Source of the DNA: Maribacter caenipelagi
Lineage (GTDB): Bacteria; Bacteroidota; Bacteroidia; Flavobacteriales; Flavobacteriaceae
Length of the DNA stretch: 64,000 nucleotides
NCBI RefSeq assembly: GCF_004364175.1
Contig: NZ_SNZW01000013.1
Span: 548,726 to 612,725, forward strand
Direction: 5' to 3'
Positions 1-64,000 of this stretch are shown one piece after another. Position 1 is the stretch's first letter, and each line of letters begins with the position of its first letter. The translations under genes and the position numbers were made by a program. The notes beneath the pieces were generated by a model. It was not told the origin of the DNA, did no database searches, and saw only the letters and a program-made list of their open reading frames with translations.

Positions 1-67
1 TGTTAGCTTGTGCTTGTACTAAGAAAGTAGAGAAGAAAAGAGCGGTTAAAATAATAATTGACTTCAT
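1..67 (-). CDS. Partial secreted small protein, tandem paralogue
   Basis: Only the first 22 codons are inside the window; the gene continues off the left edge. The visible residues form a complete Sec signal peptide (MKS, hydrophobic core, then VQAQA). They are almost identical to the start of the 86-residue protein encoded at 471-731. The two genes lie in the same orientation with colinear upstream DNA (constant offset of 664 bases), so this is one unit of a tandem duplication. The function is unknown. The mature part cannot be read here, so it is not possible to say whether the paralogues diverge after the signal peptide. Confidence 0.8.
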   Translation of the reverse strand, partial: MKSIIILTALFFSTFLVQAQAN

Positions 68-103
68 AATATTTGTTTTACACTGCTAAAGTACAGGGAT
101 GAA

Positions 104-155
104 TAAACATATTTTGAAGCACGTCGTTGGGCGCCATTTATCTATAGACGAATGG
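104..155 (-). promoter_or_regulatory. Putative promoter and palindromic operator, copy 1
   Basis: On the minus strand a -7-like element TATGTTTA lies at 104-111. It is a near match to the Bacteroidota consensus TAnnTTTG. An imperfect 22-base palindrome lies at 134-155, with outer arms CCATT/AATGG around a perfect TCTATAGA core. The palindrome centre is 37 bases upstream of the -7 centre, a position compatible with an activator site. The same arrangement recurs at 768-819, and a close relative of the palindrome occurs at 63627-63647. The regulator is unknown. Confidence 0.45.
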
Positions 156-470
156 TAAATTAGGTTCGGTTATTAACTTGTTGAGGTTTGGAATGTGTGG
201 TGAAAATTGTTGTTGGATATTCGCTCAGCATCCGTGAGTATTGATATGGTGGAGTATTTCAATTCTTATTCCGAAAAGTTACTGAAAACAATATACCAAG
301 ACCAGTGGTAGTTATTTGGAATTAAAAGCAGTAGGTAATGCGTTCAACTTGCCGGACTCGGTAATCTGTTATGAATTATGATTTGTTTTAAGACGAATTA
401 GTAAAAAGTAGGTTTTGGTAAGAAATGGTTAGGTATATGTTTGGGGCGAAAAGGGTGTTTAAAAATTGAA
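156..470. other. Intergenic region without recognised genes
   Basis: About 315 bases separate the upstream region of the first small secreted-protein gene from the 3' end of the second. I see no convincing reading frame, tRNA or strong terminator hairpin here. The stretch is presumably spacer left by the tandem duplication. Confidence 0.5.
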
Positions 471-731
471 TTAAGAAAGTTTAGCGTTGTTCATTTTTGT
501 TGTGAATTCTAAAGCCTTGATCACTCTGTTGTTTTTGTTCTTGTACAATCTTGCAACTTCGATTGTGTTTTCAGTTTCGATTGTTGGAACAGAAATATCA
601 TTACTTTCAATTGTTTGAACCATCTCTACTTGTGTAGTTTCGATCTCTAAAGAAACATTCTCGTTGTTAGCTTGCGCTTGTACTAAGAAAGTAGAGAAGA
701 AAAGAGCGGTTAAAAGGATAATTGATTTCAT
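471..731 (-). CDS. Small secreted protein, function unknown (86 aa)
   Basis: I do not recognise the family. Residues 1-21 are a clear Sec signal peptide ending in AQA, so the mature protein has about 65 residues and is exported. The mature N-terminal half is acidic and rich in Glu, Thr, Val and Ile (NENVSLEIETTQVEM). The C-terminal third is basic (ARLYKNKNNRVIKALEF). No cysteines or lipobox are visible. A second copy begins at position 67 and runs off the window edge, with duplicated promoter-proximal DNA. The palindrome shared with a polysaccharide locus at 63.6 kb suggests, as inference only, a surface or matrix-related role. Confidence 0.75.
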   Translation of the reverse strand: MKSIILLTALFFSTFLVQAQANNENVSLEIETTQVEMVQTIESNDISVPTIETENTIEVARLYKNKNNRVIKALEFTTKMNNAKLS

Positions 732-821
732 AATATTTGTTTTACACTGCTAAAGTACAGTGATGAACAAACATATTTTGCCGCTCATAGTCGGGCAGCA
801 TTTAACTGTAGACGAATGGTA
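665..821. repeat. Direct repeat of positions 1-157 (tandem gene duplication)
   Basis: Positions 665-821 align without gaps to 1-157, at about 90 percent identity by eye. The repeat covers the signal-peptide codons, the 5' untranslated region, the -7 element and the palindrome. The coding and -7 parts are best conserved. The spacer between the -7 element and the palindrome is the most diverged, while the palindrome itself stays similar, which suggests selection on the site. Confidence 0.8.
768..819 (-). promoter_or_regulatory. Putative promoter and palindromic operator, copy 2
   Basis: The minus strand carries TATGTTTG at 768-775, an exact match to the Bacteroidota -7 consensus TAnnTTTG, 37 bases upstream of the start codon. 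The palindrome at 798-819 keeps the half site ATTCGTCTA. Its centre is again 37 bases from the -7 centre. No TTG is visible at -33, which fits an activator-dependent promoter. A further half-site-like string, AATCGTCTACGG, follows at 828-839. Confidence 0.45.
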
Positions 822-886
822 AAAATCAATCGTCTACGGTTTATGTAGATGTAAAATGTATTCGGAATTTAAAGGGTTGATGGGGG

Positions 887-2758
887 CTAACCTTCCATTA
901 ATGCTGAAAGCTCAAACCAGCGTTCGGTCTTACTCTCAATAGTGTCAGTTACTTCTTTAAGTTTTATACCTAGGTCTTTAATATCATCGCCACTTAATGA
1001 ATCATCAGTGAACTTCTCTTGAAGCGTAACTTTCTTTTTTTCTAATTTTTGAATTTCGCGCTCTAGTTTTTTAAATTCCTGTTGGTCTGCGTAAGATATT
1101 TTTGGTGAAGCATCTGGTTCTTTCCAGCTAGTCTTTGGGGCACTTTGAACTTCTTTCTGTTCGCGTTTCTCTAATATCTGACTGTCTTCGTACGCTCTGT
1201 AATCTGAATAGTTACCTGGAAAATCCTCTACAACCGCATCACCCCTAAATACAAATAGGTGGTCTACAATCTTGTCCATAAAGTAACGGTCGTGAGATAC
1301 CACCATTAAACATCCTTGAAAATCCATTAAGAAGCTTTCCAGTACATTTAGCGTTACAATATCTAAATCGTTGGTAGGCTCATCTAATATTAAGAAGTTC
1401 GGATTCTGAATTAATATGGTACATAAGTATAGTCGCTTACGCTCACCACCACTAAGTTTATTAACGAAATCGTATTGCTTTTTTCGGTCGAATAGAAAAC
1501 GTTCCAATAGCTGTTGTGCAGAAATCTGTTTTCCTTTCATTAAAGGAATGTAATCTCCGAATTCACGAATAACATCAATTACCTTTTGACCTTCTTTTAT
1601 TTCAATACCTTTTTGGGTGTAATAACCAAATTTGATTGTTTCCCCAACAATTACTTTACCGCTATCTGGTTGGTCGCGGCCACTAAGAATATTTAGAAAG
1701 GTAGATTTACCGGTACCGTTTTTACCAATGATCCCAATACGCTCTCCTTTTTGAAATACATATTCGAACTTATCTAGAATTGGTTTGCCAGGGAAGGATT
1801 TAGAAATCTTATGAAGTTCAAGAATTTTACTTCCCACACGTTCCATATTCAACTCTAGCTGAACCTGGTGATCTTTTCTACGCTGGCTTGCTTTGTCTTT
1901 AATTACGGCAAAATCATCAATTCTCGATTTAGATTTGGTCGTACGGGCTTTTGGCTGCCTACGCATCCAGTCTAATTCTTTTTTAAAAAGTAATTCTGTT
2001 TTATGTTGCTCTGTGGCTTCTTGCTCTATACGGGCTTCTTTCTTTTCTAAATAGTAAGAATAGTTTCCTTTATATGGATAAAGTTTTCCGTTTTCAAGCT
2101 CGATAATTTCATTACATACACGCTCTAGAAAGTAACGGTCGTGCGTTACCATAAATAGCGTCATGTTCTCTTTTGCGAAGAATTCTTCTAACCATTCGAT
2201 CATTTCTAAATCTAAATGGTTGGTCGGCTCATCTAATACTAAAAGATCTGGTTTGTTGATAAGTGCATTGGCAAGTGCCAAACGTTTCTTTTGTCCACCA
2301 GAGAGTTTGCCTACCTTGGCATCTAAATCGTCTAATTTTAGCTTCGAAAGAATCTGTTTATATTGGGTTTCAAAATCCCAAGCTTCAAAACGATCCATCG
2401 CATCAAATGCTTTTTGGTAAGCATCTGCATCTTCGGGGTTTAGTAATGCCTTTTCGTAATTGGCCAATACTGTCAATACCTCATTGTCTGAAGCGAAAAT
2501 AGTTTCCTCTACGGTTAAGTTCGGATCCATTACCGGCTCTTGAGCTAAAAAGGAAACTCGCGTAGATTTACGGTAGTTTACCTGACCAGAATCGGGAGTG
2601 TCAGCTCCTGACAATATATTAAGTATAGAAGTCTTTCCTGTACCGTTTTTAGCGATTAGAGCAATTTTTTGGTCTTTATTGATCCCAAAAGATAGGTTAT
2701 CAAAAAGAACATTTTCGCCATAGGATTTCGAAATATTTTCAACGGTAAGTAGATTCAT
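887..2758 (-). CDS. ABC-F family ATP-binding protein (Uup-like)
   Basis: This soluble protein has two ABC ATPase domains and no membrane segments, as expected of ABC-F translation factors. The first domain shows Walker A KNGTGKTS (about residues 37-44), signature LSGGQKKR (about 152-159) and Walker B LLVLDEPTNHLD. The second shows GKNGTGKST, LSGGERKR and ILDEPTNDLD. The linker between them is basic and helical (RRQPKARTTKSKSR), as in ribosome-contacting ABC-F proteins. The last 70 residues form the charged coiled coil typical of Uup, and the 623-residue length also fits Uup. ABC-F proteins of this group act on ribosomes; a DNA-related role has also been proposed for Uup. The exact substrate state is not known. 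Confidence 0.93.
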   Translation of the reverse strand: MNLLTVENISKSYGENVLFDNLSFGINKDQKIALIAKNGTGKTSILNILSGADTPDSGQVNYRKSTRVSFLAQEPVMDPNLTVEETIFASDNEVLTVLANYEKALLNPEDADAYQKAFDAMDRFEAWDFETQYKQILSKLKLDDLDAKVGKLSGGQKKRLALANALINKPDLLVLDEPTNHLDLEMIEWLEEFFAKENMTLFMVTHDRYFLERVCNEIIELENGKLYPYKGNYSYYLEKKEARIEQEATEQHKTELLFKKELDWMRRQPKARTTKSKSRIDDFAVIKDKASQRRKDHQVQLELNMERVGSKILELHKISKSFPGKPILDKFEYVFQKGERIGIIGKNGTGKSTFLNILSGRDQPDSGKVIVGETIKFGYYTQKGIEIKEGQKVIDVIREFGDYIPLMKGKQISAQQLLERFLFDRKKQYDFVNKLSGGERKRLYLCTILIQNPNFLILDEPTNDLDIVTLNVLESFLMDFQGCLMVVSHDRYFMDKIVDHLFVFRGDAVVEDFPGNYSDYRAYEDSQILEKREQKEVQSAPKTSWKEPDASPKISYADQQEFKKLEREIQKLEKKKVTLQEKFTDDSLSGDDIKDLGIKLKEVTDTIESKTERWFELSALMEG

Positions 2759-2774
2759 GTAAAGTAACTTGATT

Positions 2775-3956
2775 TTATTTTTTAGTTAAATATGTACTCT
2801 TAAAATAATAGATGAGATATAGATAACGGATAGCTAATGCTAATAATACGATGATTAGTAATATGGAAAACACTTGAATTTTAAACATCCACAGGATACC
2901 AGTGATGCCCAATAATATGGTTAAAAATATGATGTAAGTGATCATCCACGACGGAATTTGCTTTTTAATCATCATAAATGCTATTATAATATTCGGAGCA
3001 AATGCCCACAAAGAGTTAAAATTAGCTTTTGTTGCTAAATGGTCTGTGGCAAACCATAGAAAAAGAATGAGAATACCAGCTAATCCCGTTATTGCGAATA
3101 GTCCGAAGTCCAACCATTTATTTCTTCGTAAGTTTTTATAATCGGTATAGGTGATATAGCCAACCAATGCAAGTAAAATACAAAGCCAGAATAGTGGGGT
3201 TAAAAATAGCGGATACCGGTATTCCTGTTCAGGTATATCTAATATGACGGATTCCTTTGTTACTATCGGCTTACCGTCTAGTGTGGTATGCTTCATTTGC
3301 TCATACACATAAATTGGTAAGAACAAATGTTCATGTGGGGTTGCTTCTCTGTCAATTACCGAACCTAAAGCAAGGTCAATGCCGAAATTAGACCACGAAT
3401 TCGGATTCAACTTCAAACGGATTAACTCTCGAAATGTGAGTTGGTTTTCTAAATAATCGTAGTCAAATTTGAATGTGCTCCCTAAAGTTTTTTCAAATAC
3501 CATAGGTATTCTAGTAGCACAGTTGTCGAACAAAAAATCGTATTTATATTTTTTGTTTTCGGGTAATAAGTTGTGTTCTAGAAAAGTAACAATCTGGTTG
3601 CGTTGTTCTAAATTGACATCTAAAACTTGCTCTATAATCCAGCGTTTTTCTTGTTGGTAAGAATAATCGAAGTATTTAAACGGAATTCTAGAAATAGTGT
3701 ATGATAATTTACCTCTGGTAAAATTTAAATAGAAATTAGGGTCTTCAAAATCATATGTTCCATAACCGTAAACTTCATCAATGCCTAAAGTTGGGTCTTG
3801 TAGTCGTATGGCGCTATGTCCGAATTTAGCAGCTAAGTCTTCACCTGTACCTACGGTCAATAAACTGATTTTTGATAATGGAGACAGTTGTGCATTTTGA
3901 GCATGTGCCCAAAATGCAGTAAAAAGTAGAATTAAAAACGTGATTTTTTTGAACAT
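2775..3956 (-). CDS. DUF4105 (Lnb N-terminal domain-like) membrane protein
   Basis: The start at 3956 gives a protein beginning MFKKITFLILLF, a signal peptide ending at AHA. An upstream in-frame start nine codons earlier would add a charged stretch before the signal and is less likely. The first 190 mature residues match DUF4105: GHSAIRLQDP, YGYGTYDF, and DFLFDNCATR with a conserved Asn-Cys. This domain resembles papain-like NlpC/P60 peptidases and the N-terminal part of lacto-N-biosidase Lnb. The C-terminal 130 residues contain about four transmembrane helices. The protein is probably anchored with its domain in the periplasm. The substrate is unknown. It lies 16 bases from the ABC-F gene in the same direction. 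Confidence 0.85.
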   Translation of the reverse strand: MFKKITFLILLFTAFWAHAQNAQLSPLSKISLLTVGTGEDLAAKFGHSAIRLQDPTLGIDEVYGYGTYDFEDPNFYLNFTRGKLSYTISRIPFKYFDYSYQQEKRWIIEQVLDVNLEQRNQIVTFLEHNLLPENKKYKYDFLFDNCATRIPMVFEKTLGSTFKFDYDYLENQLTFRELIRLKLNPNSWSNFGIDLALGSVIDREATPHEHLFLPIYVYEQMKHTTLDGKPIVTKESVILDIPEQEYRYPLFLTPLFWLCILLALVGYITYTDYKNLRRNKWLDFGLFAITGLAGILILFLWFATDHLATKANFNSLWAFAPNIIIAFMMIKKQIPSWMITYIIFLTILLGITGILWMFKIQVFSILLIIVLLALAIRYLYLIYYFKSTYLTKK

Positions 3957-4076
3957 ACTTTTACTAGCGCATAGCAGCTGCAAAGATGCGAATAATAACA
4001 GACTTCACAGATATTGCTTTTTTATAATTTTATGTCAATTAACAATTTCAGTAAAGAGCTGTTTGATAGAAATATA

Positions 4077-4101
4077 AAAGCCACCTCTTGAGGTGACTTT
4101 T
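4077..4101 (-). terminator. Rho-independent terminator after pyruvate carboxylase gene
   Basis: A perfect six-base stem CACCTC/GAGGTG with a two-base loop (4082-4095) is flanked by A and T runs on both sides. It lies 33 bases beyond the pyc stop codon on the minus strand. Confidence 0.75.
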
Positions 4102-4127
4102 TAAATATATTATCTACAATTTAATGG

Positions 4128-7100
4128 CTATTCAATAGTCACAATCAAATCGTCTTGTTTTACCATACTGCCTTCTTTTAGACTCACAGAAGTAACCGTT
4201 CCCGCTTTAAAAGAAGTTACAGTAGTCTCCATTTTCATGGCTTCAATTACAAATAAAGGATCGTTCTCTTTTATGGTCTGACCTTTTTTGACCAATACCT
4301 TATATAAAGAACCTTGCAACGGAGCACCAATTTGGTTCGGGTTTTCTAAATCTATCTTTTCATTAGATTCGATCTTAAGATTTAAAGAAGTATCTAGAAC
4401 ATCAACAAATCTATTCTCTCCGTTTACTTGAAAGAATACGGTTCGCAATCCTTGTTCATTAGGTATGCCGACAGAAAGTAACCTTACAATTACTGTTTTA
4501 CCCGGTTCTAACTCTATTAAGGTTTCTTCACGAAGTTTCATACCGAAGAAGAAATGCTTTGTTTGTACCAGCGCTAAATTGCCATACAACTTATAGTTCT
4601 CATGGGCTTTTTCAAACACTTTAGGGTATAGGGTATATGAAAGAAAATCTTCCATTTCAATAGCACGCGTAAAGCCTTTTTGAAACTTCTTTTTAAAGGC
4701 TTTAAATTCCTTATCAAAATCAGTTGGTGCTAAATGTGTATTTGGTCTATTGGTGTATGGTTTTTTGTTCTTAAGAATGATTTTCTGAAGTTTCTTTGGG
4801 AACCCGCCAACAGGCTGACCTAAATCTCCCATGAAAAAACTGATTACAGAATCTGGGAAAGATATTTCTTCACCACGAGTCATAACATCTTCTGTAGTTA
4901 AATCGTTGGTTACCATGAATATTGCCATGTCTCCAACTACTTTTGAACTGGGCGTTACTTTAATTAGGTTACCAAAGAGTTTATTTACCTCGGCATACAT
5001 GGTTTTTACTTCTTCGAATCGGTCACCTAAACCTAAAGCAGTTGCTTGTGGTCGCAAGTTCGAATATTGTCCGCCAGGTATTTCATGTGAATATACCTCT
5101 GCTGTACCCGCTTTTAATCCCGATTCAAAAGGGTAGTACAATTCTCTTGTATCTTCCCAGAAGTTAGAAAACTGATTGAGTTTCAGCATATCAAATTCAT
5201 GTGCTCGTGGCTGATTCTTCATCATCTCAACTACCGAGTTGAAGTTCGGTTGAGAGGTTAATCCAGATAATCCGCCTAAAGCGACATCAATCACATCAAC
5301 ACCAGCTTCAATTGCTTTCAAGTAGGTTGTCGTCTGTAAAGAAGAGGTGTCATGCGTGTGTAAATGTATTGGTACTTTTACCGTGTCTTTTAACGCTAAA
5401 ACCAATTCAGTAGCAGCATAAGGTTTTAATAGACCTGCCATATCTTTTATAGCGATCATATGTGCACCTGCGTTTTCTAAATCTTTCGCTAGCTGTGTAT
5501 AATATTTTAGATTGTATTTTGTTTCGTTAACATCTAGTATATCGCCAGTATAGCTTAAAGCTGCTTCGGCAATACCACCAGTTTTATTACGTACATAATT
5601 AATACTTGGTTCCATTGCTTTTACCCAGTTCAACGAATCGAAAATTCTAAAAATATCTACGCCGTTCTCCCAAGATTTCTCAACGAACTTTTCAATTAAA
5701 TTGTCAGGGTATGCTTTGTAGCCAACTCCGTTAGAACCACGAAGTAGCATTTGAAATAATATATTCGGTATTGCTTTACGTAGTTCGCGTAAACGTGTCC
5801 ATGGACTCTCATGTAAGAAACGCATGCAAACATCGAAGGTTGCGCCACCCCAAACTTCCATACTAAAGGTATTTGGGTGATTCTTTGCATAACTTTCTGC
5901 GACACGTAACATATCATAAGTACGCATTCTCGTTGCCAATAGAGATTGGTGTGCATCACGCATGGTGGTATCTGTAAAATGAATCTTCTTTTCATCCATT
6001 AACCATGCACAAAATTTCTCGGGACCCATTTCGGTCAGCATATCTTTTGTTCCCTTCGGATGTGCTTCTAGCGGATTGAATTTAGGAACTTTCGGATTTC
6101 TGAAAATTTTGTTCTGATCAATATACTTAACATCAGAATTGCCGTTTACAATTACTTCTGCTAAAAAATTAACCACTTTTGATGTTCTATCTTGCGGTAA
6201 TTTAATCTTGAATAGGGCAGGGGTGTTCTGAATAAAATTGACCGTTACCTTACCGTCTTTGAACGTTGGGTGCTGAATAACATTCTGTAGAAAATGAATA
6301 TTGGTTTTAACTCCTCTAATTCTAAATTCCTTTAATGCACGTACCATTTTTCGGGTAGCGCCATCTAAGGTTCTACCGTGAGACGATACCTTTACTAGCA
6401 TCGAGTCAAAAAACGGACTCACCTGATAGCCTTGATATATACTGCCGGCATCTAAACGAATTCCCATACCAGAGGCACTTCTATACGTCGTTACAGTACC
6501 GTAATCGGGAGTAAAGTTATTGTCTGGGTCCTCTGTGGTTAAACGACATTGTAAAGCAAAACCATAAGTGGCAATGGTTTCTTGACCGTAAATTTTTATT
6601 TGCTGGCTATCTAATTTATAATTGCCGGCAACGAATATCTGTGTTTTTACCAAGTCAATACCGGTAACCATTTCTGTAACCGTATGTTCTACCTGTATTC
6701 TTGGGTTTACTTCAATAAAATAAATGTTGTCATTAGGGTCTACTAAAAACTCTACCGTTCCAATATTGTTATAGTTCACCTCTTTGGCAATGCTAACTGC
6801 ATATTTGTAAAGATTCTGTTTTACTTCTTCACCAACATTATGCGAAGGTGCAATCTCTACCACTTTTTGGTGACGACGTTGCACAGAACAATCGCGTTCG
6901 TGTAGATGACGAATATTGCCGTGGTTATCAGCAACAATTTGTACTTCAATATGCTTTGGGTCTTCTACATATTTCTCTAGAAACATGGTGTCATCACCGA
7001 AAGCATTTAAAGCTTCGTTTCTAGCAGAATCAAAATTCATTTCTAAGTCTTCATCTTTTCTAATGATTCGCATACCACGACCACCACCGCCAGAGGCAGC

Positions 7101-7580
7101 TTTTAGCATTAGAGGATATCCAATTGTTGCAGCTTCGGACAGTGCAACCTTAAGCGAGGTTAATTTCTTCTTGTTGCTCTCAATAATAGGTACGTTACAT
7201 TTTACGGCAACTTTCTTGGCAGTAATTTTATCACCTAGGGCATCCATTACTTTTGGATCCGGACCAATGAAAATGATATCGTTTGCAGCACATTGTCTTG
7301 CAAATTCTGAGTTTTCAGATAAGAATCCGTAACCTGGGTGAATGGCATCTACGTTTTTAGCTTTTGCCAATGCTATAATCTGCGGAATATCCAAATAAGG
7401 TTTTAATGGCTGATTATCTTCACCAATTTGGTAAGACTCGTCTGCTTTATTTCGGTGCTGAGAATAGCGATCCTCATAAGTGTAAATGGCAACTGTTTTA
7501 ATGTTTAGCTCAGTACAGGCTCGTAATACACGAATTGCAATTTCACTTCTGTTCGCTACTAAAACCTTTTTAATCTTCAT
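4128..7580 (-). CDS. pyc: Pyruvate carboxylase
   Basis: A single 1150-residue chain carries all pyruvate carboxylase domains, the usual length for the alpha4 enzyme. It catalyses ATP- and biotin-dependent carboxylation of pyruvate to oxaloacetate, which replenishes the TCA cycle. The biotin carboxylase domain (about 1-450) has ATP-grasp glycine loop GGGGRGMRI and the EVNPRIQVEHTVTE motif. The carboxyltransferase domain (about 530-800) begins with DTTMRDAHQSLLATRMRT. The biotinyl domain at the C-terminus has EAMKMET, with the biotin lysine at about residue 1116. The gene stands alone, opposite in direction to pssA, with its own terminator. Confidence 0.97.
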   Translation of the reverse strand: MKIKKVLVANRSEIAIRVLRACTELNIKTVAIYTYEDRYSQHRNKADESYQIGEDNQPLKPYLDIPQIIALAKAKNVDAIHPGYGFLSENSEFARQCAANDIIFIGPDPKVMDALGDKITAKKVAVKCNVPIIESNKKKLTSLKVALSEAATIGYPLMLKAASGGGGRGMRIIRKDEDLEMNFDSARNEALNAFGDDTMFLEKYVEDPKHIEVQIVADNHGNIRHLHERDCSVQRRHQKVVEIAPSHNVGEEVKQNLYKYAVSIAKEVNYNNIGTVEFLVDPNDNIYFIEVNPRIQVEHTVTEMVTGIDLVKTQIFVAGNYKLDSQQIKIYGQETIATYGFALQCRLTTEDPDNNFTPDYGTVTTYRSASGMGIRLDAGSIYQGYQVSPFFDSMLVKVSSHGRTLDGATRKMVRALKEFRIRGVKTNIHFLQNVIQHPTFKDGKVTVNFIQNTPALFKIKLPQDRTSKVVNFLAEVIVNGNSDVKYIDQNKIFRNPKVPKFNPLEAHPKGTKDMLTEMGPEKFCAWLMDEKKIHFTDTTMRDAHQSLLATRMRTYDMLRVAESYAKNHPNTFSMEVWGGATFDVCMRFLHESPWTRLRELRKAIPNILFQMLLRGSNGVGYKAYPDNLIEKFVEKSWENGVDIFRIFDSLNWVKAMEPSINYVRNKTGGIAEAALSYTGDILDVNETKYNLKYYTQLAKDLENAGAHMIAIKDMAGLLKPYAATELVLALKDTVKVPIHLHTHDTSSLQTTTYLKAIEAGVDVIDVALGGLSGLTSQPNFNSVVEMMKNQPRAHEFDMLKLNQFSNFWEDTRELYYPFESGLKAGTAEVYSHEIPGGQYSNLRPQATALGLGDRFEEVKTMYAEVNKLFGNLIKVTPSSKVVGDMAIFMVTNDLTTEDVMTRGEEISFPDSVISFFMGDLGQPVGGFPKKLQKIILKNKKPYTNRPNTHLAPTDFDKEFKAFKKKFQKGFTRAIEMEDFLSYTLYPKVFEKAHENYKLYGNLALVQTKHFFFGMKLREETLIELEPGKTVIVRLLSVGIPNEQGLRTVFFQVNGENRFVDVLDTSLNLKIESNEKIDLENPNQIGAPLQGSLYKVLVKKGQTIKENDPLFVIEAMKMETTVTSFKAGTVTSVSLKEGSMVKQDDLIVTIE

Positions 7581-7973
7581 TTTTTGGCAATGTATTTAAT
7601 GGTTAGTGTTTTTGAATTTTTGTTATAAAACTTGATTTTTTATCTGAAATTGTTACAAAGTCTTTAATGTAATTCTAATATATCAACTAAACAATACTAT
7701 GCGTGCATAATATTTTTCATTTAAGCACTAATTTGTGATAGGTCCTCTGAAAAGTTAGTTCTTAATTTCAACACGATAGGCTTAAGTGGTTGTAAATTTG
7801 AGGGTTATCTAGTATTAATTTGCTTTAGTAATTTTGCTATTTTTCAAAATATAGATGGACTTCTAGCTTTTTAGATAGGAATACCACTACGACCATATAA
7901 TTATCTTAATTTAGAGGAATAATTGCCAAGAGGCATTGAACCATTTTGCATTTATGACATTAGACCAATTATC
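7581..7973. other. Divergent promoter region between pyc and pssA
   Basis: About 390 AT-rich bases separate two divergent genes, so promoters for both must lie here. One exact -7 match, TAAATTTG, occurs on the plus strand at 7793-7800, but no -33 TTG is correctly spaced from it. I see no hairpin or small gene that I would support. Confidence 0.5.
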
Positions 7974-8711
7974 ATGAAAAAGCACATTCCTAATTTTATC
8001 ACCTTATTAAATGTTTTCTGCGGCTGTGTGGCTACCATGTTCGCTGTCATGAATAGATTAGAACTTGCTGCAATTTTTGTTGCGCTAGGTATTTTCTTTG
8101 ACTTTTTTGACGGATTAGCTGCGCGTGTTTTAGATGTAAAAAGCGAACTAGGTTTGCAGTTAGATTCTTTGGCAGATATGATTACTAGCGGACTCGTACC
8201 TGGTATTGTAATGTTTCAATTATTGGCAATGTCACAAACTAGTGGGTGGGGAGATAGTTCTCACTTTTTTATGGAAGATGGTAAATTTCAATACATACAC
8301 TTGGTACCTTTATTAGGTTTTATCATCACCATGGCATCGGGTTATCGATTGGCGAAATTCAATATTGATGAAAATCAGACGTCATCTTTTATCGGTTTGC
8401 CAACTCCTGCAAATGCGCTTTTAATTTTATCATTACCATTAATCCTTTTGTATCAAAATAATGACTTCTTAAATAGTATTATTCTCAATCAATGGTTTTT
8501 AATTATTCTAACATTGGTAAGTGCCTATTTGTTAAATGCTAATTTAGCTTTGTTTGCATTGAAATTTAAAAATACTAGCTTTAAGGATAATGCTATGCGG
8601 TATATCTTTATCATTATTAGTTTGGTGTTAATTGTAACCATGAAATTCATGGCTATTCCTTTAATTATTCTGTTTTATGTAGTAAGTTCTGTTATACAAG
8701 AGAGACTTTAA
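7974..8711 (+). CDS. pssA: CDP-diacylglycerol-serine O-phosphatidyltransferase
   Basis: The enzyme makes phosphatidylserine from CDP-diacylglycerol and serine, the first step to phosphatidylethanolamine. The ATG at 7974 gives 245 residues starting MKKHIPNFITLLN, which matches the family; an in-frame TTG 17 codons upstream would add an unlikely hydrophilic leader. The CDP-alcohol phosphotransferase motif is complete: DGLAAR, then G eight residues on, then two aspartates (LDSLAD), about residues 42-67. Several hydrophobic helices mark an integral inner-membrane protein. The 'N-F-I-T-L-L-N' opening and overall length fit the membrane-type PssA of Bacteroidota. Confidence 0.93.
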   Translation: MKKHIPNFITLLNVFCGCVATMFAVMNRLELAAIFVALGIFFDFFDGLAARVLDVKSELGLQLDSLADMITSGLVPGIVMFQLLAMSQTSGWGDSSHFFMEDGKFQYIHLVPLLGFIITMASGYRLAKFNIDENQTSSFIGLPTPANALLILSLPLILLYQNNDFLNSIILNQWFLIILTLVSAYLLNANLALFALKFKNTSFKDNAMRYIFIIISLVLIVTMKFMAIPLIILFYVVSSVIQERL

Positions 8712-8737
8712 TATTACATTAAATAGGAAGAAGCATT

Positions 8738-9250
8738 ATGGAAAATGAAGAATATGAATATTGGTTAAGCGGTCCTATACCCAATGTACCAAATTTGTTG
8801 CAACCCGCAGCACACGCATTGTTGCAAAGTGATCGAGAGTTAAAGAAATACACTGAAGATTTCCCTAAGGAATTATTATGGGCGAAAACCGCGGGTAGAG
8901 CTTCCGTTGGTTTCCATATGAATCATATCACTGGGGTGTTGGATAGAATGATCACCTATGCAAAAGGCGAATCTCTTACCGAAGAACAATTTCAATTTTT
9001 AAAAAAGGAAGGTGCCTTTGATATGAACACAGAGGTTACCCATTTGCAGGAGCAATTTTCTGCAAAAATAGCTGAAGCGCTAACATACTTTCGAACCATT
9101 CCTGAAAGTACACTTACCGAGAAAAGAACGGTGGGTAGAAAGAAATTACCGTCTACCGTAATCGGACTACTATTTCACGCAGCGGAACATAGCCAAAGAC
9201 ATATGGGTCAGTTATTGGTGACCGTTAGCGTACTGCAGTCAAAGATTTGA
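8738..9250 (+). CDS. DinB-like (DUF664/DfsB-type) four-helix protein
   Basis: The 170-residue protein has the DinB/YfiT-like layout of a four-helix bundle with three metal-binding histidines: one in the second helix (GFHMNHITGVLDRM) and a pair near the C-terminus (HAAEHSQRHMGQL). Relatives include metal-dependent thiol transferases and proteins induced by DNA damage in Bacillus. The reaction of this member cannot be read from sequence. It lies 26 bases after pssA and may share its transcript. A weak hairpin (TTTGAT/ATCAAA, 9244-9266) follows the stop codon. Confidence 0.85.
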   Translation: MENEEYEYWLSGPIPNVPNLLQPAAHALLQSDRELKKYTEDFPKELLWAKTAGRASVGFHMNHITGVLDRMITYAKGESLTEEQFQFLKKEGAFDMNTEVTHLQEQFSAKIAEALTYFRTIPESTLTEKRTVGRKKLPSTVIGLLFHAAEHSQRHMGQLLVTVSVLQSKI

Positions 9251-9285
9251 TTATTTTTTTATCAAATGAGTGTAAAAAGTAATAA

Positions 9286-9414
9286 TGTCAGTTCGAGTGC
9301 TTCATTTTACAATATTTTCATTGAAAAATTAAGTGTATCGAGAACCTTTCTGATCACAAGGTTCTCGATACAATTTATGTTCCTAAAAAGGGAACAAAAT
9401 CACTCGAACTGACA
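9286..9414. repeat. Nested inverted-repeat element in intergenic DNA
   Basis: The outer arms are perfect 14-base complements: TGTCAGTTCGAGTG at 9286-9299 and its complement at 9401-9414. Inside lies a perfect 15-base stem TGTATCGAGAACCTT (9334-9348) with its complement at 9358-9372 and a nine-base loop. A smaller TGTTCC/GGAACA hairpin lies at 9379-9395. The 129-base unit has no coding capacity. From memory, repeats with GTCAGTTCGAGTG and TATCGAGAAC are dispersed between genes in many flavobacterial genomes, so this is probably one copy of an interspersed REP/MITE-like family. Confidence 0.75.
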
Positions 9415-9486
9415 GTGCAATTAGGTACTCAACAAATTTGGCAATAGCTATTTTATCATTTATTTTAATTAGAGTAACTTAACAAC

Positions 9487-10554
9487 ATGAATACATCGGT
9501 AGTTATTATCGGCGCAGGATTAACGGGTTTGTTGACAGCATATCGTTTACAAGAATTGGGTTTTGATGTTAAGGTATTAGAGGCTCGAGATAGAATAGGT
9601 GGTAGAATACACACCTTGCAGTCTGGAAATGCTAAAGTTGAAATGGGCGCTACTTGGTTTAATGATAGTCATTTTCATTTATTGGATATTATAGAAGAAT
9701 TCAAGGTTCCCTATTTTGAACAATTCATGACCGGTATCTCTTATTTTCAGACCTTTTCAAATGTACCGCCACAAGAAATAACGGTACCCAATGATGGCCC
9801 AAGTTACCGATTTAAAAACGGAACTATTGATTTACTCAATTCAATAGCTGCTAAACTGAAAACAAATACCATCTTTTTAAGTGAAGAGGTCAATGAGGTA
9901 AATATGATTGATGATAATGTTGAAGTGAAGACCAATTGTCTTACATTAAATACAGATATCGTTATTACCACATTACCACCTGCAGTTTTAATAGATCAAA
10001 TAACATTTACAGCTCAGTTACCAAATGAATTTGTTTCATTGGCAGAACAAACCCACACTTGGATGCAAGATTCCATTAAAGTTGCCCTAACCTATAAAAA
10101 GCCGTTTTGGAGAAAGCAAGGTAAATCGGGTACGATATTTAGTAATGTGGGACCTTTGACCGAATTCTACGATCAATCTAATCTAGAGAAGGAGTCATAT
10201 GCCCTTGTTGGTTTCGCATCTGTTAGCTGTGCTCGTTTTACTAAAGAACAACGAATTGAAAAGATAGAAGCACAGTTGAAATTGGTTTTTGGTGATAATG
10301 CCTTAAATTATGAATCGTATCATGAAACGGCTTGGTATAATGAAGAGTTTACCAAATCTCATAGACAAGCAGATAATTTGTTTCCGCATCAAAACGGAGG
10401 TCATGCACTGTATCAAGCACCATTATTTAATAATAAATTGTTTATTTCTGGTGCAGAAACCTCAAAACATCACTCTGGTTACATGGAAGGCGCTATTTTT
10501 GCAGCTGAATCTGTTGTTGCAAAACTGAAAGGTTTGCACATAACACAGTCATAA
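9487..10554 (+). CDS. FAD-dependent amine oxidase family protein
   Basis: The N-terminus carries the FAD-binding Rossmann motif IIGAGLTGLLTAYRL followed by EARDRIGGRIHT, the signature of flavin monoamine oxidases. A C-terminal FAD-contacting segment is visible at ISGAETSKHHSGYMEGAI (about residues 320-340). At 355 residues it is a short member of the family and has no signal peptide or transmembrane tail, so it is likely cytoplasmic. The substrate is unknown; amines and polyamines are the usual ones. It ends four bases before the dus gene, so the two are probably co-transcribed. Confidence 0.9.
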   Translation: MNTSVVIIGAGLTGLLTAYRLQELGFDVKVLEARDRIGGRIHTLQSGNAKVEMGATWFNDSHFHLLDIIEEFKVPYFEQFMTGISYFQTFSNVPPQEITVPNDGPSYRFKNGTIDLLNSIAAKLKTNTIFLSEEVNEVNMIDDNVEVKTNCLTLNTDIVITTLPPAVLIDQITFTAQLPNEFVSLAEQTHTWMQDSIKVALTYKKPFWRKQGKSGTIFSNVGPLTEFYDQSNLEKESYALVGFASVSCARFTKEQRIEKIEAQLKLVFGDNALNYESYHETAWYNEEFTKSHRQADNLFPHQNGGHALYQAPLFNNKLFISGAETSKHHSGYMEGAIFAAESVVAKLKGLHITQS

Positions 10555-10558
10555 ATAC

Positions 10559-11506
10559 ATGTCAATTACCTTATTATCATCCCCATTACAGGGCTTTACC
10601 GATTTTAGATTCCGCAATGCATTCCATAAGTATTTTGGTGGTATCGATACCTTTTATGCGCCATACATTCGCTTAAACGGTAAAATGGTGATTAAAAATT
10701 CGTATCAGAAAGATCTTCAGCCAGAAAACAATACTACTTTAGAGGTTATACCTCAAGTAATGACGGGTGATGCAGATGAGTTTTTGTTCGTCACTAAATA
10801 CATACAGAGTTTAGGTTATAAAGAACTGAATTGGAATTTGGGTTGTCCGTATCCTATGGTTACAAAACAAGGTATGGGTAGCGGACTCATTTGTAACCCA
10901 CAAAAAATTGATCATATCTTAAAACGCGCTCATGAAGAAACCGATGTGGTGGTATCCATGAAAATGAGAATGGGTTATGAAAATGCAGAAGAAATTTTAG
11001 ATGTTTTTCCTATTTTAGATAAATATCCGCTAAAGAATATAGTCATTCATGCACGTATAGGAAAGCAACTGTATAAAGGCGGAGTAGATTTAGATGCTTT
11101 TCAGAAATGTACGGAAAGTACCAAACATACATTGTACTATAATGGTGATATTACTTCTGTAGCTAAGTTCAAAGAGATGAAAGAGCGTTTTCCTAATATT
11201 GAGCATTTTATGATGGGAAGAGGCTTAATTGCCGACCCATTTCTACCAATTATGATCAAGAACAATACCACCGAATACCCAAAAGACCGTTGGAAGATTT
11301 TTTCAGAATTTCATGATACGATATACCAGCAATATGATGAAGCTTTATCAGGACCAACACCTATTAAAATGAAAATGAGAGGATTTTGGGAGTATTTTGC
11401 ATTGTCAACTTCCAATCCGCATAAGGCATTTAAAAAGATAAAAAAGGCTAATAATCCAAGAGCATATCAGCAGGCGGTTCGCGAGATATTGAATAATGAA
11501 AAATAA
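10559..11506 (+). CDS. tRNA-dihydrouridine synthase family protein
   Basis: This is an FMN-dependent TIM-barrel enzyme that reduces uridine to dihydrouridine in tRNA. The N-terminal LSSPLQGFTDFRFR matches the Dus opening, and the catalytic cysteine is C96 in NWNLGCPYPMV. The basic strand KMRMGYE and the FMN phosphate site MMGRGLIADP follow. At 315 residues it has standard length. The final codons encode REILNNEK. An almost identical string of codons reappears at 12056-12079, beyond the next gene (see the duplication entry). The Dus subfamily was not assigned. Confidence 0.92.
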   Translation: MSITLLSSPLQGFTDFRFRNAFHKYFGGIDTFYAPYIRLNGKMVIKNSYQKDLQPENNTTLEVIPQVMTGDADEFLFVTKYIQSLGYKELNWNLGCPYPMVTKQGMGSGLICNPQKIDHILKRAHEETDVVVSMKMRMGYENAEEILDVFPILDKYPLKNIVIHARIGKQLYKGGVDLDAFQKCTESTKHTLYYNGDITSVAKFKEMKERFPNIEHFMMGRGLIADPFLPIMIKNNTTEYPKDRWKIFSEFHDTIYQQYDEALSGPTPIKMKMRGFWEYFALSTSNPHKAFKKIKKANNPRAYQQAVREILNNEK

Positions 11507-12075
11507 TTAATTGTTATATTAGTAGTGTTAACTAATTAAAATTCAATAGTATGGAAAACAAAACGATTAAGTTTGTGTTGAAAATATTGACAATTTTTCC
11601 AAGTATTTTTTTTCTTACCTATGTATTGAATGGATTTGATTTAAAGTTTTGGGTTTTTGAGATTATTATTAGTTTCATGACGTCTTTTGGAATTGTTTTT
11701 TGGCAACTGTTTGATTATGAAAAGTATAATGAAATTTCTTATGAAGATTTTTTAGAATCTAAGCATAGTTTAAGTTTAGAAAATAGCGAAGAAAATTGGG
11801 ACCAGTTTAATGAAATGATTAAAAATCCATTGTTGGAATTGGAAATTATAGAGAGAACGGATGAAATGCTAAAAGTTCTAATTGCAAGGAAATTTATTGA
11901 TTCTATACTTACAGTAAGAAAAACTAAAGATGCTATTATAGTAAATATTGAAAAAAAATTCTTTTCTTTTTTGCCAGATCGTGCAGAGAATTACCGCACT
12001 ATTCAGAAGCTTGCCAAAAGAAGTCAACAATCTAAGCGTATATCTACAAGCGAGGCGTGAGATATTGAATAATGA
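11483..12075. repeat. 17-base direct repeat from dus 3' end flanking a small gene
   Basis: GAGATATTGAATAATGA occurs at 11483-11499, inside the last dus codons, and again at 12059-12075 just after the next gene. At the second site the string read from 12056 is CGT GAG ATA TTG AAT AAT GAG TAA. This encodes REILNNE and a stop, the same ending as dus. The small gene at 11551-12060 therefore sits between two copies of the dus terminus, as if a segment of about 576 bases had been inserted with regeneration of the target 3' end. No transposase or integrase is present. Confidence 0.7.
11551..12060 (+). CDS. Small membrane protein of unknown function (169 aa)
   Basis: I do not recognise the family. 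Two hydrophobic helices are predicted near the N-terminus (about residues 7-25 and 32-50), with a soluble C-terminal domain of about 115 residues rich in Glu, Lys and Ile. The last residues are basic (KLAKRSQQSKR). There is no signal peptidase motif, so the N-terminus is probably a membrane hairpin with a cytoplasmic tail. The gene is flanked by copies of the dus 3' end, suggesting recent acquisition, and its AT-richness is slightly higher than that of its neighbours. Confidence 0.7.
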   Translation: MENKTIKFVLKILTIFPSIFFLTYVLNGFDLKFWVFEIIISFMTSFGIVFWQLFDYEKYNEISYEDFLESKHSLSLENSEENWDQFNEMIKNPLLELEIIERTDEMLKVLIARKFIDSILTVRKTKDAIIVNIEKKFFSFLPDRAENYRTIQKLAKRSQQSKRISTSEA

Positions 12076-12119
12076 GTAAGGTAACTGTTATCTTTGCGGT
12101 ATTGTTCTAAAACTCACTA

Positions 12120-14300
12120 GTGAAAGACCTTCTTTTAATAACACCTCCTTTTACCCAGTTAAACACTCCGTATCCGGCAACGGCATACATTAAAGGTTTT
12201 TTGAATACAAAAGGGATTTCTTCTTTTCAGTCCGATTTAGGGATAGAGGTTATTCTGGCCCTCTTCAATAAAAATACATTTCAAAAACTATTCGAAATAG
12301 CCTACGAAACAGATGCTATTGTTTCTGAAAACACGCAAAGAGTATATGCATTACGTCAAGAATATCTAAAAACCTTAGACGCCATAATCCTATTTCTACA
12401 GGGTAAAAATGACACCTTGGCAAGGCAATTATGTACCGATAATTTTTTACCAAAAGCTTCTCGTTTCGAGCAGTTAGATGATTTAGAATGGGCTTTTGGT
12501 ACTATGGGTATGCAAGATAAAGCCAAGCATTTGGCAACCTTGTATCTTGAAGATTTATCAGATTTTATTGTAGAATGCATTGACCCAAATTTCGGATTCA
12601 GTAGGTATGCAGAACGATTGGGACGCAGTGCCAATTCATTCGATGAGCTTTATAATCATTTAAACGAAGAACCCACTTTTATTGATGAGTTAACATTAGC
12701 TATTCTAAAAAAGCAATTGGCTGAAGTACAACCAAAATTGGTGTGCTTTTCAGTTCCTTTTCCTGGTAATTTATATAGTGCTTTTCGTTGTGCTCAATTT
12801 ATAAAAGCAAATTATCCTGATGTAAAAATTGCCATGGGTGGCGGCTTTCCCAATACAGAGCTTAGAAGCTTAACTGATATTCGTGTGTTTGAATTCTTTG
12901 ATTTTATTTCGTTGGATGATGGTGAACTTCCGTTGGAGCTTGTTCATCAATATGTAACTAATGGAGAAGGGGAATTAAAACGGACATTTATTATAGAGGA
13001 TAATAAAGTTGTTTATAAAAATGATAGCAAACAGCAAGATTATAAGCAACAAGAGGTTGGTACGCCAGATTATTCTGACCTACAATTAAACAATTACATT
13101 TCCGTCATTGAAATCGCCAACCCCATGCACAGTTTGTGGAGCGATGGTCGTTGGAACAAATTGACCATGGCGCATGGCTGCTATTGGGGGAAATGTACTT
13201 TCTGCGATATCTCTTTAGATTATATAAAAATATATGAACCTGTAGCGGCTAGTTTGTTGGTTGACCGTGTAGAAACATTAGTGGAACAAACCGGTGAATC
13301 CGGATTTCATTTTGTAGATGAAGCGGCACCGCCATCATTAATGAAAGCTTTTGCATTGGAGATTTTGAAAAGAAATTTGACCATCACCTGGTGGACAAAT
13401 ATTCGCTTCGAGAAAAACTTTACGCAAGATTTGTGCTTTTTACTGAAAGCATCAGGTTGTATTGCGGTTTCAGGCGGATTGGAAGTAGCATCTGACCGAC
13501 TTCTTAAACTAATAGATAAAGGCGTTACGGTTGAGCAAGTGGCGCAAGTAACACGAAATTTTACCGAAGCGAATATCATGGTGCATTCGTATTTAATGTA
13601 CGGCTACCCAACACAAACTGTTCAAGAAACGGTTGATAGTTTAGAAATGGTACGTCAGTTGTTTGAATTAGGAATCATACAATCAGGATTTTGGCATCAG
13701 TTTGCATTGACCGCTCATAGTCCGGTAGGTTTGCATCCGGAAGAATACGGAGTACTGCCCGATTTGAAAAACATCAGCTTTGCAAACAATGATATTGATT
13801 TTAAAGATGAAACGGGCATCGACCATAGTATTTTTAGCTTTGGGTTAAAAAAATCGCTCTTCAATTTTATGCACGGTATCGGTTTCGATATGGGTCTGCA
13901 AGAATGGTTCGATTTTGAAATTCCGCCATCAACGATTTTGCCAGATTATATTTATGATTGCTTGCAACAGGAAGTTGTCTTAAAAACAAAACCTACGGCA
14001 AAAGTTGTCTTTATAGGTCAATTGCCATTAGTACAAGAGCACGAAAAAAAGAAAAAAGGGATGACATGGAAACAATTGCAAATGTATTTTCATTCCACTT
14101 CAGGTGCCTATGAAATTACGGTAGATAGAGAGCAAGGACAATGGCTATTAGAAAGTTTAGAAAAACTACGTCCGGAAAACAAACCGACCACATACGCACA
14201 ATTAAAGAAAGATTTTGAGGCGCAATTTGAAGATTTTGAATTGTTTTGGTATTCAAAACAAGTATTAGGATTAAGAGAACACGGACTATTAATTCTATAA
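12120..14300 (+). CDS. B12-binding domain radical SAM protein (726 aa)
   Basis: The protein starts from GTG at 12120 and opens directly with KDLLLITPPFTQLNTPYPATAYIKG, the beta-strand start of a cobalamin-binding radical SAM N-terminal domain, which supports this start. The iron-sulfur motif is GC354-YWGK-C359-TF-C362. That is CX4CX2C, one residue longer than canonical CX3CX2C but like other GC-W-G type proteins. Downstream are typical SAM-barrel strands (FHFVDEAAPP, GGLEVASDRLLKLIDKG, YLMYGYPTQT). The substrate is unknown. Class members perform methylations or rearrangements on unactivated carbons. A strong terminator follows. Confidence 0.85.
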   Translation: MKDLLLITPPFTQLNTPYPATAYIKGFLNTKGISSFQSDLGIEVILALFNKNTFQKLFEIAYETDAIVSENTQRVYALRQEYLKTLDAIILFLQGKNDTLARQLCTDNFLPKASRFEQLDDLEWAFGTMGMQDKAKHLATLYLEDLSDFIVECIDPNFGFSRYAERLGRSANSFDELYNHLNEEPTFIDELTLAILKKQLAEVQPKLVCFSVPFPGNLYSAFRCAQFIKANYPDVKIAMGGGFPNTELRSLTDIRVFEFFDFISLDDGELPLELVHQYVTNGEGELKRTFIIEDNKVVYKNDSKQQDYKQQEVGTPDYSDLQLNNYISVIEIANPMHSLWSDGRWNKLTMAHGCYWGKCTFCDISLDYIKIYEPVAASLLVDRVETLVEQTGESGFHFVDEAAPPSLMKAFALEILKRNLTITWWTNIRFEKNFTQDLCFLLKASGCIAVSGGLEVASDRLLKLIDKGVTVEQVAQVTRNFTEANIMVHSYLMYGYPTQTVQETVDSLEMVRQLFELGIIQSGFWHQFALTAHSPVGLHPEEYGVLPDLKNISFANNDIDFKDETGIDHSIFSFGLKKSLFNFMHGIGFDMGLQEWFDFEIPPSTILPDYIYDCLQQEVVLKTKPTAKVVFIGQLPLVQEHEKKKKGMTWKQLQMYFHSTSGAYEITVDREQGQWLLESLEKLRPENKPTTYAQLKKDFEAQFEDFELFWYSKQVLGLREHGLLIL

Positions 14301-14303
14301 TAA

Positions 14304-14331
14304 AAGCTGCATTGAATTTTCAATGCAGCTT
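14304..14331. terminator. Bidirectional terminator between convergent genes
   Basis: A perfect 13-base stem AAGCTGCATTGAA with its complement and a two-base loop lies between the convergent radical SAM gene and the phoD-like gene, with A- and T-rich flanks. It can serve both transcripts. Confidence 0.8.
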
Positions 14332-14354
14332 CAAAATATAAATTATGGTTTGGT

Positions 14355-16052
14355 TTATGAATAGGTTAGGGAGTACCCAACTTCAGTACTATACGATTCC
14401 GATAGAATAGAGTCTACAAAAATCCATTCAGAAGTTACTTCTGTGGTGGTAAAAGTGGTCATCATAAAACCTCTTCTAGAAGCATCAAAATAATTAAGGT
14501 CATCAATTAAGGCTACCATGGCATTTTGAAAACCTGCAATTAATTCTGCATTAACATTAGCGCCAAGGTAGGTTTCAAAACCAGGTGAACTAACAGAAGA
14601 TGTAGCCAATTCAATTCCCACTTCTGATCCATCTGCAGCGGTAAGTGTGTTTTGCCAAGCGTTATGGGTATCACCGGCAAGTGTTACGATCTTTTTGCCG
14701 TTCAATGTACCGTATATTATTTCGCGGTCAATTGGGTAGCCGTCCCAGGCATCTAAATTATATGGAATAACAGAGGTTACTCGGGCAGTTTCTTCTGCTG
14801 TTAATGTTGGGTCGTTGTTTAGCAATCTAAGTTTTATGGTTACCAGTTCTGTAAGTATGCCAGCAAAATTAGGAGAGCCAAATGCAGTTAATAATTCTGC
14901 CGGTACATTCATTTTACCCATTAGTACCTGTTGCCCCAATACTTGCCATTTAGCTGAACTGCTGGTTATTTCAGAAATTACCCAATCTCGCTGTGTTGTA
15001 CCTAAAATAGAACGTGTGGGATCCGTTAATGCAGTTTGGAAGGCTACGGCATCAATACCTGTAGCGGTGAAATAATCGGTAATGTTCAATTGTTTGTCCC
15101 TCCCGATCAAGCGGGTATCCATAAGTACAAGATTTACAAGGTTTCCAATATTTACGGATCTGTAAATAACGCTGTTATCATCTGCTGAAATTCTTGAGAA
15201 CGGTAAAAATTCGCTATATGCTTGCAGCGCATTCTGTTTTCTGGCTTCAAAACTACCTTCTGTAGCTTCATCATGGTTTTCTGCGCCTTCTTTATAGGTG
15301 TCGTTGGCAATTTCATGATCGTCCCAAACACATATAAACGGTTTCTTTTGATGTGCCAATTGTAAGGAAGCATCTGATCTATATTGCTTGTAACGGGTTC
15401 TGTAATCATCCAAAGAAATAATTTCTCCCGTAGGTTCATGAAAACGGTTTAAGAAAGCATTTTCTTCCGTAGAGCCATACCCACCGGCGCCATATTCATA
15501 AAAATAATCCCCTAAATGAACAATAATGTCAGCATCAGAATTTGCCATGGCATCGTAAACATTGAACAAACCTGCTTGGAAATTAGAACATGAGCATACC
15601 GCTAATTTTGCTTGCGTAGCATCGGTTGGTAGGGTAATGGTCTCCCCAACAACAGAAATAGAATTATCCGAAGTGCTAATAAACCTATAATATAATTTTT
15701 GATCGGCTTCCAACTCGGTCAATTCAATAGCAAGTGTGTTATCTCTAGAGCTTTCGGTGGTTATTTTCCCCGTTCTTAAAATGTTGCTAAAATCGTTTTG
15801 GGTTGAAACTTCCCAAATGATTTCAACATCTGCAGCCATATAGCGCGTCCAAATTATTACACCGGAATTACTTGGGTCAAAACTGGCAACCCCATACGTG
15901 AAGTTCTTTACCGTTAACTGAGATTCGTCATAATCAACTTGTAAATCGTCATCATCACTGCAGCTTATAAAGTTAGGAGCTAAAATGATACCCCCTGATG
16001 CCATTAAGGTTTTTTGAATAAAATTTCTTCTGGTGTTTTTCGTCGTTTTCAT
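14355..16052 (-). CDS. PhoD-family alkaline phosphatase, Tat-exported
   Basis: The ATG at 16052 gives MKTTKNTRRNFIQKTLMASGG, a twin-arginine signal (RRNFIQK) followed by a possible lipobox FISC, so it is probably a Tat-exported lipoprotein. An in-frame TTG seven codons upstream is less likely. The PhoD metallophosphatase core is clear: LGDYFYEYG, VWDDHEIAND, LMDTRLIGRD and LAGDTHNAW, which supply the metal ligands. A PhoD N-terminal beta domain precedes it. At 565 residues it is normal for the family. It hydrolyses phosphomono- or diesters outside the inner membrane, as in marine phosphate scavenging. No Pho box was identified. The tatC gene lies 3.4 kb away. Confidence 0.92.
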   Translation of the reverse strand: MKTTKNTRRNFIQKTLMASGGIILAPNFISCSDDDDLQVDYDESQLTVKNFTYGVASFDPSNSGVIIWTRYMAADVEIIWEVSTQNDFSNILRTGKITTESSRDNTLAIELTELEADQKLYYRFISTSDNSISVVGETITLPTDATQAKLAVCSCSNFQAGLFNVYDAMANSDADIIVHLGDYFYEYGAGGYGSTEENAFLNRFHEPTGEIISLDDYRTRYKQYRSDASLQLAHQKKPFICVWDDHEIANDTYKEGAENHDEATEGSFEARKQNALQAYSEFLPFSRISADDNSVIYRSVNIGNLVNLVLMDTRLIGRDKQLNITDYFTATGIDAVAFQTALTDPTRSILGTTQRDWVISEITSSSAKWQVLGQQVLMGKMNVPAELLTAFGSPNFAGILTELVTIKLRLLNNDPTLTAEETARVTSVIPYNLDAWDGYPIDREIIYGTLNGKKIVTLAGDTHNAWQNTLTAADGSEVGIELATSSVSSPGFETYLGANVNAELIAGFQNAMVALIDDLNYFDASRRGFMMTTFTTTEVTSEWIFVDSILSESYSTEVGYSLTYS

Positions 16053-16210
16053 CTGGTCATTTAGTTTCCTCAAAATTGTTTTAATTCTGATGAAAACATG
16101 TTAGTTCAACTTTATCTTTAGGTTATTGAAATTATTGGTGATAAGAATTTATAATTGGAGTTGGTCAATTTTCTAGATTCTGAATGATTTCCTTAAGTTT
16201 GACGATTAGC

Positions 16211-16699
16211 ATGAATAATATGACCCCGAAAATCGTTAGGCTTAAAGAGAAAAAAGTGGTCGGATTATCTACCGAGATGAGTTTGGTGGATAATAGAACT
16301 TCTGAACTTTGGAAAAACTTTAGACAACGAAGCTCAGAAATTGTCAATAGGTCTTCTGATGATTTTATTTCCTTGCAAGAATACCCTGCTAACTATTTTC
16401 AGGAATTTTCTCCTATTACAAAGTATGTGAAGTGGGCTTGTGTTGAGGTTGAAGATTTCAATTCTGTTCCTGAAGGAATGAATGGGCTTGTTTTGGATGG
16501 CGGACTATTTGCCGTATTCAATTACAAGGGGACCGCACAGAACTTACAAGCTTTTTTTCAATATATTTATGAGGAATGGATAGTTAAATCTGATTATAAT
16601 TTAGATGACCGTCAACATTTTGAAGTGTTGGGTTCTAGATATAAAAACAATGATCCCGATTCAGAAGAAGAAGTGTGGATTCCGATAAAAGCAAAATGA
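16211..16699 (+). CDS. GyrI-like effector-binding domain protein
   Basis: A stand-alone GyrI/SOUL-like small-molecule binding domain. The opening PKIVRLKEKKVVGLSTEMSL and the ending EVLGSRYKNNDPDSEEEVWIPIK match the effector-binding domain found after AraC- and MerR-type DNA-binding domains, here with no DNA-binding part. The start could be the ATG at 16211 or at 16220. The stop overlaps the following MFS gene as ATGA, so the two are translationally coupled. Stand-alone members can act as ligand-binding proteins or hydrolases. Its partner is most likely the transporter. Confidence 0.82.
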   Translation: MNNMTPKIVRLKEKKVVGLSTEMSLVDNRTSELWKNFRQRSSEIVNRSSDDFISLQEYPANYFQEFSPITKYVKWACVEVEDFNSVPEGMNGLVLDGGLFAVFNYKGTAQNLQAFFQYIYEEWIVKSDYNLDDRQHFEVLGSRYKNNDPDSEEEVWIPIKAK

Positions 16700-17979
16700 A
16701 AGACTCCGAAAAAGCCCCTTGGTATTATTTATTATTGCTGATTTTAGCAGGGGAGAGTGTCTTTATTTTACCCTTTGTTTTACAACGCGTTTTTAGACCA
16801 ACCGTTTTAAAGGTTTTTGAGCTTGATAATGTTTCGTTGGGTTTATGCTTCTCTGTATATGGTTTTGTTGCTTTGGTTTCCTACTTATTGGGCGGACCTT
16901 TGGCGGATAAATTTCAGCCAAGAAAATTGATAGCTATAGCACTTTGGATGACCGCTTTGGGCGGATTGGTTTTTGCTACTTTTCCTGATTATTTTACCCT
17001 ACAATTACTTTATGGCTTTTGGGGGTTCACGACGATATTTCTCTTTTGGTCACCTATGATAAAAGCAACTCGTGTTTGGGGCGGTCAAAGTTCTCAAGGG
17101 AAAGCTTTCGGATTTTTAGATGGGGGGAGAGGTTTGGTAGGCGCACTTTTTGGGACGTTGGGCGTACTTGTCTTTTCTCATTTTATGTCGGCAGATTTGG
17201 AAGTAGCCTCTTTAGAAGAAAGTAGGTTTGCCTTTAGGTATGTGATATTGACTTCATCAGCTATAGTTTCTATTGTAGGAGTTTTGGTGTGGTTTTTTAT
17301 GCGATTACCTGCAAGTATTGAAAATGAGATTGTTATTGAAAAAATTACTATTTCCCAAATTAAAGAAGTACTTCGTTTACCTTCGGTTTTACTATTGATG
17401 ATTATTATTTTATGTGCTTATGTAGGGTATAAAATCACCGATGTTTTTTCGCTTTATGCGCAAGATGTTATGTTGTACAATGAGGTAGAATCTGCAGAAG
17501 TAGGTACATTCTTATTATTCGTAAGACCTATTGTTGGCGTTTTTATAGGGGTAATTGCAGATCGCTCTAGACCAAGCCTGTTTTTATTGATCGGTTTTGT
17601 AATAGCGGTGGTGGGCTCCTTAATATTTGCTTCAGGAATGGTTTCAGATGTTTCTTATTTTATATTCTTATTCTCTATTATGATTGTGGCATTAGGGGTT
17701 TATGCCATTCGTTCGTTATACTTCGCCGTCATGCAAAGCGGTAAGATTCCGTTGGTGTTAACAGGTACTGCGGTAGGTTTAATTTCACTGATAGGGTATA
17801 CTCCTGATATTTTTGCTGGCCCCGCAATGGGTTATTTATTAGATGCATCACCCGGCTTAAAAGGACATCAACATGTATTTTATATGCTAGCTGTATTTTC
17901 TTTTATTGGAGCAATAGCGGGGTTCAGATATTTTCAACTTTATGGCAAACCATTCAATGACGAATCCAAAAAATCTTAA
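16696..17979 (+). CDS. MFS transporter
   Basis: The 427-residue integral membrane protein has about 12 hydrophobic helices. The MFS loop 2-3 signature appears as GGPLADKFQPRKL and a related loop as GVIADRSRPSLFLL. The ATG at 16696 overlaps the stop of the GyrI-like gene by four bases. An upstream GTG in this frame lies inside that gene and was rejected. The substrate is unknown. The association with an effector-binding protein and a DUF4345 protein suggests a small-molecule efflux or uptake module, but this is inference. Confidence 0.88.
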   Translation: MKDSEKAPWYYLLLLILAGESVFILPFVLQRVFRPTVLKVFELDNVSLGLCFSVYGFVALVSYLLGGPLADKFQPRKLIAIALWMTALGGLVFATFPDYFTLQLLYGFWGFTTIFLFWSPMIKATRVWGGQSSQGKAFGFLDGGRGLVGALFGTLGVLVFSHFMSADLEVASLEESRFAFRYVILTSSAIVSIVGVLVWFFMRLPASIENEIVIEKITISQIKEVLRLPSVLLLMIIILCAYVGYKITDVFSLYAQDVMLYNEVESAEVGTFLLFVRPIVGVFIGVIADRSRPSLFLLIGFVIAVVGSLIFASGMVSDVSYFIFLFSIMIVALGVYAIRSLYFAVMQSGKIPLVLTGTAVGLISLIGYTPDIFAGPAMGYLLDASPGLKGHQHVFYMLAVFSFIGAIAGFRYFQLYGKPFNDESKKS

Positions 17980-18343
17980 TTTATTATTATCCGGAGTCAT
18001 AGTCATCATAGCCGGTATAGTCTATGGTGGTCACCCTACCTATATTATGCCTGAACTCTTAGGTTTTGAAGTGGTTGATTTAGAGCTAAAGAATATGCTG
18101 CGTGCGGTAATGGGTATTTATATGGGTGTAGGGCTGTTTTGGATATTGGGGTCCTATAAAACGAAACTTTGGTATGGAGCAACCTTAAGTAATATGCTCT
18201 TTATGGGCGGAATTTCATTTGGTAGAATAATAAGTACAATCTTTGACGGCGTATCACCGCTATTTACTCCAGCATTATTTTTAGAATTAATATTTTTCGG
18301 ATGGGGATTTTATAATCTCAAAAAGTATACGGAAATAGAGTAG
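17957..18343 (+). CDS. DUF4345 membrane protein
   Basis: The small membrane protein of 128 residues has four hydrophobic helices and the DUF4345 pattern (YGGHPTYIMPELLGF, LRAVMGIYMGVGLFW, FGRIISTIFDG). The start at 17957 was chosen because LNLLLSGVIVIIAG is the usual family opening; an ATG at 17942 is also in frame. The gene overlaps the end of the MFS gene in another frame, so it is the third gene of that operon. The function is unknown. Confidence 0.82.
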   Translation: MTNPKNLNLLLSGVIVIIAGIVYGGHPTYIMPELLGFEVVDLELKNMLRAVMGIYMGVGLFWILGSYKTKLWYGATLSNMLFMGGISFGRIISTIFDGVSPLFTPALFLELIFFGWGFYNLKKYTEIE

Positions 18344-18355
18344 CTGTAGTACTCT

Positions 18356-19096
18356 TTAGAAATCTAATTTCTTTTTACGAAGTTCAAAGTTTTGACCTAA
18401 GTATACTTTACGTACCATTTCATCGGCAGCCAATTCTTCAGGTTCACCAGACTTTAGAATGCCACCTTCGAACATCAGGTAAGAACGCTCTGTAATAGCA
18501 AGCGTTTCTTGAACGTTGTGATCGGTAATAAGTATACCAATGTTTTTGTCTTTTAACTGCGCTACAATACGCTGTATGTCCTCTACAGCTACAGGGTCAA
18601 CCCCTGCGAATGGCTCATCAAGTAGAATGAATTTTGGATCGGTAGCCAAAGCACGTGCAATTTCAGTTCTTCTTCGCTCACCACCAGATAATAAATCACC
18701 ACGACTTTTACGAATGTGACCTAGACCAAATTCTTCAATTAGCGACTCCATTTTCATGTGTTGCTCTTTTTTGCTCAATTTGGTCAATTGAAGTACACTC
18801 AGAATATTCTTTTCTATACTTAGCTTTCTAAAGACCGATGCTTCTTGCGCCAGATATCCAATACCATTTTGAGCTCTTTTATACATGGGGAATTTGGTGA
18901 TCTCCATATCATCTAAATAGATACTGCCACCATTTGGTTTTATAAGACCAACAATCATGTAAAAGGAGGTTGTTTTACCAGCACCGTTTGGTCCTAGTAA
19001 TCCTACAATTTCACCTTGGTTTACCTCAAGAGAAATTCCTTTAACCACCCTACGACCTCTGTAGGACTTCATTATATTGTCGGCACGTAACTTCAT
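18356..19096 (-). CDS. lptB: LPS export ABC transporter ATP-binding protein
   Basis: This single-domain ABC ATPase of 246 residues energises extraction of lipopolysaccharide from the inner membrane by LptFG. Walker [10 protein letters not shown] (about residues 36-44), signature LLSGGERRR and Walker [14 protein letters not shown] are complete. The FAGVDP form and [12 protein letters not shown] are characteristic of LptB. It is the last gene of the run kdsD-tatC-ahpD-like-lptB on the minus strand, 51 bases after the previous gene. The pairing of kdsD and lptB parallels the enterobacterial kds-lpt cluster. Confidence 0.94.
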
Positions 19097-19147
19097 GTTT
19101 TCAAATCTATTGGTTATTGGTCTGTTAGAAAAGTAATTGGCGATTTT

Positions 19148-19498
19148 TTAACCTTGTAGGTTTTCTAATTCTTCCCAATATTCATAGGCTCTTCTTAAAT
19201 GCGGAATTACAATAGTACCACCAACCAAGGTTGCTATACTCAAAGTTTCCATGATTTCTTCTTTAGAAACACCTTCGTTATAAGAACTTTCCAAGTGATA
19301 CTTAACACAATCATCGCAACGTAATACTGTTGATGCTACAAGACCTAATAACTCTTTGGTCTTTACATCTAACGCACCAGCAGCAAAGGCATTGGTATCT
19401 AAATTAAATATGCGTTTTACAATTTTATTGTTATCAGCCAATAACTTATCGTTCATCTTAGAACGGTAGGCATTAAATTCTTCAATTTGGTTTGACAT
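19148..19498 (-). CDS. Carboxymuconolactone decarboxylase/AhpD-like protein
   Basis: A 116-residue all-helical protein of the AhpD/CMD fold. It has the redox pair C61-x-x-C64 followed by His68 (RCDDCVKYHLE), as in AhpD-type peroxidase-associated disulfide reductases, so thiol redox activity is more likely than lactone decarboxylation. Its start codon overlaps the end of tatC by 17 bases. Its link to LPS and Tat genes may only reflect co-transcription. No partner AhpC is in the window. Confidence 0.85.
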   Translation of the reverse strand: MSNQIEEFNAYRSKMNDKLLADNNKIVKRIFNLDTNAFAAGALDVKTKELLGLVASTVLRCDDCVKYHLESSYNEGVSKEEIMETLSIATLVGGTIVIPHLRRAYEYWEELENLQG

Positions 19499-20363
19499 TT
19501 TTATTTTTCTTTTTTTCTTTTTCAGCTTTTCTTCTTTCTTTTCTCAATACCATTCCAGATATAAATATACTAATCTGGTATAGTACTATTACCGGTATGG
19601 CAACTATAATTTGACTTGTAACATCTGGTGGGGTAATTACCGCAGAAAGTATCAAAACAACTACCAAAGCAATTTTTCGGTACTTTTTCATTAATTCTGG
19701 CGTAACCAAACCTACTTTGGTCAAAAAGAAAATGACAATCGGTAACTCGAATAAAATACCACAAGCAAGTACAGATATTTTTAGTGTGCCTATGTAAGAA
19801 TCTAAATCGAATTCGTTTAAGACGGAGTCACTTACAACATAAGATCCTAAGAAGTTAATAGAAAGTGGAGCTACGATATAGTAGCCGAATAAAACACCAA
19901 TAAAAAATAAGATGGAGGCGATTAGTATAAATCCGCGGGAGTTCTTGCGTTCATTTGCATGAAGCCCCGGACTAATAAATTTCCACATTTCATATAGAAT
20001 GTAGGGAAATCCAAGAATTACACCAGCCCAAATAGAAGTCCAGATGTGGGCAGAAAACTGTCCGCCCATTTCGCGACTCTGTATAGAGAATGGGAATTCA
20101 TCACCACAAAAAGAGGAATCTATTACTGTAAAAGATTGTACTTTATTTAACCACGTAGCGATATCACAAAAAAAGCGATACGTTGGAAAATCCATATTCT
20201 TAGGTCCGAAAATAATCGTATCGAAGATGAAACCTTTCATCAAAAAGGCAACACTTCCAATGATAACAACAGCTAATACGGATCTAATTAAGTGCCATCT
20301 TAATTCTTCTAGATGATCAAGAAACGACATCTCGTTTGGTGGCGTGGTAGTTTTGGAACTCAT
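19482..20363 (-). CDS. tatC: Sec-independent protein translocase TatC
   Basis: The 293-residue integral membrane protein has six predicted helices and the TatC signature FLDHLEELRWHLIRS at the N-terminus, which binds twin-arginine signal peptides. Further conserved stretches are FKMWEFISPGLH-like LYEMWKFISPGLHANER and FELPIVIFFLTKVG. It is the core receptor of the Tat pathway in the inner membrane. The C-terminal tail is highly basic. The start overlaps the kdsD stop by one base (TAATG), which suggests coupling. A likely client in this window is the PhoD-like phosphatase. Confidence 0.96.
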   Translation of the reverse strand: MSSKTTTPPNEMSFLDHLEELRWHLIRSVLAVVIIGSVAFLMKGFIFDTIIFGPKNMDFPTYRFFCDIATWLNKVQSFTVIDSSFCGDEFPFSIQSREMGGQFSAHIWTSIWAGVILGFPYILYEMWKFISPGLHANERKNSRGFILIASILFFIGVLFGYYIVAPLSINFLGSYVVSDSVLNEFDLDSYIGTLKISVLACGILFELPIVIFFLTKVGLVTPELMKKYRKIALVVVLILSAVITPPDVTSQIIVAIPVIVLYQISIFISGMVLRKERRKAEKEKKKNKNVKPN

Positions 20364-21328
20364 TATAAAATACCTTCGTTTATTAAATTATGTAAATGGA
20401 TAACACCAACATAGGTATCCTTATCCATGGCCAACAATTGTGATATTCCCTTTTTTTGCATGTGCTCCAAAGCTTTAATAGCCAGAGTATTTGCAGGTAT
20501 GGTTTTAGGGTTTGTGGTCATGATGTCTTTGGCAGTTAACCCTTTAATATTATCATGCTTGTTTAGCATGCGTCTAATATCGCCATCAGTTACGATACCA
20601 ACAACTTTTTCGCCATCAAGAACAGCAGTTACCCCTAACATTTTTTTAGAGATTTCTACGATTACTTTTTTTACCTCTTCATCTTTTTGAACTTGAGGCA
20701 CTTGGTTTTTGCTTACTAGGTCTGCTACTTTTAAATATAATCTCTTTCCTAGAGATCCACCTGGGTGGTATTTTGCAAAATCTGAACTACTGAAACCTTT
20801 AATTTCCAAAAGAACAATTGCAAGGGCATCGCCCATAACTAATTGGGCTGTAGTACTTGTTGTAGGTGCTAGTCCGTTAGGGCAAGCTTCCTTGTCAACA
20901 TGAGTATTTAGAATAAAATCAGCTTGTTTTGCCAAAAAAGAATCAGTGTTCCCTGTCATGGCTATTAGCTTATTTGTACCTCTTTTTATCAGTGGAACCA
21001 ACATCTTTATTTCTGGTGTATTTCCGCTGTTAGAAATGCAGATAACAACATCATTTTCTTGTACGGTTCCCAAGTCTCCGTGGATAGCATCGCCGGCATG
21101 CATAAAAATTGCGGGAGTACCCGTAGAATTCAGAGTAGCTACAATTTTGGTGGCAATGATAGCGCTCTTTCCAATACCGGAAATTATGACGCGTCCTTTT
21201 GCTTCAATAATGCAGTTTACGATACTAGCAAAATCATTGGTTAAAAGTGCGGAAAGTTTTGCTATAGCATCACGCTCAGTTTCAATGGTTTTTTTCGCTA
21301 AGCCAATAATGGTGTCCGTTGCAATCAA
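20363..21328 (-). CDS. kdsD: Arabinose-5-phosphate isomerase (KpsF/GutQ family)
   Basis: The enzyme converts ribulose 5-phosphate to arabinose 5-phosphate, the first step to Kdo of LPS. The SIS domain is at the N-terminus (GRVIISGIGKSAIIATKI, HAGDAIHGDLG, NSGNTPE), followed by two CBS domains (VTAVLDGEKVVGIVTDGDIRR, ISQLLAMDKDTYVGVIHLHNL). No ATG is available in the first 60 codons. I chose TTG at 21328, which gives 321 residues and aligns with the usual family start. TTG at 21340 or 21397 are alternatives. First gene of the envelope operon, divergent from recQ. Confidence 0.92.
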   Translation of the reverse strand: MIATDTIIGLAKKTIETERDAIAKLSALLTNDFASIVNCIIEAKGRVIISGIGKSAIIATKIVATLNSTGTPAIFMHAGDAIHGDLGTVQENDVVICISNSGNTPEIKMLVPLIKRGTNKLIAMTGNTDSFLAKQADFILNTHVDKEACPNGLAPTTSTTAQLVMGDALAIVLLEIKGFSSSDFAKYHPGGSLGKRLYLKVADLVSKNQVPQVQKDEEVKKVIVEISKKMLGVTAVLDGEKVVGIVTDGDIRRMLNKHDNIKGLTAKDIMTTNPKTIPANTLAIKALEHMQKKGISQLLAMDKDTYVGVIHLHNLINEGIL

Positions 21329-21512
21329 TCTATTATTCAAATTATGGATTGTATTCCTAAAAGAATGTATTATCTTTAAGATGACAAAATTAAACAAACT
21401 TAATTTTAAATGCTGATTATCGCATAATAATTTAGAAACGCCAAGCTTGGTATTTTATAATTTTGTTCACTTATAAATTTAAAAGTAAGTAGTGTCCCCT
21501 TAAATGTAAAAT

Positions 21513-23723
21513 GTGACAGACAGTAAAGAATTTGACAATATCGATTTACATTCCTCTTTAAAAAAATATTTCGGTTTTTCTCAGTTTAAAGGACTTCAGG
21601 AAGAAGTAATCAAGAATGTTTTAAGACAGAATAACACGTTTGTAATTATGCCTACAGGTGGTGGTAAATCAATGTGCTATCAATTACCGGCGCTTATGCA
21701 AGAGGGTACGGCAATTATTGTATCCCCATTGATCGCTTTGATGAAGAACCAGGTAGATGCCATTCGTGGAGTGTCTTCTGAAATAGGAATTGCCCATGTT
21801 CTAAATTCCTCTTTAAACAAGGGGGAGATAAAGCAGGTAAAGCAAGATATAACGGATGGTGTTACCAAGTTGTTATACGTTGCACCAGAATCGCTGACAA
21901 AAGAAGAGAATGTTGAGTTCTTGCGCTCCGTTACCGTTTCTTTTGTTGCGGTAGATGAAGCACATTGTATATCTGAATGGGGTCATGACTTTAGACCTGA
22001 GTATAGAAATCTCAAATCTATAGTAGAACGATTGGGAGATAATATTCCTATTATTGGGCTAACCGCTACGGCGACTCCAAAAGTTCAAGAAGATATCATA
22101 AAGAATCTAGGTATAGGTGGTGCAAAGCTTTTTAAAGCTTCATTTAACCGCCCTAATCTTTTTTATGAAGTACGTACCAAAACAGAAAATATTGAGGCAG
22201 ATATCATCCGTTTTGTAAAACAAAATTCTGGTAAATCAGGAATTATATATTGCCTAAGCCGTAAAAAGGTGGAGGAATTAGCGCAAGTGTTGCAGGTAAA
22301 CGGCGTAAGCGCCGTGCCATATCATGCAGGATTCGATGCTAAAACAAGATCAAAATATCAAGATATGTTCTTGATGGAAGATGTAGATGTGGTAGTTGCA
22401 ACCATTGCCTTTGGTATGGGGATTGATAAGCCAGATGTACGTTTTGTAATTCACCATGATATTCCGAAAAGTATCGAGAGTTACTATCAAGAAACCGGTA
22501 GAGCTGGTCGTGATGGTGGTGAAGGACATTGTTTGGCCTATTATTCTTATAAAGATATTGAGAAGCTAGAGAAGTTCATGTCGGGCAAACCAGTTGCTGA
22601 ACAAGAAATAGGTAATGCTCTATTACAAGAAGTGGTGGCGTATGCCGAAACCTCTATGTCTAGGCGTAAGTTTATGCTTCATTATTTTGGTGAGGAATTT
22701 GACGAGGTCAATGGTGAAGGTGCCGAAATGGATGATAATACCCGAAATCCTAAAGAAAAAGAAGAAGCTAAAGATAATGTTGAGAAGCTGCTTAAAGTGG
22801 TAACTGGTACTAGTGAAAAATTTAAGTCAAAGGAGATTGTTAATACTTTACGTGGAAAAACTAATGCCATTATCTCATCACATAAAACCAATGAAAAGGA
22901 CTTTTTTGGAATTGGTTCCGATAAAGATAAAAGCTATTGGATGGCGCTTATTCGCCAGACATTGGTTGCAGGACTTCTAAGGAAAGAGATAGAGCAATAC
23001 GGAGTATTGCATGTTACTGATAATGGTAAGGAATTTTTGGCTAAACCATCATCTTTTATGATGACTAAAGATCATGTGTATAATGCTGAGAATGATAATG
23101 CTATAGTTGGTGCCGCAAAATCTGGTGGTATTGCCGATGAGAAGTTATTGAAACAATTAAAAGATTTACGAAAGGCTCAGGCCAAGAAATTAGGTGTACC
23201 GCCATTTGTAGTATTTCAAGATCCATCATTGGACGATATGGCTTTGAAATACCCGATATCGCATGAAGAGTTATTAAATGTTCATGGTGTAGGTGAGGGT
23301 AAAGCGAAAAAATATGGTAAGCCTTTTCTAGCTTTTATTAATACGTATGTTGAGGAAAATGAAATTATAAGACCAGATGACCTTGTAGTTAAAAGTACAG
23401 GTGCAAATTCTGCTTTGAAATTATATGTGATACAAAATGTAGATAGAAAATTACCGCTGTCTGATATTGCTTCTTCTAAAGGATTAGAAATTCCGGATTT
23501 GATCAAAGAGATGGAACAGATTGTATACAGTGGTACTAGGTTAAATCTTAATTATTGGATTGATGATATCTTAGATGAAGATCAGCAAGAAGAGATTCAT
23601 GAATATTTTTTAGAATCTGACACAGACGATTTAGAAGAAGCGATGTCTGAATTTGATGGTGAATATGAAGAAGAAGAATTGAGATTGTACCGCTTAAAAT
23701 TTATTAGTGAAGTAGCGAATTAA
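21513..23723 (+). CDS. recQ: ATP-dependent DNA helicase RecQ
   Basis: This is a 3'-5' superfamily 2 helicase. Motif I is MPTGGGKSMCYQ, motif II VDEAHCISEWGHDFRP, and motif VI QETGRAGRDG. An RQC region and an HRDC domain (about residues 535-615, FVVFQDPSLDDMAL and VHGVGEGKAKKYG) follow, then an acidic C-terminal extension. It starts with GTG at 21513. Oddly, the cysteines that bind zinc in the RecQ zinc domain are absent: the region after SRRKFMLHYFGEEF (about residues 379-410) is an acidic, cysteine-free segment. The 736-residue length exceeds that of E. coli RecQ. It functions in recombination and replication-fork repair. Confidence 0.95.
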   Translation: MTDSKEFDNIDLHSSLKKYFGFSQFKGLQEEVIKNVLRQNNTFVIMPTGGGKSMCYQLPALMQEGTAIIVSPLIALMKNQVDAIRGVSSEIGIAHVLNSSLNKGEIKQVKQDITDGVTKLLYVAPESLTKEENVEFLRSVTVSFVAVDEAHCISEWGHDFRPEYRNLKSIVERLGDNIPIIGLTATATPKVQEDIIKNLGIGGAKLFKASFNRPNLFYEVRTKTENIEADIIRFVKQNSGKSGIIYCLSRKKVEELAQVLQVNGVSAVPYHAGFDAKTRSKYQDMFLMEDVDVVVATIAFGMGIDKPDVRFVIHHDIPKSIESYYQETGRAGRDGGEGHCLAYYSYKDIEKLEKFMSGKPVAEQEIGNALLQEVVAYAETSMSRRKFMLHYFGEEFDEVNGEGAEMDDNTRNPKEKEEAKDNVEKLLKVVTGTSEKFKSKEIVNTLRGKTNAIISSHKTNEKDFFGIGSDKDKSYWMALIRQTLVAGLLRKEIEQYGVLHVTDNGKEFLAKPSSFMMTKDHVYNAENDNAIVGAAKSGGIADEKLLKQLKDLRKAQAKKLGVPPFVVFQDPSLDDMALKYPISHEELLNVHGVGEGKAKKYGKPFLAFINTYVEENEIIRPDDLVVKSTGANSALKLYVIQNVDRKLPLSDIASSKGLEIPDLIKEMEQIVYSGTRLNLNYWIDDILDEDQQEEIHEYFLESDTDDLEEAMSEFDGEYEEEELRLYRLKFISEVAN

Positions 23724-23781
23724 TCACTATCATACGCTTAAGTTCTATTTTTCTTAAGTTGATTAAATGTATATTTATTGG

Positions 23782-23831
23782 AAGTCTAGTATAGATAGAA
23801 CACAATTTTCTATTTATACTGGACTTTTTTT
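23782..23831 (+). terminator. Terminator after recQ
   Basis: A long imperfect stem AAGTCTAGTATAGATAGAA (23782-23800) pairs with TTCTATTTATACTGGACTT (23808-23826) and is followed by a run of T. It lies 58 bases beyond the recQ stop codon. Confidence 0.7.
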
Positions 23832-24001
23832 ATTTCGTCTATTTTAGATAAACCATACTTTGGTTTTTATTTTCACTCATAATCAATTGATATTTAATAC
23901 ATTATATTTTGTTTAACTTTTTTATTTAAAATTTAAACAAAATTTAAGATAATCTACTTTACTTCCGTACTACATTTACAGAAATCTAAAAAAAAAGAAC
24001 T

Positions 24002-24514
24002 ATGAAAATTTTAAAAATTACAATGTTAAGTGCTCTAGCGTTATTCGCAACAACTATTTCTGCCCAGTCTGAAACTATTGTAGATGTAGCGGTAGGTAAT
24101 GAAAATTTTACAACTTTGGTTGCAGCGGTTACAGCTGCTGATTTGGTAGAAACATTAAGCAGCGAAGGTCCGTTTACGGTATTTGCTCCTGTAAACAGTG
24201 CATTCGAGGCTTTACCTGCTGGTACTGTTGAATCTTTGTTAGAGCCGAGCAGTAAAGATGCGTTGAGTGGTTTGTTAACGTACCATGTGGTATCTGGTAA
24301 GTATGCAGCTGCAGATGTTATCAAAGCTATTACAGATAACAACGGTTCTTTCGCTGTAAAGACGGTACAGGGTGGTACAATCATTTTATCATTGAATGGT
24401 GATAAAGTAATGTTAGAAGACGAAAAAGGAAATATGGTCACTGTAATAATAGCTGATGTTGCTGCTAGCAATGGAGTTATTCATGCAATAGATGCTGTGG
24501 TAATGCCAAAATAA
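24002..24514 (+). CDS. Secreted fasciclin (FAS1) domain protein
   Basis: The 170-residue protein has a signal peptide (residues 1-20, ending ISAQS) and a single FAS1 domain. The H1 motif appears as GPFTVFAPVNSAFEALP and the H2 region as NGVIHAIDAVVMPK, with the YH motif TYHVVSGKY between them. FAS1 domains mediate adhesion or ligand binding on surfaces, so this is probably a periplasmic or extracellular protein. The gene is monocistronic, with a terminator before and after. About 280 bases upstream hold its promoter, but I cannot name one with confidence. Confidence 0.93.
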   Translation: MKILKITMLSALALFATTISAQSETIVDVAVGNENFTTLVAAVTAADLVETLSSEGPFTVFAPVNSAFEALPAGTVESLLEPSSKDALSGLLTYHVVSGKYAAADVIKAITDNNGSFAVKTVQGGTIILSLNGDKVMLEDEKGNMVTVIIADVAASNGVIHAIDAVVMPK

Positions 24515-24535
24515 GTAAATCAAATTACTTGTAAT

Positions 24536-24582
24536 AAAAATCCCTTTGTAATTCTTATAATAGAATGGCAAAGGGATTTTTT
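24536..24582 (+). terminator. Terminator after fasciclin gene
   Basis: The stem TCCCTTTG (24541-24548) pairs with CAAAGGGA (24569-24576), with an inner ATTCT/AGAAT stem. An A run precedes it and a T run follows, so it can work in both directions for the convergent gene that follows. Confidence 0.8.
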
Positions 24583-24612
24583 CTAAACGCTACTTTAAGC
24601 TTTTAAAATTTT

Positions 24613-25926
24613 CTAACGAGCAGCTGTACCGCGGTTACTTGATTTATCTTTTCGTAATTGTCTTTGTATTTTTTTGATGGCAGATTCTATAGATTTTTCT
24701 GGTTCAATAATATTGTATTCTCCCCAGAAATCTGGATCAGCAAAACCAATAGCTTCATCACTTAATATAATAGAAGACTTCATTCTATCTTTATATTTTG
24801 GAAAGGCATTATCAGTATTTTTTTCCCAATCTGTAATGGCCATTTCACAGTTCATGCTGTATACGGAATTGAACAAACGTTTGTCCCAATTGATTTTGAA
24901 TTCTAATAATACATTACTATACCCGTAATACCATTTACCATCTTTTTCTCTGTAATCTACGCGATACGATACTTCTGTTGGCCACACTTCAGCATTTTTA
25001 GGCTTTCTTCTGACGAACATTTGAGAAGCCAATCTTTTATCCGTAATATTAAGAGAGTAAATAGCGCTGGTCAGAATCTTGTTTTCAGCATCGATATATA
25101 ATTTGCCGTTATATAATTGGTCGATTATTTCAGGCTTTTGTTTAAAATTGATAACATAAATTAGCTGATTATTTACACGTGTAGAAGTGTCAAAAGAGAA
25201 ATCATAGTAGTTTAAGGTTTCTTCGGTAAAGATATATTTAGGGTATTTTACCATATCAACAAATAAAGTGTTGAACGGACCTCCCTGAAGTTTTAGAGCT
25301 ACAGTATCTAACTTAGTGTAGTCAGTGCTTTTACGCGCTTTGTAAAGCTCTAGAGCATCAGTCTTATTAGAAGAGTATGGAGTTTTATAAATGTTCACTA
25401 CCGCTTCAGAAAGACTCACATTTGTTCTTCTCTTTTTAATGGTTTCTCGGTAAAAGGCAGTCATTACAGTACTTTCATTTAAGTAGTTGTCGCCTTTTCT
25501 GTTCAATGTTTCTTTTACTAGTGCTTCTGCATCATTAGGGGCATCAATATTAGCTTCAGGTAATGCCATCACAAATTCTGTCATTAAGATTTTGTTCTTC
25601 TCCTCCTTTAAATCTGTAATAGCAATCTGTTTTGTTTTGTATCCTAAAAAAGCAATTGTTAGTTTGTTCTCTGAATACTCATTTGGGACTTTAAGTGAAA
25701 ACTGTCCTTCTGAGTTGGTGATAGTGGTTACATTGGTGTTGTCTACGGTAAGTGTAGCGAAAATTAATGGTTTCTTACTATCTGCATCTATTACTTCGCC
25801 AGTATATTCGGTGTAATTGATTGTTTGGGCAAAAACAGAATTGAGACCTGATCCTGCAAATAGAAAAAGTATTAATAGATACTTTAGACTATAGTGTCTA
25901 ATAACGGTGTGAATTTTTTTTGACAT
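24613..25926 (-). CDS. Carboxypeptidase-like regulatory domain surface protein
   Basis: The 437-residue protein has an N-terminal signal peptide after a basic leader (KYLLILFLFAGSGLNSVFAQ). An N-terminal beta-sandwich of the carboxypeptidase regulatory/CarboxypepD_reg-like type follows (GEVIDADSKKPLIFATLTV, TNSEGQFSLKVP, LGYKTKQIAI). The remainder (about residues 130-437) is a beta-rich domain common in Bacteroidota outer-membrane proteins and resembles the DUF5686 type. It is too short for a TonB-dependent receptor and lacks a plug. The location is probably periplasmic or outer membrane. The substrate is unknown. Confidence 0.8.
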   Translation of the reverse strand: MSKKIHTVIRHYSLKYLLILFLFAGSGLNSVFAQTINYTEYTGEVIDADSKKPLIFATLTVDNTNVTTITNSEGQFSLKVPNEYSENKLTIAFLGYKTKQIAITDLKEEKNKILMTEFVMALPEANIDAPNDAEALVKETLNRKGDNYLNESTVMTAFYRETIKKRRTNVSLSEAVVNIYKTPYSSNKTDALELYKARKSTDYTKLDTVALKLQGGPFNTLFVDMVKYPKYIFTEETLNYYDFSFDTSTRVNNQLIYVINFKQKPEIIDQLYNGKLYIDAENKILTSAIYSLNITDKRLASQMFVRRKPKNAEVWPTEVSYRVDYREKDGKWYYGYSNVLLEFKINWDKRLFNSVYSMNCEMAITDWEKNTDNAFPKYKDRMKSSIILSDEAIGFADPDFWGEYNIIEPEKSIESAIKKIQRQLRKDKSSNRGTAAR

Positions 25927-26032
25927 AGTGTAGCTTTTTGTTTTAAGATAATGATTTTTAGTTAATTAAGCACCTTGTTTATGCTTAAATTAACGGAGAT
26001 GATCGAAAAGAGAAAAAGTACTGATTGCGTAA

Positions 26033-26776
26033 CTATTTATTACTATCAAATGTTTTTGATGACGTGCTAACCAATCTATTTATTTCTTTCAATTCGTCTT
26101 CTGTTAAATCTCTCCATTTACCAACGGGAACATCTAACTTAACATTCATGATTCTAATCCGTTTCAATTTCTTGACCCTATAATCTAAATATTCGCACAT
26201 TCTACGAATTTGTCTGTTAAGACCTTGAGTAAGAATGATACGGAATTGATATGTACTCACTTTAAAAACTTCACATTCTCTTGTTACTTGGTCTAGAATA
26301 GGAATTCCTTTTCGCATTCTATTTAAAAAATCTGTAGTAATAGGTTTGTCTACCGTTACCAAATATTCTTTCTCGTGATTGTTACGGGCACGTAAAATTT
26401 TATTAACGATATCACCATCATCGGTTAAGAATATGAGGCCTTCACTAGGTTTGTCAAGTCTTCCGATAGGGAAAATACGCTTCGGGTAGTTGATGTAATC
26501 TATAATGTTATCTTTTTCAACTCCGGTGTCTGTAGTACAAACAATGCCTATTGGTTTGTTGAATGCCAAATACGTAGATTTTCCTTTCGGTTCTTTTATT
26601 AATTCGCCATCTACTTTAACAACATCGCCAGCTGAAATTTTAGTTCCCATTTCGGGTACTTCTCCATTAATAGTTACTCTGCCTTGTTCAATAAGCTTAT
26701 CTGCAGCTCTACGTGAGCAATAACCTGCTTCACTGAGGTATTTGTTTATCCTTGTTTTATTGGCATTGTCTTGCAT
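26033..26776 (-). CDS. rluF: 23S rRNA pseudouridine synthase RluF-like
   Basis: An S4 RNA-binding domain ([27 protein letters not shown], about residues 7-33) precedes an RsuA-type catalytic domain with the active aspartate in [12 protein letters not shown]. The segments [23 protein letters not shown] and [21 protein letters not shown] are closer to E. coli RluF than to RluB or RluE, so modification of U2604 of 23S rRNA is the best assignment. The 247 residues end in a short basic tail. It lies 16 bases from the neighbouring lipoprotein gene in the same direction. Confidence 0.88.
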
Positions 26777-26792
26777 AGTCAGCTTGCTGTTT

Positions 26793-27926
26793 CTATTGTT
26801 GTTTACGAATTACTTCTTGTAGGTAAATCTCTCGTCCTAATTGTGCTAAAAACGGAATTCCGATTTCGTCATACTCATAAGCGTCGTCATTAAAAATACC
26901 ATCTTTGTTTGCTAAAATTGTTGCAGTTAATAGAAAGTCGATACTCTTTTCTGTGTCCTTTATATATGCGCAGTCGGTTAGCGTGCCATAGGCAAAACCT
27001 ACTTTATTATAAATTTTAATGTGCTCTGGTATGTCTTTCTTAGTATCGCCATACATGAAAAATTTACAATAGCCATCGTAATATGTTGCTGGGTCATAAC
27101 CGACTTTTTGAGGTACGGTATGCATTGCTTTTAGAAGATGTGTTCGTTGTTCGGTATTAATGTCAAAACGTTCCGATGAATCAAAATTCTCTGGAAATAC
27201 TACTCTTTTCAATAGGTTGTGTTGCGATGAAATAGGGTAGTAGTTTTTTTGACTAAAATCGAATGGATCTTCAATTAGCTCATCATCTTCATAAAAACCT
27301 ATTCCCTTTTCTATTTCTAAAAGTTCTAGCTTCTTAGGTGTTTTGTTCAGTAAAGATTTAGTGATGCCCGTTGTTGAGTCGTTTAAATAAATAATTAAGG
27401 GCTTGGTTCTTAAGTCATCTGAATGATATCCTAATCTGTGGCTAAGTCTAATAGGAGATATTCCCTTTTTCTTTAAATTCTGATTAATGGCTTCGAATCC
27501 TAAAAACTCTACCAATCTATTGTTTGCTAAATTATCGCTAATTGCAAAAATGTCAGATACATCTTTGGCAACCGTACTTTCAATGGTATCGCCTTCTATA
27601 TAATATTTGGTTTTTATACTTAAGCTATCTATTTGGTTAAGCTTTTCTAATGCTAGTACGGCAGTTGGGAATTTAACCGTGCTCGCCGGATAAAAATACA
27701 TGCTATCGTTTACTTGAAAATCATAGTCGGTAAATACAACACTGTCATTTCTTCTATCAATTTGTGTATATCTAATTTGAACTTGATAGTCTTCAATGCT
27801 ATCCATAACTCTTTTTATTCTAGAGTCGTCTGAAGATAGGGCAACTTCAAGAAAATTTAAATTCTGCTTCTCTTGAGCGCAAGAAGACAAAAGAATACAA
27901 CATATAAACAGAAGAAAGTGCTTCAT
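26793..27926 (-). CDS. Class A beta-lactamase-like serine hydrolase lipoprotein
   Basis: The signal peptide ends in a lipobox (LLSSC16), so this is a lipoprotein. The penicilloyl-serine transferase fold is indicated by S82-T-V-K85 (active serine and lysine), S130-D-N132 and a third motif KVGFAYG that replaces KTG. SDN is typical of class A enzymes. At 377 residues it is about 90 longer than secreted class A enzymes and carries an insertion around residues 170-250. It may be a beta-lactamase, a peptidoglycan-related enzyme or a non-antibiotic hydrolase. A class A deacylating glutamate could not be placed confidently. Confidence 0.8.
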
Positions 27927-27937
27927 ATTAGTATGTT

Positions 27938-28177
27938 TTATGGAGTATAGACTTCTCCACGATGAGGTTTTAATAAATCTCTTACCGTAATCATCTCTTT
28001 TTCTTCAACAACCATGAAAGCAATGCTATACATGTCATTAAGTTCTTTAAAACCTGTGATATTTAAAGCGGTTTTTTCCACAGCTATGAATTCATTCAAA
28101 TGCTTAACATGATGTTCTGCCGTTTTTAATGCTGCAGGACCTCTAAAATCCCATATTAGTTTTATCTGTCGGTTCAA
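27938..28177 (-). CDS. Small conserved hypothetical protein (79 aa)
   Basis: I do not recognise the family by name. The protein is soluble with no signal peptide and has an alpha/beta pattern resembling a small ferredoxin-like fold: IKLIWDFRG, a helix with TAEHHVKHLNEFI, then a strand YSIAFMVVEE. The gene is 11 bases upstream of the beta-lactamase-like lipoprotein gene in the same direction and probably shares its transcript. Because it has clear strand-helix periodicity and tight spacing, I consider it a real gene. Confidence 0.65.
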   Translation of the reverse strand: MNRQIKLIWDFRGPAALKTAEHHVKHLNEFIAVEKTALNITGFKELNDMYSIAFMVVEEKEMITVRDLLKPHRGEVYTP

Positions 28178-28384
28178 AAATTTGTAGTGTTTGATTATAA
28201 AATAAAGTACACAAATTTAGCTAAAAAATGGCAGTTTATAATCAGTTTCAAGCGAGATTGCTATTTTGTGAATCGCTATTTTTAATTGATTATTAGCTAT
28301 TTGTTATATCTTGTAAGCCCTAAAAACGTGTTAAGTAAATCATTAAGCATTTGCACACGATTTGGATATTACTATTTTTGCTCG

Positions 28385-29284
28385 ATGTTTTTTAAGAAAT
28401 CAATGTTTTTACTCCGTAAATTATTCCCTATAGTAACTATCGGGCTAATATCTATTGTCTTTATTTCATGTGACGGTCTTTTTAAGAAAGATGAAGAGAA
28501 GAAGGTCATTGCCAGGGTAGGTGAGTCTTTTTTATACGAAGATGACCTAGAGCCGTTATTAACTGAAAATATGACTAAAGGCGATAGTGCTTCTTTTGCT
28601 ATCAACTATATAAATAATTGGGCTTCTAAACAATTGTTACTATCTAAGGCTAAGATTAACTTATCAGAAGAAAAACTGGCAGAATACAATGCGCTGGTAG
28701 ATGATTATAGAACTGAGCTGTATACTAGGGTTTATAAAGAGGCATTGGTGGCACAGGCAACCGATTCAGTTATTACAGATGAGCAATTAAGTTCGTTTTA
28801 CGAGAATGCAAAAGAGAATTTTAAACTGAAAGAGCAAATTGCAAGGATACGTTTTGTTGCACTGCCAAAAGGCTTTTTAGATCAAGATGAGGTTGCTAAG
28901 CGGTTAAAAAGATTTAAAAAAGATGACATTCGGTATTTAGATTCTATTGGTGTTCAATTCACTAAATTGAATTTTAACGATTCTATATGGGTGCGATACA
29001 CTAGAATATTCGAAGAAATACCCCCAATTACAGCAGACAATGCCAATAAGTACTTAAAAAATTCACAATTTTTTGAATTGGAGGATTCAATCGGGGTATA
29101 TTTGGGAAAAATAGAAGAAACGAAGGATGTTAATGACATTGCACCGTTATCTTTTATTAAGCCTACTATTGAACAAGTATTATTGAGTCGTAGAAAAATG
29201 GACTACCTGCGCAAATTAGAAACCGAATTATTAGATGAAGCAATCAAGGATAATGAATTTGAAGTTTTCGAAAACAAAAAATAG
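28385..29284 (+). CDS. SurA/PpiC-related chaperone lipoprotein lacking an obvious PPIase domain
   Basis: The start at 28385 (or ATG 28403) gives a signal peptide ending in lipobox VFISC. Codons further upstream would put a long tail before the signal and were rejected. The rest is helical and matches the SurA N-terminal chaperone domain (KKVIARVGESFLYEDDLEPLL). It also has a short C-terminal segment but no clear rotamase core, so it probably acts as a periplasmic chaperone for outer-membrane proteins. It overlaps the next SurA-like gene by about 30 bases, which supports a functional pair. The MoxR gene follows them. Confidence 0.83.
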   Translation: MFFKKSMFLLRKLFPIVTIGLISIVFISCDGLFKKDEEKKVIARVGESFLYEDDLEPLLTENMTKGDSASFAINYINNWASKQLLLSKAKINLSEEKLAEYNALVDDYRTELYTRVYKEALVAQATDSVITDEQLSSFYENAKENFKLKEQIARIRFVALPKGFLDQDEVAKRLKRFKKDDIRYLDSIGVQFTKLNFNDSIWVRYTRIFEEIPPITADNANKYLKNSQFFELEDSIGVYLGKIEETKDVNDIAPLSFIKPTIEQVLLSRRKMDYLRKLETELLDEAIKDNEFEVFENKK

Positions 29285-30716
29285 TATTTACATAGTTGCA
29301 GCTTTGCTGTTCTCCGGAATTGCAACAGCACAAGATTCTATACCAAGCGAATCGGCTAATGAAGCTGAGCCGATGGAAACTATAGCAGAAGCAGCCCCCG
29401 TGAAGAAAGACTCTTCAATTAATTTTAAAAGAATTAAACTAGATGGTATCGCCGCTGTTGTTGGCGATTACGTAATCTTAGATTCTGATATTGAAAAAAC
29501 ACTTATTGATCTTAAAAGTCAAGGTGCATCTACGGAAGATATTACCCATTGTGGACTTTTAGGAAAGTTGATGGAAGATCGTTTGTACGCTAACCAAGCA
29601 GTTCAAGATAGTATTTTGGTATCTGATGATGAGGTAAATGCTACCGGTGATCGTCAATTACAGTCTTTGGTGCAACAGATCGGTTCTATGGACAAGGTGC
29701 TGAAGTATTACAAAAAAGTGGATGAAGCTACTTTTAGAGAAGAGCTTTATAAAATAAACAAGTTACGTATGCTATCTGAGCGTATGCAACAAGATATAAT
29801 TAAAGAAATTGAAATTACACCTGAAGAGGTGCGTCAGTTCTTTAATAAAATTCCTGAAGATGAACGTCCGGTATTTGGTGCTGAGTTAGAGATTGCCCAG
29901 ATTACTAAAGAGCCAGAACCATCGGAAGAAGAAAAACAAAAGGTAATAGATAAATTGAATCAGATCAAGGCAGATGTTGATGACAACGATGCTAGTTTTA
30001 GTGTAAAAGCAATTTTATATTCTCAAGATCCCGGTTCAAAATCAAAAGGTGGTTTTTATAGTATTACCAAAGACACTGGTTTTGATAAGAAATTTAAAGA
30101 TGTGGCTTTTAGTCTAAGGGAAGGTGAAGTTTCAGAGCCTTTTGAAACTGCTTTTGGTTACCATATTATTTATATCGAAAAGATTAGAGGTCAAGAGTTA
30201 GATTTAAGACACATTTTGGTTATACCAGAAATATCTCAAAATGTAATGGATGAAGCGAAAGCGGAGTTAGATAGTATTCGCAAGAAAATTATTGATGGCG
30301 AATTTACGTTTGCAGAAGCTGCTTTAAATTTCTCTGATGAGAAAGAAACAAAATTTGATGGTGGATTGTTACGTAACCCTGTAAACTTTGATTCTAAATT
30401 TGAGTTGACTAAAATGGATCCTACGTTATACAACCAAGTTCAGAATTTGAAAGATAATGAAATAACATATCCTGTATTAGAAGAAGATCCAAGAGGTGGT
30501 GCACCAAAATATAAGATTCTAAAGATCACCAATAGATACGATGAGCATATTGCTGATTTCTCTAAAGATTATACCAAAATTCAAGAATTGGCACTTACTG
30601 AAAAGAAATACAACGCCATTAAAAAATGGATGGACAAACATATTGAAGATACCTATATTAGTGTGAACGATGAGAACAAAGATTGTGAGTTCGCTAATAA
30701 TTGGGTAAAAGAATAA
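29253..30716 (+). CDS. SurA-like peptidylprolyl isomerase
   Basis: The ATG at 29253 gives 487 residues with a signal peptide (IYIVAALLFSGIATAQD). An N-terminal SurA chaperone region starts at LDGIAAVVGDYVILDSDIEKTLIDL. Two PpiC rotamase domains follow (around FKDVAFSLREGEVSEPFETAFGYHIIYI and LDLRHILVIPEISQ through KFDGGLLRNP). The protein folds and delivers outer-membrane beta-barrels in the periplasm. Its first codons overlap the preceding lipoprotein gene in another frame, so expression is coupled. The MoxR gene begins three bases after its stop. Confidence 0.92.
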   Translation: MNLKFSKTKNSIYIVAALLFSGIATAQDSIPSESANEAEPMETIAEAAPVKKDSSINFKRIKLDGIAAVVGDYVILDSDIEKTLIDLKSQGASTEDITHCGLLGKLMEDRLYANQAVQDSILVSDDEVNATGDRQLQSLVQQIGSMDKVLKYYKKVDEATFREELYKINKLRMLSERMQQDIIKEIEITPEEVRQFFNKIPEDERPVFGAELEIAQITKEPEPSEEEKQKVIDKLNQIKADVDDNDASFSVKAILYSQDPGSKSKGGFYSITKDTGFDKKFKDVAFSLREGEVSEPFETAFGYHIIYIEKIRGQELDLRHILVIPEISQNVMDEAKAELDSIRKKIIDGEFTFAEAALNFSDEKETKFDGGLLRNPVNFDSKFELTKMDPTLYNQVQNLKDNEITYPVLEEDPRGGAPKYKILKITNRYDEHIADFSKDYTKIQELALTEKKYNAIKKWMDKHIEDTYISVNDENKDCEFANNWVKE

Positions 30717-30719
30717 TAT

Positions 30720-31673
30720 ATGTCAGACGTTGCAGCAATAGAACGCCTAGTAGTAAAACATGCTGAGCTTAAAAAGGAAATAGCCAAAATCATTGTAGGT
30801 CAAGATGAGGTTATTGAACAGATACTGCTTTCTATTTACACAGGTGGTCACTCATTGTTGATCGGCGTACCAGGTTTGGCAAAAACTTTAATGGTGAATA
30901 CCATTGCTCAAGCATTAGGTCTTGATTTTAAGAGAATACAATTTACACCCGATTTAATGCCAAGTGATATTCTTGGTAGCGAAGTATTAGATCAGAATAG
31001 AAACTTTAAGTTTATAAAAGGTCCTATATTTTCAAATATTATTTTGGCAGATGAGATTAATAGAACTCCGCCAAAAACGCAAGCAGCACTTTTAGAGGCT
31101 ATGCAAGAAAGAGCGGTAACGATTGCCGGTCATCAGCATAAATTAGATTTACCGTATTTTGTATTAGCAACTCAAAACCCAATTGAGCAAGAGGGTACCT
31201 ACCCTTTGCCTGAGGCGCAATTGGACCGTTTTATGTTCGCTATAGAATTAAAATATCCATCTGTAGCAGAAGAAATTCAGGTGGTAAAAAATACTACTGC
31301 AGATAGAAAGCAAGTGATTAATCCGCTATTCAATTCAAAAGATATTTTAGCTATTCAAGATTTGGTACGTAGAGTACCAGTTGCCGATAATGTTGTCGAG
31401 TATGCGGTAAAATTGGTAAACAGTACAAGACCTAACTTAGACTCGGCTTCCGATTACGTAAAACAATATTTAGATTGGGGAGCTGGTCCTAGAGCATCTC
31501 AAAACCTTATTTTGGGGGCAAAGGCAAATGCGGCTATTCATGGTAAATTTTCTCCAGACATTGAAGATGTGCATGCCGTAGTCAAAGGTATACTGCGTCA
31601 TCGTATTATTAAAAACTACAAAGCGGAAGCAGAAGGCATCAGTGAAGAGGATATTATTGATAAACTACTCTAA
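30720..31673 (+). CDS. MoxR-family AAA+ ATPase
   Basis: The 317-residue ATPase has Walker A GVPGLAKTLM (about residues 44-53) and Walker B IILADEINRTPPKTQAALLEAMQE, with sensor 1 ATQNPIEQEGTYPLPEAQLDRF. These are the hallmarks of MoxR/RavA-type chaperone ATPases, which usually work with von Willebrand factor A proteins in complex maturation. No VWA gene follows here, unlike the long MoxR operons of other Bacteroidota, because the next gene is an aconitase. It is the last gene of the run with the two SurA-like genes. Confidence 0.92.
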   Translation: MSDVAAIERLVVKHAELKKEIAKIIVGQDEVIEQILLSIYTGGHSLLIGVPGLAKTLMVNTIAQALGLDFKRIQFTPDLMPSDILGSEVLDQNRNFKFIKGPIFSNIILADEINRTPPKTQAALLEAMQERAVTIAGHQHKLDLPYFVLATQNPIEQEGTYPLPEAQLDRFMFAIELKYPSVAEEIQVVKNTTADRKQVINPLFNSKDILAIQDLVRRVPVADNVVEYAVKLVNSTRPNLDSASDYVKQYLDWGAGPRASQNLILGAKANAAIHGKFSPDIEDVHAVVKGILRHRIIKNYKAEAEGISEEDIIDKLL

Positions 31674-32044
31674 TAAATACCTATTTTTCTCCATTTTCGT
31701 AAAGAATTAAACAAAATTGCTGTCATTATTGTTTGATATTTACACTCATTCTGCCTCATTTGAGAAAAAGCAGGTAATCATACTTATTTAATTTTAAATA
31801 CGTTCTATATTACGTAATTTTACGAAATTGCGTTAACTTAAATTTAAAGAACAGATGACATTTAATATTGATATTATTAGAAAAGTATACTTTATTCTTA
31901 TCCGGTAAATAATTAATTTATAATCAATATTTTCTGTCAAGTTACAGTTCTTGTGATAGTATTTTCATCCACAAGTCTTCAGAAAGGAATATGAAAATCA
32001 ATACAGCAATTTCTCAACCAAATTAATATTCAAATCACTTTTTA
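31674..32044. other. Long leader/intergenic region upstream of acnB
   Basis: 371 AT-rich bases precede acnB. They hold a short acnA-like reading frame (31855-31908, described separately) and a CTTGTG/CACAAG inverted repeat near 31950-31975. No clear TAnnTTTG promoter with a spaced TTG is visible. The leader is unusually long for this compact window, so regulation of acnB by a 5' leader is possible but not shown. Confidence 0.45.
31855..31908 (+). pseudogene. Possible remnant of an acnA-type aconitase N-terminus
   Basis: The 17-codon frame encodes MTFNIDIIRKVY and then diverges to a stop. The aconitase starting at 36715 begins [12 protein letters not shown]: eight of the first twelve residues are identical, and the other four are mostly conservative. 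After the Tyr codon similarity ends. It may be the relic of a duplicated aconitase 5' end or a chance match in AT-rich sequence. It lies 136 bases before the acnB start. Confidence 0.35.
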
Positions 32045-34819
32045 ATGAGCATTTATAAAGATTACTTAAAGGAGATTGATGAGCGTAAAGTTCAAGGTCT
32101 TCACCCAAAGCCGATTGATGGAGCTGAATTACTTAGCAAAATTATTGAGCAAATTAAAGATGTCGATAATGAGTATAGAGAAGATTCTCTTAACTTTTTT
32201 ATCTATAACGTTTTACCTGGTACCACTAGTGCCGCTGTGGTTAAAGCTAAATTTTTAAAAGAAATAGTTCTTGGTGAGTCGGTTGTAAAAGAGATTACTC
32301 CTTCTTTTGCTCTTGAACAATTATCTCACATGAAGGGTGGTCCTTCAGTAGCTGTTTTATTAGATGTAGCTTTAGGTTCTGATGTTTCATTGGCCAAACA
32401 AGCAGCTGAAGTATTAAAAACACAAGTTTTCCTTTATGAAGCAGATACTACTCGTTTAGAAGAAGCTCTAAATAACGGTAGTGCAGTTGCAAGAGATATT
32501 ATAGAAAGCTATGCCAAGGCAGAGTTTTTCACAAAGCTTCCTGAAATTGAAGAAGAAATACAAGTAGTTACTTATATCGCAGGTGTTGGTGATATTTCTA
32601 CAGATTTATTATCTCCAGGTGGTGATGCGCACTCAAGGTCAGATCGTGAATTACATGGTCAATGTATGTTTGAGCATAATAAGGAGATGCAAAATGAATT
32701 ATTGGCTTTAAAAAAGGAGCATCCGGATAAGCGTGTTATGCTTATTGCAGAAAAAGGAACAATGGGAGTTGGTTCTTCTAGAATGTCGGGCGTGAACAAC
32801 GTAGCATTATGGACAGGTGTACCTTTTAGTAAATATGTGCCATTTATCAATTTTGCTCCAGTAATTGCAGGTACCAATGGTATTGCTCCAATTTTCTTGA
32901 CGACTGTTGGTGTAACCGGTGGTATTGGTTTAGATCTTAAAAACTGGGTAAAGCAAAAAGATGAAAATGGTAATACTATAGTTGATGCAGATGGTGAACC
33001 AATTTTAAAGCAAATGTATTCTGTAGCAACAGGTACGGTGCTTACAATTAATACCAAAGAGAAGAAATTATATCATGGTAAAGTAGAATTGAAAGATGTC
33101 TCTGCAGCATTTACGCCTCAAAAAATGGAGTTTATGAAAGCAGGAGGTTCTTACGCTGTTGTTTTTGGTAAAAAACTACAAACTTTTGCATCTAAAGTAC
33201 TAGGTATCGATGTTGTACCTGTGTATGCACCATCAAAAGAAATTACTATTAAGGGTCAAGGCTTAACAGCAGTAGAAAAAATATTCAATAGAAATGCAGT
33301 AGGTACATCAGGTGCAACGTTACACGCTGGTTCTTATGTACGTGCAGAAGTAAATATTGTAGGTTCTCAAGATACTACAGGTTTAATGACTTCTCAAGAA
33401 TTAGAGATGATGGCCGCAACGGTTATTTCTCCAATTGTTGATGGAGCGTATCAATCTGGTTGTCATACAGCTTCTGTTTGGGATGATAAGTCTAAGGCTA
33501 ACATTCCAAGATTAATGAGCTTTATGAACGATTTTGGTTTAATTACCGGTCGTGATCCAAAAGGGAAATATTTTCCAATGACAGATGTTATTCATAAAGT
33601 TTTGAATGATATTACTGTTGGTGATTGGGACATCATTATTGGTGGAGATTCGCATACACGTATGTCTAAAGGTGTTGCTTTCGGAGCAGATTCTGGTACA
33701 GTAGCTTTAGCACTTGCTACAGGTGAAGCTTCAATGCCGATTCCTGAGTCGGTTAAAGTAACCTTTAAAGGGCAAATGAAATCTTATATGGATTTCCGTG
33801 ATGTAGTTCACGCAACACAACAACAAATGTTAAAGCAATTTGGAGGTGAAAACGTTTTTCAAGGTCGTGTAATTGAAGTACACATTGGAACGCTTACTTC
33901 AGATGAAGCTTTTACATTTACAGACTGGACGGCAGAGATGAAAGCAAAGGCGTCTATCTGTATTTCTGAAGATGAAACTTTAATTGAATCTTTAGAGATT
34001 GCAAAAGGTCGTATCCAAATCATGATCGAGAAAGGAATGGACAATGCCAAGGGAGTTCTTCAGGGGTTAGTCGATAAAGCAGAAACTAGAATTACAGAAC
34101 TTAAAACGGGTATTAAACCATCTTTAAGACCAGATGCAAATGCCAAATATCATGCAGAAGTTGTTATCGATTTAGATGAAATTGCTGAACCAATGATTGC
34201 TGATCCAGATGTTAATAATGATGATGTATCAAAACGTTATACGCATGACAACATTAGACCATTATCTTACTATGGCGGTACTAAAAAAGTAGATTTAGGT
34301 TTCGTAGGGTCTTGTATGGTTCATAAAGGCGATATGAAAATATTAGCTCAAATGTTGAAAAACATTGAAGAGCAAAAGGGGAAAGTAGAGTTTAAAGCTC
34401 CTTTAGTAGTTGCACCACCAACCTACAATATTGTTGATGAATTGAAGGCAGAAGGTGACTGGGAAGTGCTTCAAAAGTACTCTGGTTTCGAATTTGATGA
34501 TAATGCTCCGAAAGGTTTGGCACGTACCAAGTATGAAAATATGCTATACCTAGAGCGCCCAGGTTGTAATCTTTGTATGGGTAACCAAGAAAAGGCAGAA
34601 CCAGGTGATACGGTAATGGCAACATCAACCCGTTTGTTTCAAGGTAGAGTTGTAAAAGATTCTGGTGAGAAAAAAGGGGAGTCTTTATTATCTTCTACTC
34701 CAGTAGTAGTTTTATCTACAATATTAGGTAGAACACCTACTATGGCAGAATATGAAGCTGCTGTTGATGGTATTGTTTTAACGAAGTTTAAGCCTTCAAC
34801 AAAGCAATTGGTTAGATAG
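32045..34819 (+). CDS. acnB: Bifunctional aconitate hydratase 2 / 2-methylisocitrate dehydratase
   Basis: At 924 residues this is an AcnB-type aconitase, which interconverts citrate and isocitrate in the TCA cycle. The N-terminal HEAT-like domain is characteristic of AcnB, with the swivel domain placed before the core. The iron-sulfur cysteines are seen in FVGSCMVHKGDM and RPGCNLCMGNQEK, and the active-site segment IIGGDSHTRMSKGVAFGADSG is intact. AcnB can also dehydrate 2-methylisocitrate. A second, unrelated aconitase type is encoded at 36715-38988, with a decarboxylase gene inverted between them. A strong terminator follows. Confidence 0.95.
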   Translation: MSIYKDYLKEIDERKVQGLHPKPIDGAELLSKIIEQIKDVDNEYREDSLNFFIYNVLPGTTSAAVVKAKFLKEIVLGESVVKEITPSFALEQLSHMKGGPSVAVLLDVALGSDVSLAKQAAEVLKTQVFLYEADTTRLEEALNNGSAVARDIIESYAKAEFFTKLPEIEEEIQVVTYIAGVGDISTDLLSPGGDAHSRSDRELHGQCMFEHNKEMQNELLALKKEHPDKRVMLIAEKGTMGVGSSRMSGVNNVALWTGVPFSKYVPFINFAPVIAGTNGIAPIFLTTVGVTGGIGLDLKNWVKQKDENGNTIVDADGEPILKQMYSVATGTVLTINTKEKKLYHGKVELKDVSAAFTPQKMEFMKAGGSYAVVFGKKLQTFASKVLGIDVVPVYAPSKEITIKGQGLTAVEKIFNRNAVGTSGATLHAGSYVRAEVNIVGSQDTTGLMTSQELEMMAATVISPIVDGAYQSGCHTASVWDDKSKANIPRLMSFMNDFGLITGRDPKGKYFPMTDVIHKVLNDITVGDWDIIIGGDSHTRMSKGVAFGADSGTVALALATGEASMPIPESVKVTFKGQMKSYMDFRDVVHATQQQMLKQFGGENVFQGRVIEVHIGTLTSDEAFTFTDWTAEMKAKASICISEDETLIESLEIAKGRIQIMIEKGMDNAKGVLQGLVDKAETRITELKTGIKPSLRPDANAKYHAEVVIDLDEIAEPMIADPDVNNDDVSKRYTHDNIRPLSYYGGTKKVDLGFVGSCMVHKGDMKILAQMLKNIEEQKGKVEFKAPLVVAPPTYNIVDELKAEGDWEVLQKYSGFEFDDNAPKGLARTKYENMLYLERPGCNLCMGNQEKAEPGDTVMATSTRLFQGRVVKDSGEKKGESLLSSTPVVVLSTILGRTPTMAEYEAAVDGIVLTKFKPSTKQLVR

Positions 34820-34843
34820 TCAGTAAATGACGAATTTATATTA

Positions 34844-34876
34844 AAAATGCCTGAGTTTTAACTCAGGCATTTTTTG
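34844..34876 (+). terminator. Terminator after acnB
   Basis: A perfect stem AATGCCTGAGTT with its complement and a two-base TT loop is followed by a T run. It lies 25 bases after the acnB stop codon. Confidence 0.85.
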
Positions 34877-34923
34877 TTAATATTCAAATCTATTTATTGA
34901 GTATAAATAGATTTGAATATTAA
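34877..34923. repeat. Perfect 21-base inverted repeat, AT-rich
   Basis: Arm TTAATATTCAAATCTATTTA plus T (34877-34897) is exactly complementary to 34903-34923, with a five-base loop. It directly follows the acnB terminator and ends 20 bases before the stop of the convergent decarboxylase gene, so it may terminate that transcript despite lacking GC pairs. Such length without a mismatch is unusual for a simple terminator. Confidence 0.75.
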
Positions 34924-34943
34924 GGTCATTTTAATAACTAATT

Positions 34944-36386
34944 TTAAACTGCATTTTTCCAATCTAAAAGAATTTGTTTTGCAAATGTTTCGCATTGGTT
35001 TAGAGTGTCTTTTATGTGGTCTAATGTCGTGTCAGGGTTAATTAAGCACATTCTAATAACCACTTGATTTTGTAAAACAGTAGTTACTAAAAGCGCCTCT
35101 TTTGATGCTACAACTCTTGCTGAAATCTCTTGATTTAATTTATCTAATTGCACTTCTGATAATTTTGTTTCTAACGGATTGTATCTGAAATTAATAATAG
35201 CTAAAGTTGCTAGCGACACAATTTCCCAATTTCCGCTTTCTCTTAATATATCCTCCGTTTTATCGGCTAAATTAATGTTATAGGTAATTGCTTGTTTAAA
35301 AGCATCCAAACCATACGTTTTTATAGACATATAAAACTTTAGGGCTCTAAACCTTCTTGTTAATTGAATACCGTAATCATAAAAATTAATTTCTGATTCG
35401 TTACCTTCTATATCTCTTAAATATTCTGGTTTTTCACTAAAAGTATTACTTAACCAAGATGCATCTTTGACTAGTAGGCATCCAATTTCATAAGGTTGAA
35501 AAAACCATTTATGAGGGTCTACCGTTAAAGAATCTGCACGCTCAATACCTTGTAAAGCTTTACTTCCTTTATCTGATAAAATTGCAGCTGCACCATATGC
35601 CCCATCAATATGAAACCAAAGCTTTTCTTTTTCACAAATATCTGCTAAAGTGTCTAAAGGATCTACCGTACCGGTATTGGTAGTACCGGCAGATGCGATA
35701 ATGCAAAAAGGCTTTCTACCTTCTATTTTATCTTTTGCAATTTCATTTTTAAGTTTATTAATGCTTATTTTAAATTCTAAATCTGTAGGTATTATTTTAA
35801 TCTGTTCTTTTTTAAAACCTAAGACCCTAATTGCTTTAATGTTTGAAGAATGTGCTTGGTCTGATAAGTAAATAATGGCATTAGAAAAATCGTCACCGCA
35901 TTTTATTCTTCTTGCAGTAACTAAAGCCGTTAAATTTGCCATAGAACCTCCACTTGTGAAAATTCCTCCGCCTTTTTTTATTGGAAAATTAAACATTTTC
36001 AACAACCAATTTAAAGTAACGATTTCTAATTCTGCTGCTGCGGGCGCAACAATCCATCCGCCAGAAAAAATATTAAATCCTGTTGCTAAAGAATCTGAAA
36101 TTGCACTTATATAATTGCTTGGTCCTGGTACAAAAGAGAATGATTTTGGATGACCAGAAATATTAGAATTAGGTATTACATTGTCCATAACAAAGTCTAA
36201 TACTTTGTCTGCAGTCATTCCTTTATCTGGAGCCTCTTGTAAAAAAATAGAATCCATTTCTTTTCTAGAAGCGATACTTACGGGGTTTTTACTCTCAATT
36301 TCTGTATAATGCTCAACAATTAAGTCTACAATCTTATAACCATAAGATTGCATTTCTTCTTTTGATAAGTGAAAGGGTGATTTCAT
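34944..36386 (-). CDS. PLP-dependent group II (aromatic-type) amino acid decarboxylase
   Basis: The 480-residue fold-type I decarboxylase has the PLP lysine K293 in VDPHKWFF and the carboxylate-binding region SGGSMANLTALVTARR. FSFVPGPSNYIS and GTTNTGTVDPLDTLADIC also match the aromatic-L-amino-acid/tyrosine/DOPA decarboxylase group, so an amine is probably produced from an aromatic amino acid. A glutamate substrate cannot be excluded. The gene lies inverted between two aconitase genes and is more AT-rich than they are, which suggests insertion. No transporter is adjacent. Confidence 0.88.
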   Translation of the reverse strand: MKSPFHLSKEEMQSYGYKIVDLIVEHYTEIESKNPVSIASRKEMDSIFLQEAPDKGMTADKVLDFVMDNVIPNSNISGHPKSFSFVPGPSNYISAISDSLATGFNIFSGGWIVAPAAAELEIVTLNWLLKMFNFPIKKGGGIFTSGGSMANLTALVTARRIKCGDDFSNAIIYLSDQAHSSNIKAIRVLGFKKEQIKIIPTDLEFKISINKLKNEIAKDKIEGRKPFCIIASAGTTNTGTVDPLDTLADICEKEKLWFHIDGAYGAAAILSDKGSKALQGIERADSLTVDPHKWFFQPYEIGCLLVKDASWLSNTFSEKPEYLRDIEGNESEINFYDYGIQLTRRFRALKFYMSIKTYGLDAFKQAITYNINLADKTEDILRESGNWEIVSLATLAIINFRYNPLETKLSEVQLDKLNQEISARVVASKEALLVTTVLQNQVVIRMCLINPDTTLDHIKDTLNQCETFAKQILLDWKNAV

Positions 36387-36714
36387 GAAGTTTTTAATTT
36401 GGTGTAAAGTACATGAAGTTTAAATCATATAAAAGTTTGTATTAATTAAGATGAATTATAGTGGTGATAAATGCTCTTTTGATAAAATATTGGTCAATTA
36501 TTATATGAAATACAAACCTAGTATAAAAGTTGTAACCCGATTAAAGAGATAAATAAATACCATTTTAGAATATTAAGTGCCTTATTACCCATGCTAGAGT
36601 GTTTTGTTTTTACTTTTTATAATCATTCTTAATTTCATATGCGCTCTTAAAATCTCTGTACATTTCGTATCTTGTACAGATAAGATAGATTAACAATATT
36701 TATAAATAGATTTT
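36387..36714. other. Intergenic region between decarboxylase and acnA-type gene
   Basis: 328 bases separate the divergent genes. An inverted repeat CTGTACA-N10-TGTACAG (36656-36679) ends 35 bases before the aconitase start and may be an operator or a leader hairpin. Apart from this I see nothing convincing: no tRNA, no terminator and no exact TAnnTTTG element. Confidence 0.5.
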
Positions 36715-38988
36715 ATGGCTTTTGACATAGATATGATTAAAAAGGTTTACGCTTCCATGTCGGAACGTGTAGACAAGGCAAGAGAGATTGTGGGTAAGCC
36801 GCTTACTCTTTCAGAAAAGATTTTATATTCTCACTTATGGGAAGGTAGCCCGACTAAACCATTTACAAGAGGTAAAGACTATGTTGATTTTGCTCCGGAT
36901 CGTATAGCTTGTCAAGATGCAACGGCTCAAATGGCTTTATTGCAGTTTATGCAAGCAGGTAAGCCAAAGGTTGCTGTGCCAACTACGGTACACTGTGATC
37001 ACTTGATTCAGGCTAAAAGTGGTGCTACTGCCGATCTAAAATCAGCGAACACTACAAGTGCAGAAGTTTTTGATTTCTTAGAGTCTGTTTCTAATAAATA
37101 TGGAATTGGTTTTTGGAAACCGGGTGCTGGTATTATTCACCAAGTTGTATTGGAGAATTATGCTTTTCCTGGAGGAATGATGATCGGTACCGATTCACAC
37201 ACCGTAAACGCGGGTGGATTGGGCATGGTAGCTATTGGTGTTGGTGGCGCAGATGCTGTTGATGTTATGGCAGGTATGGCCTGGGAACTTAAATTTCCAA
37301 AACTGATAGGTGTTAAGTTAACTGGAACTATTTCTGGATGGACAGCACCAAAAGATGTAATATTAAAAGTTGCCGAAATTCTGACCGTTAAGGGTGGAAC
37401 AGGAGCAATTGTTGAATATTTTGGTTCAGGTGCAAAATCTTTATCATGTACAGGTAAAGGTACTATTTGTAACATGGGTGCAGAAATAGGAGCAACAACT
37501 TCTACTTTTGGTTACGATGAGTCTATGGAGCGCTACTTAAGGGCTACTGATAGAGCCGATATCGCTGACGCAGCAAATAAGGTCAAAGAGCATTTAACTG
37601 CAGATGCTGAGGTATATGCAAATCCTGAGCAATATTTCGATGAGGTTATTGAAATTAACCTATCAGAATTAACACCATTGTTGAATGGTCCTTTTACACC
37701 AGATTTATCTACGAAAGTGGGTAAAGACATGACAGAGAAGGCTACATCTCATGAATGGCCATTAGCTGTTGAGTGGGGATTAATAGGTTCTTGTACCAAC
37801 TCTTCTTATGAAGATTTATCCAGAGCTTCTTCAATCGCACAGCAAGCTATTGATAAAGGTATTAAAATGAAAGCCGAATTAGGTATTAATCCTGGTTCTG
37901 AGCAAGTTAGATATACGGCAGACCGTGATGGTATTCTTGGAATATTCGAGAAATTGGATGCCAAGATTTTTACCAACGCATGTGGACCATGTATTGGTCA
38001 ATGGGCACGTTACAGTGACCCAAAAAATGCTCCAAAAAACAGTATCGTTCACTCTTTCAATAGAAATTTTGCAAAACGTGCAGATGGTAACCCAAATACG
38101 CACGCATTTGTTGCTTCACCAGAAATTACAGCTGCAATTGCAATTTCAGGTAGATTAGATTTTAACCCGATGACGGATAAACTAATCAATGAAAAAGGTG
38201 AAGAAGTAATGTTCGATGAGCCAACAGGATGGGAATTGCCTCCTAAAGGTTTTGCAGTAGAAGATGCCGGTTTTCTTGCACCTGATGAAGATGGATCTGG
38301 TGTTGAAGTTAAAGTTGCTTCAGATTCTGAACGTTTACAGTTGTTAGAGCCGTTTACACCTATAAAAGACGAAAGCTTAATGGGTGCCAAATTATTGATC
38401 AAAGCATTTGGTAAGTGTACTACGGATCATATCTCTATGGCAGGACCATGGTTACGTTTTCGTGGTCATTTAGATAATATTTCTAATAACTGTTTAATTG
38501 GAGCTGTTAATGCATTTGGACATAAGACTAACCTGGTTAAAAATCAATTGAACGGAGAATTTGGCGGTGTACCAGATACGGCAAGAGCTTACAAGGCAGC
38601 TGGGATTAGAAGTATCGTTGTAGGTGATCATAATTATGGAGAAGGTTCTTCGCGCGAGCATGCTGCAATGGAACCACGTCATTTAGGTGTTGCTGCGGTA
38701 ATTGTAAAGTCATTCGCACGTATACACGAAACAAACCTTAAAAAACAAGGTATGTTAGGATTAACTTTTGCGAACGAAAGTGATTATGACCTTATTCAAG
38801 AAGATGATACATTTAATTTTATAGATATAGCAGAGTTTGCGCCAGATAAGCAATTAACCGTAGAGGTTGTTCATGCTGATGGCAGCAATGATGTAATCAA
38901 AGTGAACCATACATATAATGCCGCACAAATAGGGTGGTATAGAGAAGGTTCTGCTTTAAACGTTATTAAGAGGGAAAATGCCTCATAA
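36715..38988 (+). CDS. Aconitate hydratase, mitochondrial (ACO2-like) type
   Basis: The 757-residue protein is a TCA-cycle aconitase of the mitochondrial/bacterial A-like family, distinct from AcnB in domain order. The three cluster cysteines occur in [11 protein letters not shown] (one) and [12 protein letters not shown] (two). The substrate segment [21 protein letters not shown] and the swivel-domain motif [19 protein letters not shown] are complete. Both enzymes catalyse citrate-isocitrate exchange, so one may be used under oxidative or iron-limited conditions, but which is not evident. The gene has its own terminator. Confidence 0.95.
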
Positions 38989-39012
38989 TTCAACAACTCA
39001 AAATTTGTAAGG

Positions 39013-39042
39013 AAAACTCCTGATATTAATCAGGAGTTTTTT
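39013..39042 (+). terminator. Terminator after acnA-type aconitase gene
   Basis: A perfect stem AAAACTCCTGAT with its complement, four-base loop ATTA, and a terminal T run, 24 bases after the stop codon. Confidence 0.85.
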
Positions 39043-39066
39043 AGTTTTGACCCCTATCTAACTTTT

Positions 39067-39621
39067 ATGACCAGACAAACGGTTTTTACCTTATTGATCA
39101 TTGCTTTTGTAATTTCTTTTTTCGTTACCCCTTTGGGTGATTATAGCAAAATTATTCTTAATAGGGTGTTTGCCACTTCCCCGACAATTATTAAATCTGA
39201 AAATCGTGGTAGGATAACGGACTATGATTGGAAGTTAAAAGATCAGAATTGGAAATTATTTAATTTTGATGAGGCAAAGGGTAAGGTCGCGTTCATAACT
39301 TTTTGGACTTCATGGCATATGCCTTCTCAAGCGCAGTTAAAAGACGTGCAGTACCTTTATGATACTTATGGCGACAAGATGAAGTTCTATGTTATTACTA
39401 ACGAGGAAAGAGCTCCTGTAGAACTTTTTATGAGTAAGCAAGGCTATACCTTTCCTGTAACGTATCAAATTATTGGAGAGCCTAGTCCTGTATCATTGTT
39501 GAAACCACCAGGTTCATACCTAATCGATAAAGCTGGTTCAATAGTAATTCACCAAAATGCTATTTCAGACTGGAGTAACGAAAAGGTAAATAGGCTTTTA
39601 AACGAATTGATATCGGAGTAA
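39067..39621 (+). CDS. Membrane-anchored thioredoxin-like protein lacking the redox cysteines
   Basis: The 184-residue protein has one N-terminal transmembrane helix (VFTLLIIAFVISFFVTPL) and a periplasmic TlpA/thioredoxin-like domain. The position of the WCxPC active site is W83-H-M-P-S87 (FWTSWHMPSQAQL), so both catalytic cysteines are missing and thiol-disulfide exchange is not expected. The rest of the fold appears intact (YDTYGDKMKFYVITNEERAP). It lies four bases before the crtA-like gene. It may act as a binding or scaffold protein. A role in carotenoid synthesis is inferred only from position. Confidence 0.82.
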   Translation: MTRQTVFTLLIIAFVISFFVTPLGDYSKIILNRVFATSPTIIKSENRGRITDYDWKLKDQNWKLFNFDEAKGKVAFITFWTSWHMPSQAQLKDVQYLYDTYGDKMKFYVITNEERAPVELFMSKQGYTFPVTYQIIGEPSPVSLLKPPGSYLIDKAGSIVIHQNAISDWSNEKVNRLLNELISE

Positions 39622-39625
39622 TCAG

Positions 39626-40324
39626 ATGTCTCAAATTACAACAATAACTTTCTTTAGATATACTACTTTTTTTAATAAGCTGTGGGCTTTTGTAATGATG
39701 CAATTTGCGCACAGCCCATTAAAAAAAGTCAATGGTCTGCAAGAGTATAAACTCATGGGAAGCGGAAAGGATGGTTTTGATCCTTTTGCAGATTGGTCGG
39801 TTTATGCATTGCTTCAAATATGGGAAAATGAAGATGCGGCAAATAACTTTTTTTCTACCTCTATTTTAATTGAACGCATTATAAAAAGGACTAAAGAACG
39901 GTATACCCTATTTTTGAAAAACACCAAATCTAGAGGTTTTTGGTCTGGTGAAAATCCCTTTATAGAAAGTGATACTATAAGTCAAAATAATCCCTTTATC
40001 GCGGTAATTACTAGAGCTACGATAAAAACTTGGTCATTATACAAATTTTGGAAGTATGTTCCAACTTCTCAAAGTCCACTAGCGGGTAATAGCGGATTAA
40101 TTTATACAAAAGGAATAGGTGAAGTTCCCTTTTTGCAAATGGCTACATTTAGTATTTGGAAGGATGAAGAATCTTTAAAGCAATTTGTGTATAGAAGTAA
40201 AGAACATGCAAGGGCAATAGTAAAAACAAAAGAGCTAGACTGGTATAGTGAGGAATTATTTTCGCGCTTTCAGCCTTATAAATCCATAGGAAATTGGAAG
40301 GGTATTGATGAGCTTCCTTTTTAA
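39626..40324 (+). CDS. crtA: CrtA-like carotenoid oxygenase (putative 2-hydroxylase)
   Basis: The 232-residue protein matches the spheroidene monooxygenase (CrtA) family: TTITFFRYTTFFNKLWAFVMM, VYALLQIWENEDAANNFF and ATFSIWKDEESLKQFVYRSKEH. Purple-bacterial CrtA adds a keto group at C-2 of acyclic ends. A CrtA-related enzyme from the myxol producer Flavobacterium P99-3 was reported, from memory, as a carotenoid 2-hydroxylase. Beside cruF and crtD, conversion of a saproxanthin-type intermediate to myxol is the best inference. It is convergent with cruF, with two bases between the stops. Confidence 0.8.
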   Translation: MSQITTITFFRYTTFFNKLWAFVMMQFAHSPLKKVNGLQEYKLMGSGKDGFDPFADWSVYALLQIWENEDAANNFFSTSILIERIIKRTKERYTLFLKNTKSRGFWSGENPFIESDTISQNNPFIAVITRATIKTWSLYKFWKYVPTSQSPLAGNSGLIYTKGIGEVPFLQMATFSIWKDEESLKQFVYRSKEHARAIVKTKELDWYSEELFSRFQPYKSIGNWKGIDELPF

Positions 40325-40326
40325 TT

Positions 40327-42433
<2,107 letters not shown>

Positions 42434-42435
42434 TT

Positions 42436-42882
42436 TTATTTTTTAAAATATTTGAAAGGAACAAACAGCATCCCGAAGCATTCACCATCACCTTTGCCTA
42501 TATGTTTGTGGTGCATTTTATGTGCTCTTCTAACACCTCTACTGTACCAGTTATTTGCATTTCTAAATAGCTTAAAGCGTTGGTGTATAAAAATATCATG
42601 CACCAAGAAATAAGCAATTCCGTATGCCAAAATTCCAAATCCTAACGGGTAGCCGTACCAAAATCCAGTAGTGCCTGCATAAAATAAAGACATGCTTACA
42701 ATTGCATAAAAGATGAAGAACAGGTCATTTCTTTCAAACCAAGAATCGTGATCTTTTTTATGATGATCTTTATGTAAGCTCCATAGAAAACCATGCATTA
42801 CATATTTATGCGTAAACCACGCCATGAATTCCATGAACAAAAATGTTCCAAGAAAAATCAGTATTCCAATAACTATATTCAT
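42436..42882 (-). CDS. crtZ: Beta-carotene hydroxylase
   Basis: The 148-residue membrane di-iron hydroxylase has the histidine boxes HKYVMH, HKDHH and HDIFIHQRF followed by RRAHKMHHKH, as in CrtZ. It adds the 3-hydroxyl to the beta-ionone ring. The start overlaps the crtB stop by one base (TAATG), and the stop is two bases from the crtD start, so the genes are translationally coupled. Its presence means that beta-ring pigment is made, so a lycopene cyclase must be encoded elsewhere in the genome. Confidence 0.95.
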   Translation of the reverse strand: MNIVIGILIFLGTFLFMEFMAWFTHKYVMHGFLWSLHKDHHKKDHDSWFERNDLFFIFYAIVSMSLFYAGTTGFWYGYPLGFGILAYGIAYFLVHDIFIHQRFKLFRNANNWYSRGVRRAHKMHHKHIGKGDGECFGMLFVPFKYFKK

Positions 42883-43721
42883 TATACCAAGTTCATTTTA
42901 AATTTAACATAAGAACGTGCAAGTAGTCCAAATTTCTGGTAATTCGGCACTCTAATTCGTGCATTTTTTATTTCTAAAGATGGTGTGCTTTGTAATTTGT
43001 TCAGTAGTTTGTAATAATACTTATACGCTGTATATACTCCGAATTTTGCATCTGTAGGCAGACCTATAATTCCTTCGTAACCTTTCTTGAAATCAGCCTT
43101 TATTTCTTCAACGATGCGTTTTTTAGATGCTTCATCCAACTCTTTTAAGTTGGTGTTTGGGAAATATGATCTATTGAGTTCCTCAAAATCAGCTTTTACA
43201 TCTCTCAAGAAATTCACTTTTTGAAATGCAGATCCAAGAGCCATTGCAGATTCTTTCAATCTATTATACTCTTCAACATTGCCCTTCACAAACACCTGAA
43301 GACACATTAAGCCGACAACATCTGCAGAACCATATATATACTCTTTATATTCTGCATCGGTTCGGTAAATATTCTTCACCAAATCCATTCGCATACTTTT
43401 CATAAATGAATCAACTAAGTGCTTTGGTATATCATAGGTATGATATGTATGTTGAAAAGAGTTTAAAATAGGGTTAAGACTTATTTTATCTCGTAACGAA
43501 GCTTCAAGTTCTTCTTCGAATTTATCGAAAAGAACTTCTTTGTCGTAATCATGAAACGTATCTACAATTTCATCTGCAAATCGAACAAAACCGTAAATAT
43601 TATAAATATGACCACGAATAGATGAGTGAAGCATCTTAGTGGCTAATGCGAAAGAAGTACTGTATTGTTTGGTAACAATCTTACTGCATTGGTATGAAAC
43701 TTGATCAAAAGTATCTTTCAT
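42882..43721 (-). CDS. crtB: Phytoene synthase
   Basis: The 279-residue squalene/phytoene synthase family enzyme condenses two geranylgeranyl diphosphates to phytoene. The first aspartate-rich motif is in RFADEIVDTFHDY and the second is SAFQKVNFLRDVKADFEEL. YSTSFALATKML at the N-terminus is also conserved. It lies seven bases after crtI in the same direction and overlaps crtZ by one base. Confidence 0.95.
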   Translation of the reverse strand: MKDTFDQVSYQCSKIVTKQYSTSFALATKMLHSSIRGHIYNIYGFVRFADEIVDTFHDYDKEVLFDKFEEELEASLRDKISLNPILNSFQHTYHTYDIPKHLVDSFMKSMRMDLVKNIYRTDAEYKEYIYGSADVVGLMCLQVFVKGNVEEYNRLKESAMALGSAFQKVNFLRDVKADFEELNRSYFPNTNLKELDEASKKRIVEEIKADFKKGYEGIIGLPTDAKFGVYTAYKYYYKLLNKLQSTPSLEIKNARIRVPNYQKFGLLARSYVKFKMNLV

Positions 43722-43728
43722 AGGTTAA

Positions 43729-45186
43729 CTAATTATCCTTTATAATTAATTCTGACACTAACTTACCGGAGATTAATGCGGGCGGCACACCGGGACCAGG
43801 CACAGTCAGTTGTCCTGTAAAATATAAATCAACTACTTTTTTACTTCTTAAATTAGGTCTTAAAAATGCAGTTTGTGTTAAAGTATTCGCCATGCCATAT
43901 GCATTGCCTTTGTATGAGTTGTATCGTTCAACAAAATCTTTAACACAGAATGTCTCTTTGAATATAATATTTTTTCTAATGTCTTGCCCTGTTCTTTTTT
44001 CGAAACGATCCATAATTAAATCAAAATATTGACTTCTCAATGCTTCGGTATCTTCAAGAGCAGTTGCAATCGGAACTAGAAAAAATGCTGTTTCGCAACC
44101 TTCAGGTGACATACTTGCATCTGTAATAGACGGAAAATTGGCGTAAAACAATGGATTTGTAGGCCATTTTGGACTGTCGTAAATTTCTTTGGCGTGTAGC
44201 TCAAAATTTGTATCAAAAAATAGGTTGTGATGTTCAACGTTTTTCAGTTTTGTATCAAGCCCTATGTAGAACAATAAGGAAGAGGGCGCAAATACCTTTT
44301 TATCCCAATAGCTTTGAGAATATTGCTGGTATTTTTCATCTAAAAGGCTTTCAGAGTGATGGTAATCTGCTCCGCTCAAAACAACATCTGCGTTAATGGT
44401 TTTTCCATTGCACGTAACCCCTGTAGCCTTACCGTTAGTTACTTGAATTTTTTCTATCGGCGCGTTGGTGTGTATTTTGACACCAAGTTCTTTAGCAAGA
44501 CTTTCCATGGCTTTAATAACCTTATACATGCCGCCTTTTGGGTGCCATGTACCCAGGCCAAAATCGGCAAAGTTCATGAAATTATAGAACGACGGAGTAT
44601 TGCTAGGCTTAGCGCCAAGAAACAATACAGGAAATTCTAAAGTAGATACCAATTTCGGATTTTTAAAAGACTTACGTACTTGCGAACTAATAGTTTTAAA
44701 AAATTGGTCAACCTTTAATATAGTTTCTTTTGTCACTAATTCTAAAGGAGAAAGTCCCGGTCTTAAAACTACCTTATTGATGGCAATATCATAGTTTTCT
44801 TGTGCTTGAGCGATGAACTTTTTTAACGCTTTTGAGCTGCCAGGTTCTATTCTTTCGAACTCTACGCAAATTTTATCCATACTATCACCAATGGTAATAA
44901 TATCGTCACTAAAAAATATTTTATAAGCCGGACTCAGCTTATCTAGTTGGTAATAGTCTGATGTTTGTTTATTGAAATCGGCAAAAAACTTATCAAATAT
45001 GTCTGGCATCCAATACCAACTTGGTCCCATGTCAAAAGTAAATCCTTCTTTTATGAATTGAGAAGCTCTACCACCCACGGTGTTGTTTTTCTCATATATA
45101 GACACGTCCCAGCCACCTTTTGCCAAGTAACATGCTGCTGATAATGATGAAAAACCAGAACCAATTACTATGCAATTTTTATTCAT
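43729..45186 (-). CDS. crtI: Phytoene desaturase
   Basis: The 485-residue flavoenzyme desaturates phytoene to lycopene. The FAD motif is IVIGSGFSSLSAACYLAKGGWDV-like with GGRA following, and the conserved C-terminal flavin segment LYFTGQLTVPGPGVPPALIS is intact, unlike in the paralogous crtD. I chose ATG 45186 over the in-frame TTG three codons upstream. It is the first enzyme gene after the cobalamin-binding regulator, 14 bases away in the same direction. Confidence 0.96.
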   Translation of the reverse strand: MNKNCIVIGSGFSSLSAACYLAKGGWDVSIYEKNNTVGGRASQFIKEGFTFDMGPSWYWMPDIFDKFFADFNKQTSDYYQLDKLSPAYKIFFSDDIITIGDSMDKICVEFERIEPGSSKALKKFIAQAQENYDIAINKVVLRPGLSPLELVTKETILKVDQFFKTISSQVRKSFKNPKLVSTLEFPVLFLGAKPSNTPSFYNFMNFADFGLGTWHPKGGMYKVIKAMESLAKELGVKIHTNAPIEKIQVTNGKATGVTCNGKTINADVVLSGADYHHSESLLDEKYQQYSQSYWDKKVFAPSSLLFYIGLDTKLKNVEHHNLFFDTNFELHAKEIYDSPKWPTNPLFYANFPSITDASMSPEGCETAFFLVPIATALEDTEALRSQYFDLIMDRFEKRTGQDIRKNIIFKETFCVKDFVERYNSYKGNAYGMANTLTQTAFLRPNLRSKKVVDLYFTGQLTVPGPGVPPALISGKLVSELIIKDN

Positions 45187-45200
45187 TTGTATCAAAGAGA

Positions 45201-46100
45201 TTATAAATTGTTAACCAAGTTATCGATGGAAGTAAATGTTCTACAAAATTTAGGTTTCGTAGCCTCTTCAATAAAATTGGTTTGTCTTCCTAAAATCCAA
45301 AAATTAGGGTTGTTATATTTGGCAACAAGCTTAGAGAAATCTTCTAAATACTTATTAATTTTATCTTTTTCTGGGAAAACGGTAAAATACGAAACGAAAT
45401 AAATATCATCGAAATACTTTAATACATCTTCTAGATTCTCCATAGGTATCGTAGGACCTAAATATATACACTTATAACCTTTTAAAATAATTTCGTAGTT
45501 AATATACAATAATCCGATATCGTGTATTTCATTTTCAGGTAAAAAGGCAACAAATACTTTATCTTTTCTTGTAGGTTCTAAATGTTGAAGCTTCTCGGTA
45601 TTGAGAAGAATTTTTTGTTTAATCAAGCTACTCATAAAATGCTCATGAGCCGGACTAATAGTATCAGTTTGCCAAAGAAGACCAAGCTCGTTCAATAAGG
45701 GAACAAATGTTTCTTTAAAGATTTCTCTAAACGAATTTTCACTCAATAAAGCATTATAGGTATTAAAGAACATTGTTTGGTCAAAATTGACCATTGCCAA
45801 CTTAAAAGCATTTATAGCTTGACTCTTATGACTATGTTTTGCTACTATCTCACGAACTACATACGGAATATCCTTATCAGAAATCTTGGCGATTTTAGAT
45901 ATTTTGTGTCCGTTATTATACAACAATGTAACATTAAGTAACTTTTGTAGGCTCGAAAGGCTATATGTTCTAATGTTTGTGTCGGTACGTTCAGGAGACA
46001 AAAGATTGTATCTTTTTTCCCAAATTCTGATGGTGTGTGCTTTAATGCCAGAGAGGTTTTCAAGGTCCCTAATACTAAACTGCTTTTTTACATTGTTCAT
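45201..46100 (-). CDS. CarH-type MerR regulator with cobalamin-binding domain
   Basis: The N-terminal MerR helix-turn-helix (FSIRDLENLSGIKAHTIRIWEKR) is followed by a helical bundle and a B12-binding domain. The adenosylcobalamin-capping motif W143-x9-E153-H154 and the lower-axial histidine motif E191-I-H193-D-I-G196 are both present. CarH represses carotenoid genes in the dark and releases DNA in light. The residue that supplies the upper axial histidine after photolysis in Thermus CarH (the one following the Trp) is Gln144 here. The gene is first in the crt operon, so it likely autoregulates and controls pigment synthesis in response to light. Confidence 0.9.
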   Translation of the reverse strand: MNNVKKQFSIRDLENLSGIKAHTIRIWEKRYNLLSPERTDTNIRTYSLSSLQKLLNVTLLYNNGHKISKIAKISDKDIPYVVREIVAKHSHKSQAINAFKLAMVNFDQTMFFNTYNALLSENSFREIFKETFVPLLNELGLLWQTDTISPAHEHFMSSLIKQKILLNTEKLQHLEPTRKDKVFVAFLPENEIHDIGLLYINYEIILKGYKCIYLGPTIPMENLEDVLKYFDDIYFVSYFTVFPEKDKINKYLEDFSKLVAKYNNPNFWILGRQTNFIEEATKPKFCRTFTSIDNLVNNL

Positions 46101-46122
46101 GTTTTCTTAAAAAGGATTAAAC

Positions 46123-46130
46123 AAATTTAC
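46123..46130 (-). promoter_or_regulatory. Candidate -7 element for crt operon
   Basis: TAAATTTG on the minus strand matches TAnnTTTG exactly, and its downstream end is 22 bases before the regulator start codon. No correctly spaced -33 TTG was found. It would drive the carH-like gene and the crt genes. Confidence 0.4.
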
Positions 46131-46177
46131 AATTTATTAAAATGCATTAGGGTACTTGAGCGTTAAAATTATCAAAA

Positions 46178-46208
46178 TAAAAAAGGTTAGACCTAAATCT
46201 AACCTTTT
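46178..46208 (-). terminator. Terminator after tRNA-Leu
   Basis: The stem AAAAGGTTAGA pairs with TCTAACCTTTT around a six-base loop. It begins directly after the tRNA 3' end on the minus strand and ends in a T run. Confidence 0.85.
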
Positions 46209-46209
46209 G

Positions 46210-46293
46210 TGCCCACGACTGGATTCGAACCAGCACGTCCTTACGAACACTACCCCCTCAAGGTAGCATGTCTACCAATTTCACCACGTGGGC
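46210..46293 (-). tRNA. tRNA-Leu (anticodon GAG)
   Basis: The 84-base cloverleaf has acceptor arms GCCCACG/CGTGGGC with discriminator A. The anticodon stem CTACC/GGTAG holds loop TTGAGGG, whose anticodon GAG reads leucine CUC/CUU. A long variable arm of the class II type and the T loop TTCGAAT are visible. CCA is not encoded. A terminator follows immediately. Confidence 0.95.
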
Positions 46294-46377
46294 ATTCTTG
46301 AAGAATATTCGAGCGTAAAGATAGAAACCTATCTTTCAATTTAAAATATATTGGTGATTATTAATAGGCTAACTTAT

Positions 46378-47223
46378 TTATAGTAATTGCGATTTTTGAT
46401 ACTGGGTTGGTGTCAAGCCTTTTATCTTTTTAAACTTCTTATTGAAATTAGAAATGGAATTAAAACCAGATAGGTCAGATATCATATTTATATTCAACTC
46501 TTTTTTAGAATTTAGTAACTGGCAGGCATGTTCTACACGAAGCTCTATTAAAAATTGAAAGAATGTTTTATTGGTTCGTTGTTTAAAAAAACGACAAAAC
46601 GCGTTTGGGGTCATGTATGCCATTTTAGAAATGTCATTTAATAATATAGGCTGCTGAAAATTTTTAAAGACGAAGTCAAATATTTCTTGCAAACGTTCAC
46701 CCTCATTAGAGCTTAGGGTTTTAGCATAAATGAACTTACTTAATGGTTCGGTAGACGCGTTGCTTAATTGTTCTAATAACTCTAAAAAGAAAGTAAAGCG
46801 TTTTAATTTATGTTCCGTTTGCAGTGCTAAGAGTTGTTGAGTTATTTGATTTTTATTTGATAGCACTTTAAAGCCGGAAGCGGCATATTTAAAGAACGAT
46901 TGCAAATCTTTGAAATAGGGTAGATCAAAGAAGCCTACACCAAACGTATTATCGGTAAAGAAAACCGTAAGCATATGAGCATCTTCATCATCTGCAATAC
47001 TTTTAAAAACGTGAGGTAGATTACTGCCGATTACATAAATATCTCCTGCAGAAAATTGGTGTAAGCTATCACCGACCAACAATTTTCCGTTTCCATTTAT
47101 AATATAGCTTATTTGAATTTCTTCATGTTGATGTAAGCGGTTGTAAAAGAAAGGTTCTTTATCTATTTGAATAATTAAATGCTCATCTATTGGTTTTGGT
47201 ATTTTAAACGGAAAAACCTTCAT
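46378..47223 (-). CDS. AraC family transcriptional regulator (cupin sensor)
   Basis: The 281-residue regulator has an N-terminal cupin sensing domain (HQHEEIQISYIINGNGKLLVG, FSAGDIYVIGSNLPHVF) and a C-terminal AraC helix-turn-helix pair (LNDISKMAYMTPNAFCRFFKQRTNKTF and ISDLSGFNSISNFNKKFKKIKG). It is divergent from the hydroxyproline operon, with 133 bases between the starts, so it is the likely activator of that operon with hydroxyproline or an intermediate as effector. The ligand is an inference. Confidence 0.92.
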   Translation of the reverse strand: MKVFPFKIPKPIDEHLIIQIDKEPFFYNRLHQHEEIQISYIINGNGKLLVGDSLHQFSAGDIYVIGSNLPHVFKSIADDEDAHMLTVFFTDNTFGVGFFDLPYFKDLQSFFKYAASGFKVLSNKNQITQQLLALQTEHKLKRFTFFLELLEQLSNASTEPLSKFIYAKTLSSNEGERLQEIFDFVFKNFQQPILLNDISKMAYMTPNAFCRFFKQRTNKTFFQFLIELRVEHACQLLNSKKELNINMISDLSGFNSISNFNKKFKKIKGLTPTQYQKSQLL

Positions 47224-47325
47224 ATGCATCTAATTTAGCACTATTTATTGTAAAAGAATGATTAAAATGGTAAAATAGTACGATATGTGGTTAATATGAA
47301 AACAATTAAATTCTAATACTACCCG

Positions 47326-47333
47326 TAGATTTG
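47326..47333 (+). promoter_or_regulatory. Candidate -7 element for hydroxyproline operon
   Basis: TAGATTTG matches TAnnTTTG exactly and ends 23 bases before the first start codon of the operon. No -33 TTG at standard spacing was seen, consistent with dependence on the divergent AraC activator. Confidence 0.4.
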
Positions 47334-47356
47334 GATATCATCAAAAAAAAAATAGA

Positions 47357-48274
47357 ATGAGTATTTCATGGACAGGCGTTATGCCAGCAGTTACAACAAA
47401 ATTTACCGATAAAGATGAACTTGATCTAGATATGTTCTCTGTCAATATTAGAGCTCAATTAGATGCTGGTGTAAGCGGAATCATTCTTGGCGGAACCTTG
47501 GGCGAAGCAAGTACCTTAACTTATGACGAGAAAAAGGTGCTTATGAAAGAGACTGTAAAGTTGGTAAAAGGTAAGGTGCCTGTCATTATTAATATTGCTG
47601 AACAAACAACGAAAGGAGCTATTCATGCTGCTGAAGTTGCCGAAGAATGTGGTGCAACAGGTTTAATGATGTTGCCGCCTATGCGCTATAAAGCGAATAA
47701 TCATGAAACGGTAACCTATTTTAAAGAAACGGCGAATAGTACCGATTTGCCCATTATGATTTATAACAACCCTATTGATTATGGTATACTGGTGACCCTA
47801 GATATGTTAGAGGAGCTTATGGCTTGCGATAATATACAGGCGGTAAAAGAATCTACAAGAGATATTTCTAATATTACACGTATAAAATCAAGATTCGGTG
47901 ATAGACTTAATGTTCTAACCGGGGTTGATACATTAGGCTTAGAAAGCACATTAATGGGGGCTGATGGATGGGTAGCTGGTTTGGTATGTGCTTTTCCGGC
48001 GGAAACGTGTGCTGTTTTCGAATTGGCTAGAGCTGGTAGAATTAAAGAAGCATTAGAAATATATAGGTGGTTTTTACCATTATTGGAGCTTGATATTAGT
48101 CCGCAATTGGTACAGAATATTAAAATGGCAGAGGTTGCAACGGGTATTGGTACAGAAAATGTTCGCGCTCCAAGGCTGCCATTAATTGGAACAGAACGCG
48201 AAAGAGTAGCAGCGGTAATAAAACATGGTATGGCCACCAGACCAACATTGCCAAATTATAAAGGAATTAATTAA
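47357..48274 (+). CDS. DapA-family deaminase (probable pyrroline-4-hydroxy-2-carboxylate deaminase)
   Basis: This is a 305-residue class I aldolase-type TIM barrel. The catalytic Tyr is in IMIYNNPIDYGI and the Schiff-base Lys in NIQAVKESTRDIS. By itself this could be a dihydrodipicolinate synthase, but its operon contains the other hydroxyproline enzymes. It is therefore best read as the deaminase that converts pyrroline-4-hydroxy-2-carboxylate to 2-oxoglutarate semialdehyde (LhpC/HypD step). It is the first gene of four in the same direction. Confidence 0.88.
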   Translation: MSISWTGVMPAVTTKFTDKDELDLDMFSVNIRAQLDAGVSGIILGGTLGEASTLTYDEKKVLMKETVKLVKGKVPVIINIAEQTTKGAIHAAEVAEECGATGLMMLPPMRYKANNHETVTYFKETANSTDLPIMIYNNPIDYGILVTLDMLEELMACDNIQAVKESTRDISNITRIKSRFGDRLNVLTGVDTLGLESTLMGADGWVAGLVCAFPAETCAVFELARAGRIKEALEIYRWFLPLLELDISPQLVQNIKMAEVATGIGTENVRAPRLPLIGTERERVAAVIKHGMATRPTLPNYKGIN

Positions 48275-48392
48275 TTTAAAGAATGTTTTATGCCGCAATA
48301 CATTTATGGGGCATATTAGAAATGTAAATTAAAGAATCGAAATTTGTTTCGGCTTCTTTATTTACTTTTGAGAAACATCAGAAAAATAGAAA

Positions 48393-49970
48393 ATGATAAG
48401 CGGTACAAATGCAATAGGAAGTAAATCTTCGAAACAAGGAAATAAAACTTTTAAAACTTTTGATCCTAAAGAAAATAAAGAAACTGAATGGACTTTTTAT
48501 GAAGCATCTTCAAATGAAATTGATGAAGCGGTAGACTTAGCTACTGATGCCTTTAAAGTTTATAAAGATTTTTCTGGTGCTAGAAAAGCGGAATTTTTAG
48601 AGGCGATTGCTGATGAGATTGAAGCACTTGGAGATGAACTTATCGATACCTATTGTAAAGAATCGGGTTTGCCAGAAGGTAGAGCAAGAGGAGAGCGAGG
48701 TCGTACGATGGGACAATTACGCGCTTTTGCAAATTTATTAAAAGAGGGTTCTTGGGTAGAAGCGGTAATTGAAAAAGCCCAACCTAATAGAGAGCCAATG
48801 CCCAAGTCAGATATTCGTAAGATGTTATTTCCGTTAGGTCCTGTAGTAGTATTTGGTGCTAGCAACTTTCCATTGGCATTTTCAACGGCAGGTGGTGATA
48901 CGGCAAGTGCGCTGGCAGCAGGTTGCCCTGTTATCGTTAAAAGTCACCCGATGCATGCTGCTACAGGTGAACTTGTATCATCGGCAATTATCAAAGCAGC
49001 AGAAAAAACAGGAATGCCAAATGGTGTATTTTCAAACTTGAATAGTAGTGGTATAGAAGTAGGGCAGCAGTTGGTTAACCACCCAAAAGTAAAAGCTGTT
49101 GGGTTTACGGGTAGCATAAATGGTGGCACTGCACTTTACAAATTGGCGAATGAGAGAGATGAGCCGATACCTGTATTTGCAGAGATGGGAAGCATCAACC
49201 CTGTAGTATTGCTTCCTTCGGCATTAGAGAATGACGGCGAGGCATGGGCTACTAAATATGCTTCTTCGATAACTATGGGTGCAGGTCAATTTTGTACCAA
49301 TCCTGGTTTGGTATTAGGTTTAAAAGGAACAAATTTAGATAGTTTCATCAATACCTTATCCGAAGAAATTGTAAAATTAGAGCCAACATGTATGCTCCAT
49401 CCGAATATATATGCAAAATACAATGAAGGTAAAAAAGAACTATATGCACAAAAGGGAATAACTATTACGGCAGATTATAAAAAAGCTACAGATCCAAATA
49501 CGGCAGAGCCTTCTATTTTAAAGGTTAGCGGTGCCGATTTTTTAGGGAACACAAAATTACACAAAGAGGTTTTTGGTCCGTTTTCAGTAGTAGTTGAATG
49601 TGAAAATACTACGGAATTAGAAACTATTTTAAATCATTTAGAAGGTCAGTTAACAGGTACTATATTAGGTTCTGAAAAAGACTTGGCTGCCCATGCTTCA
49701 TTAGTAAATGCACTACAAAGTAGAGTAGGGCGTATATTGTTCAATGGCGTGCCAACGGGTGTAGAAGTAAATTCATCTATGGTTCATGGTGGTCCGTTTC
49801 CTGCTTCTACAGATGCTCGTTTTACGTCTGTTGGTACATCGGCAATAAAGAGATGGGTACGCCCGGTTTCTTTTCAAGATTGGCCAAACAGATTATTACC
49901 AATGGCTTTGCAAAATGAGAATCCGTTAGGTATCACTCGTTTGGTAGAGGGTGCTTACACTAAAAACTGA
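48393..49970 (+). CDS. 2-Oxoglutarate semialdehyde dehydrogenase
   Basis: The 525-residue NAD(P)-dependent aldehyde dehydrogenase has the nucleophilic cysteine in MGAGQFCTNPGLVL and the general-base Glu in PVFAEMGSINPVV. The length and the SFKTFDPKENKETEWTF-like N-terminus fit the KGSADH group. It oxidises 2-oxoglutarate semialdehyde to 2-oxoglutarate, the last step of hydroxyproline breakdown. The upstream 118-base gap has a weak hairpin (AAAGAA...TTCTTT, about 48331-48360) that could adjust expression within the operon. Confidence 0.92.
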   Translation: MISGTNAIGSKSSKQGNKTFKTFDPKENKETEWTFYEASSNEIDEAVDLATDAFKVYKDFSGARKAEFLEAIADEIEALGDELIDTYCKESGLPEGRARGERGRTMGQLRAFANLLKEGSWVEAVIEKAQPNREPMPKSDIRKMLFPLGPVVVFGASNFPLAFSTAGGDTASALAAGCPVIVKSHPMHAATGELVSSAIIKAAEKTGMPNGVFSNLNSSGIEVGQQLVNHPKVKAVGFTGSINGGTALYKLANERDEPIPVFAEMGSINPVVLLPSALENDGEAWATKYASSITMGAGQFCTNPGLVLGLKGTNLDSFINTLSEEIVKLEPTCMLHPNIYAKYNEGKKELYAQKGITITADYKKATDPNTAEPSILKVSGADFLGNTKLHKEVFGPFSVVVECENTTELETILNHLEGQLTGTILGSEKDLAAHASLVNALQSRVGRILFNGVPTGVEVNSSMVHGGPFPASTDARFTSVGTSAIKRWVRPVSFQDWPNRLLPMALQNENPLGITRLVEGAYTKN

Positions 49971-50015
49971 ATTATTAAATCAACTAAATAATCTAGAATA
50001 ATTAATTGCTTAAAC

Positions 50016-51023
50016 ATGGCTAGCAGCACTTTTGTTTGTATCGATGCACATACCTGCGGTAATCCTGTTCGGGTTATAAAACATGGTGGTCCTGATTTGG
50101 TAGGTGCTACTATGAGTGAAAAACGGCAGCATTTTTTAAAGGAATATGATTGGATACGTAAAGGACTCATGTTCGAGCCTCGTGGTCATGATATGATGAG
50201 CGGCAGTATTATTTATGCTCCGAGCGACCCAAATAATGATTTCGGAATATTATTTATTGAAACTAGCGGATGCCTACCTATGTGCGGTCATGGTACTATA
50301 GGCGCTATTACTATTGGTATAGAAGAAGGATTGATTGTACCTAAAACACCAGGGGAAGTTCGTATGGAAACTCCTGCAGGGTTAGTGAAAATCTCCTATC
50401 AACAAACCGGTAATAAAGTAGATTGGGTAAAATTGACCAATGTGAAGTCGTATTTGGCAGCAACAGATTTAACAGTAACTTCATCATATTTGGGTGAGAT
50501 TGTTTTTGATGTATCCTACGGAGGTAATTTTTATGCTATTGTAGATACACAAAAGAGTTTTAGCGGAATTCAAGATTATTCTGCCAGTCAGCTTATTCAG
50601 TTTAGTCAAGAATTACGGAAGAGAATCAATCTGAAATATCCCGATTTATTTATACACCCAGAGGATCCAACTATTAGAAATGTGAGTCATATGTTATGGG
50701 CCGGTAACACTATTTCTGATACTGCTACCGCAAGAAATGCCGTATTTTATGGCGATAAGGCAATTGATCGATCGCCATGTGGTACAGGTACTTCTGCAAG
50801 AATGGCACAGTGGCATGCAAAGGGTTATTTGGGTGTTGGTGAAGATTTTATTCATGAAAGTTATATAGGATCTCAATTTGTGGGTAGGGTAGAAGAAGAA
50901 ACGGTTTTAGTTGATAGACCTGCCATAACACCGAGTATTAAAGGTTGGGCAAAAATATATGGACAAAACACTATTACCATAGACGACGATGATCCGTATG
51001 CATACGGATTTCAAGTAATTTAA
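50016..51023 (+). CDS. 4-Hydroxyproline 2-epimerase
   Basis: The 335-residue proline racemase family protein has both catalytic cysteines: C90 in SGCLPMCGHGTIG and C255 in DRSPCGTGTSARMA. Cys at the second site, rather than Thr, indicates an epimerase and not a trans-3-hydroxyproline dehydratase. With the adjacent D-hydroxyproline dehydrogenase it is best assigned to epimerising trans-4-hydroxy-L-proline to cis-4-hydroxy-D-proline. It lies 45 bases after the aldehyde dehydrogenase gene and 16 before the dehydrogenase gene. Confidence 0.92.
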   Translation: MASSTFVCIDAHTCGNPVRVIKHGGPDLVGATMSEKRQHFLKEYDWIRKGLMFEPRGHDMMSGSIIYAPSDPNNDFGILFIETSGCLPMCGHGTIGAITIGIEEGLIVPKTPGEVRMETPAGLVKISYQQTGNKVDWVKLTNVKSYLAATDLTVTSSYLGEIVFDVSYGGNFYAIVDTQKSFSGIQDYSASQLIQFSQELRKRINLKYPDLFIHPEDPTIRNVSHMLWAGNTISDTATARNAVFYGDKAIDRSPCGTGTSARMAQWHAKGYLGVGEDFIHESYIGSQFVGRVEEETVLVDRPAITPSIKGWAKIYGQNTITIDDDDPYAYGFQVI

Positions 51024-51039
51024 ATTCAAGTACTTATAA

Positions 51040-52287
51040 ATGAAGAATGTACTTATAATTGGCGGAGGCATTGTTGGTTTAAGCACTGCCTATTTTCTAA
51101 ATAAAGAAGGTTTTGACGTCACTGTCATTGATAAAGGTGATATAACTTCTGGCGCATCTTTCGTAAATGCAGGGTATATTACCCCAAGTCATATAATTCC
51201 GTTAGCATCGCCAGGTATCATAGCGAAAGGTATTAAAATGATGTTCAATTCTGCCAGTCCGTTTTACATGAAGCCAAGATTAGATGTTGATTTTTTAAAA
51301 TGGTCATGGTACTTTCATAAATCTTCAACACCGGCAAAGGTAGAAAAGGCAATTCCTTTAATTAAAGACATAAATTTAATAAGTAGGGAGTTATTTACAG
51401 ATATTAGAAATTCGGGCGATTTGGGCGATTTTCAGCTAGAGCGAAAAGGCTTATTGATGTTGTATAAAACCGAAGCGAGTTACTTACATGAAAAACAGGT
51501 TGCAGAAAGAGTAGCTTTTGAAGGATTAGAGGTGTCTGATTTAAGCAAGGCAGAATTACATCAATTAGAACCTAATGTAAATATTGATGCAGAAGGTGCT
51601 ATACATTATGAGTGCGACGGGCACACGACCCCGACAGAGATAATGCCCAAATTAGTTGCTTATTTAAAGAAACGAGGTGTTGTGATTAAAACAAATGAAG
51701 AGGTTTTGGATATTAGGAGTGTTAGAGACACCATAAAAGAGGTGGTAACAGATAGCGGTTCTTATAGCTCAGAAGAAGTTGTTTTGGCTGCTGGCTCATG
51801 GAGCGGTGAGCTGGCGAAAAAATTACGGTTGAGACTACCATTACAGGGCGGTAAAGGATATAGAATAAATATGGAGCGTGATACAGGTGTTACAATTCCC
51901 GCTATATTAATGGAATCTAAAATAGCCGTTACTCCTATGAAAGGGTTTACAAGATTCGCAGGTACGATGGAGTTTTCTGGGAATAATGATATTGTCAGAA
52001 AAGAAAGAGTGACAGCAATTGCCAATGGCGCTCAGGCATTTTATCCAGATATAAATATTAATGATGCAGAAATTAAAAATGTAAAAACCGGATTGCGACC
52101 TGTATCACCAGATGGTCTGCCATATATAGGTAAATCATCAAGCATTAAAAACCTGACCATTGCCACTGGGCATGCGATGATGGGTTGGAGTTTAGGACCT
52201 GCTACCGGTAAGCTAGTTTCAGAGTTATTGACTGATACTAAGACTTCTATGAAAATTACAGCATTCAGCCCTGATCGAACTTTTTAA
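51040..52287 (+). CDS. D-hydroxyproline dehydrogenase (DAO family)
   Basis: The 415-residue flavoprotein has FAD motif LIIGGGIVGLSTAYFLNKEG and a C-terminal GLRPVSPDGLPYIGKSS with GHAMMGWSLGPATGKL, typical of D-amino acid oxidase/dehydrogenase (DadA-like) enzymes. In this operon it would oxidise cis-4-hydroxy-D-proline to pyrroline-4-hydroxy-2-carboxylate. It is the last gene of the hydroxyproline operon; a weak GTCGG/CCGAC hairpin follows it. Confidence 0.9.
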   Translation: MKNVLIIGGGIVGLSTAYFLNKEGFDVTVIDKGDITSGASFVNAGYITPSHIIPLASPGIIAKGIKMMFNSASPFYMKPRLDVDFLKWSWYFHKSSTPAKVEKAIPLIKDINLISRELFTDIRNSGDLGDFQLERKGLLMLYKTEASYLHEKQVAERVAFEGLEVSDLSKAELHQLEPNVNIDAEGAIHYECDGHTTPTEIMPKLVAYLKKRGVVIKTNEEVLDIRSVRDTIKEVVTDSGSYSSEEVVLAAGSWSGELAKKLRLRLPLQGGKGYRINMERDTGVTIPAILMESKIAVTPMKGFTRFAGTMEFSGNNDIVRKERVTAIANGAQAFYPDININDAEIKNVKTGLRPVSPDGLPYIGKSSSIKNLTIATGHAMMGWSLGPATGKLVSELLTDTKTSMKITAFSPDRTF

Positions 52288-52411
52288 AGATATTAAAAAA
52301 TACTCGTCGGCATAGAATTACCATTCACCGACAGTAAACTGCTACTCACCTATATTGATCATTTTATAAGGTATAAATCTTTGACATTTGTTGAACTAAT
52401 AAAAATGACCT

Positions 52412-52813
52412 ATGGACATATTACTTATAGAAGACGATTTAATAGAAGTTATGAAGTTGAAACGTACGGTTTCTAAACTTAACTTAAAGCATTCAATTAT
52501 AGAAGCAAAAAATGGTGAAGAAGCTTTAACCTATTTAAGGTCTGGCGAAAAATTGCCAGATATCATTCTCTTAGATTTGAATATGCCAAGAATGAATGGT
52601 ATTGAATTTCTTGAGATTTTAAAGGCAGATGAGTTACTTCAATACTTACCTACAATTATTTTAACTACCTCAGAAAATAGAGCAGATTTGTTGAAATGCT
52701 ACCAAGCTGGTATTGCAGGTTATGTAATTAAACCATTGAAATATGAAGATTACGAGTACAAGTTAAACGCTGTTTTAGAGTACTGGAATGTTAATCAACT
52801 AGTAAAAGGCTAA
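52412..52813 (+). CDS. Single-domain response regulator
   Basis: The 133-residue CheY-like receiver has no output domain. The acidic pocket is IEDD at residues 6-9, with phosphoacceptor D55 in ILLDLNMPRMNG, Thr in TTSENRA, and Lys in YVIKPLKYEDY. It lies 78 bases upstream of the H-NOX gene, with a promoter between them. It is a likely phospho-acceptor for the kinases downstream, but whether it shares their transcript is uncertain. Confidence 0.93.
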   Translation: MDILLIEDDLIEVMKLKRTVSKLNLKHSIIEAKNGEEALTYLRSGEKLPDIILLDLNMPRMNGIEFLEILKADELLQYLPTIILTTSENRADLLKCYQAGIAGYVIKPLKYEDYEYKLNAVLEYWNVNQLVKG

Positions 52814-52838
52814 CAAAAAAGCTCATTTCACAACATTT

Positions 52839-52871
52839 TTGCGTAATTACGTATTAATTTTCCTACGTTTG
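52839..52871 (+). promoter_or_regulatory. Promoter upstream of H-NOX operon
   Basis: TTG at 52839-52841 and TACGTTTG at 52864-52871 are separated by 22 bases, matching the flavobacterial consensus TTG-N17-23-TAnnTTTG. The element ends 20 bases before the H-NOX start codon. This is the best-matching promoter seen in the window. Confidence 0.65.
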
Positions 52872-52891
52872 AATGTGATAAAAATATTCAA

Positions 52892-53434
52892 ATGAAAGGA
52901 ATTGTATTTACTGAGTTTTTAGAAATGGTCGAATCTGAATTCGGTTTAGAGACTGTTGATAATATTATTGAAAAATCAGATTTGCCTTCTCAGGGCATAT
53001 ATACGTCTGTAGCTACTTACGAATTTAACGAAATGGTAGCTTTGATTACCCAGCTGAGTGAAGAAGTGGATTTACCGGCCGGAGATTTAATTTACGCATT
53101 TGGGCTATATCTGTTCTCAAGTCTAAAAAATGCACACCCAGAAGTTATACAAAGTTACAGATCACCAATAGGGTTATTGTACTCTATAGAAGATCATATT
53201 CATGTACATGTAAAAAAACTTTATCCAGAAGCAGAATTACCTACGTTTAAGATACTAGAAAAGACCGATAATTCTATTTCTATGATATATTCTTCGTCAA
53301 GAGGATTATATAGATTGGCACATGGTCTTATTGAAAAAGCATTTGAACATTTTAACGGTAAAGCCGATATTTCATATGAACTTCTTAAGGAAGATGGTAC
53401 CGAAGTGAAATTTGATGTAGTGCAACATGGATAA
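52892..53434 (+). CDS. H-NOX (heme nitric oxide/oxygen binding) protein
   Basis: This 180-residue stand-alone H-NOX domain opens with the typical MKGIVFTEFLEMVESEFG. The proximal heme ligand is most likely His104 (HIHVHVKKLYPEAELPTF), and the porphyrin-propionate motif YxSxR is Y133-S-S135-S-R137. Bacterial H-NOX proteins bind NO and regulate an associated histidine kinase or cyclase. The gene overlaps the following PAS kinase gene by eight bases, so that kinase is the likely partner. No distal Tyr was identified, which favours NO over O2 sensing, although this needs structural comparison. Confidence 0.94.
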   Translation: MKGIVFTEFLEMVESEFGLETVDNIIEKSDLPSQGIYTSVATYEFNEMVALITQLSEEVDLPAGDLIYAFGLYLFSSLKNAHPEVIQSYRSPIGLLYSIEDHIHVHVKKLYPEAELPTFKILEKTDNSISMIYSSSRGLYRLAHGLIEKAFEHFNGKADISYELLKEDGTEVKFDVVQHG

Positions 53435-55790
53435 TAAGGAAATTCGTCTCTTAAAAAAAGCCCTCGAACGCCAGAAAAAGGCGCGTAAACAGGCTGAGAG
53501 TATCTTAGAAGAAAAATCTAAGGAGCTCTATGATGTTACCAGTCATTTAAGAGAATCTAACAGTAAACTCGAAAATTTACTAAGTGAAAAAACATCTGAA
53601 TTAGATGGTATTTTTATAAATATTATCGATCCCTATGTAGTAACGGATCTACAATTCAATGTTATTAATATGAACAGATCTGCCAAAAATCTTTTGCAGT
53701 TTGATCATAACGATAAGCTTGTAAACCTTTCAAAATTTATACACCCAGATTTTTTCGAATATACACAAGAATCGATGCGGTCGATGATCGAGGTAGGAAG
53801 CTTAAAAAATTATCGTGCACAAATTATTCTTGAAGATGGTTCTGAAAAATGGATTCAGATAAACGCAAGTCTGGTATACGATAAAAATCAAAAACCTATT
53901 GCTGCTCAAGGTATAATTAGAGATGTTACTCAAGAAACAGAAGTAAAAAGACTTGTTGCAGAGCAAAAGGCGCAATTAGATATTATAGTTGAGAATTCTC
54001 CCTTAGGTATTGTTTTAGCGGTTGACGGTGTAATTCTTAAAACAAATAATACTTTTGTCGAAATGCTTGGTTATCAAGAAGGTGGGCTTAAAAATGTTTC
54101 TTTTAAATCAATATCAGAACCAGAAAATACAACAGATGCATTAAATCAACTAGATGAAATGTATGCTGGTAAAATTGAAAAATTTACCGAAATATGGAAA
54201 TTTAAAAGAAAAGATGGTTCGACCATAATGGGAAAAACCAGAATTTCAGCGATACATGACGATCATAGAAAAAAAGATTATCAGGTTGCTATAATAGAAG
54301 ATATTTCGCATCAATTAGAGGCAGATAGAAAACTACAAGCATCTCAAAATAGATTAACTGCTCTTATTTCTAATTTACAAACAGGTGTGCTTTTAGAAGA
54401 CGAGGAAGGTAAAATTGCATTGACCAACCAAAAGTTCTGTAATTTATTTCATATTAAAGAATCTCCAAAGAATATAATTGGTGTTGACTGTGCAGAATCT
54501 GAAGAAGAGTATAAAAAGTATTTTAAGAATCCAAAAGGTTTCGTTAGTAGAATAGAAGAAATTTTAGCTAAAAAAGAAACTGTTTTGGCAGATGAACTTG
54601 AAATGATCGATGGTAGAATTTTAGCAAGAGATTTTATTCCTATTGATAATGATGGTGATTACAAGGGGCACTTATGGGCTTATCAAGATATTACTATTTC
54701 TAAAAATTATCGAAAGAATTTAGAAACGCAACGAGAAAAGTATAGTAGTATTATTGCTAACATGAATTTGGGCTTGGTTGAGGTAGATAATGAAGATGTT
54801 ATTCAAATGGTCAATCAAAGCTTTTGTAACATGAGCGGCTTTACAAGAGAAGAACTTATTGGTAACGTGGCTTCTAAAACCATAAAATTCAAAGGGGATA
54901 ATATCATTGAAAAGAAAAATGAAAATAGATTAGGCGGGGTTTCAGAATCTTATGAGGTTGAGGTTTATAATAAAAACAATGGTATTATGCATTGGCTTAT
55001 TAGTGGAGCCCCAAGATATGATGATACTGGTGCCGTAATTGGTTCTATCGGCATTCACTTAGATATTACAGATCAAAAACTTTTAGAACTTCAAAAAGAA
55101 AAATTATTAAAAGATTTAGAGAACAGTAACCAAGGCTTACAAGAGTATGCCCATATCGTTTCTCATGACCTTAAGTCTCCATTAAGAAGTATCAGTGCTT
55201 TGGCAACTTGGCTAAGTGATGATTATAAAGATGTTTTAGATGAAGGTGGTAAGCAAAATCTTGAGCTTATGCAAGAGAAAGTAGCCTCTATGGATAAATT
55301 AATTCATGGTATTCTAGAATATTCTACTGCAAATAGTTCTGATTTAGATGATTCTAAAGTTGACCTAAATGAGGTAATAAACGATATCGGCGAGACCATC
55401 TATATTCCTGAGCACGTAAAATTGGTAATTCCTGAGACATTACCAATTATATTGGCAGATAGAATTAAAGTTCATCAAGTTTTTCAAAATATTATTGGTA
55501 ATGCTGTTGTGCATATCGAAAGAGAAGTCGGGCTTGTTGAAGTACTTTATAAAGATGATGGCGATTTCTGGCAATTTACTATCAGCGATAATGGGGTAGG
55601 TATACCAGAAGAGTATCATAAGAAGATTTTCGATATTTTTCAATCTATCGGAAATAATGAAAGGTCAACTGGTATCGGACTTTCAATTGTAAAGAAAATT
55701 ATTGATCGTTATCAGGGTAAAGTCTGGATCGATAGTGTGGTTGGAGAAGGAACCCAATTTCATTTTACTATAAAGAAAAACCATAACTAA
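53427..55790 (+). CDS. Multi-PAS sensor histidine kinase (H-NOX partner)
   Basis: The 787-residue soluble kinase begins with a coiled coil (about 1-60, LKKALERQKKARKQAESILEE). About four PAS modules follow (roughly 65-180, 185-300, 305-425 and 435-560), then HisKA with the phosphoacceptor H580 (VSHDLKSPLRS) and HATPase_c with SDNGVGIPEEY and GIGLSIVKKI. No transmembrane segment is present, so it acts in the cytoplasm. The gene overlaps the H-NOX gene, and its kinase core resembles that encoded at 56932-57990 closely enough to be a paralogue. Confidence 0.93.
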   Translation: MDNKEIRLLKKALERQKKARKQAESILEEKSKELYDVTSHLRESNSKLENLLSEKTSELDGIFINIIDPYVVTDLQFNVINMNRSAKNLLQFDHNDKLVNLSKFIHPDFFEYTQESMRSMIEVGSLKNYRAQIILEDGSEKWIQINASLVYDKNQKPIAAQGIIRDVTQETEVKRLVAEQKAQLDIIVENSPLGIVLAVDGVILKTNNTFVEMLGYQEGGLKNVSFKSISEPENTTDALNQLDEMYAGKIEKFTEIWKFKRKDGSTIMGKTRISAIHDDHRKKDYQVAIIEDISHQLEADRKLQASQNRLTALISNLQTGVLLEDEEGKIALTNQKFCNLFHIKESPKNIIGVDCAESEEEYKKYFKNPKGFVSRIEEILAKKETVLADELEMIDGRILARDFIPIDNDGDYKGHLWAYQDITISKNYRKNLETQREKYSSIIANMNLGLVEVDNEDVIQMVNQSFCNMSGFTREELIGNVASKTIKFKGDNIIEKKNENRLGGVSESYEVEVYNKNNGIMHWLISGAPRYDDTGAVIGSIGIHLDITDQKLLELQKEKLLKDLENSNQGLQEYAHIVSHDLKSPLRSISALATWLSDDYKDVLDEGGKQNLELMQEKVASMDKLIHGILEYSTANSSDLDDSKVDLNEVINDIGETIYIPEHVKLVIPETLPIILADRIKVHQVFQNIIGNAVVHIEREVGLVEVLYKDDGDFWQFTISDNGVGIPEEYHKKIFDIFQSIGNNERSTGIGLSIVKKIIDRYQGKVWIDSVVGEGTQFHFTIKKNHN

Positions 55791-55801
55791 TAAGATGTAA
55801 G

Positions 55802-56932
55802 ATGAAAATAGTACAAGGAATTAAAAAACCAAATGAGTCTTTTATAATTAAAGATGCTGTTGCTCTTAAAGAACCTTTAGTACTGGTTTTTGGTAATAGA
55901 TATATGTTAGAAAGTAATCAGATATATGACGAGGTTAATACGTTATTTCCAGACGGTCATATCGTTTTTGGTACCACTTCGGGTGAGATTATAGATGATA
56001 ATGTGTTAGACGGATGCGTTGTATTAACTGCTATTGAATTTGAGAAGAGTTCAATTTTGGTAAAAAGAAGCAACGTAGCAGATTTTCATAATGAAGATAA
56101 AAAACTTGGAGAGCGCTTAATTGCTGAATTCCCTAAAGAAAATTTAAAGCATCTATTTGTAATATCAGAAGGTAGTACTGTAAATGGTAGTGCGCTTATA
56201 GAGGGTTTAGAAAATATGGAAAATACGAGTTTTGGACTCTCTGGCGGACTATGTGGAGATGATGATCGTTTTGAGCGAACATTGGCATCTTACAATGAAA
56301 ACCCAAAAGAAGGGGAAATAGTAGCCATAGGTTTTTATGGTGATACCTTAGAAATTACAAGTTCTAATTATGGCGGTTGGACCTCTTTTGGTCCAGAACG
56401 TATTATTACAAAATCTAAAGGAAATCTACTTTATGAGCTAGATGGTAAGCCTGCTTTAGATCTTTACAAAACCTATTTAGGTGAGAAAGCAGATGAATTG
56501 CCGAAGTCGGCATTGCTCTATCCGTTAAGTGTTAAGGCAACCGAAGACTCAGATCCTTTAGTACGAACTATACTTAATATTGATGAAGTTGAAAATACAA
56601 TGACACTGGCAGGTGACGTTCCTGAAGGGTCTAGAGTACAGTTAATGATGTCATCGGTCGATGATATTGCTAATGGAGCTTCTTATGCAGCAGAACTCGC
56701 TATGGGTGGCAGAAAGAATTCTCCAGAGCTGGCTTTATTGATCAGTTGTGTTGGTAGAAAGTTGGTGATGGATCAACGAACGGAAGAGGAAATTGAAGAA
56801 GTTAAAGCTGTTGTAGGCGATAATACAGTAATAAGTGGCTTCTATTCTTACGGCGAAATGGCACCATTTAGTGGTCAAGATAGTTGTAAATTGCACAATC
56901 AGACCATGACTCTAACCTTATTTAGCGAATAA
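55802..56932 (+). CDS. FIST domain protein
   Basis: The 376-residue protein has the FIST N-terminal (about residues 25-220, VFGTTSGEIIDD, FGLSGGLCGDDD, VAIGFYGDTL) and FIST C-terminal domains (about 225-360, LALLISCVGRKLVM and ISGFYSYGEMAP). FIST domains are found in signalling proteins and are thought to bind small ligands such as amino acids. No kinase domain is fused here, so signal output must pass to a partner, most likely the kinase whose start overlaps its stop by one base (TAATG). Confidence 0.93.
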   Translation: MKIVQGIKKPNESFIIKDAVALKEPLVLVFGNRYMLESNQIYDEVNTLFPDGHIVFGTTSGEIIDDNVLDGCVVLTAIEFEKSSILVKRSNVADFHNEDKKLGERLIAEFPKENLKHLFVISEGSTVNGSALIEGLENMENTSFGLSGGLCGDDDRFERTLASYNENPKEGEIVAIGFYGDTLEITSSNYGGWTSFGPERIITKSKGNLLYELDGKPALDLYKTYLGEKADELPKSALLYPLSVKATEDSDPLVRTILNIDEVENTMTLAGDVPEGSRVQLMMSSVDDIANGASYAAELAMGGRKNSPELALLISCVGRKLVMDQRTEEEIEEVKAVVGDNTVISGFYSYGEMAPFSGQDSCKLHNQTMTLTLFSE

Positions 56933-57990
56933 TGCATTCTCTGTTAACAAGACAAATTCGAAAATATTTACCTGAAGACCTAAAAGAGCATCCAGAAATA
57001 GGAAGCTTTTTAGAAGCTATTGAAAAATCGTATGAGAATTATGAAGATAAATTCTCTATGCTTCATAGAGCTTCTACAATAAGTTCAGATGAACTTTTTG
57101 AAGCCAATAAAAGATTACAGAAAGAGGCTTTGCAACAAAAGAGTATTCTTTTTTCTTTAGAAGAGGCTATTCGTAGTTTAAGAGAGAATTTAAATGATGA
57201 AAAGGATGTAAAGATTCAGGACGAGTTTAATACAGAGCAGCTAGCATCTTATATAAGTAATTTGGCATCGCAGGTTTCTGCCATGACCATAGAAAAAGAT
57301 AAACTTGTAAGAAATTTAGAAAATCAGAATGAATCTTTGAACAATTATGCACAAATGGTATCGCATGATTTAAAATCTCCTATACGAAATATCAATGCGT
57401 TGATGAGTTGGATAATGGAAGATGAAAAAGAGAAATTTTCTGAAACCAGTAAAGAAAATTGCACTTTGGTATCTCAAAACCTTACCAAGATGGATAAGCT
57501 TATAAGTGGTATTCTAAAACACGCCACAATGGGTGAAACCGAAGAGCATAGGGTAACGTTCAGTTTAGAAGATAGTCTTAAAGATGTCGAAAGAACGATT
57601 TATGTACCTGAAAATATAACCTTTGAGTATGATGAAGAATTGCCAGAAATGTTCTTTGAAAGAGCACGGCTAGAGCAGTTGTTCATGAATTTATTTACTA
57701 ATGCTGTAACGGCAACTGAACATGTAGAAAAAGGTGAAATCAAAATCGGATACCAACCAGATGACACCTATTGGAAATTCAGTGTTTCAGATAATGGAAA
57801 AGGAATTCCCGAAAAGCATCAAAAAGGAATTTTTGAAATGTTTAAAAAGTTAGAGACAGCTAATAATGCTACTGGCATCGGACTTGCAATTGTTAAGAAA
57901 ATTGCAGTACTTTATGAAGGCGATGTTCGGTTAGAATCAAAAGAAAACGTTGGAACTACGTTTTATATCACATTAAAAAAGAATTCATGA
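56932..57990 (+). CDS. Soluble histidine kinase
   Basis: The 352-residue kinase has a long helical/coiled-coil N-terminus (about 1-130) without PAS or transmembrane segments. The HisKA box follows, with H145 in MVSHDLKSPIRN, and then HATPase_c (SVSDNGKGIPEKH, TGIGLAIVKKIAV). It resembles the kinase core of the PAS kinase in the same operon. Having no input domain of its own, it probably senses through the FIST protein encoded immediately upstream. The Hpt gene overlaps its 3' end by four bases. Confidence 0.92.
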   Translation: MHSLLTRQIRKYLPEDLKEHPEIGSFLEAIEKSYENYEDKFSMLHRASTISSDELFEANKRLQKEALQQKSILFSLEEAIRSLRENLNDEKDVKIQDEFNTEQLASYISNLASQVSAMTIEKDKLVRNLENQNESLNNYAQMVSHDLKSPIRNINALMSWIMEDEKEKFSETSKENCTLVSQNLTKMDKLISGILKHATMGETEEHRVTFSLEDSLKDVERTIYVPENITFEYDEELPEMFFERARLEQLFMNLFTNAVTATEHVEKGEIKIGYQPDDTYWKFSVSDNGKGIPEKHQKGIFEMFKKLETANNATGIGLAIVKKIAVLYEGDVRLESKENVGTTFYITLKKNS

Positions 57991-58307
57991 TAGAACAACC
58001 TAACCTTAATTATGTAGACGAACTTGCCGGTGACGATATTGCTTTTAGAAATCAATTTCTTGATATTATTAAAAACGAGTTTCCGTTAGAAAAGGAAGAA
58101 TATTATGGTCATGTAAAAAATACAAGAGTAAAAGAAACAGCCGAAATAGTTCATAAGCTAAAGCATAAGTTCAATATTTTAGGAATGGAAAATTCTTACA
58201 AGCTTGCAGTTGCTTATGAAATGGAATTATTGGATGGCAAGCACGATAGTCAATCTAAATTCGTTGAAGTATTAGATACTATTGAAAAATACATTAAAAC
58301 AATATAA
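57987..58307 (+). CDS. Histidine phosphotransfer (Hpt) protein
   Basis: The 106-residue all-helical protein has an Hpt phosphohistidine motif at H56 (AEIVHKLKHKFNILGM, the usual HxLKG with His in place of Gly). It relays phosphoryl groups between receivers in multistep phosphorelays. The start overlaps the preceding kinase gene (ATGA) and the stop abuts the LytTR regulator gene, so it is the physical and probably functional link between them. Confidence 0.9.
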   Translation: MIEQPNLNYVDELAGDDIAFRNQFLDIIKNEFPLEKEEYYGHVKNTRVKETAEIVHKLKHKFNILGMENSYKLAVAYEMELLDGKHDSQSKFVEVLDTIEKYIKTI

Positions 58308-59018
58308 ATGAACTGTATTATAATCGATGATGAAGCCACGGCTAGACTAGTTGTAAGGCAACTATGTTCAAAAATACCTGAGCTCGATGTTATTGAAGAA
58401 TTTGACAATGCCATTTCTGCAATCAAATTTTTAAATCAACAGAATATTGATGTTATTTTTCTAGATATTCATATGCCAGGTTTTAGTGGTGTCGATTTTA
58501 TACAAACACTAAAAAATCCACCTAAAGTGGTTATGACTACTTCAGATACAGATTTTGCAATAGCTGCTTATGAATATGAATGTATCGTTGATTATTTAGT
58601 GAAACCGATTACGTTAGAGCGTTTTGAAAAAAGTATAGAAAAAATTAAGAATACTTATGCTAAAAAGCCACAGGCTCAAGAAGCAACACAACAAAATTCA
58701 TCTGAAGGTGAAGATTTGTATATTAATATTGACCGAAGGTTAATTAAATTGAAACTCAATGAAATTTTGGTTATCGAGGCCAAAGGTGATTACATTGATG
58801 TTAAAACAGAAAAAGAACACCATAGGGTACATACTACCTTGAAAAAAATAAAAGAAAAATTACCTGAAAAGTTATTTCTTCAAATACACCGATCCTATAT
58901 TATCAATTTTACAAAGATTATTGATATTGAAGATAATAGCGTGCTAATAGCTAAAAATGTGGTACCCATTAGTAGGTCTAACCGTCCAGAATTAATGAGA
59001 CGATTAAACTTGCTTTAA
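58308..59018 (+). CDS. LytTR family response regulator
   Basis: The 236-residue regulator has a receiver domain (IIIDDE, phosphoacceptor D53 in FLDIHMPGFSG, Lys in VDYLVKPITLE) and a C-terminal LytTR DNA-binding domain from about residue 130 (IEAKGDYIDVKTEKEHHRVHTTL, LQIHRSYIINFTKI). It is the DNA-binding output of the H-NOX operon, with its start directly following the Hpt stop. Target sites are unknown. Confidence 0.95.
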   Translation: MNCIIIDDEATARLVVRQLCSKIPELDVIEEFDNAISAIKFLNQQNIDVIFLDIHMPGFSGVDFIQTLKNPPKVVMTTSDTDFAIAAYEYECIVDYLVKPITLERFEKSIEKIKNTYAKKPQAQEATQQNSSEGEDLYINIDRRLIKLKLNEILVIEAKGDYIDVKTEKEHHRVHTTLKKIKEKLPEKLFLQIHRSYIINFTKIIDIEDNSVLIAKNVVPISRSNRPELMRRLNLL

Positions 59019-59036
59019 GTTTTTCTAAAGTAATAT

Positions 59037-59450
59037 TCACCAATTTTCTTGATAAATCTTTTTGAATATTTCTGCTAGCTGAACTTTGTCTACTGGTTTT
59101 ACTACATACCCGGTAAGCTCTTCAAAATTAGAAGCTCTTATTACGTCACTATCGCGCATAGACGAACTAACCATGTAAATATTAATATTACTAATAATTT
59201 TTGGTTTTAGTTTTTTGAATTCGTTTAAAAAGCCCCAGCCATCTAAAAATGGCATATTAATATCTAAAAATATAACTTCAGGTAGTTCAACCTTTTCTTC
59301 AGTACATTTTGAGATATATTCAACAGCTTGTTCTCCGTCTGTAAATGTTGAAACCACCAATTCTTTTGATAATTGATGAATTGTTTTTTCCATTATATAC
59401 AAATACAGTTCGTCGTCATCGACCAGCAATATGTTCGGTTTTGTGTTCAT
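59037..59450 (-). CDS. Single-domain response regulator
   Basis: The 137-residue receiver has DDD at residues 11-13, phosphoacceptor D63 in IFLDINMPFLDG, and Lys in YVVKPVDK. It lacks an output domain. Its start overlaps the stop of the membrane kinase gene by four bases, so kinase and receiver form a cognate pair. It is convergent with the LytTR regulator gene, 18 bases apart. Confidence 0.92.
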   Translation of the reverse strand: MNTKPNILLVDDDELYLYIMEKTIHQLSKELVVSTFTDGEQAVEYISKCTEEKVELPEVIFLDINMPFLDGWGFLNEFKKLKPKIISNINIYMVSSSMRDSDVIRASNFEELTGYVVKPVDKVQLAEIFKKIYQENW

Positions 59451-61240
59451 TTTTCGAATATTAATTTAAATGTAGTTCCTTCTCCTACTTTACTATCTAT
59501 TGTTATTGTTGCATTAAGTGCTTCTAATTGAGATTTCACCAAAAACAACCCCATACCTTTACCAGATATGTTTCTATGAAATCTTTTGTAAAGTTTAAAG
59601 ACATTGTCGCCATGTCTATCTAGATTTAATCCTATGCCATTATCTCGTACATACAATACCTTTTGTTTATTTTCTAGTGCAGATTCAAATTGAATATGTG
59701 AATCAACATTGTCGCGTTTATATTTAATAGCATTAGATATGAAATTGTGAACGATACTTTGTAAATAGAATTTAGAATATGAAATATGGTTCCAAGCTGC
59801 TAAATTTAGTTGAACTTCAAAACCGGAATTATCTAAAAGTGTTTCTGTAAATTCATGTTTGACTTCGAGAATCAGTTCTTTAAGGTCTATATCGACTATC
59901 TTAATTTCCTTATTATCAAGAATAGCAACATAGTCGTTTATGTCTTCTGTGAGGTGGGTTATGCTTTTGGCTACCTTATCTAGCTTAGGTAGCAACTGAT
60001 TTAATAATTCTGGATTTTTTTCTTTCCGTATCATGTCAACAATTACAGACATACTGGTAACTGGTGAGCGTAGGTTATGTGAAATTAAATAGTTGAAATC
60101 GCTTAACTGCTTATTTTTGATTTCTAAGCTATTGTTCATTTCATTGACCATTACATTATTTTCTTCTAATTGGTCTTTGCTTCTAGTCAACAATATATTT
60201 TTACTTTCTAACTCTTTATAAAATTGTTCTTTTTCAATTCTATTTTTTAGGTAAATATGAGAAAATACGAATAAGCCAATAATTGAAATAATATTAAAGA
60301 TTAACAAGCTTTCAAATACAGGCTGTAATACGGCTTTTACTAATCTTGGAGGTATTTCCAAGGCCATAAGCCAATTAGAGGGGGTTACTATTTCTGTTGG
60401 TAAGTTAGATATAGAACCATACGTAAATGTTGCTCCATTTAATTTAATAGATTGCTGAGACCATATATGACCATTTTCAACAAAAGTGCTATCTCTAATA
60501 TGGGTTATTGCTTTGGTATTTAAAATACCGTCTATGGTACTATTTTTATTTCCAGATTCATAGGGTAAATCTTCTTTTATAGTACTTGAAGTTATAACTC
60601 TAAAATCCTCATCTAACAAATAAACATTTTTGTCTTCAACTGTGGATTTTATTTGGTCCAGAATTTTTTTCATTTTAAAATTGATGACCACTAACCCTAT
60701 TTGATTTTGCTCATTATCAAAAATAGGAGCCACAGTTCTAATTACTGGTTTATGCGGTTTTTCAATTTCTCCATTTTCTTTATTTAAGCTTATTTGAGAA
60801 AGATATATTTGATTTCTTTTTAATTGTAATCCTGCTTTTACATAAGGATGGTAATTTTTATTTTGTATGGCGCTAATTATAATAGAATCATTTCCAACCC
60901 GTTCAGCTCTAAAAAATTCTTTTCCTTCTAAATCTATAAAGCGAAATTGATCATAAGAAGTAATATCCTCAATAAGTTCTAGATAAGACCTTAAGAATGA
61001 GGAATGCTCTACTAAAGGATCAAAATTCTTTGGATATTTTAAAGTGGCCCAATAATGGGTATTACGCAAAAAAGAATGGCATTCTTCTTCAAAGGAAACT
61101 TTCTTCATCGTGTTTGCACGAATCTGACGTTCCATAATAGCTTCAATTTGTTTTGCCTTTTGGGAGTAATACAAAAAAAGGTTAAGCGCAAAAAGGGGCA
61201 CATAAAGGCCAATAAACATTTTAAAAACTCTCTTCCACAT
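59447..61240 (-). CDS. Membrane sensor histidine kinase with periplasmic dCache-like domain
   Basis: The 597-residue kinase has an N-terminal transmembrane helix (FKMFIGLYVPLFALNLFLYY), a periplasmic Cache/CHASE-like sensing domain of about 250 residues (FRFIDLEGKEFFRAERVG, VIRTVAPIFDNEQNQIGLVVINF) and a second helix near residue 310. A coiled coil follows, then HisKA with H388 in LISHNLRSPVTSM and HATPase_c with RDNGIGLNLDRHG. It binds an extracellular ligand, unknown here, and passes phosphate to the overlapping receiver. Confidence 0.92.
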   Translation of the reverse strand: MWKRVFKMFIGLYVPLFALNLFLYYSQKAKQIEAIMERQIRANTMKKVSFEEECHSFLRNTHYWATLKYPKNFDPLVEHSSFLRSYLELIEDITSYDQFRFIDLEGKEFFRAERVGNDSIIISAIQNKNYHPYVKAGLQLKRNQIYLSQISLNKENGEIEKPHKPVIRTVAPIFDNEQNQIGLVVINFKMKKILDQIKSTVEDKNVYLLDEDFRVITSSTIKEDLPYESGNKNSTIDGILNTKAITHIRDSTFVENGHIWSQQSIKLNGATFTYGSISNLPTEIVTPSNWLMALEIPPRLVKAVLQPVFESLLIFNIISIIGLFVFSHIYLKNRIEKEQFYKELESKNILLTRSKDQLEENNVMVNEMNNSLEIKNKQLSDFNYLISHNLRSPVTSMSVIVDMIRKEKNPELLNQLLPKLDKVAKSITHLTEDINDYVAILDNKEIKIVDIDLKELILEVKHEFTETLLDNSGFEVQLNLAAWNHISYSKFYLQSIVHNFISNAIKYKRDNVDSHIQFESALENKQKVLYVRDNGIGLNLDRHGDNVFKLYKRFHRNISGKGMGLFLVKSQLEALNATITIDSKVGEGTTFKLIFEK

Positions 61241-61453
61241 ATAAAATCGATTAGAGTTTCATTTTCAATTGAATTTCTCGAGCGGGGAAACGTTTATTAA
61301 ACTTACGTTAAGGTAGGTAAAATTCTTACATTGTATCTAATATAGGAATATAATTTCACCTATATCTGAACTTTTATTTGAAAAGTATAAAATTAAGGAA
61401 ATAAGAGACCTTAAACAGTCTTTAAATTTTGGAAGTGGAATGCTTAATTATTA

Positions 61454-63514
61454 CTAATCTAAGTTTAATTTTTTGTGAAATAATGGTTTCTTCAAAAACA
61501 ACCATTTTGCTTTTAATCCGATTTCGGTAAACTCAAAACCTGCAGCAGTTGCCGAGGCAATATTACTATACTTCCCGTACACATTTAAACTGAAACGTGG
61601 TGAAAATTGATGCTGCACAGAAGCTTCGGCTCTAAAGATATTGGTGTTGGGGTCATCTTCTACTTTTTGAATACCTGTAGCCGCACTAACCATATAGGTT
61701 GTCTTTTCAGATATTTTACCACGTACATCTGCAAATAATTCAACAGCCTGGTATTTCTCGGGACTAAAATATATGGTAGGTACTTGGTCTTTAAAAGTTA
61801 TATACTGGTAATTGAGGCCCATTTTTAATGCAGGTTTGCGTAACACATTGTAATACAATGATGTAAAAAGTAAATTACGTACATTTTCATCACTCTGCTG
61901 GGTATGCATTAGTTGGGTATACCAACCAAAGTTAACATTGGTACCTAAATTATAATTTAAACCATAATGATTCTGTACAATTTCACGTTCAATTAATTCA
62001 GCGTTAAAACTCTGCACTTCTCTTTGATAACCAAGTGTTAAGTTCTGTAACTTAAAAGGTTGTAAATCTAATTTTATATCAATAACAGGTTGTGTATAGG
62101 CTTGGTCTAAAAATCTGGAGTTATTTAAACCTAATACGGATTTTAAAACCGTTTTAGGAAATAACTTGTACTGCAAACCCACTAATACTACATGCGAAGT
62201 TGCTTTATTATCGGTAACCGTATTTTCGGTAGATCTAAAGAAATAAGATACCGTACTTCTAAATTTAGTTGAAAAAGGTACATCTATCGTTGTATTTGTA
62301 AAAAAGGCAGTGTTATTTCCATTATCAAAGGTATAGGCTGCATGCTCTTCAATTGTAGGGGTATGCATTAAGTTCAGTTTATTGATAAAACCTTTAGCAT
62401 CTTTTTGATTTTTATAGAACTTTAATGTTTGGCTTGCCATATTGTATGCTGGTATAATCTTGTCAGATGCAAATAATGCATTTGCCTTACCTAAATTACC
62501 ATCAAATGAGGCACTGTCATTAACCAAAATTCTATCATAACTTTCAACACTAGATTTAGCATCACCGGTATATAGACCTAACGTTGCTTTTAGGGCTAAT
62601 ATCCAATTCTTATTGGGGTAATGAACTTCTAAACTATCAATCTTATTTCTAGCAGAAATAAACTTTCTGTTCCATATTAAGGCTTGTACAAACCTATCGT
62701 ATGTGCTTTCGGTAAGTTTTACATCATTAATTTTATCAACCTTTACCATTGCACTTTTAGAGATGATAAGAGCTTCTTTATCATTCTCATCTATATGTTC
62801 TGCCAATGCAATACCGTTTAGTGCGGTAATAGAATCTTTTGGGGTAGTTGCATATCTAACATACATACTTTTTGCCTTGTCTGCTTGTTTTATTATAAGA
62901 TACAGGTTCGCCAAGTTGATCAATACATCTTTATCATCAGGAAAATCTTCAAAAATCTTCTTTAATGTTTGCTCTCCTTTTCCATATTGCTGATTGTTTA
63001 CAAACTCGTTGGCATAACCCAATCGCATAAATTTTCTAGAAATTTTTGCACTTTCATTTTCGGGCTGAAGTTCTATTGCTTTTTCGACCCAACTTAAGGC
63101 TAATTTATACTCTTTTAAATTACTTAACGTGTTTGCATACCCTAATACCGCACCAAATTTCTTTGGAAATTTATCTACTAAATCGGCATATAAAGGTTTG
63201 GCTTGTTCATACTCTTTCGCCCATAAATAAGATTCGTTGTAATTAATTAAAATTTCAAAATCACCAGGGTAATCTTCTAATAGATCAGAAAATAAACCTG
63301 TTGCTTTTTGAGGTTCGCCACTTAAGCCAACTGCTCGACCATAACACAGCAATGCCGTTTTATTGTTTGTGTCTGTTTTAATGTATTCACCAAAAAAAAG
63401 TTCTGCTTCTTGAAAATCACCTTTTTCCAAAAGACCAAAGCCTTTGGTCATATCAGATTGTGCTTTCAAGAAAGATGAGGTTAAAAGAATAAGGAATACT
63501 AAATTACGAATCAT
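61454..63514 (-). CDS. TPR and outer-membrane beta-barrel protein
   Basis: The 686-residue protein has a signal peptide (MIRNLVFLILLTSSFLKAQS). About ten tetratricopeptide-like repeats follow (residues 25-380, for example LLEKGDFQEAELFFGEYIK and LINLANLYLIIKQADKAKSMY). The C-terminal 300 residues have the alternating pattern and aromatic ends of an outer-membrane beta-barrel (for example FRSTVSYFFRSTENTV, FSLNVYGKYSNI). The TPR-plus-barrel plan resembles PgaA/AlgK-type exopolysaccharide exporters and YaiO-like proteins. It diverges from a polysaccharide flippase gene, which supports a role in polysaccharide export or assembly. Confidence 0.8.
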   Translation of the reverse strand: MIRNLVFLILLTSSFLKAQSDMTKGFGLLEKGDFQEAELFFGEYIKTDTNNKTALLCYGRAVGLSGEPQKATGLFSDLLEDYPGDFEILINYNESYLWAKEYEQAKPLYADLVDKFPKKFGAVLGYANTLSNLKEYKLALSWVEKAIELQPENESAKISRKFMRLGYANEFVNNQQYGKGEQTLKKIFEDFPDDKDVLINLANLYLIIKQADKAKSMYVRYATTPKDSITALNGIALAEHIDENDKEALIISKSAMVKVDKINDVKLTESTYDRFVQALIWNRKFISARNKIDSLEVHYPNKNWILALKATLGLYTGDAKSSVESYDRILVNDSASFDGNLGKANALFASDKIIPAYNMASQTLKFYKNQKDAKGFINKLNLMHTPTIEEHAAYTFDNGNNTAFFTNTTIDVPFSTKFRSTVSYFFRSTENTVTDNKATSHVVLVGLQYKLFPKTVLKSVLGLNNSRFLDQAYTQPVIDIKLDLQPFKLQNLTLGYQREVQSFNAELIEREIVQNHYGLNYNLGTNVNFGWYTQLMHTQQSDENVRNLLFTSLYYNVLRKPALKMGLNYQYITFKDQVPTIYFSPEKYQAVELFADVRGKISEKTTYMVSAATGIQKVEDDPNTNIFRAEASVQHQFSPRFSLNVYGKYSNIASATAAGFEFTEIGLKAKWLFLKKPLFHKKLNLD

Positions 63515-63626
63515 TTAAAGTGAGATTAATACTACAAATACCTAACGGTAATTATTGCGATTTATTTGTCTTTTTCAATATTGTAAAGATAAAATTGACT
63601 TCACCGATATGGAAGTAAGATAATTG

Positions 63627-63647
63627 CCATTCGTCTATAGTAATTGG
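63627..63647 (+). promoter_or_regulatory. Palindromic site shared with small secreted-protein genes
   Basis: The 21-base string CCATTCGTCTATAG followed by TAATTGG is an imperfect palindrome. Its left half is identical over 14 bases to the complement of the site at 134-155, and it differs by one base from the site at 798-819. It faces the flippase gene in the same orientation as the earlier sites face their genes, 86 bases before the start codon. A CCCTT/AAGGG hairpin follows at 63662-63678. The regulator is unknown. Confidence 0.5.
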
Positions 63648-63733
63648 TTATCGACCTAAAGCCCTTAAAAAACAAGGGTAGTCTTCATGATATTTGATGT
63701 AGAACCAAGTCAATGTTGAGACTTAAAAAAAAT

Positions 63734-64000
63734 ATGATTATGACAGCAATTAGACTAGTACTACACAGAATTTCTCCGGAAAAATTATTTATGGGCAGCG
63801 TACTTGTTGTAAATGGGGGTAATTATCTATATAATCTTGTTTTGGGTAGACTACTTGGTCCGGCTGTGTATAGCGAGGCTGCTTTATTGATTACCTTATT
63901 ATTGGTGCTTTCTTTTTTAGGAATGACTTTTCAACTGGCTACAGCTAAATTTGCAATTTTGTTCAGCAATGATGATTGGCTTGCTTTAGAGCAAATACTC
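63734..64000 (+). CDS. Oligosaccharide/polysaccharide flippase, partial
   Basis: The gene runs off the right edge after 89 codons. The start may be the ATG at 63734 or at 63740. The visible part has LFMGSVLVVNGGNYLYNLVLGRLLGPAVYSEAALLI followed by a hydrophobic helix, characteristic of Wzx/MATE-like polysaccharide membrane proteins that flip lipid-linked repeat units. It is probably the first gene of an exopolysaccharide or capsule cluster extending beyond the window. Confidence 0.85.
   Translation, partial: MIMTAIRLVLHRISPEKLFMGSVLVVNGGNYLYNLVLGRLLGPAVYSEAALLITLLLVLSFLGMTFQLATAKFAILFSNDDWLALEQIL

Follow-up and report, generated by a model that had tools for sequence, protein, structure and literature searches.

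A conserved H-NOX operon of Flavobacteriaceae with a predicted Hpt-LytTR phosphorelay and an optional FIST-kinase cassette

How might a heme-based nitric oxide (NO) sensor and a second sensor protein be joined to a single regulator of transcription? The question is raised by nine signalling genes at positions 52412-61240 of a 64,000-nucleotide stretch of Maribacter caenipelagi DNA (hereafter the window), the whole of which was analyzed here.

Layout and conservation of the operon

Gene calls recovered all nine ORFs at the positions given in the initial annotation, which had described them as contiguous, and Pfam backs each identity except that of the Hpt. Reading along the forward strand, a lone receiver (52412-52813, PF00072) is followed by H-NOX (52892-53434), a PAS-repeat histidine kinase without a receiver that is the proposed H-NOX partner (HK1, 53427-55790, identified by Pfam and a kinase tree), a stand-alone FIST_N/FIST_C sensor (55802-56932), a FIST-linked kinase (HK2, 56932-57990), a stand-alone Hpt (57987-58307) and a LytTR response regulator proposed as the output (58308-59018, PF00072 and PF04397). 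The six genes from H-NOX to LytTR were said to overlap or nearly touch, and this is borne out, with gaps of at most 11 nt. The genome contains one H-NOX gene and one FIST_C gene, both in this operon. The layout is not due to chance, as loci of many genera share this gene order.

Conservation was assessed in 106 H-NOX neighborhoods from a draw of 299 Flavobacteriaceae genomes (109 H-NOX rows, less two fragments and L142, which gave no H-NOX ORF in the gene calls), with a second, overlapping set of 80 named loci. In 101 of the 106 loci the gene just before H-NOX is the lone receiver; Hpt is present in 95, LytTR in 90 and FIST in 57. The order receiver, H-NOX, HK, FIST, HK, Hpt, LytTR is found in 50/106 loci, and the same order without FIST-HK in another 34/106. 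A complete receiver/HK1/Hpt/LytTR set is held by 51 of the 57 FIST-bearing loci, and 38 of 89 complete relays lack FIST/HK2, which makes it an optional cassette. Synteny of H-NOX with FIST and LytTR, the check proposed with the annotation, is thus conserved across many genera and extends to Roseivirga, a member of another class. The operon is real, wider than first described and widely conserved in marine Flavobacteriaceae. Three loci of one lineage (L091, L097 and L114) keep the receiver, both kinases and Hpt in an operon that has neither LytTR nor repeats, so Hpt there would act on a regulator encoded at a distance or have some other role. In seven loci the receiver occurs without Hpt, and it may therefore also act alone. 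A crude motif scan of the ORFs in 20-kb loci found no GGDEF-like pattern, 4 EAL-like ones and 1 HD-GYP-like one.

Two further features of the window had been linked to the operon. A convergent receiver (59037-59450) and Cache kinase (59447-61240), both assigned by Pfam on the reverse strand, were suggested to join the relay. This pair follows LytTR only in Maribacter loci (3/106 in one set and 6/80 in the other, the sets overlapping), and the Cache kinase ranks 32nd of 42 by similarity to HK2. On these two grounds it was rejected as a relay part, and it is probably unrelated. A consensus promoter had also been placed before H-NOX. The receiver/H-NOX gap (52814-52891, forward strand) does contain a promoter-like TTG-N22-TACGTTTG, with its -7 element TACGTTTG at 52864-52871, and, of 10 Maribacter gaps compared, 7 contain TANNTTTG (14 loci are named Maribacter). 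However, the full consensus appears in 1 of 36 receiver/H-NOX gaps longer than 30 nt, and a sigma-70 scan of the region showed no excess (52 found against 55.5 expected). The element is probably a clade-specific internal promoter; in most relatives the receiver abuts H-NOX, at a median distance of 1 nt (n = 101).

Components of the predicted relay

H-NOX proteins are recognized by a proximal heme histidine and a YxSxR motif. The window protein matches the HNOB domain (PF07700) at 134.5 bits (cut-off 25.5) and carries all four hallmark residues, which in the 106 aligned rows are conserved as H104 (105), Y133 (106), S135 (106) and R137 (100); this copy has zero cysteines. We propose that it is a heme/NO sensor. 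The two kinases were described as having paralogous catalytic cores, and HK1 is indeed, by a wide margin, the nearest to HK2 of the 41 other kinase matches in the genome (198 bits, with the next at 91); it is also the closest by phosphotransfer helices alone, among 23 kinases compared out of 42 matches. Of the proposal that NO and a FIST ligand are integrated on one Hpt/LytTR output, the common output is probable, given the kinship of the kinases and the 51/57 complete loci, and both kinases probably feed it.

As neither HK1 nor HK2 has a receiver, the lone upstream receiver is likely the missing step in the order kinase, receiver, Hpt, LytTR. Its residues D8, D9, D55, T85 and K107 are each present in at least 95% of aligned rows, and it immediately precedes H-NOX in 94 of the 95 Hpt loci, the exception being L163, where it lies two genes up. 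The annotation had supposed that this receiver may plug into the relay; it is a core operon member and the most constant partner, being directly upstream of H-NOX in nearly all loci, and is likely a step between the kinases and Hpt and not an option. A three-gene unit of receiver, Hpt and a LytTR stands apart from the sensors in Mesonia oceanica and Salegentibacter sp. R32, which favors the proposed order. The sensor operon of these genomes retains its own LytTR and has no Hpt, so a direct kinase-to-LytTR step is possible. Simple co-loss of receiver and Hpt in these two genomes was ruled out, as the Hpt is located elsewhere, in the three-gene unit.

The window Hpt scores 14.4 bits against PF01627, below the cut-off of 24.6, and its family assignment therefore draws on its relatives and its predicted fold: PF01627 recognizes 42 of the 48 aligned rows at E ≤ 0.05 (best 2.4e-7), H56, the proposed phospho-histidine, is invariant in the 48 rows, and the predicted structure (pLDDT 93.9) resembles the Hpt 3myf (TM 0.78, probability 1.00, Foldseek E 0.02). 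A search of PDB sequences with the Hpt profile gave a best E of only 0.11. The LytTR protein combines a receiver (66.1 bits) with a LytTR DNA-binding domain (66.7 bits) in Pfam, and D53 and K99 are conserved in 95% or more of 90 rows. All four His-Asp-His-Asp stages are thus encoded with conserved phospho-residues, and ordered transfer along them is predicted.

The FIST protein matches FIST_N (141.8 bits) and FIST_C (124.5 bits). Against the NosP equivalog NF041558 it scores 55.1 bits with a cut-off of 450, and it is therefore filed as a NosP-like FIST and not as NosP. It shares one NosP-type trait, being co-encoded with a kinase that has no recognized sensor domain. The FIST rows cover 84 of 85 FIST genomes, with the weakest-scoring rows left out, and 13 FIST genes away from H-NOX, with tandem, low-scoring FIST clusters left out. 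The FIST profile found one doubtful match among PDB sequences, the predicted structure was most similar in the PDB to human FBXO22, which is uninformative on the ligand, and a heme ligand for NosP was not found in the papers examined.

HK2 had been described as a kinase with no input domain. While it has no Pfam input domain, its residues 1-130 (56932-57321, forward strand) form a conserved module associated with FIST, and the remainder is HK1-like. In kinase trees, which are quick and have long branches, 55 of 56 HK2 cores fall into a single clade (support 95) together with two dispersed FIST-HKs. HK2 looks like a chimera, with an HK1-like core behind a FIST-associated N-terminal module. That HK2 is an ordinary FIST-PAS-kinase partner was rejected, as 11 such FIST-adjacent kinases (L170-L175 and L178-L182) branch elsewhere. 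The module profile was first trained on all 56 HK2, including L069 and L118, whose N-termini go undetected once these two are left out of the training. With the profile trained without them, 67 of 69 matches among 187 kinase ORFs of the first set adjoin a FIST gene (training rows account for 54 matches, and 13 of the other 15 are FIST-adjacent), as do 49 of 50 matches among 141 kinase ORFs of the second set, 15 of which repeat the first. L118 represents a natural swap, with a different FIST subfamily and a different HK2 N-terminus, and a core 72% identical to that of its relative L126. A comparison of the HK2 N-terminus with plasmids gave no match beyond Azospirillum itself.

Direct repeats and neighboring polysaccharide genes

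Upstream of the receiver gene lie three AlgR/LytTR-type half-sites at a 21-bp pitch (52298-52358, forward strand; best pair 52319-52358), with matrix scores of 19.8 and 13.5. LytTR sites are described, in the available text of PMC4064291, as imperfect direct repeats about 12 bp apart, with CCGTTCGTC as the AlgR core; the operon repeats differ from this core by one mismatch in nine, and their pitch is that expected of LytTR repeats. We propose that the operon's own LytTR binds here. A genome search with a pattern written so as to allow this site gave 8 matches, among which it ranks first (reversed-pattern control, 0). Five of the eight are not near the operon; they precede genes for a small membrane protein, a kinase with its receiver, and proteins without assigned identity, and one of the five falls within an ORF.

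Predicted paired repeats at the same pitch precede 86 of 90 LytTR-bearing operons and are absent from four (p=6e-5, descriptive because related genomes are not independent). This 90 includes L068, in which an extra ORF separates Hpt and LytTR, and omits L163, the reverse of the 106-locus count. Because the matrix was trained on regions upstream of the receiver, hits there are not independent, whereas hits elsewhere are. Scanning 2.04 Mb gave 176 paired sites against 0 in shuffles. In another count the matrix found 211 positions, whereas ten versions with permuted columns found 0-1. Among ten genomes picked for strong sites, nine contained 15 strict matches, all within 24 kb of H-NOX, and controls gave 0. 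The patterns that rank the window's operon site and the glycosyltransferase site were composed after viewing these two sites, so both ranks are partly by construction, while the control counts are not. The earlier description had missed the repeats before the operon and the polysaccharide genes.

A further 81 sites lie near gene starts, 61 of them before STAS-like, DUF6923/T9SS-tail, glycosyltransferase or flippase genes. A site is carried by 56 of 169 genes of the target families chosen (flippases 7/50, DN1 0/56); the four families were chosen after the sites were seen and the genomes are related, so the p=3e-34 is descriptive. Within the window, a weak paired site (63625-63664, forward strand; score -7.7, threshold 8) stands 48 bp before the start of a polysaccharide flippase gene (63713-64000, forward strand; PF13440, 424 aa) that runs off the end, and a glycosyltransferase gene with its own site lies approximately 1.1-1.3 kb beyond. 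A TPR protein with sub-threshold likeness to BCSC_C (cellulose export) is encoded at 61454-63514 on the reverse strand; relatives occur in 56/106 loci, and no site was found ahead of any of them. Site positions suggest that LytTR, the end protein of the relay, probably controls adjacent surface-polysaccharide genes.

Proposed mechanism, rival readings and known systems

From the observed gene order, phospho-residue conservation, co-occurrence, kinase kinship, module-FIST link and repeats, we infer, with a probability of roughly 0.7, a dedicated multistep phosphorelay in which two inputs converge on a single transcriptional output. H-NOX would bind heme and NO and set the activity of HK1, and the FIST protein, whose ligand is likely NO or heme, would set that of HK2 through the N-terminal module. 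Both kinases, with their paralogous phosphate-donor halves, would hand phosphate to the lone receiver, from which it would pass to Hpt and then to LytTR. LytTR would bind the AlgR-like direct repeats before the operon, feeding back on itself, and those before nearby polysaccharide-assembly and secreted-protein genes, so that the relay would tune the surface matrix of the cell, with the sign of the response likewise a prediction.

Other readings compete at particular steps. The FIST protein may sense heme or another small molecule and not NO, in which case the operon would integrate two different cues; we consider this a serious contender, though somewhat less probable than its opposite. The low NosP score points this way, as do the two divergent FIST subfamilies (20-25% identity) that can occupy the slot and a FIST-bearing phosphodiesterase that responds to heme, as described in the available part of PMC8846402. 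Against it, the NosP model detects all 56 aligned FISTs at E ≤ 0.01, and NosP systems typically have a partner kinase with no sensor domain, according to the portions available of PMC6769237 and PMC12570481. It is rather unlikely, but worth weighing, that HK2 with FIST is mainly a brake, acting as a phosphatase on the shared receiver, so that the inputs of the two sensors would counteract one another and not sum. NosK, with about 130 residues before its DHp and no recognized sensor domain, is argued to be primarily a phosphatase in vivo (PMC12570481, in part), and the cassette is often missing while the relay stays; HK2, however, keeps its HisKA/HATPase domains and an HK1-like core.

We give little credence to two separate pathways on one transcript, with HK1 acting via the lone receiver, HK2 by another route and LytTR loaded otherwise. 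The seven loci with a receiver and no Hpt would fit, as would the split operons that keep LytTR beside the kinases and the two genomes with FIST-HK2 away from H-NOX (L176 and L177). Yet both of these genomes also hold an H-NOX relay (L106 and L128), the FIST-HK2 cassette has no output gene of its own, and the kinase cores are paralogous with phosphotransfer helices alike. Least probable, in our estimation, is that the direct repeats belong to a regulator other than the operon's LytTR. Paired repeats do occur in 5 of 11 operons without LytTR, but three of these five are on contigs shorter than 10 kb, LytTR and repeat are jointly absent in six loci, and the AlgR core, with its one mismatch in nine, and the 21-bp pitch fit a LytTR protein.

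The two-input phosphorelay that we favor has a familiar step order. In Spo0F-Spo0B-Spo0A, several kinases act on a free receiver, a phosphotransfer protein and a DNA-binding regulator; Spo0B is not a true Hpt, whereas here an Hpt fold is predicted and the output is LytTR. Among NO systems, H-NOX/HqsK and NosP/VpsS of Vibrio resemble the predicted relay in having an H-NOX or FIST-type sensor, a sensorless kinase and an Hpt end in LuxU, with biofilm as one of several outputs, but their branches each reach LuxU in different species, through hybrid kinases and with quorum-sensing output (PMC6769237 and PMC8738867, as far as available); the Flavobacteriaceae system unites a free receiver, Hpt and LytTR regulator in one operon. 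In Shewanella oneidensis, HnoX-HnoK-HnoB/HnoD likewise lets H-NOX control a histidine kinase and biofilm, with c-di-GMP breakdown as output (PMC8846402, in part) instead of a DNA-binding regulator; a NosP link in this species is named in the title of a cited paper. Burkholderia nosRPK also places a FIST protein beside a kinase that has roughly 130 residues at its N-terminus and lacks a recognized sensor domain, but, according to the available text of PMC12570481, it is a three-gene operon without H-NOX or Hpt whose output is a degenerate HD-GYP protein. Finally, AlgR of Pseudomonas aeruginosa is a LytTR regulator of exopolysaccharide genes that has CCGTTCGTC as its core site, with a different input system and sites that are not always 12-bp-spaced repeats (PMC4064291, in part).

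The claim that no characterized H-NOX relay includes FIST and LytTR needs qualifying, as FIST genes near H-NOX genes already appear in a network figure (PMC8738867, in part) and the H-NOX and NosP branches to LuxU in Vibrio species are published. Our literature search returned no paper pairing the terms H-NOX and Flavobacteriaceae; H-NOX and LytTR occur together in two papers, one of them with a passing mention for another organism and the other PMC8396549. In the literature examined, an H-NOX pathway has c-di-GMP, quorum sensing or another two-component system as its output.

A broader reading, which we rate just short of even odds, is that Flavobacteriaceae control their matrix by sensing NO through transcription, putatively instead of c-di-GMP. 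The second input would be a plug-in cassette consisting of an HK1-like core behind an unnamed FIST-docking module; sensor and docking module would be exchanged as a unit, as in L118, or dropped, with the core still addressing the same receiver, and the module would be a general handle for FIST/NosP on kinases across phyla. The apparent kinase chimera and natural sensor swap offer a clean case of a second input being joined to a relay already in place, and point to the region through which FIST/NosP proteins may contact their kinases. A conserved H-NOX relay ending in a transcription factor beside polysaccharide genes provides a testable answer on the role of H-NOX, making the role of NO sensing directly testable in a large group of marine bacteria.

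Composition and conservation of the H-NOX/FIST operon

All nine ORFs reported by the initial annotation at 52412-61240 are present at their coordinates, and the domains assigned to them were borne out, with the Hpt assignment resting on relatives and fold. The operon (52412-59018, plus strand) encodes a receiver, H-NOX, a PAS kinase (HK1), FIST, a FIST-linked kinase (HK2), Hpt and LytTR, and is followed by a convergent receiver/Cache kinase pair. A search of the genome found one H-NOX and one FIST_C gene, both inside the operon. The H-NOX protein shares 97% identity with that of M. litoralis, and its key residues are widely kept across 106 loci (proximal His in 105, Y and S in 106 each, R in 100). 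As the window copy has no cysteine, it cannot form the zinc site that cysteines ligate in some H-NOX groups, in line with group 1 of a published network, among whose members is Cellulophaga (PMC7108781). All 56 FIST rows of alignment A2 matched the NosP model, but the window FIST, at 55.1 bits, fell short of the 450-bit cut-off, and we therefore call it NosP-like and assign no ligand.

In an even draw of 299 Flavobacteriaceae genomes, H-NOX was present in 105 and FIST_C in 85, the H-NOX frequency exceeding that of a phylum-wide draw (27/395). With the weakest FIST rows left out, FIST lay within 12 kb of H-NOX in 57 genomes, on the same strand every time. Neighborhoods were fetched around 107 H-NOX and 13 FIST-only genes, yielding 106 readable H-NOX loci. 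The conserved synteny of H-NOX with FIST and LytTR for which the initial annotation had proposed a search was found: the order receiver, H-NOX, kinase, FIST, kinase, Hpt, LytTR occurs in 50 of the 106 loci and, outside the family, in Roseivirga echinicomitans, a member of another class. A further 34 loci show this order minus FIST and its kinase, and the relay is complete in 51 of the 57 FIST-bearing loci. By member, the receiver is directly upstream in 101 loci, Hpt present in 95, LytTR in 90, FIST in 57 and HK2 in 56. Median intergenic gaps range from -4 to +9 nt, with +1 between receiver and H-NOX (n = 101). A Persicobacter plasmid, also from outside the family, carries H-NOX and a kinase gene only.

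The initial annotation knew of no characterized H-NOX relay with a stand-alone FIST protein and a LytTR output, and the literature searched, which lay mostly outside subscription papers, contained no account of the operon, its repeats or the HK2 module described below; the proximity of FIST to H-NOX, however, had already been drawn in a neighborhood network (PMC8738867). NO sensors acting on the Hpt protein LuxU are likewise known in Vibrio.

The free receiver as a probable phosphorelay step

In phosphorelays, His and Asp alternate. Neither HK1 nor HK2 contains a receiver domain, so Hpt requires an Asp donor, and the free upstream receiver is likely to be the missing step. No gene accompanies H-NOX more constantly, and the receiver's phosphorylation residues (D8, D9, D55, T85 and K107) are conserved, both of which fit this role. 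The receiver directly precedes H-NOX in 94 of 95 loci with Hpt and lies two genes up in the other (L163); in Lutibacter citreus (L353), it is placed between HK1 and FIST. Mesonia oceanica and Salegentibacter sp. R32 split the set: the sensors and kinases share an operon with one LytTR, and a receiver-Hpt-LytTR trio is encoded separately (L358/L373, L366/L372). Co-loss of receiver and Hpt in these two genomes was ruled out, as the trio is present elsewhere in the genome. The LytTR beside their kinases could, however, receive phosphate straight from them, and a receiver without Hpt is seen in seven loci, of which L098 and L133 are on contigs shorter than 10 kb and L092 is degenerate. Two other loci, L349 and L351, encode an additional 115-aa receiver between Hpt and LytTR.

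Upstream repeats and candidate target genes

Strongly over-represented 8-mers upstream of the receiver gene resolve into direct repeats, CCATTCGTCKACACTTA, at a 21-bp pitch. The published AlgR core site is CCGTTCGTC, and the repeats that make up LytTR sites are spaced about 12 bp from each other (PMC4064291); a 9-bp core with this spacing gives the same pitch. A matrix trained on these same regions found paired sites in 86 of the 90 operons with LytTR and in 5 of the 11 lacking it; three of those five operons (L098, L102, L133) are on contigs shorter than 10 kb. LytTR and the paired site are jointly absent from six loci. One lineage (L091, L097 and L114, with L322, L325 and L326 partly from the same genomes; Pseudozobellia and Euzebyella among the named loci) keeps the receiver, both kinases, FIST and Hpt with neither LytTR in the operon nor repeats. 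In the window, three predicted half-sites at 52298-52358 form the best of eight genome matches (reversed-pattern control, 0).

Scanned with the operon-trained matrix, 2.04 Mb of loci gave 176 paired sites, against zero in shuffled sequence. Eighty-two lie within 300 bp before a receiver gene, and 81 others are near gene starts, including those of STAS-like (20), DUF6923/T9SS-tail (20), glycosyltransferase (14) and polysaccharide flippase (7) genes, families named from one or few members. Sites precede 56/169 genes of the chosen target families versus 24/1084 other ORFs, a comparison that is descriptive because the families were picked after the sites were known. Ten genomes picked for strong sites gave 15 strict matches in nine, all within 24 kb of H-NOX (controls, 0). 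In the Maribacter genome, predicted sites precede a glycosyltransferase gene just beyond the window end and, weakly, the flippase gene at 63713. However, only 7 of 50 flippases have a site, and five of the eight Maribacter matches lie elsewhere, one within an ORF. None of 56 genes for DN1, a nearby TPR protein family with sub-threshold BCSC_C likeness, is preceded by a site.

At 1-860 on the minus strand, apparent tandem genes encode a small secreted protein of 86 aa (one at 471-731, the other running off the window start). Each has a CCATTCGTC half-site upstream, with paired scores of 7.7 near 842 and 0.5 near 178, and they are possibly further LytTR targets. Elsewhere in the genome (L268, C2:508138), a paired site lies ahead of a gene pair for a PAS kinase and a receiver, which may connect the H-NOX relay to another two-component system.

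The FIST-HK2 cassette and its N-terminal module

The proposed paralogy of the HK1 and HK2 cores held: of the genome's 41 other kinase matches, the one nearest to HK2 is HK1 (198 bits, 41%; next 91 bits, 30%), and the convergent Cache kinase ranks far lower (42 bits, row 32/42). Their phosphotransfer helices score 174, compared with 102 for the next and 73 for the Cache kinase (23 kinases compared).

Although Pfam assigns HK2 no input domain, the sequence is conserved over its first ~130 residues. A profile built from all 56 HK2 proteins also matched all 13 other FIST-adjacent kinases, no HK1, and an Azospirillum kinase adjoining a FIST gene (E = 1.6e-11). A cleaner profile, built without L069 and L118, had 69 matches among 187 kinase ORFs in the loci of the 299-genome draw, 67 of them adjoining a FIST gene; 54 were training rows, and 13 of the 15 others were FIST-adjacent. 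The two exceptions were L169, whose genome carries FIST elsewhere (L175), and a weak match to a 100-aa protein. The 80 named loci, with 141 kinase ORFs, gave 50 matches, 49 of which adjoined FIST, 15 matches repeating the first set. NosK is similarly described as having ~130 unassigned residues before its DHp (PMC12570481). Stand-alone FIST/PAS-kinase pairs (L170, L172, L174, L178, L181) are followed by recurring genes of ~425, 75, 340, 532, 290 and 388 aa.

L118 encodes a FIST of another subfamily (20-22% identity to the window FIST). Its HK2 lacks the module (3.0 bits, cleaner profile), yet the core of this kinase has 72% identity to the HK2 core of L126, the sister locus of L118 in the relay tree. 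Because this swap kept the core, and because the same alternative pair occurs in L069 and Roseivirga, the FIST sensor and HK2 N-terminus are, judged from sequence, a pair that moves together with the kinase core retained. This second pair occupies the same operon slot in L069, L118 and L352 (two Flavobacteriaceae and Roseivirga), a distribution suggestive of exchange between classes.

In a tree of 186 kinase cores, 55 of 56 HK2 and two dispersed FIST-linked kinases form one clade (support 95), and 11 other FIST-adjacent kinases fall outside it. When the cassette was mapped onto a concatenated tree of 89 loci (51 carrying it, 38 lacking it), its presence required at least 18 changes, seven forced by well-supported branches. 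Together with the single HK2 clade, these changes suggest that the FIST-HK2 cassette was an old gain followed by repeated loss, with transfer also possible.
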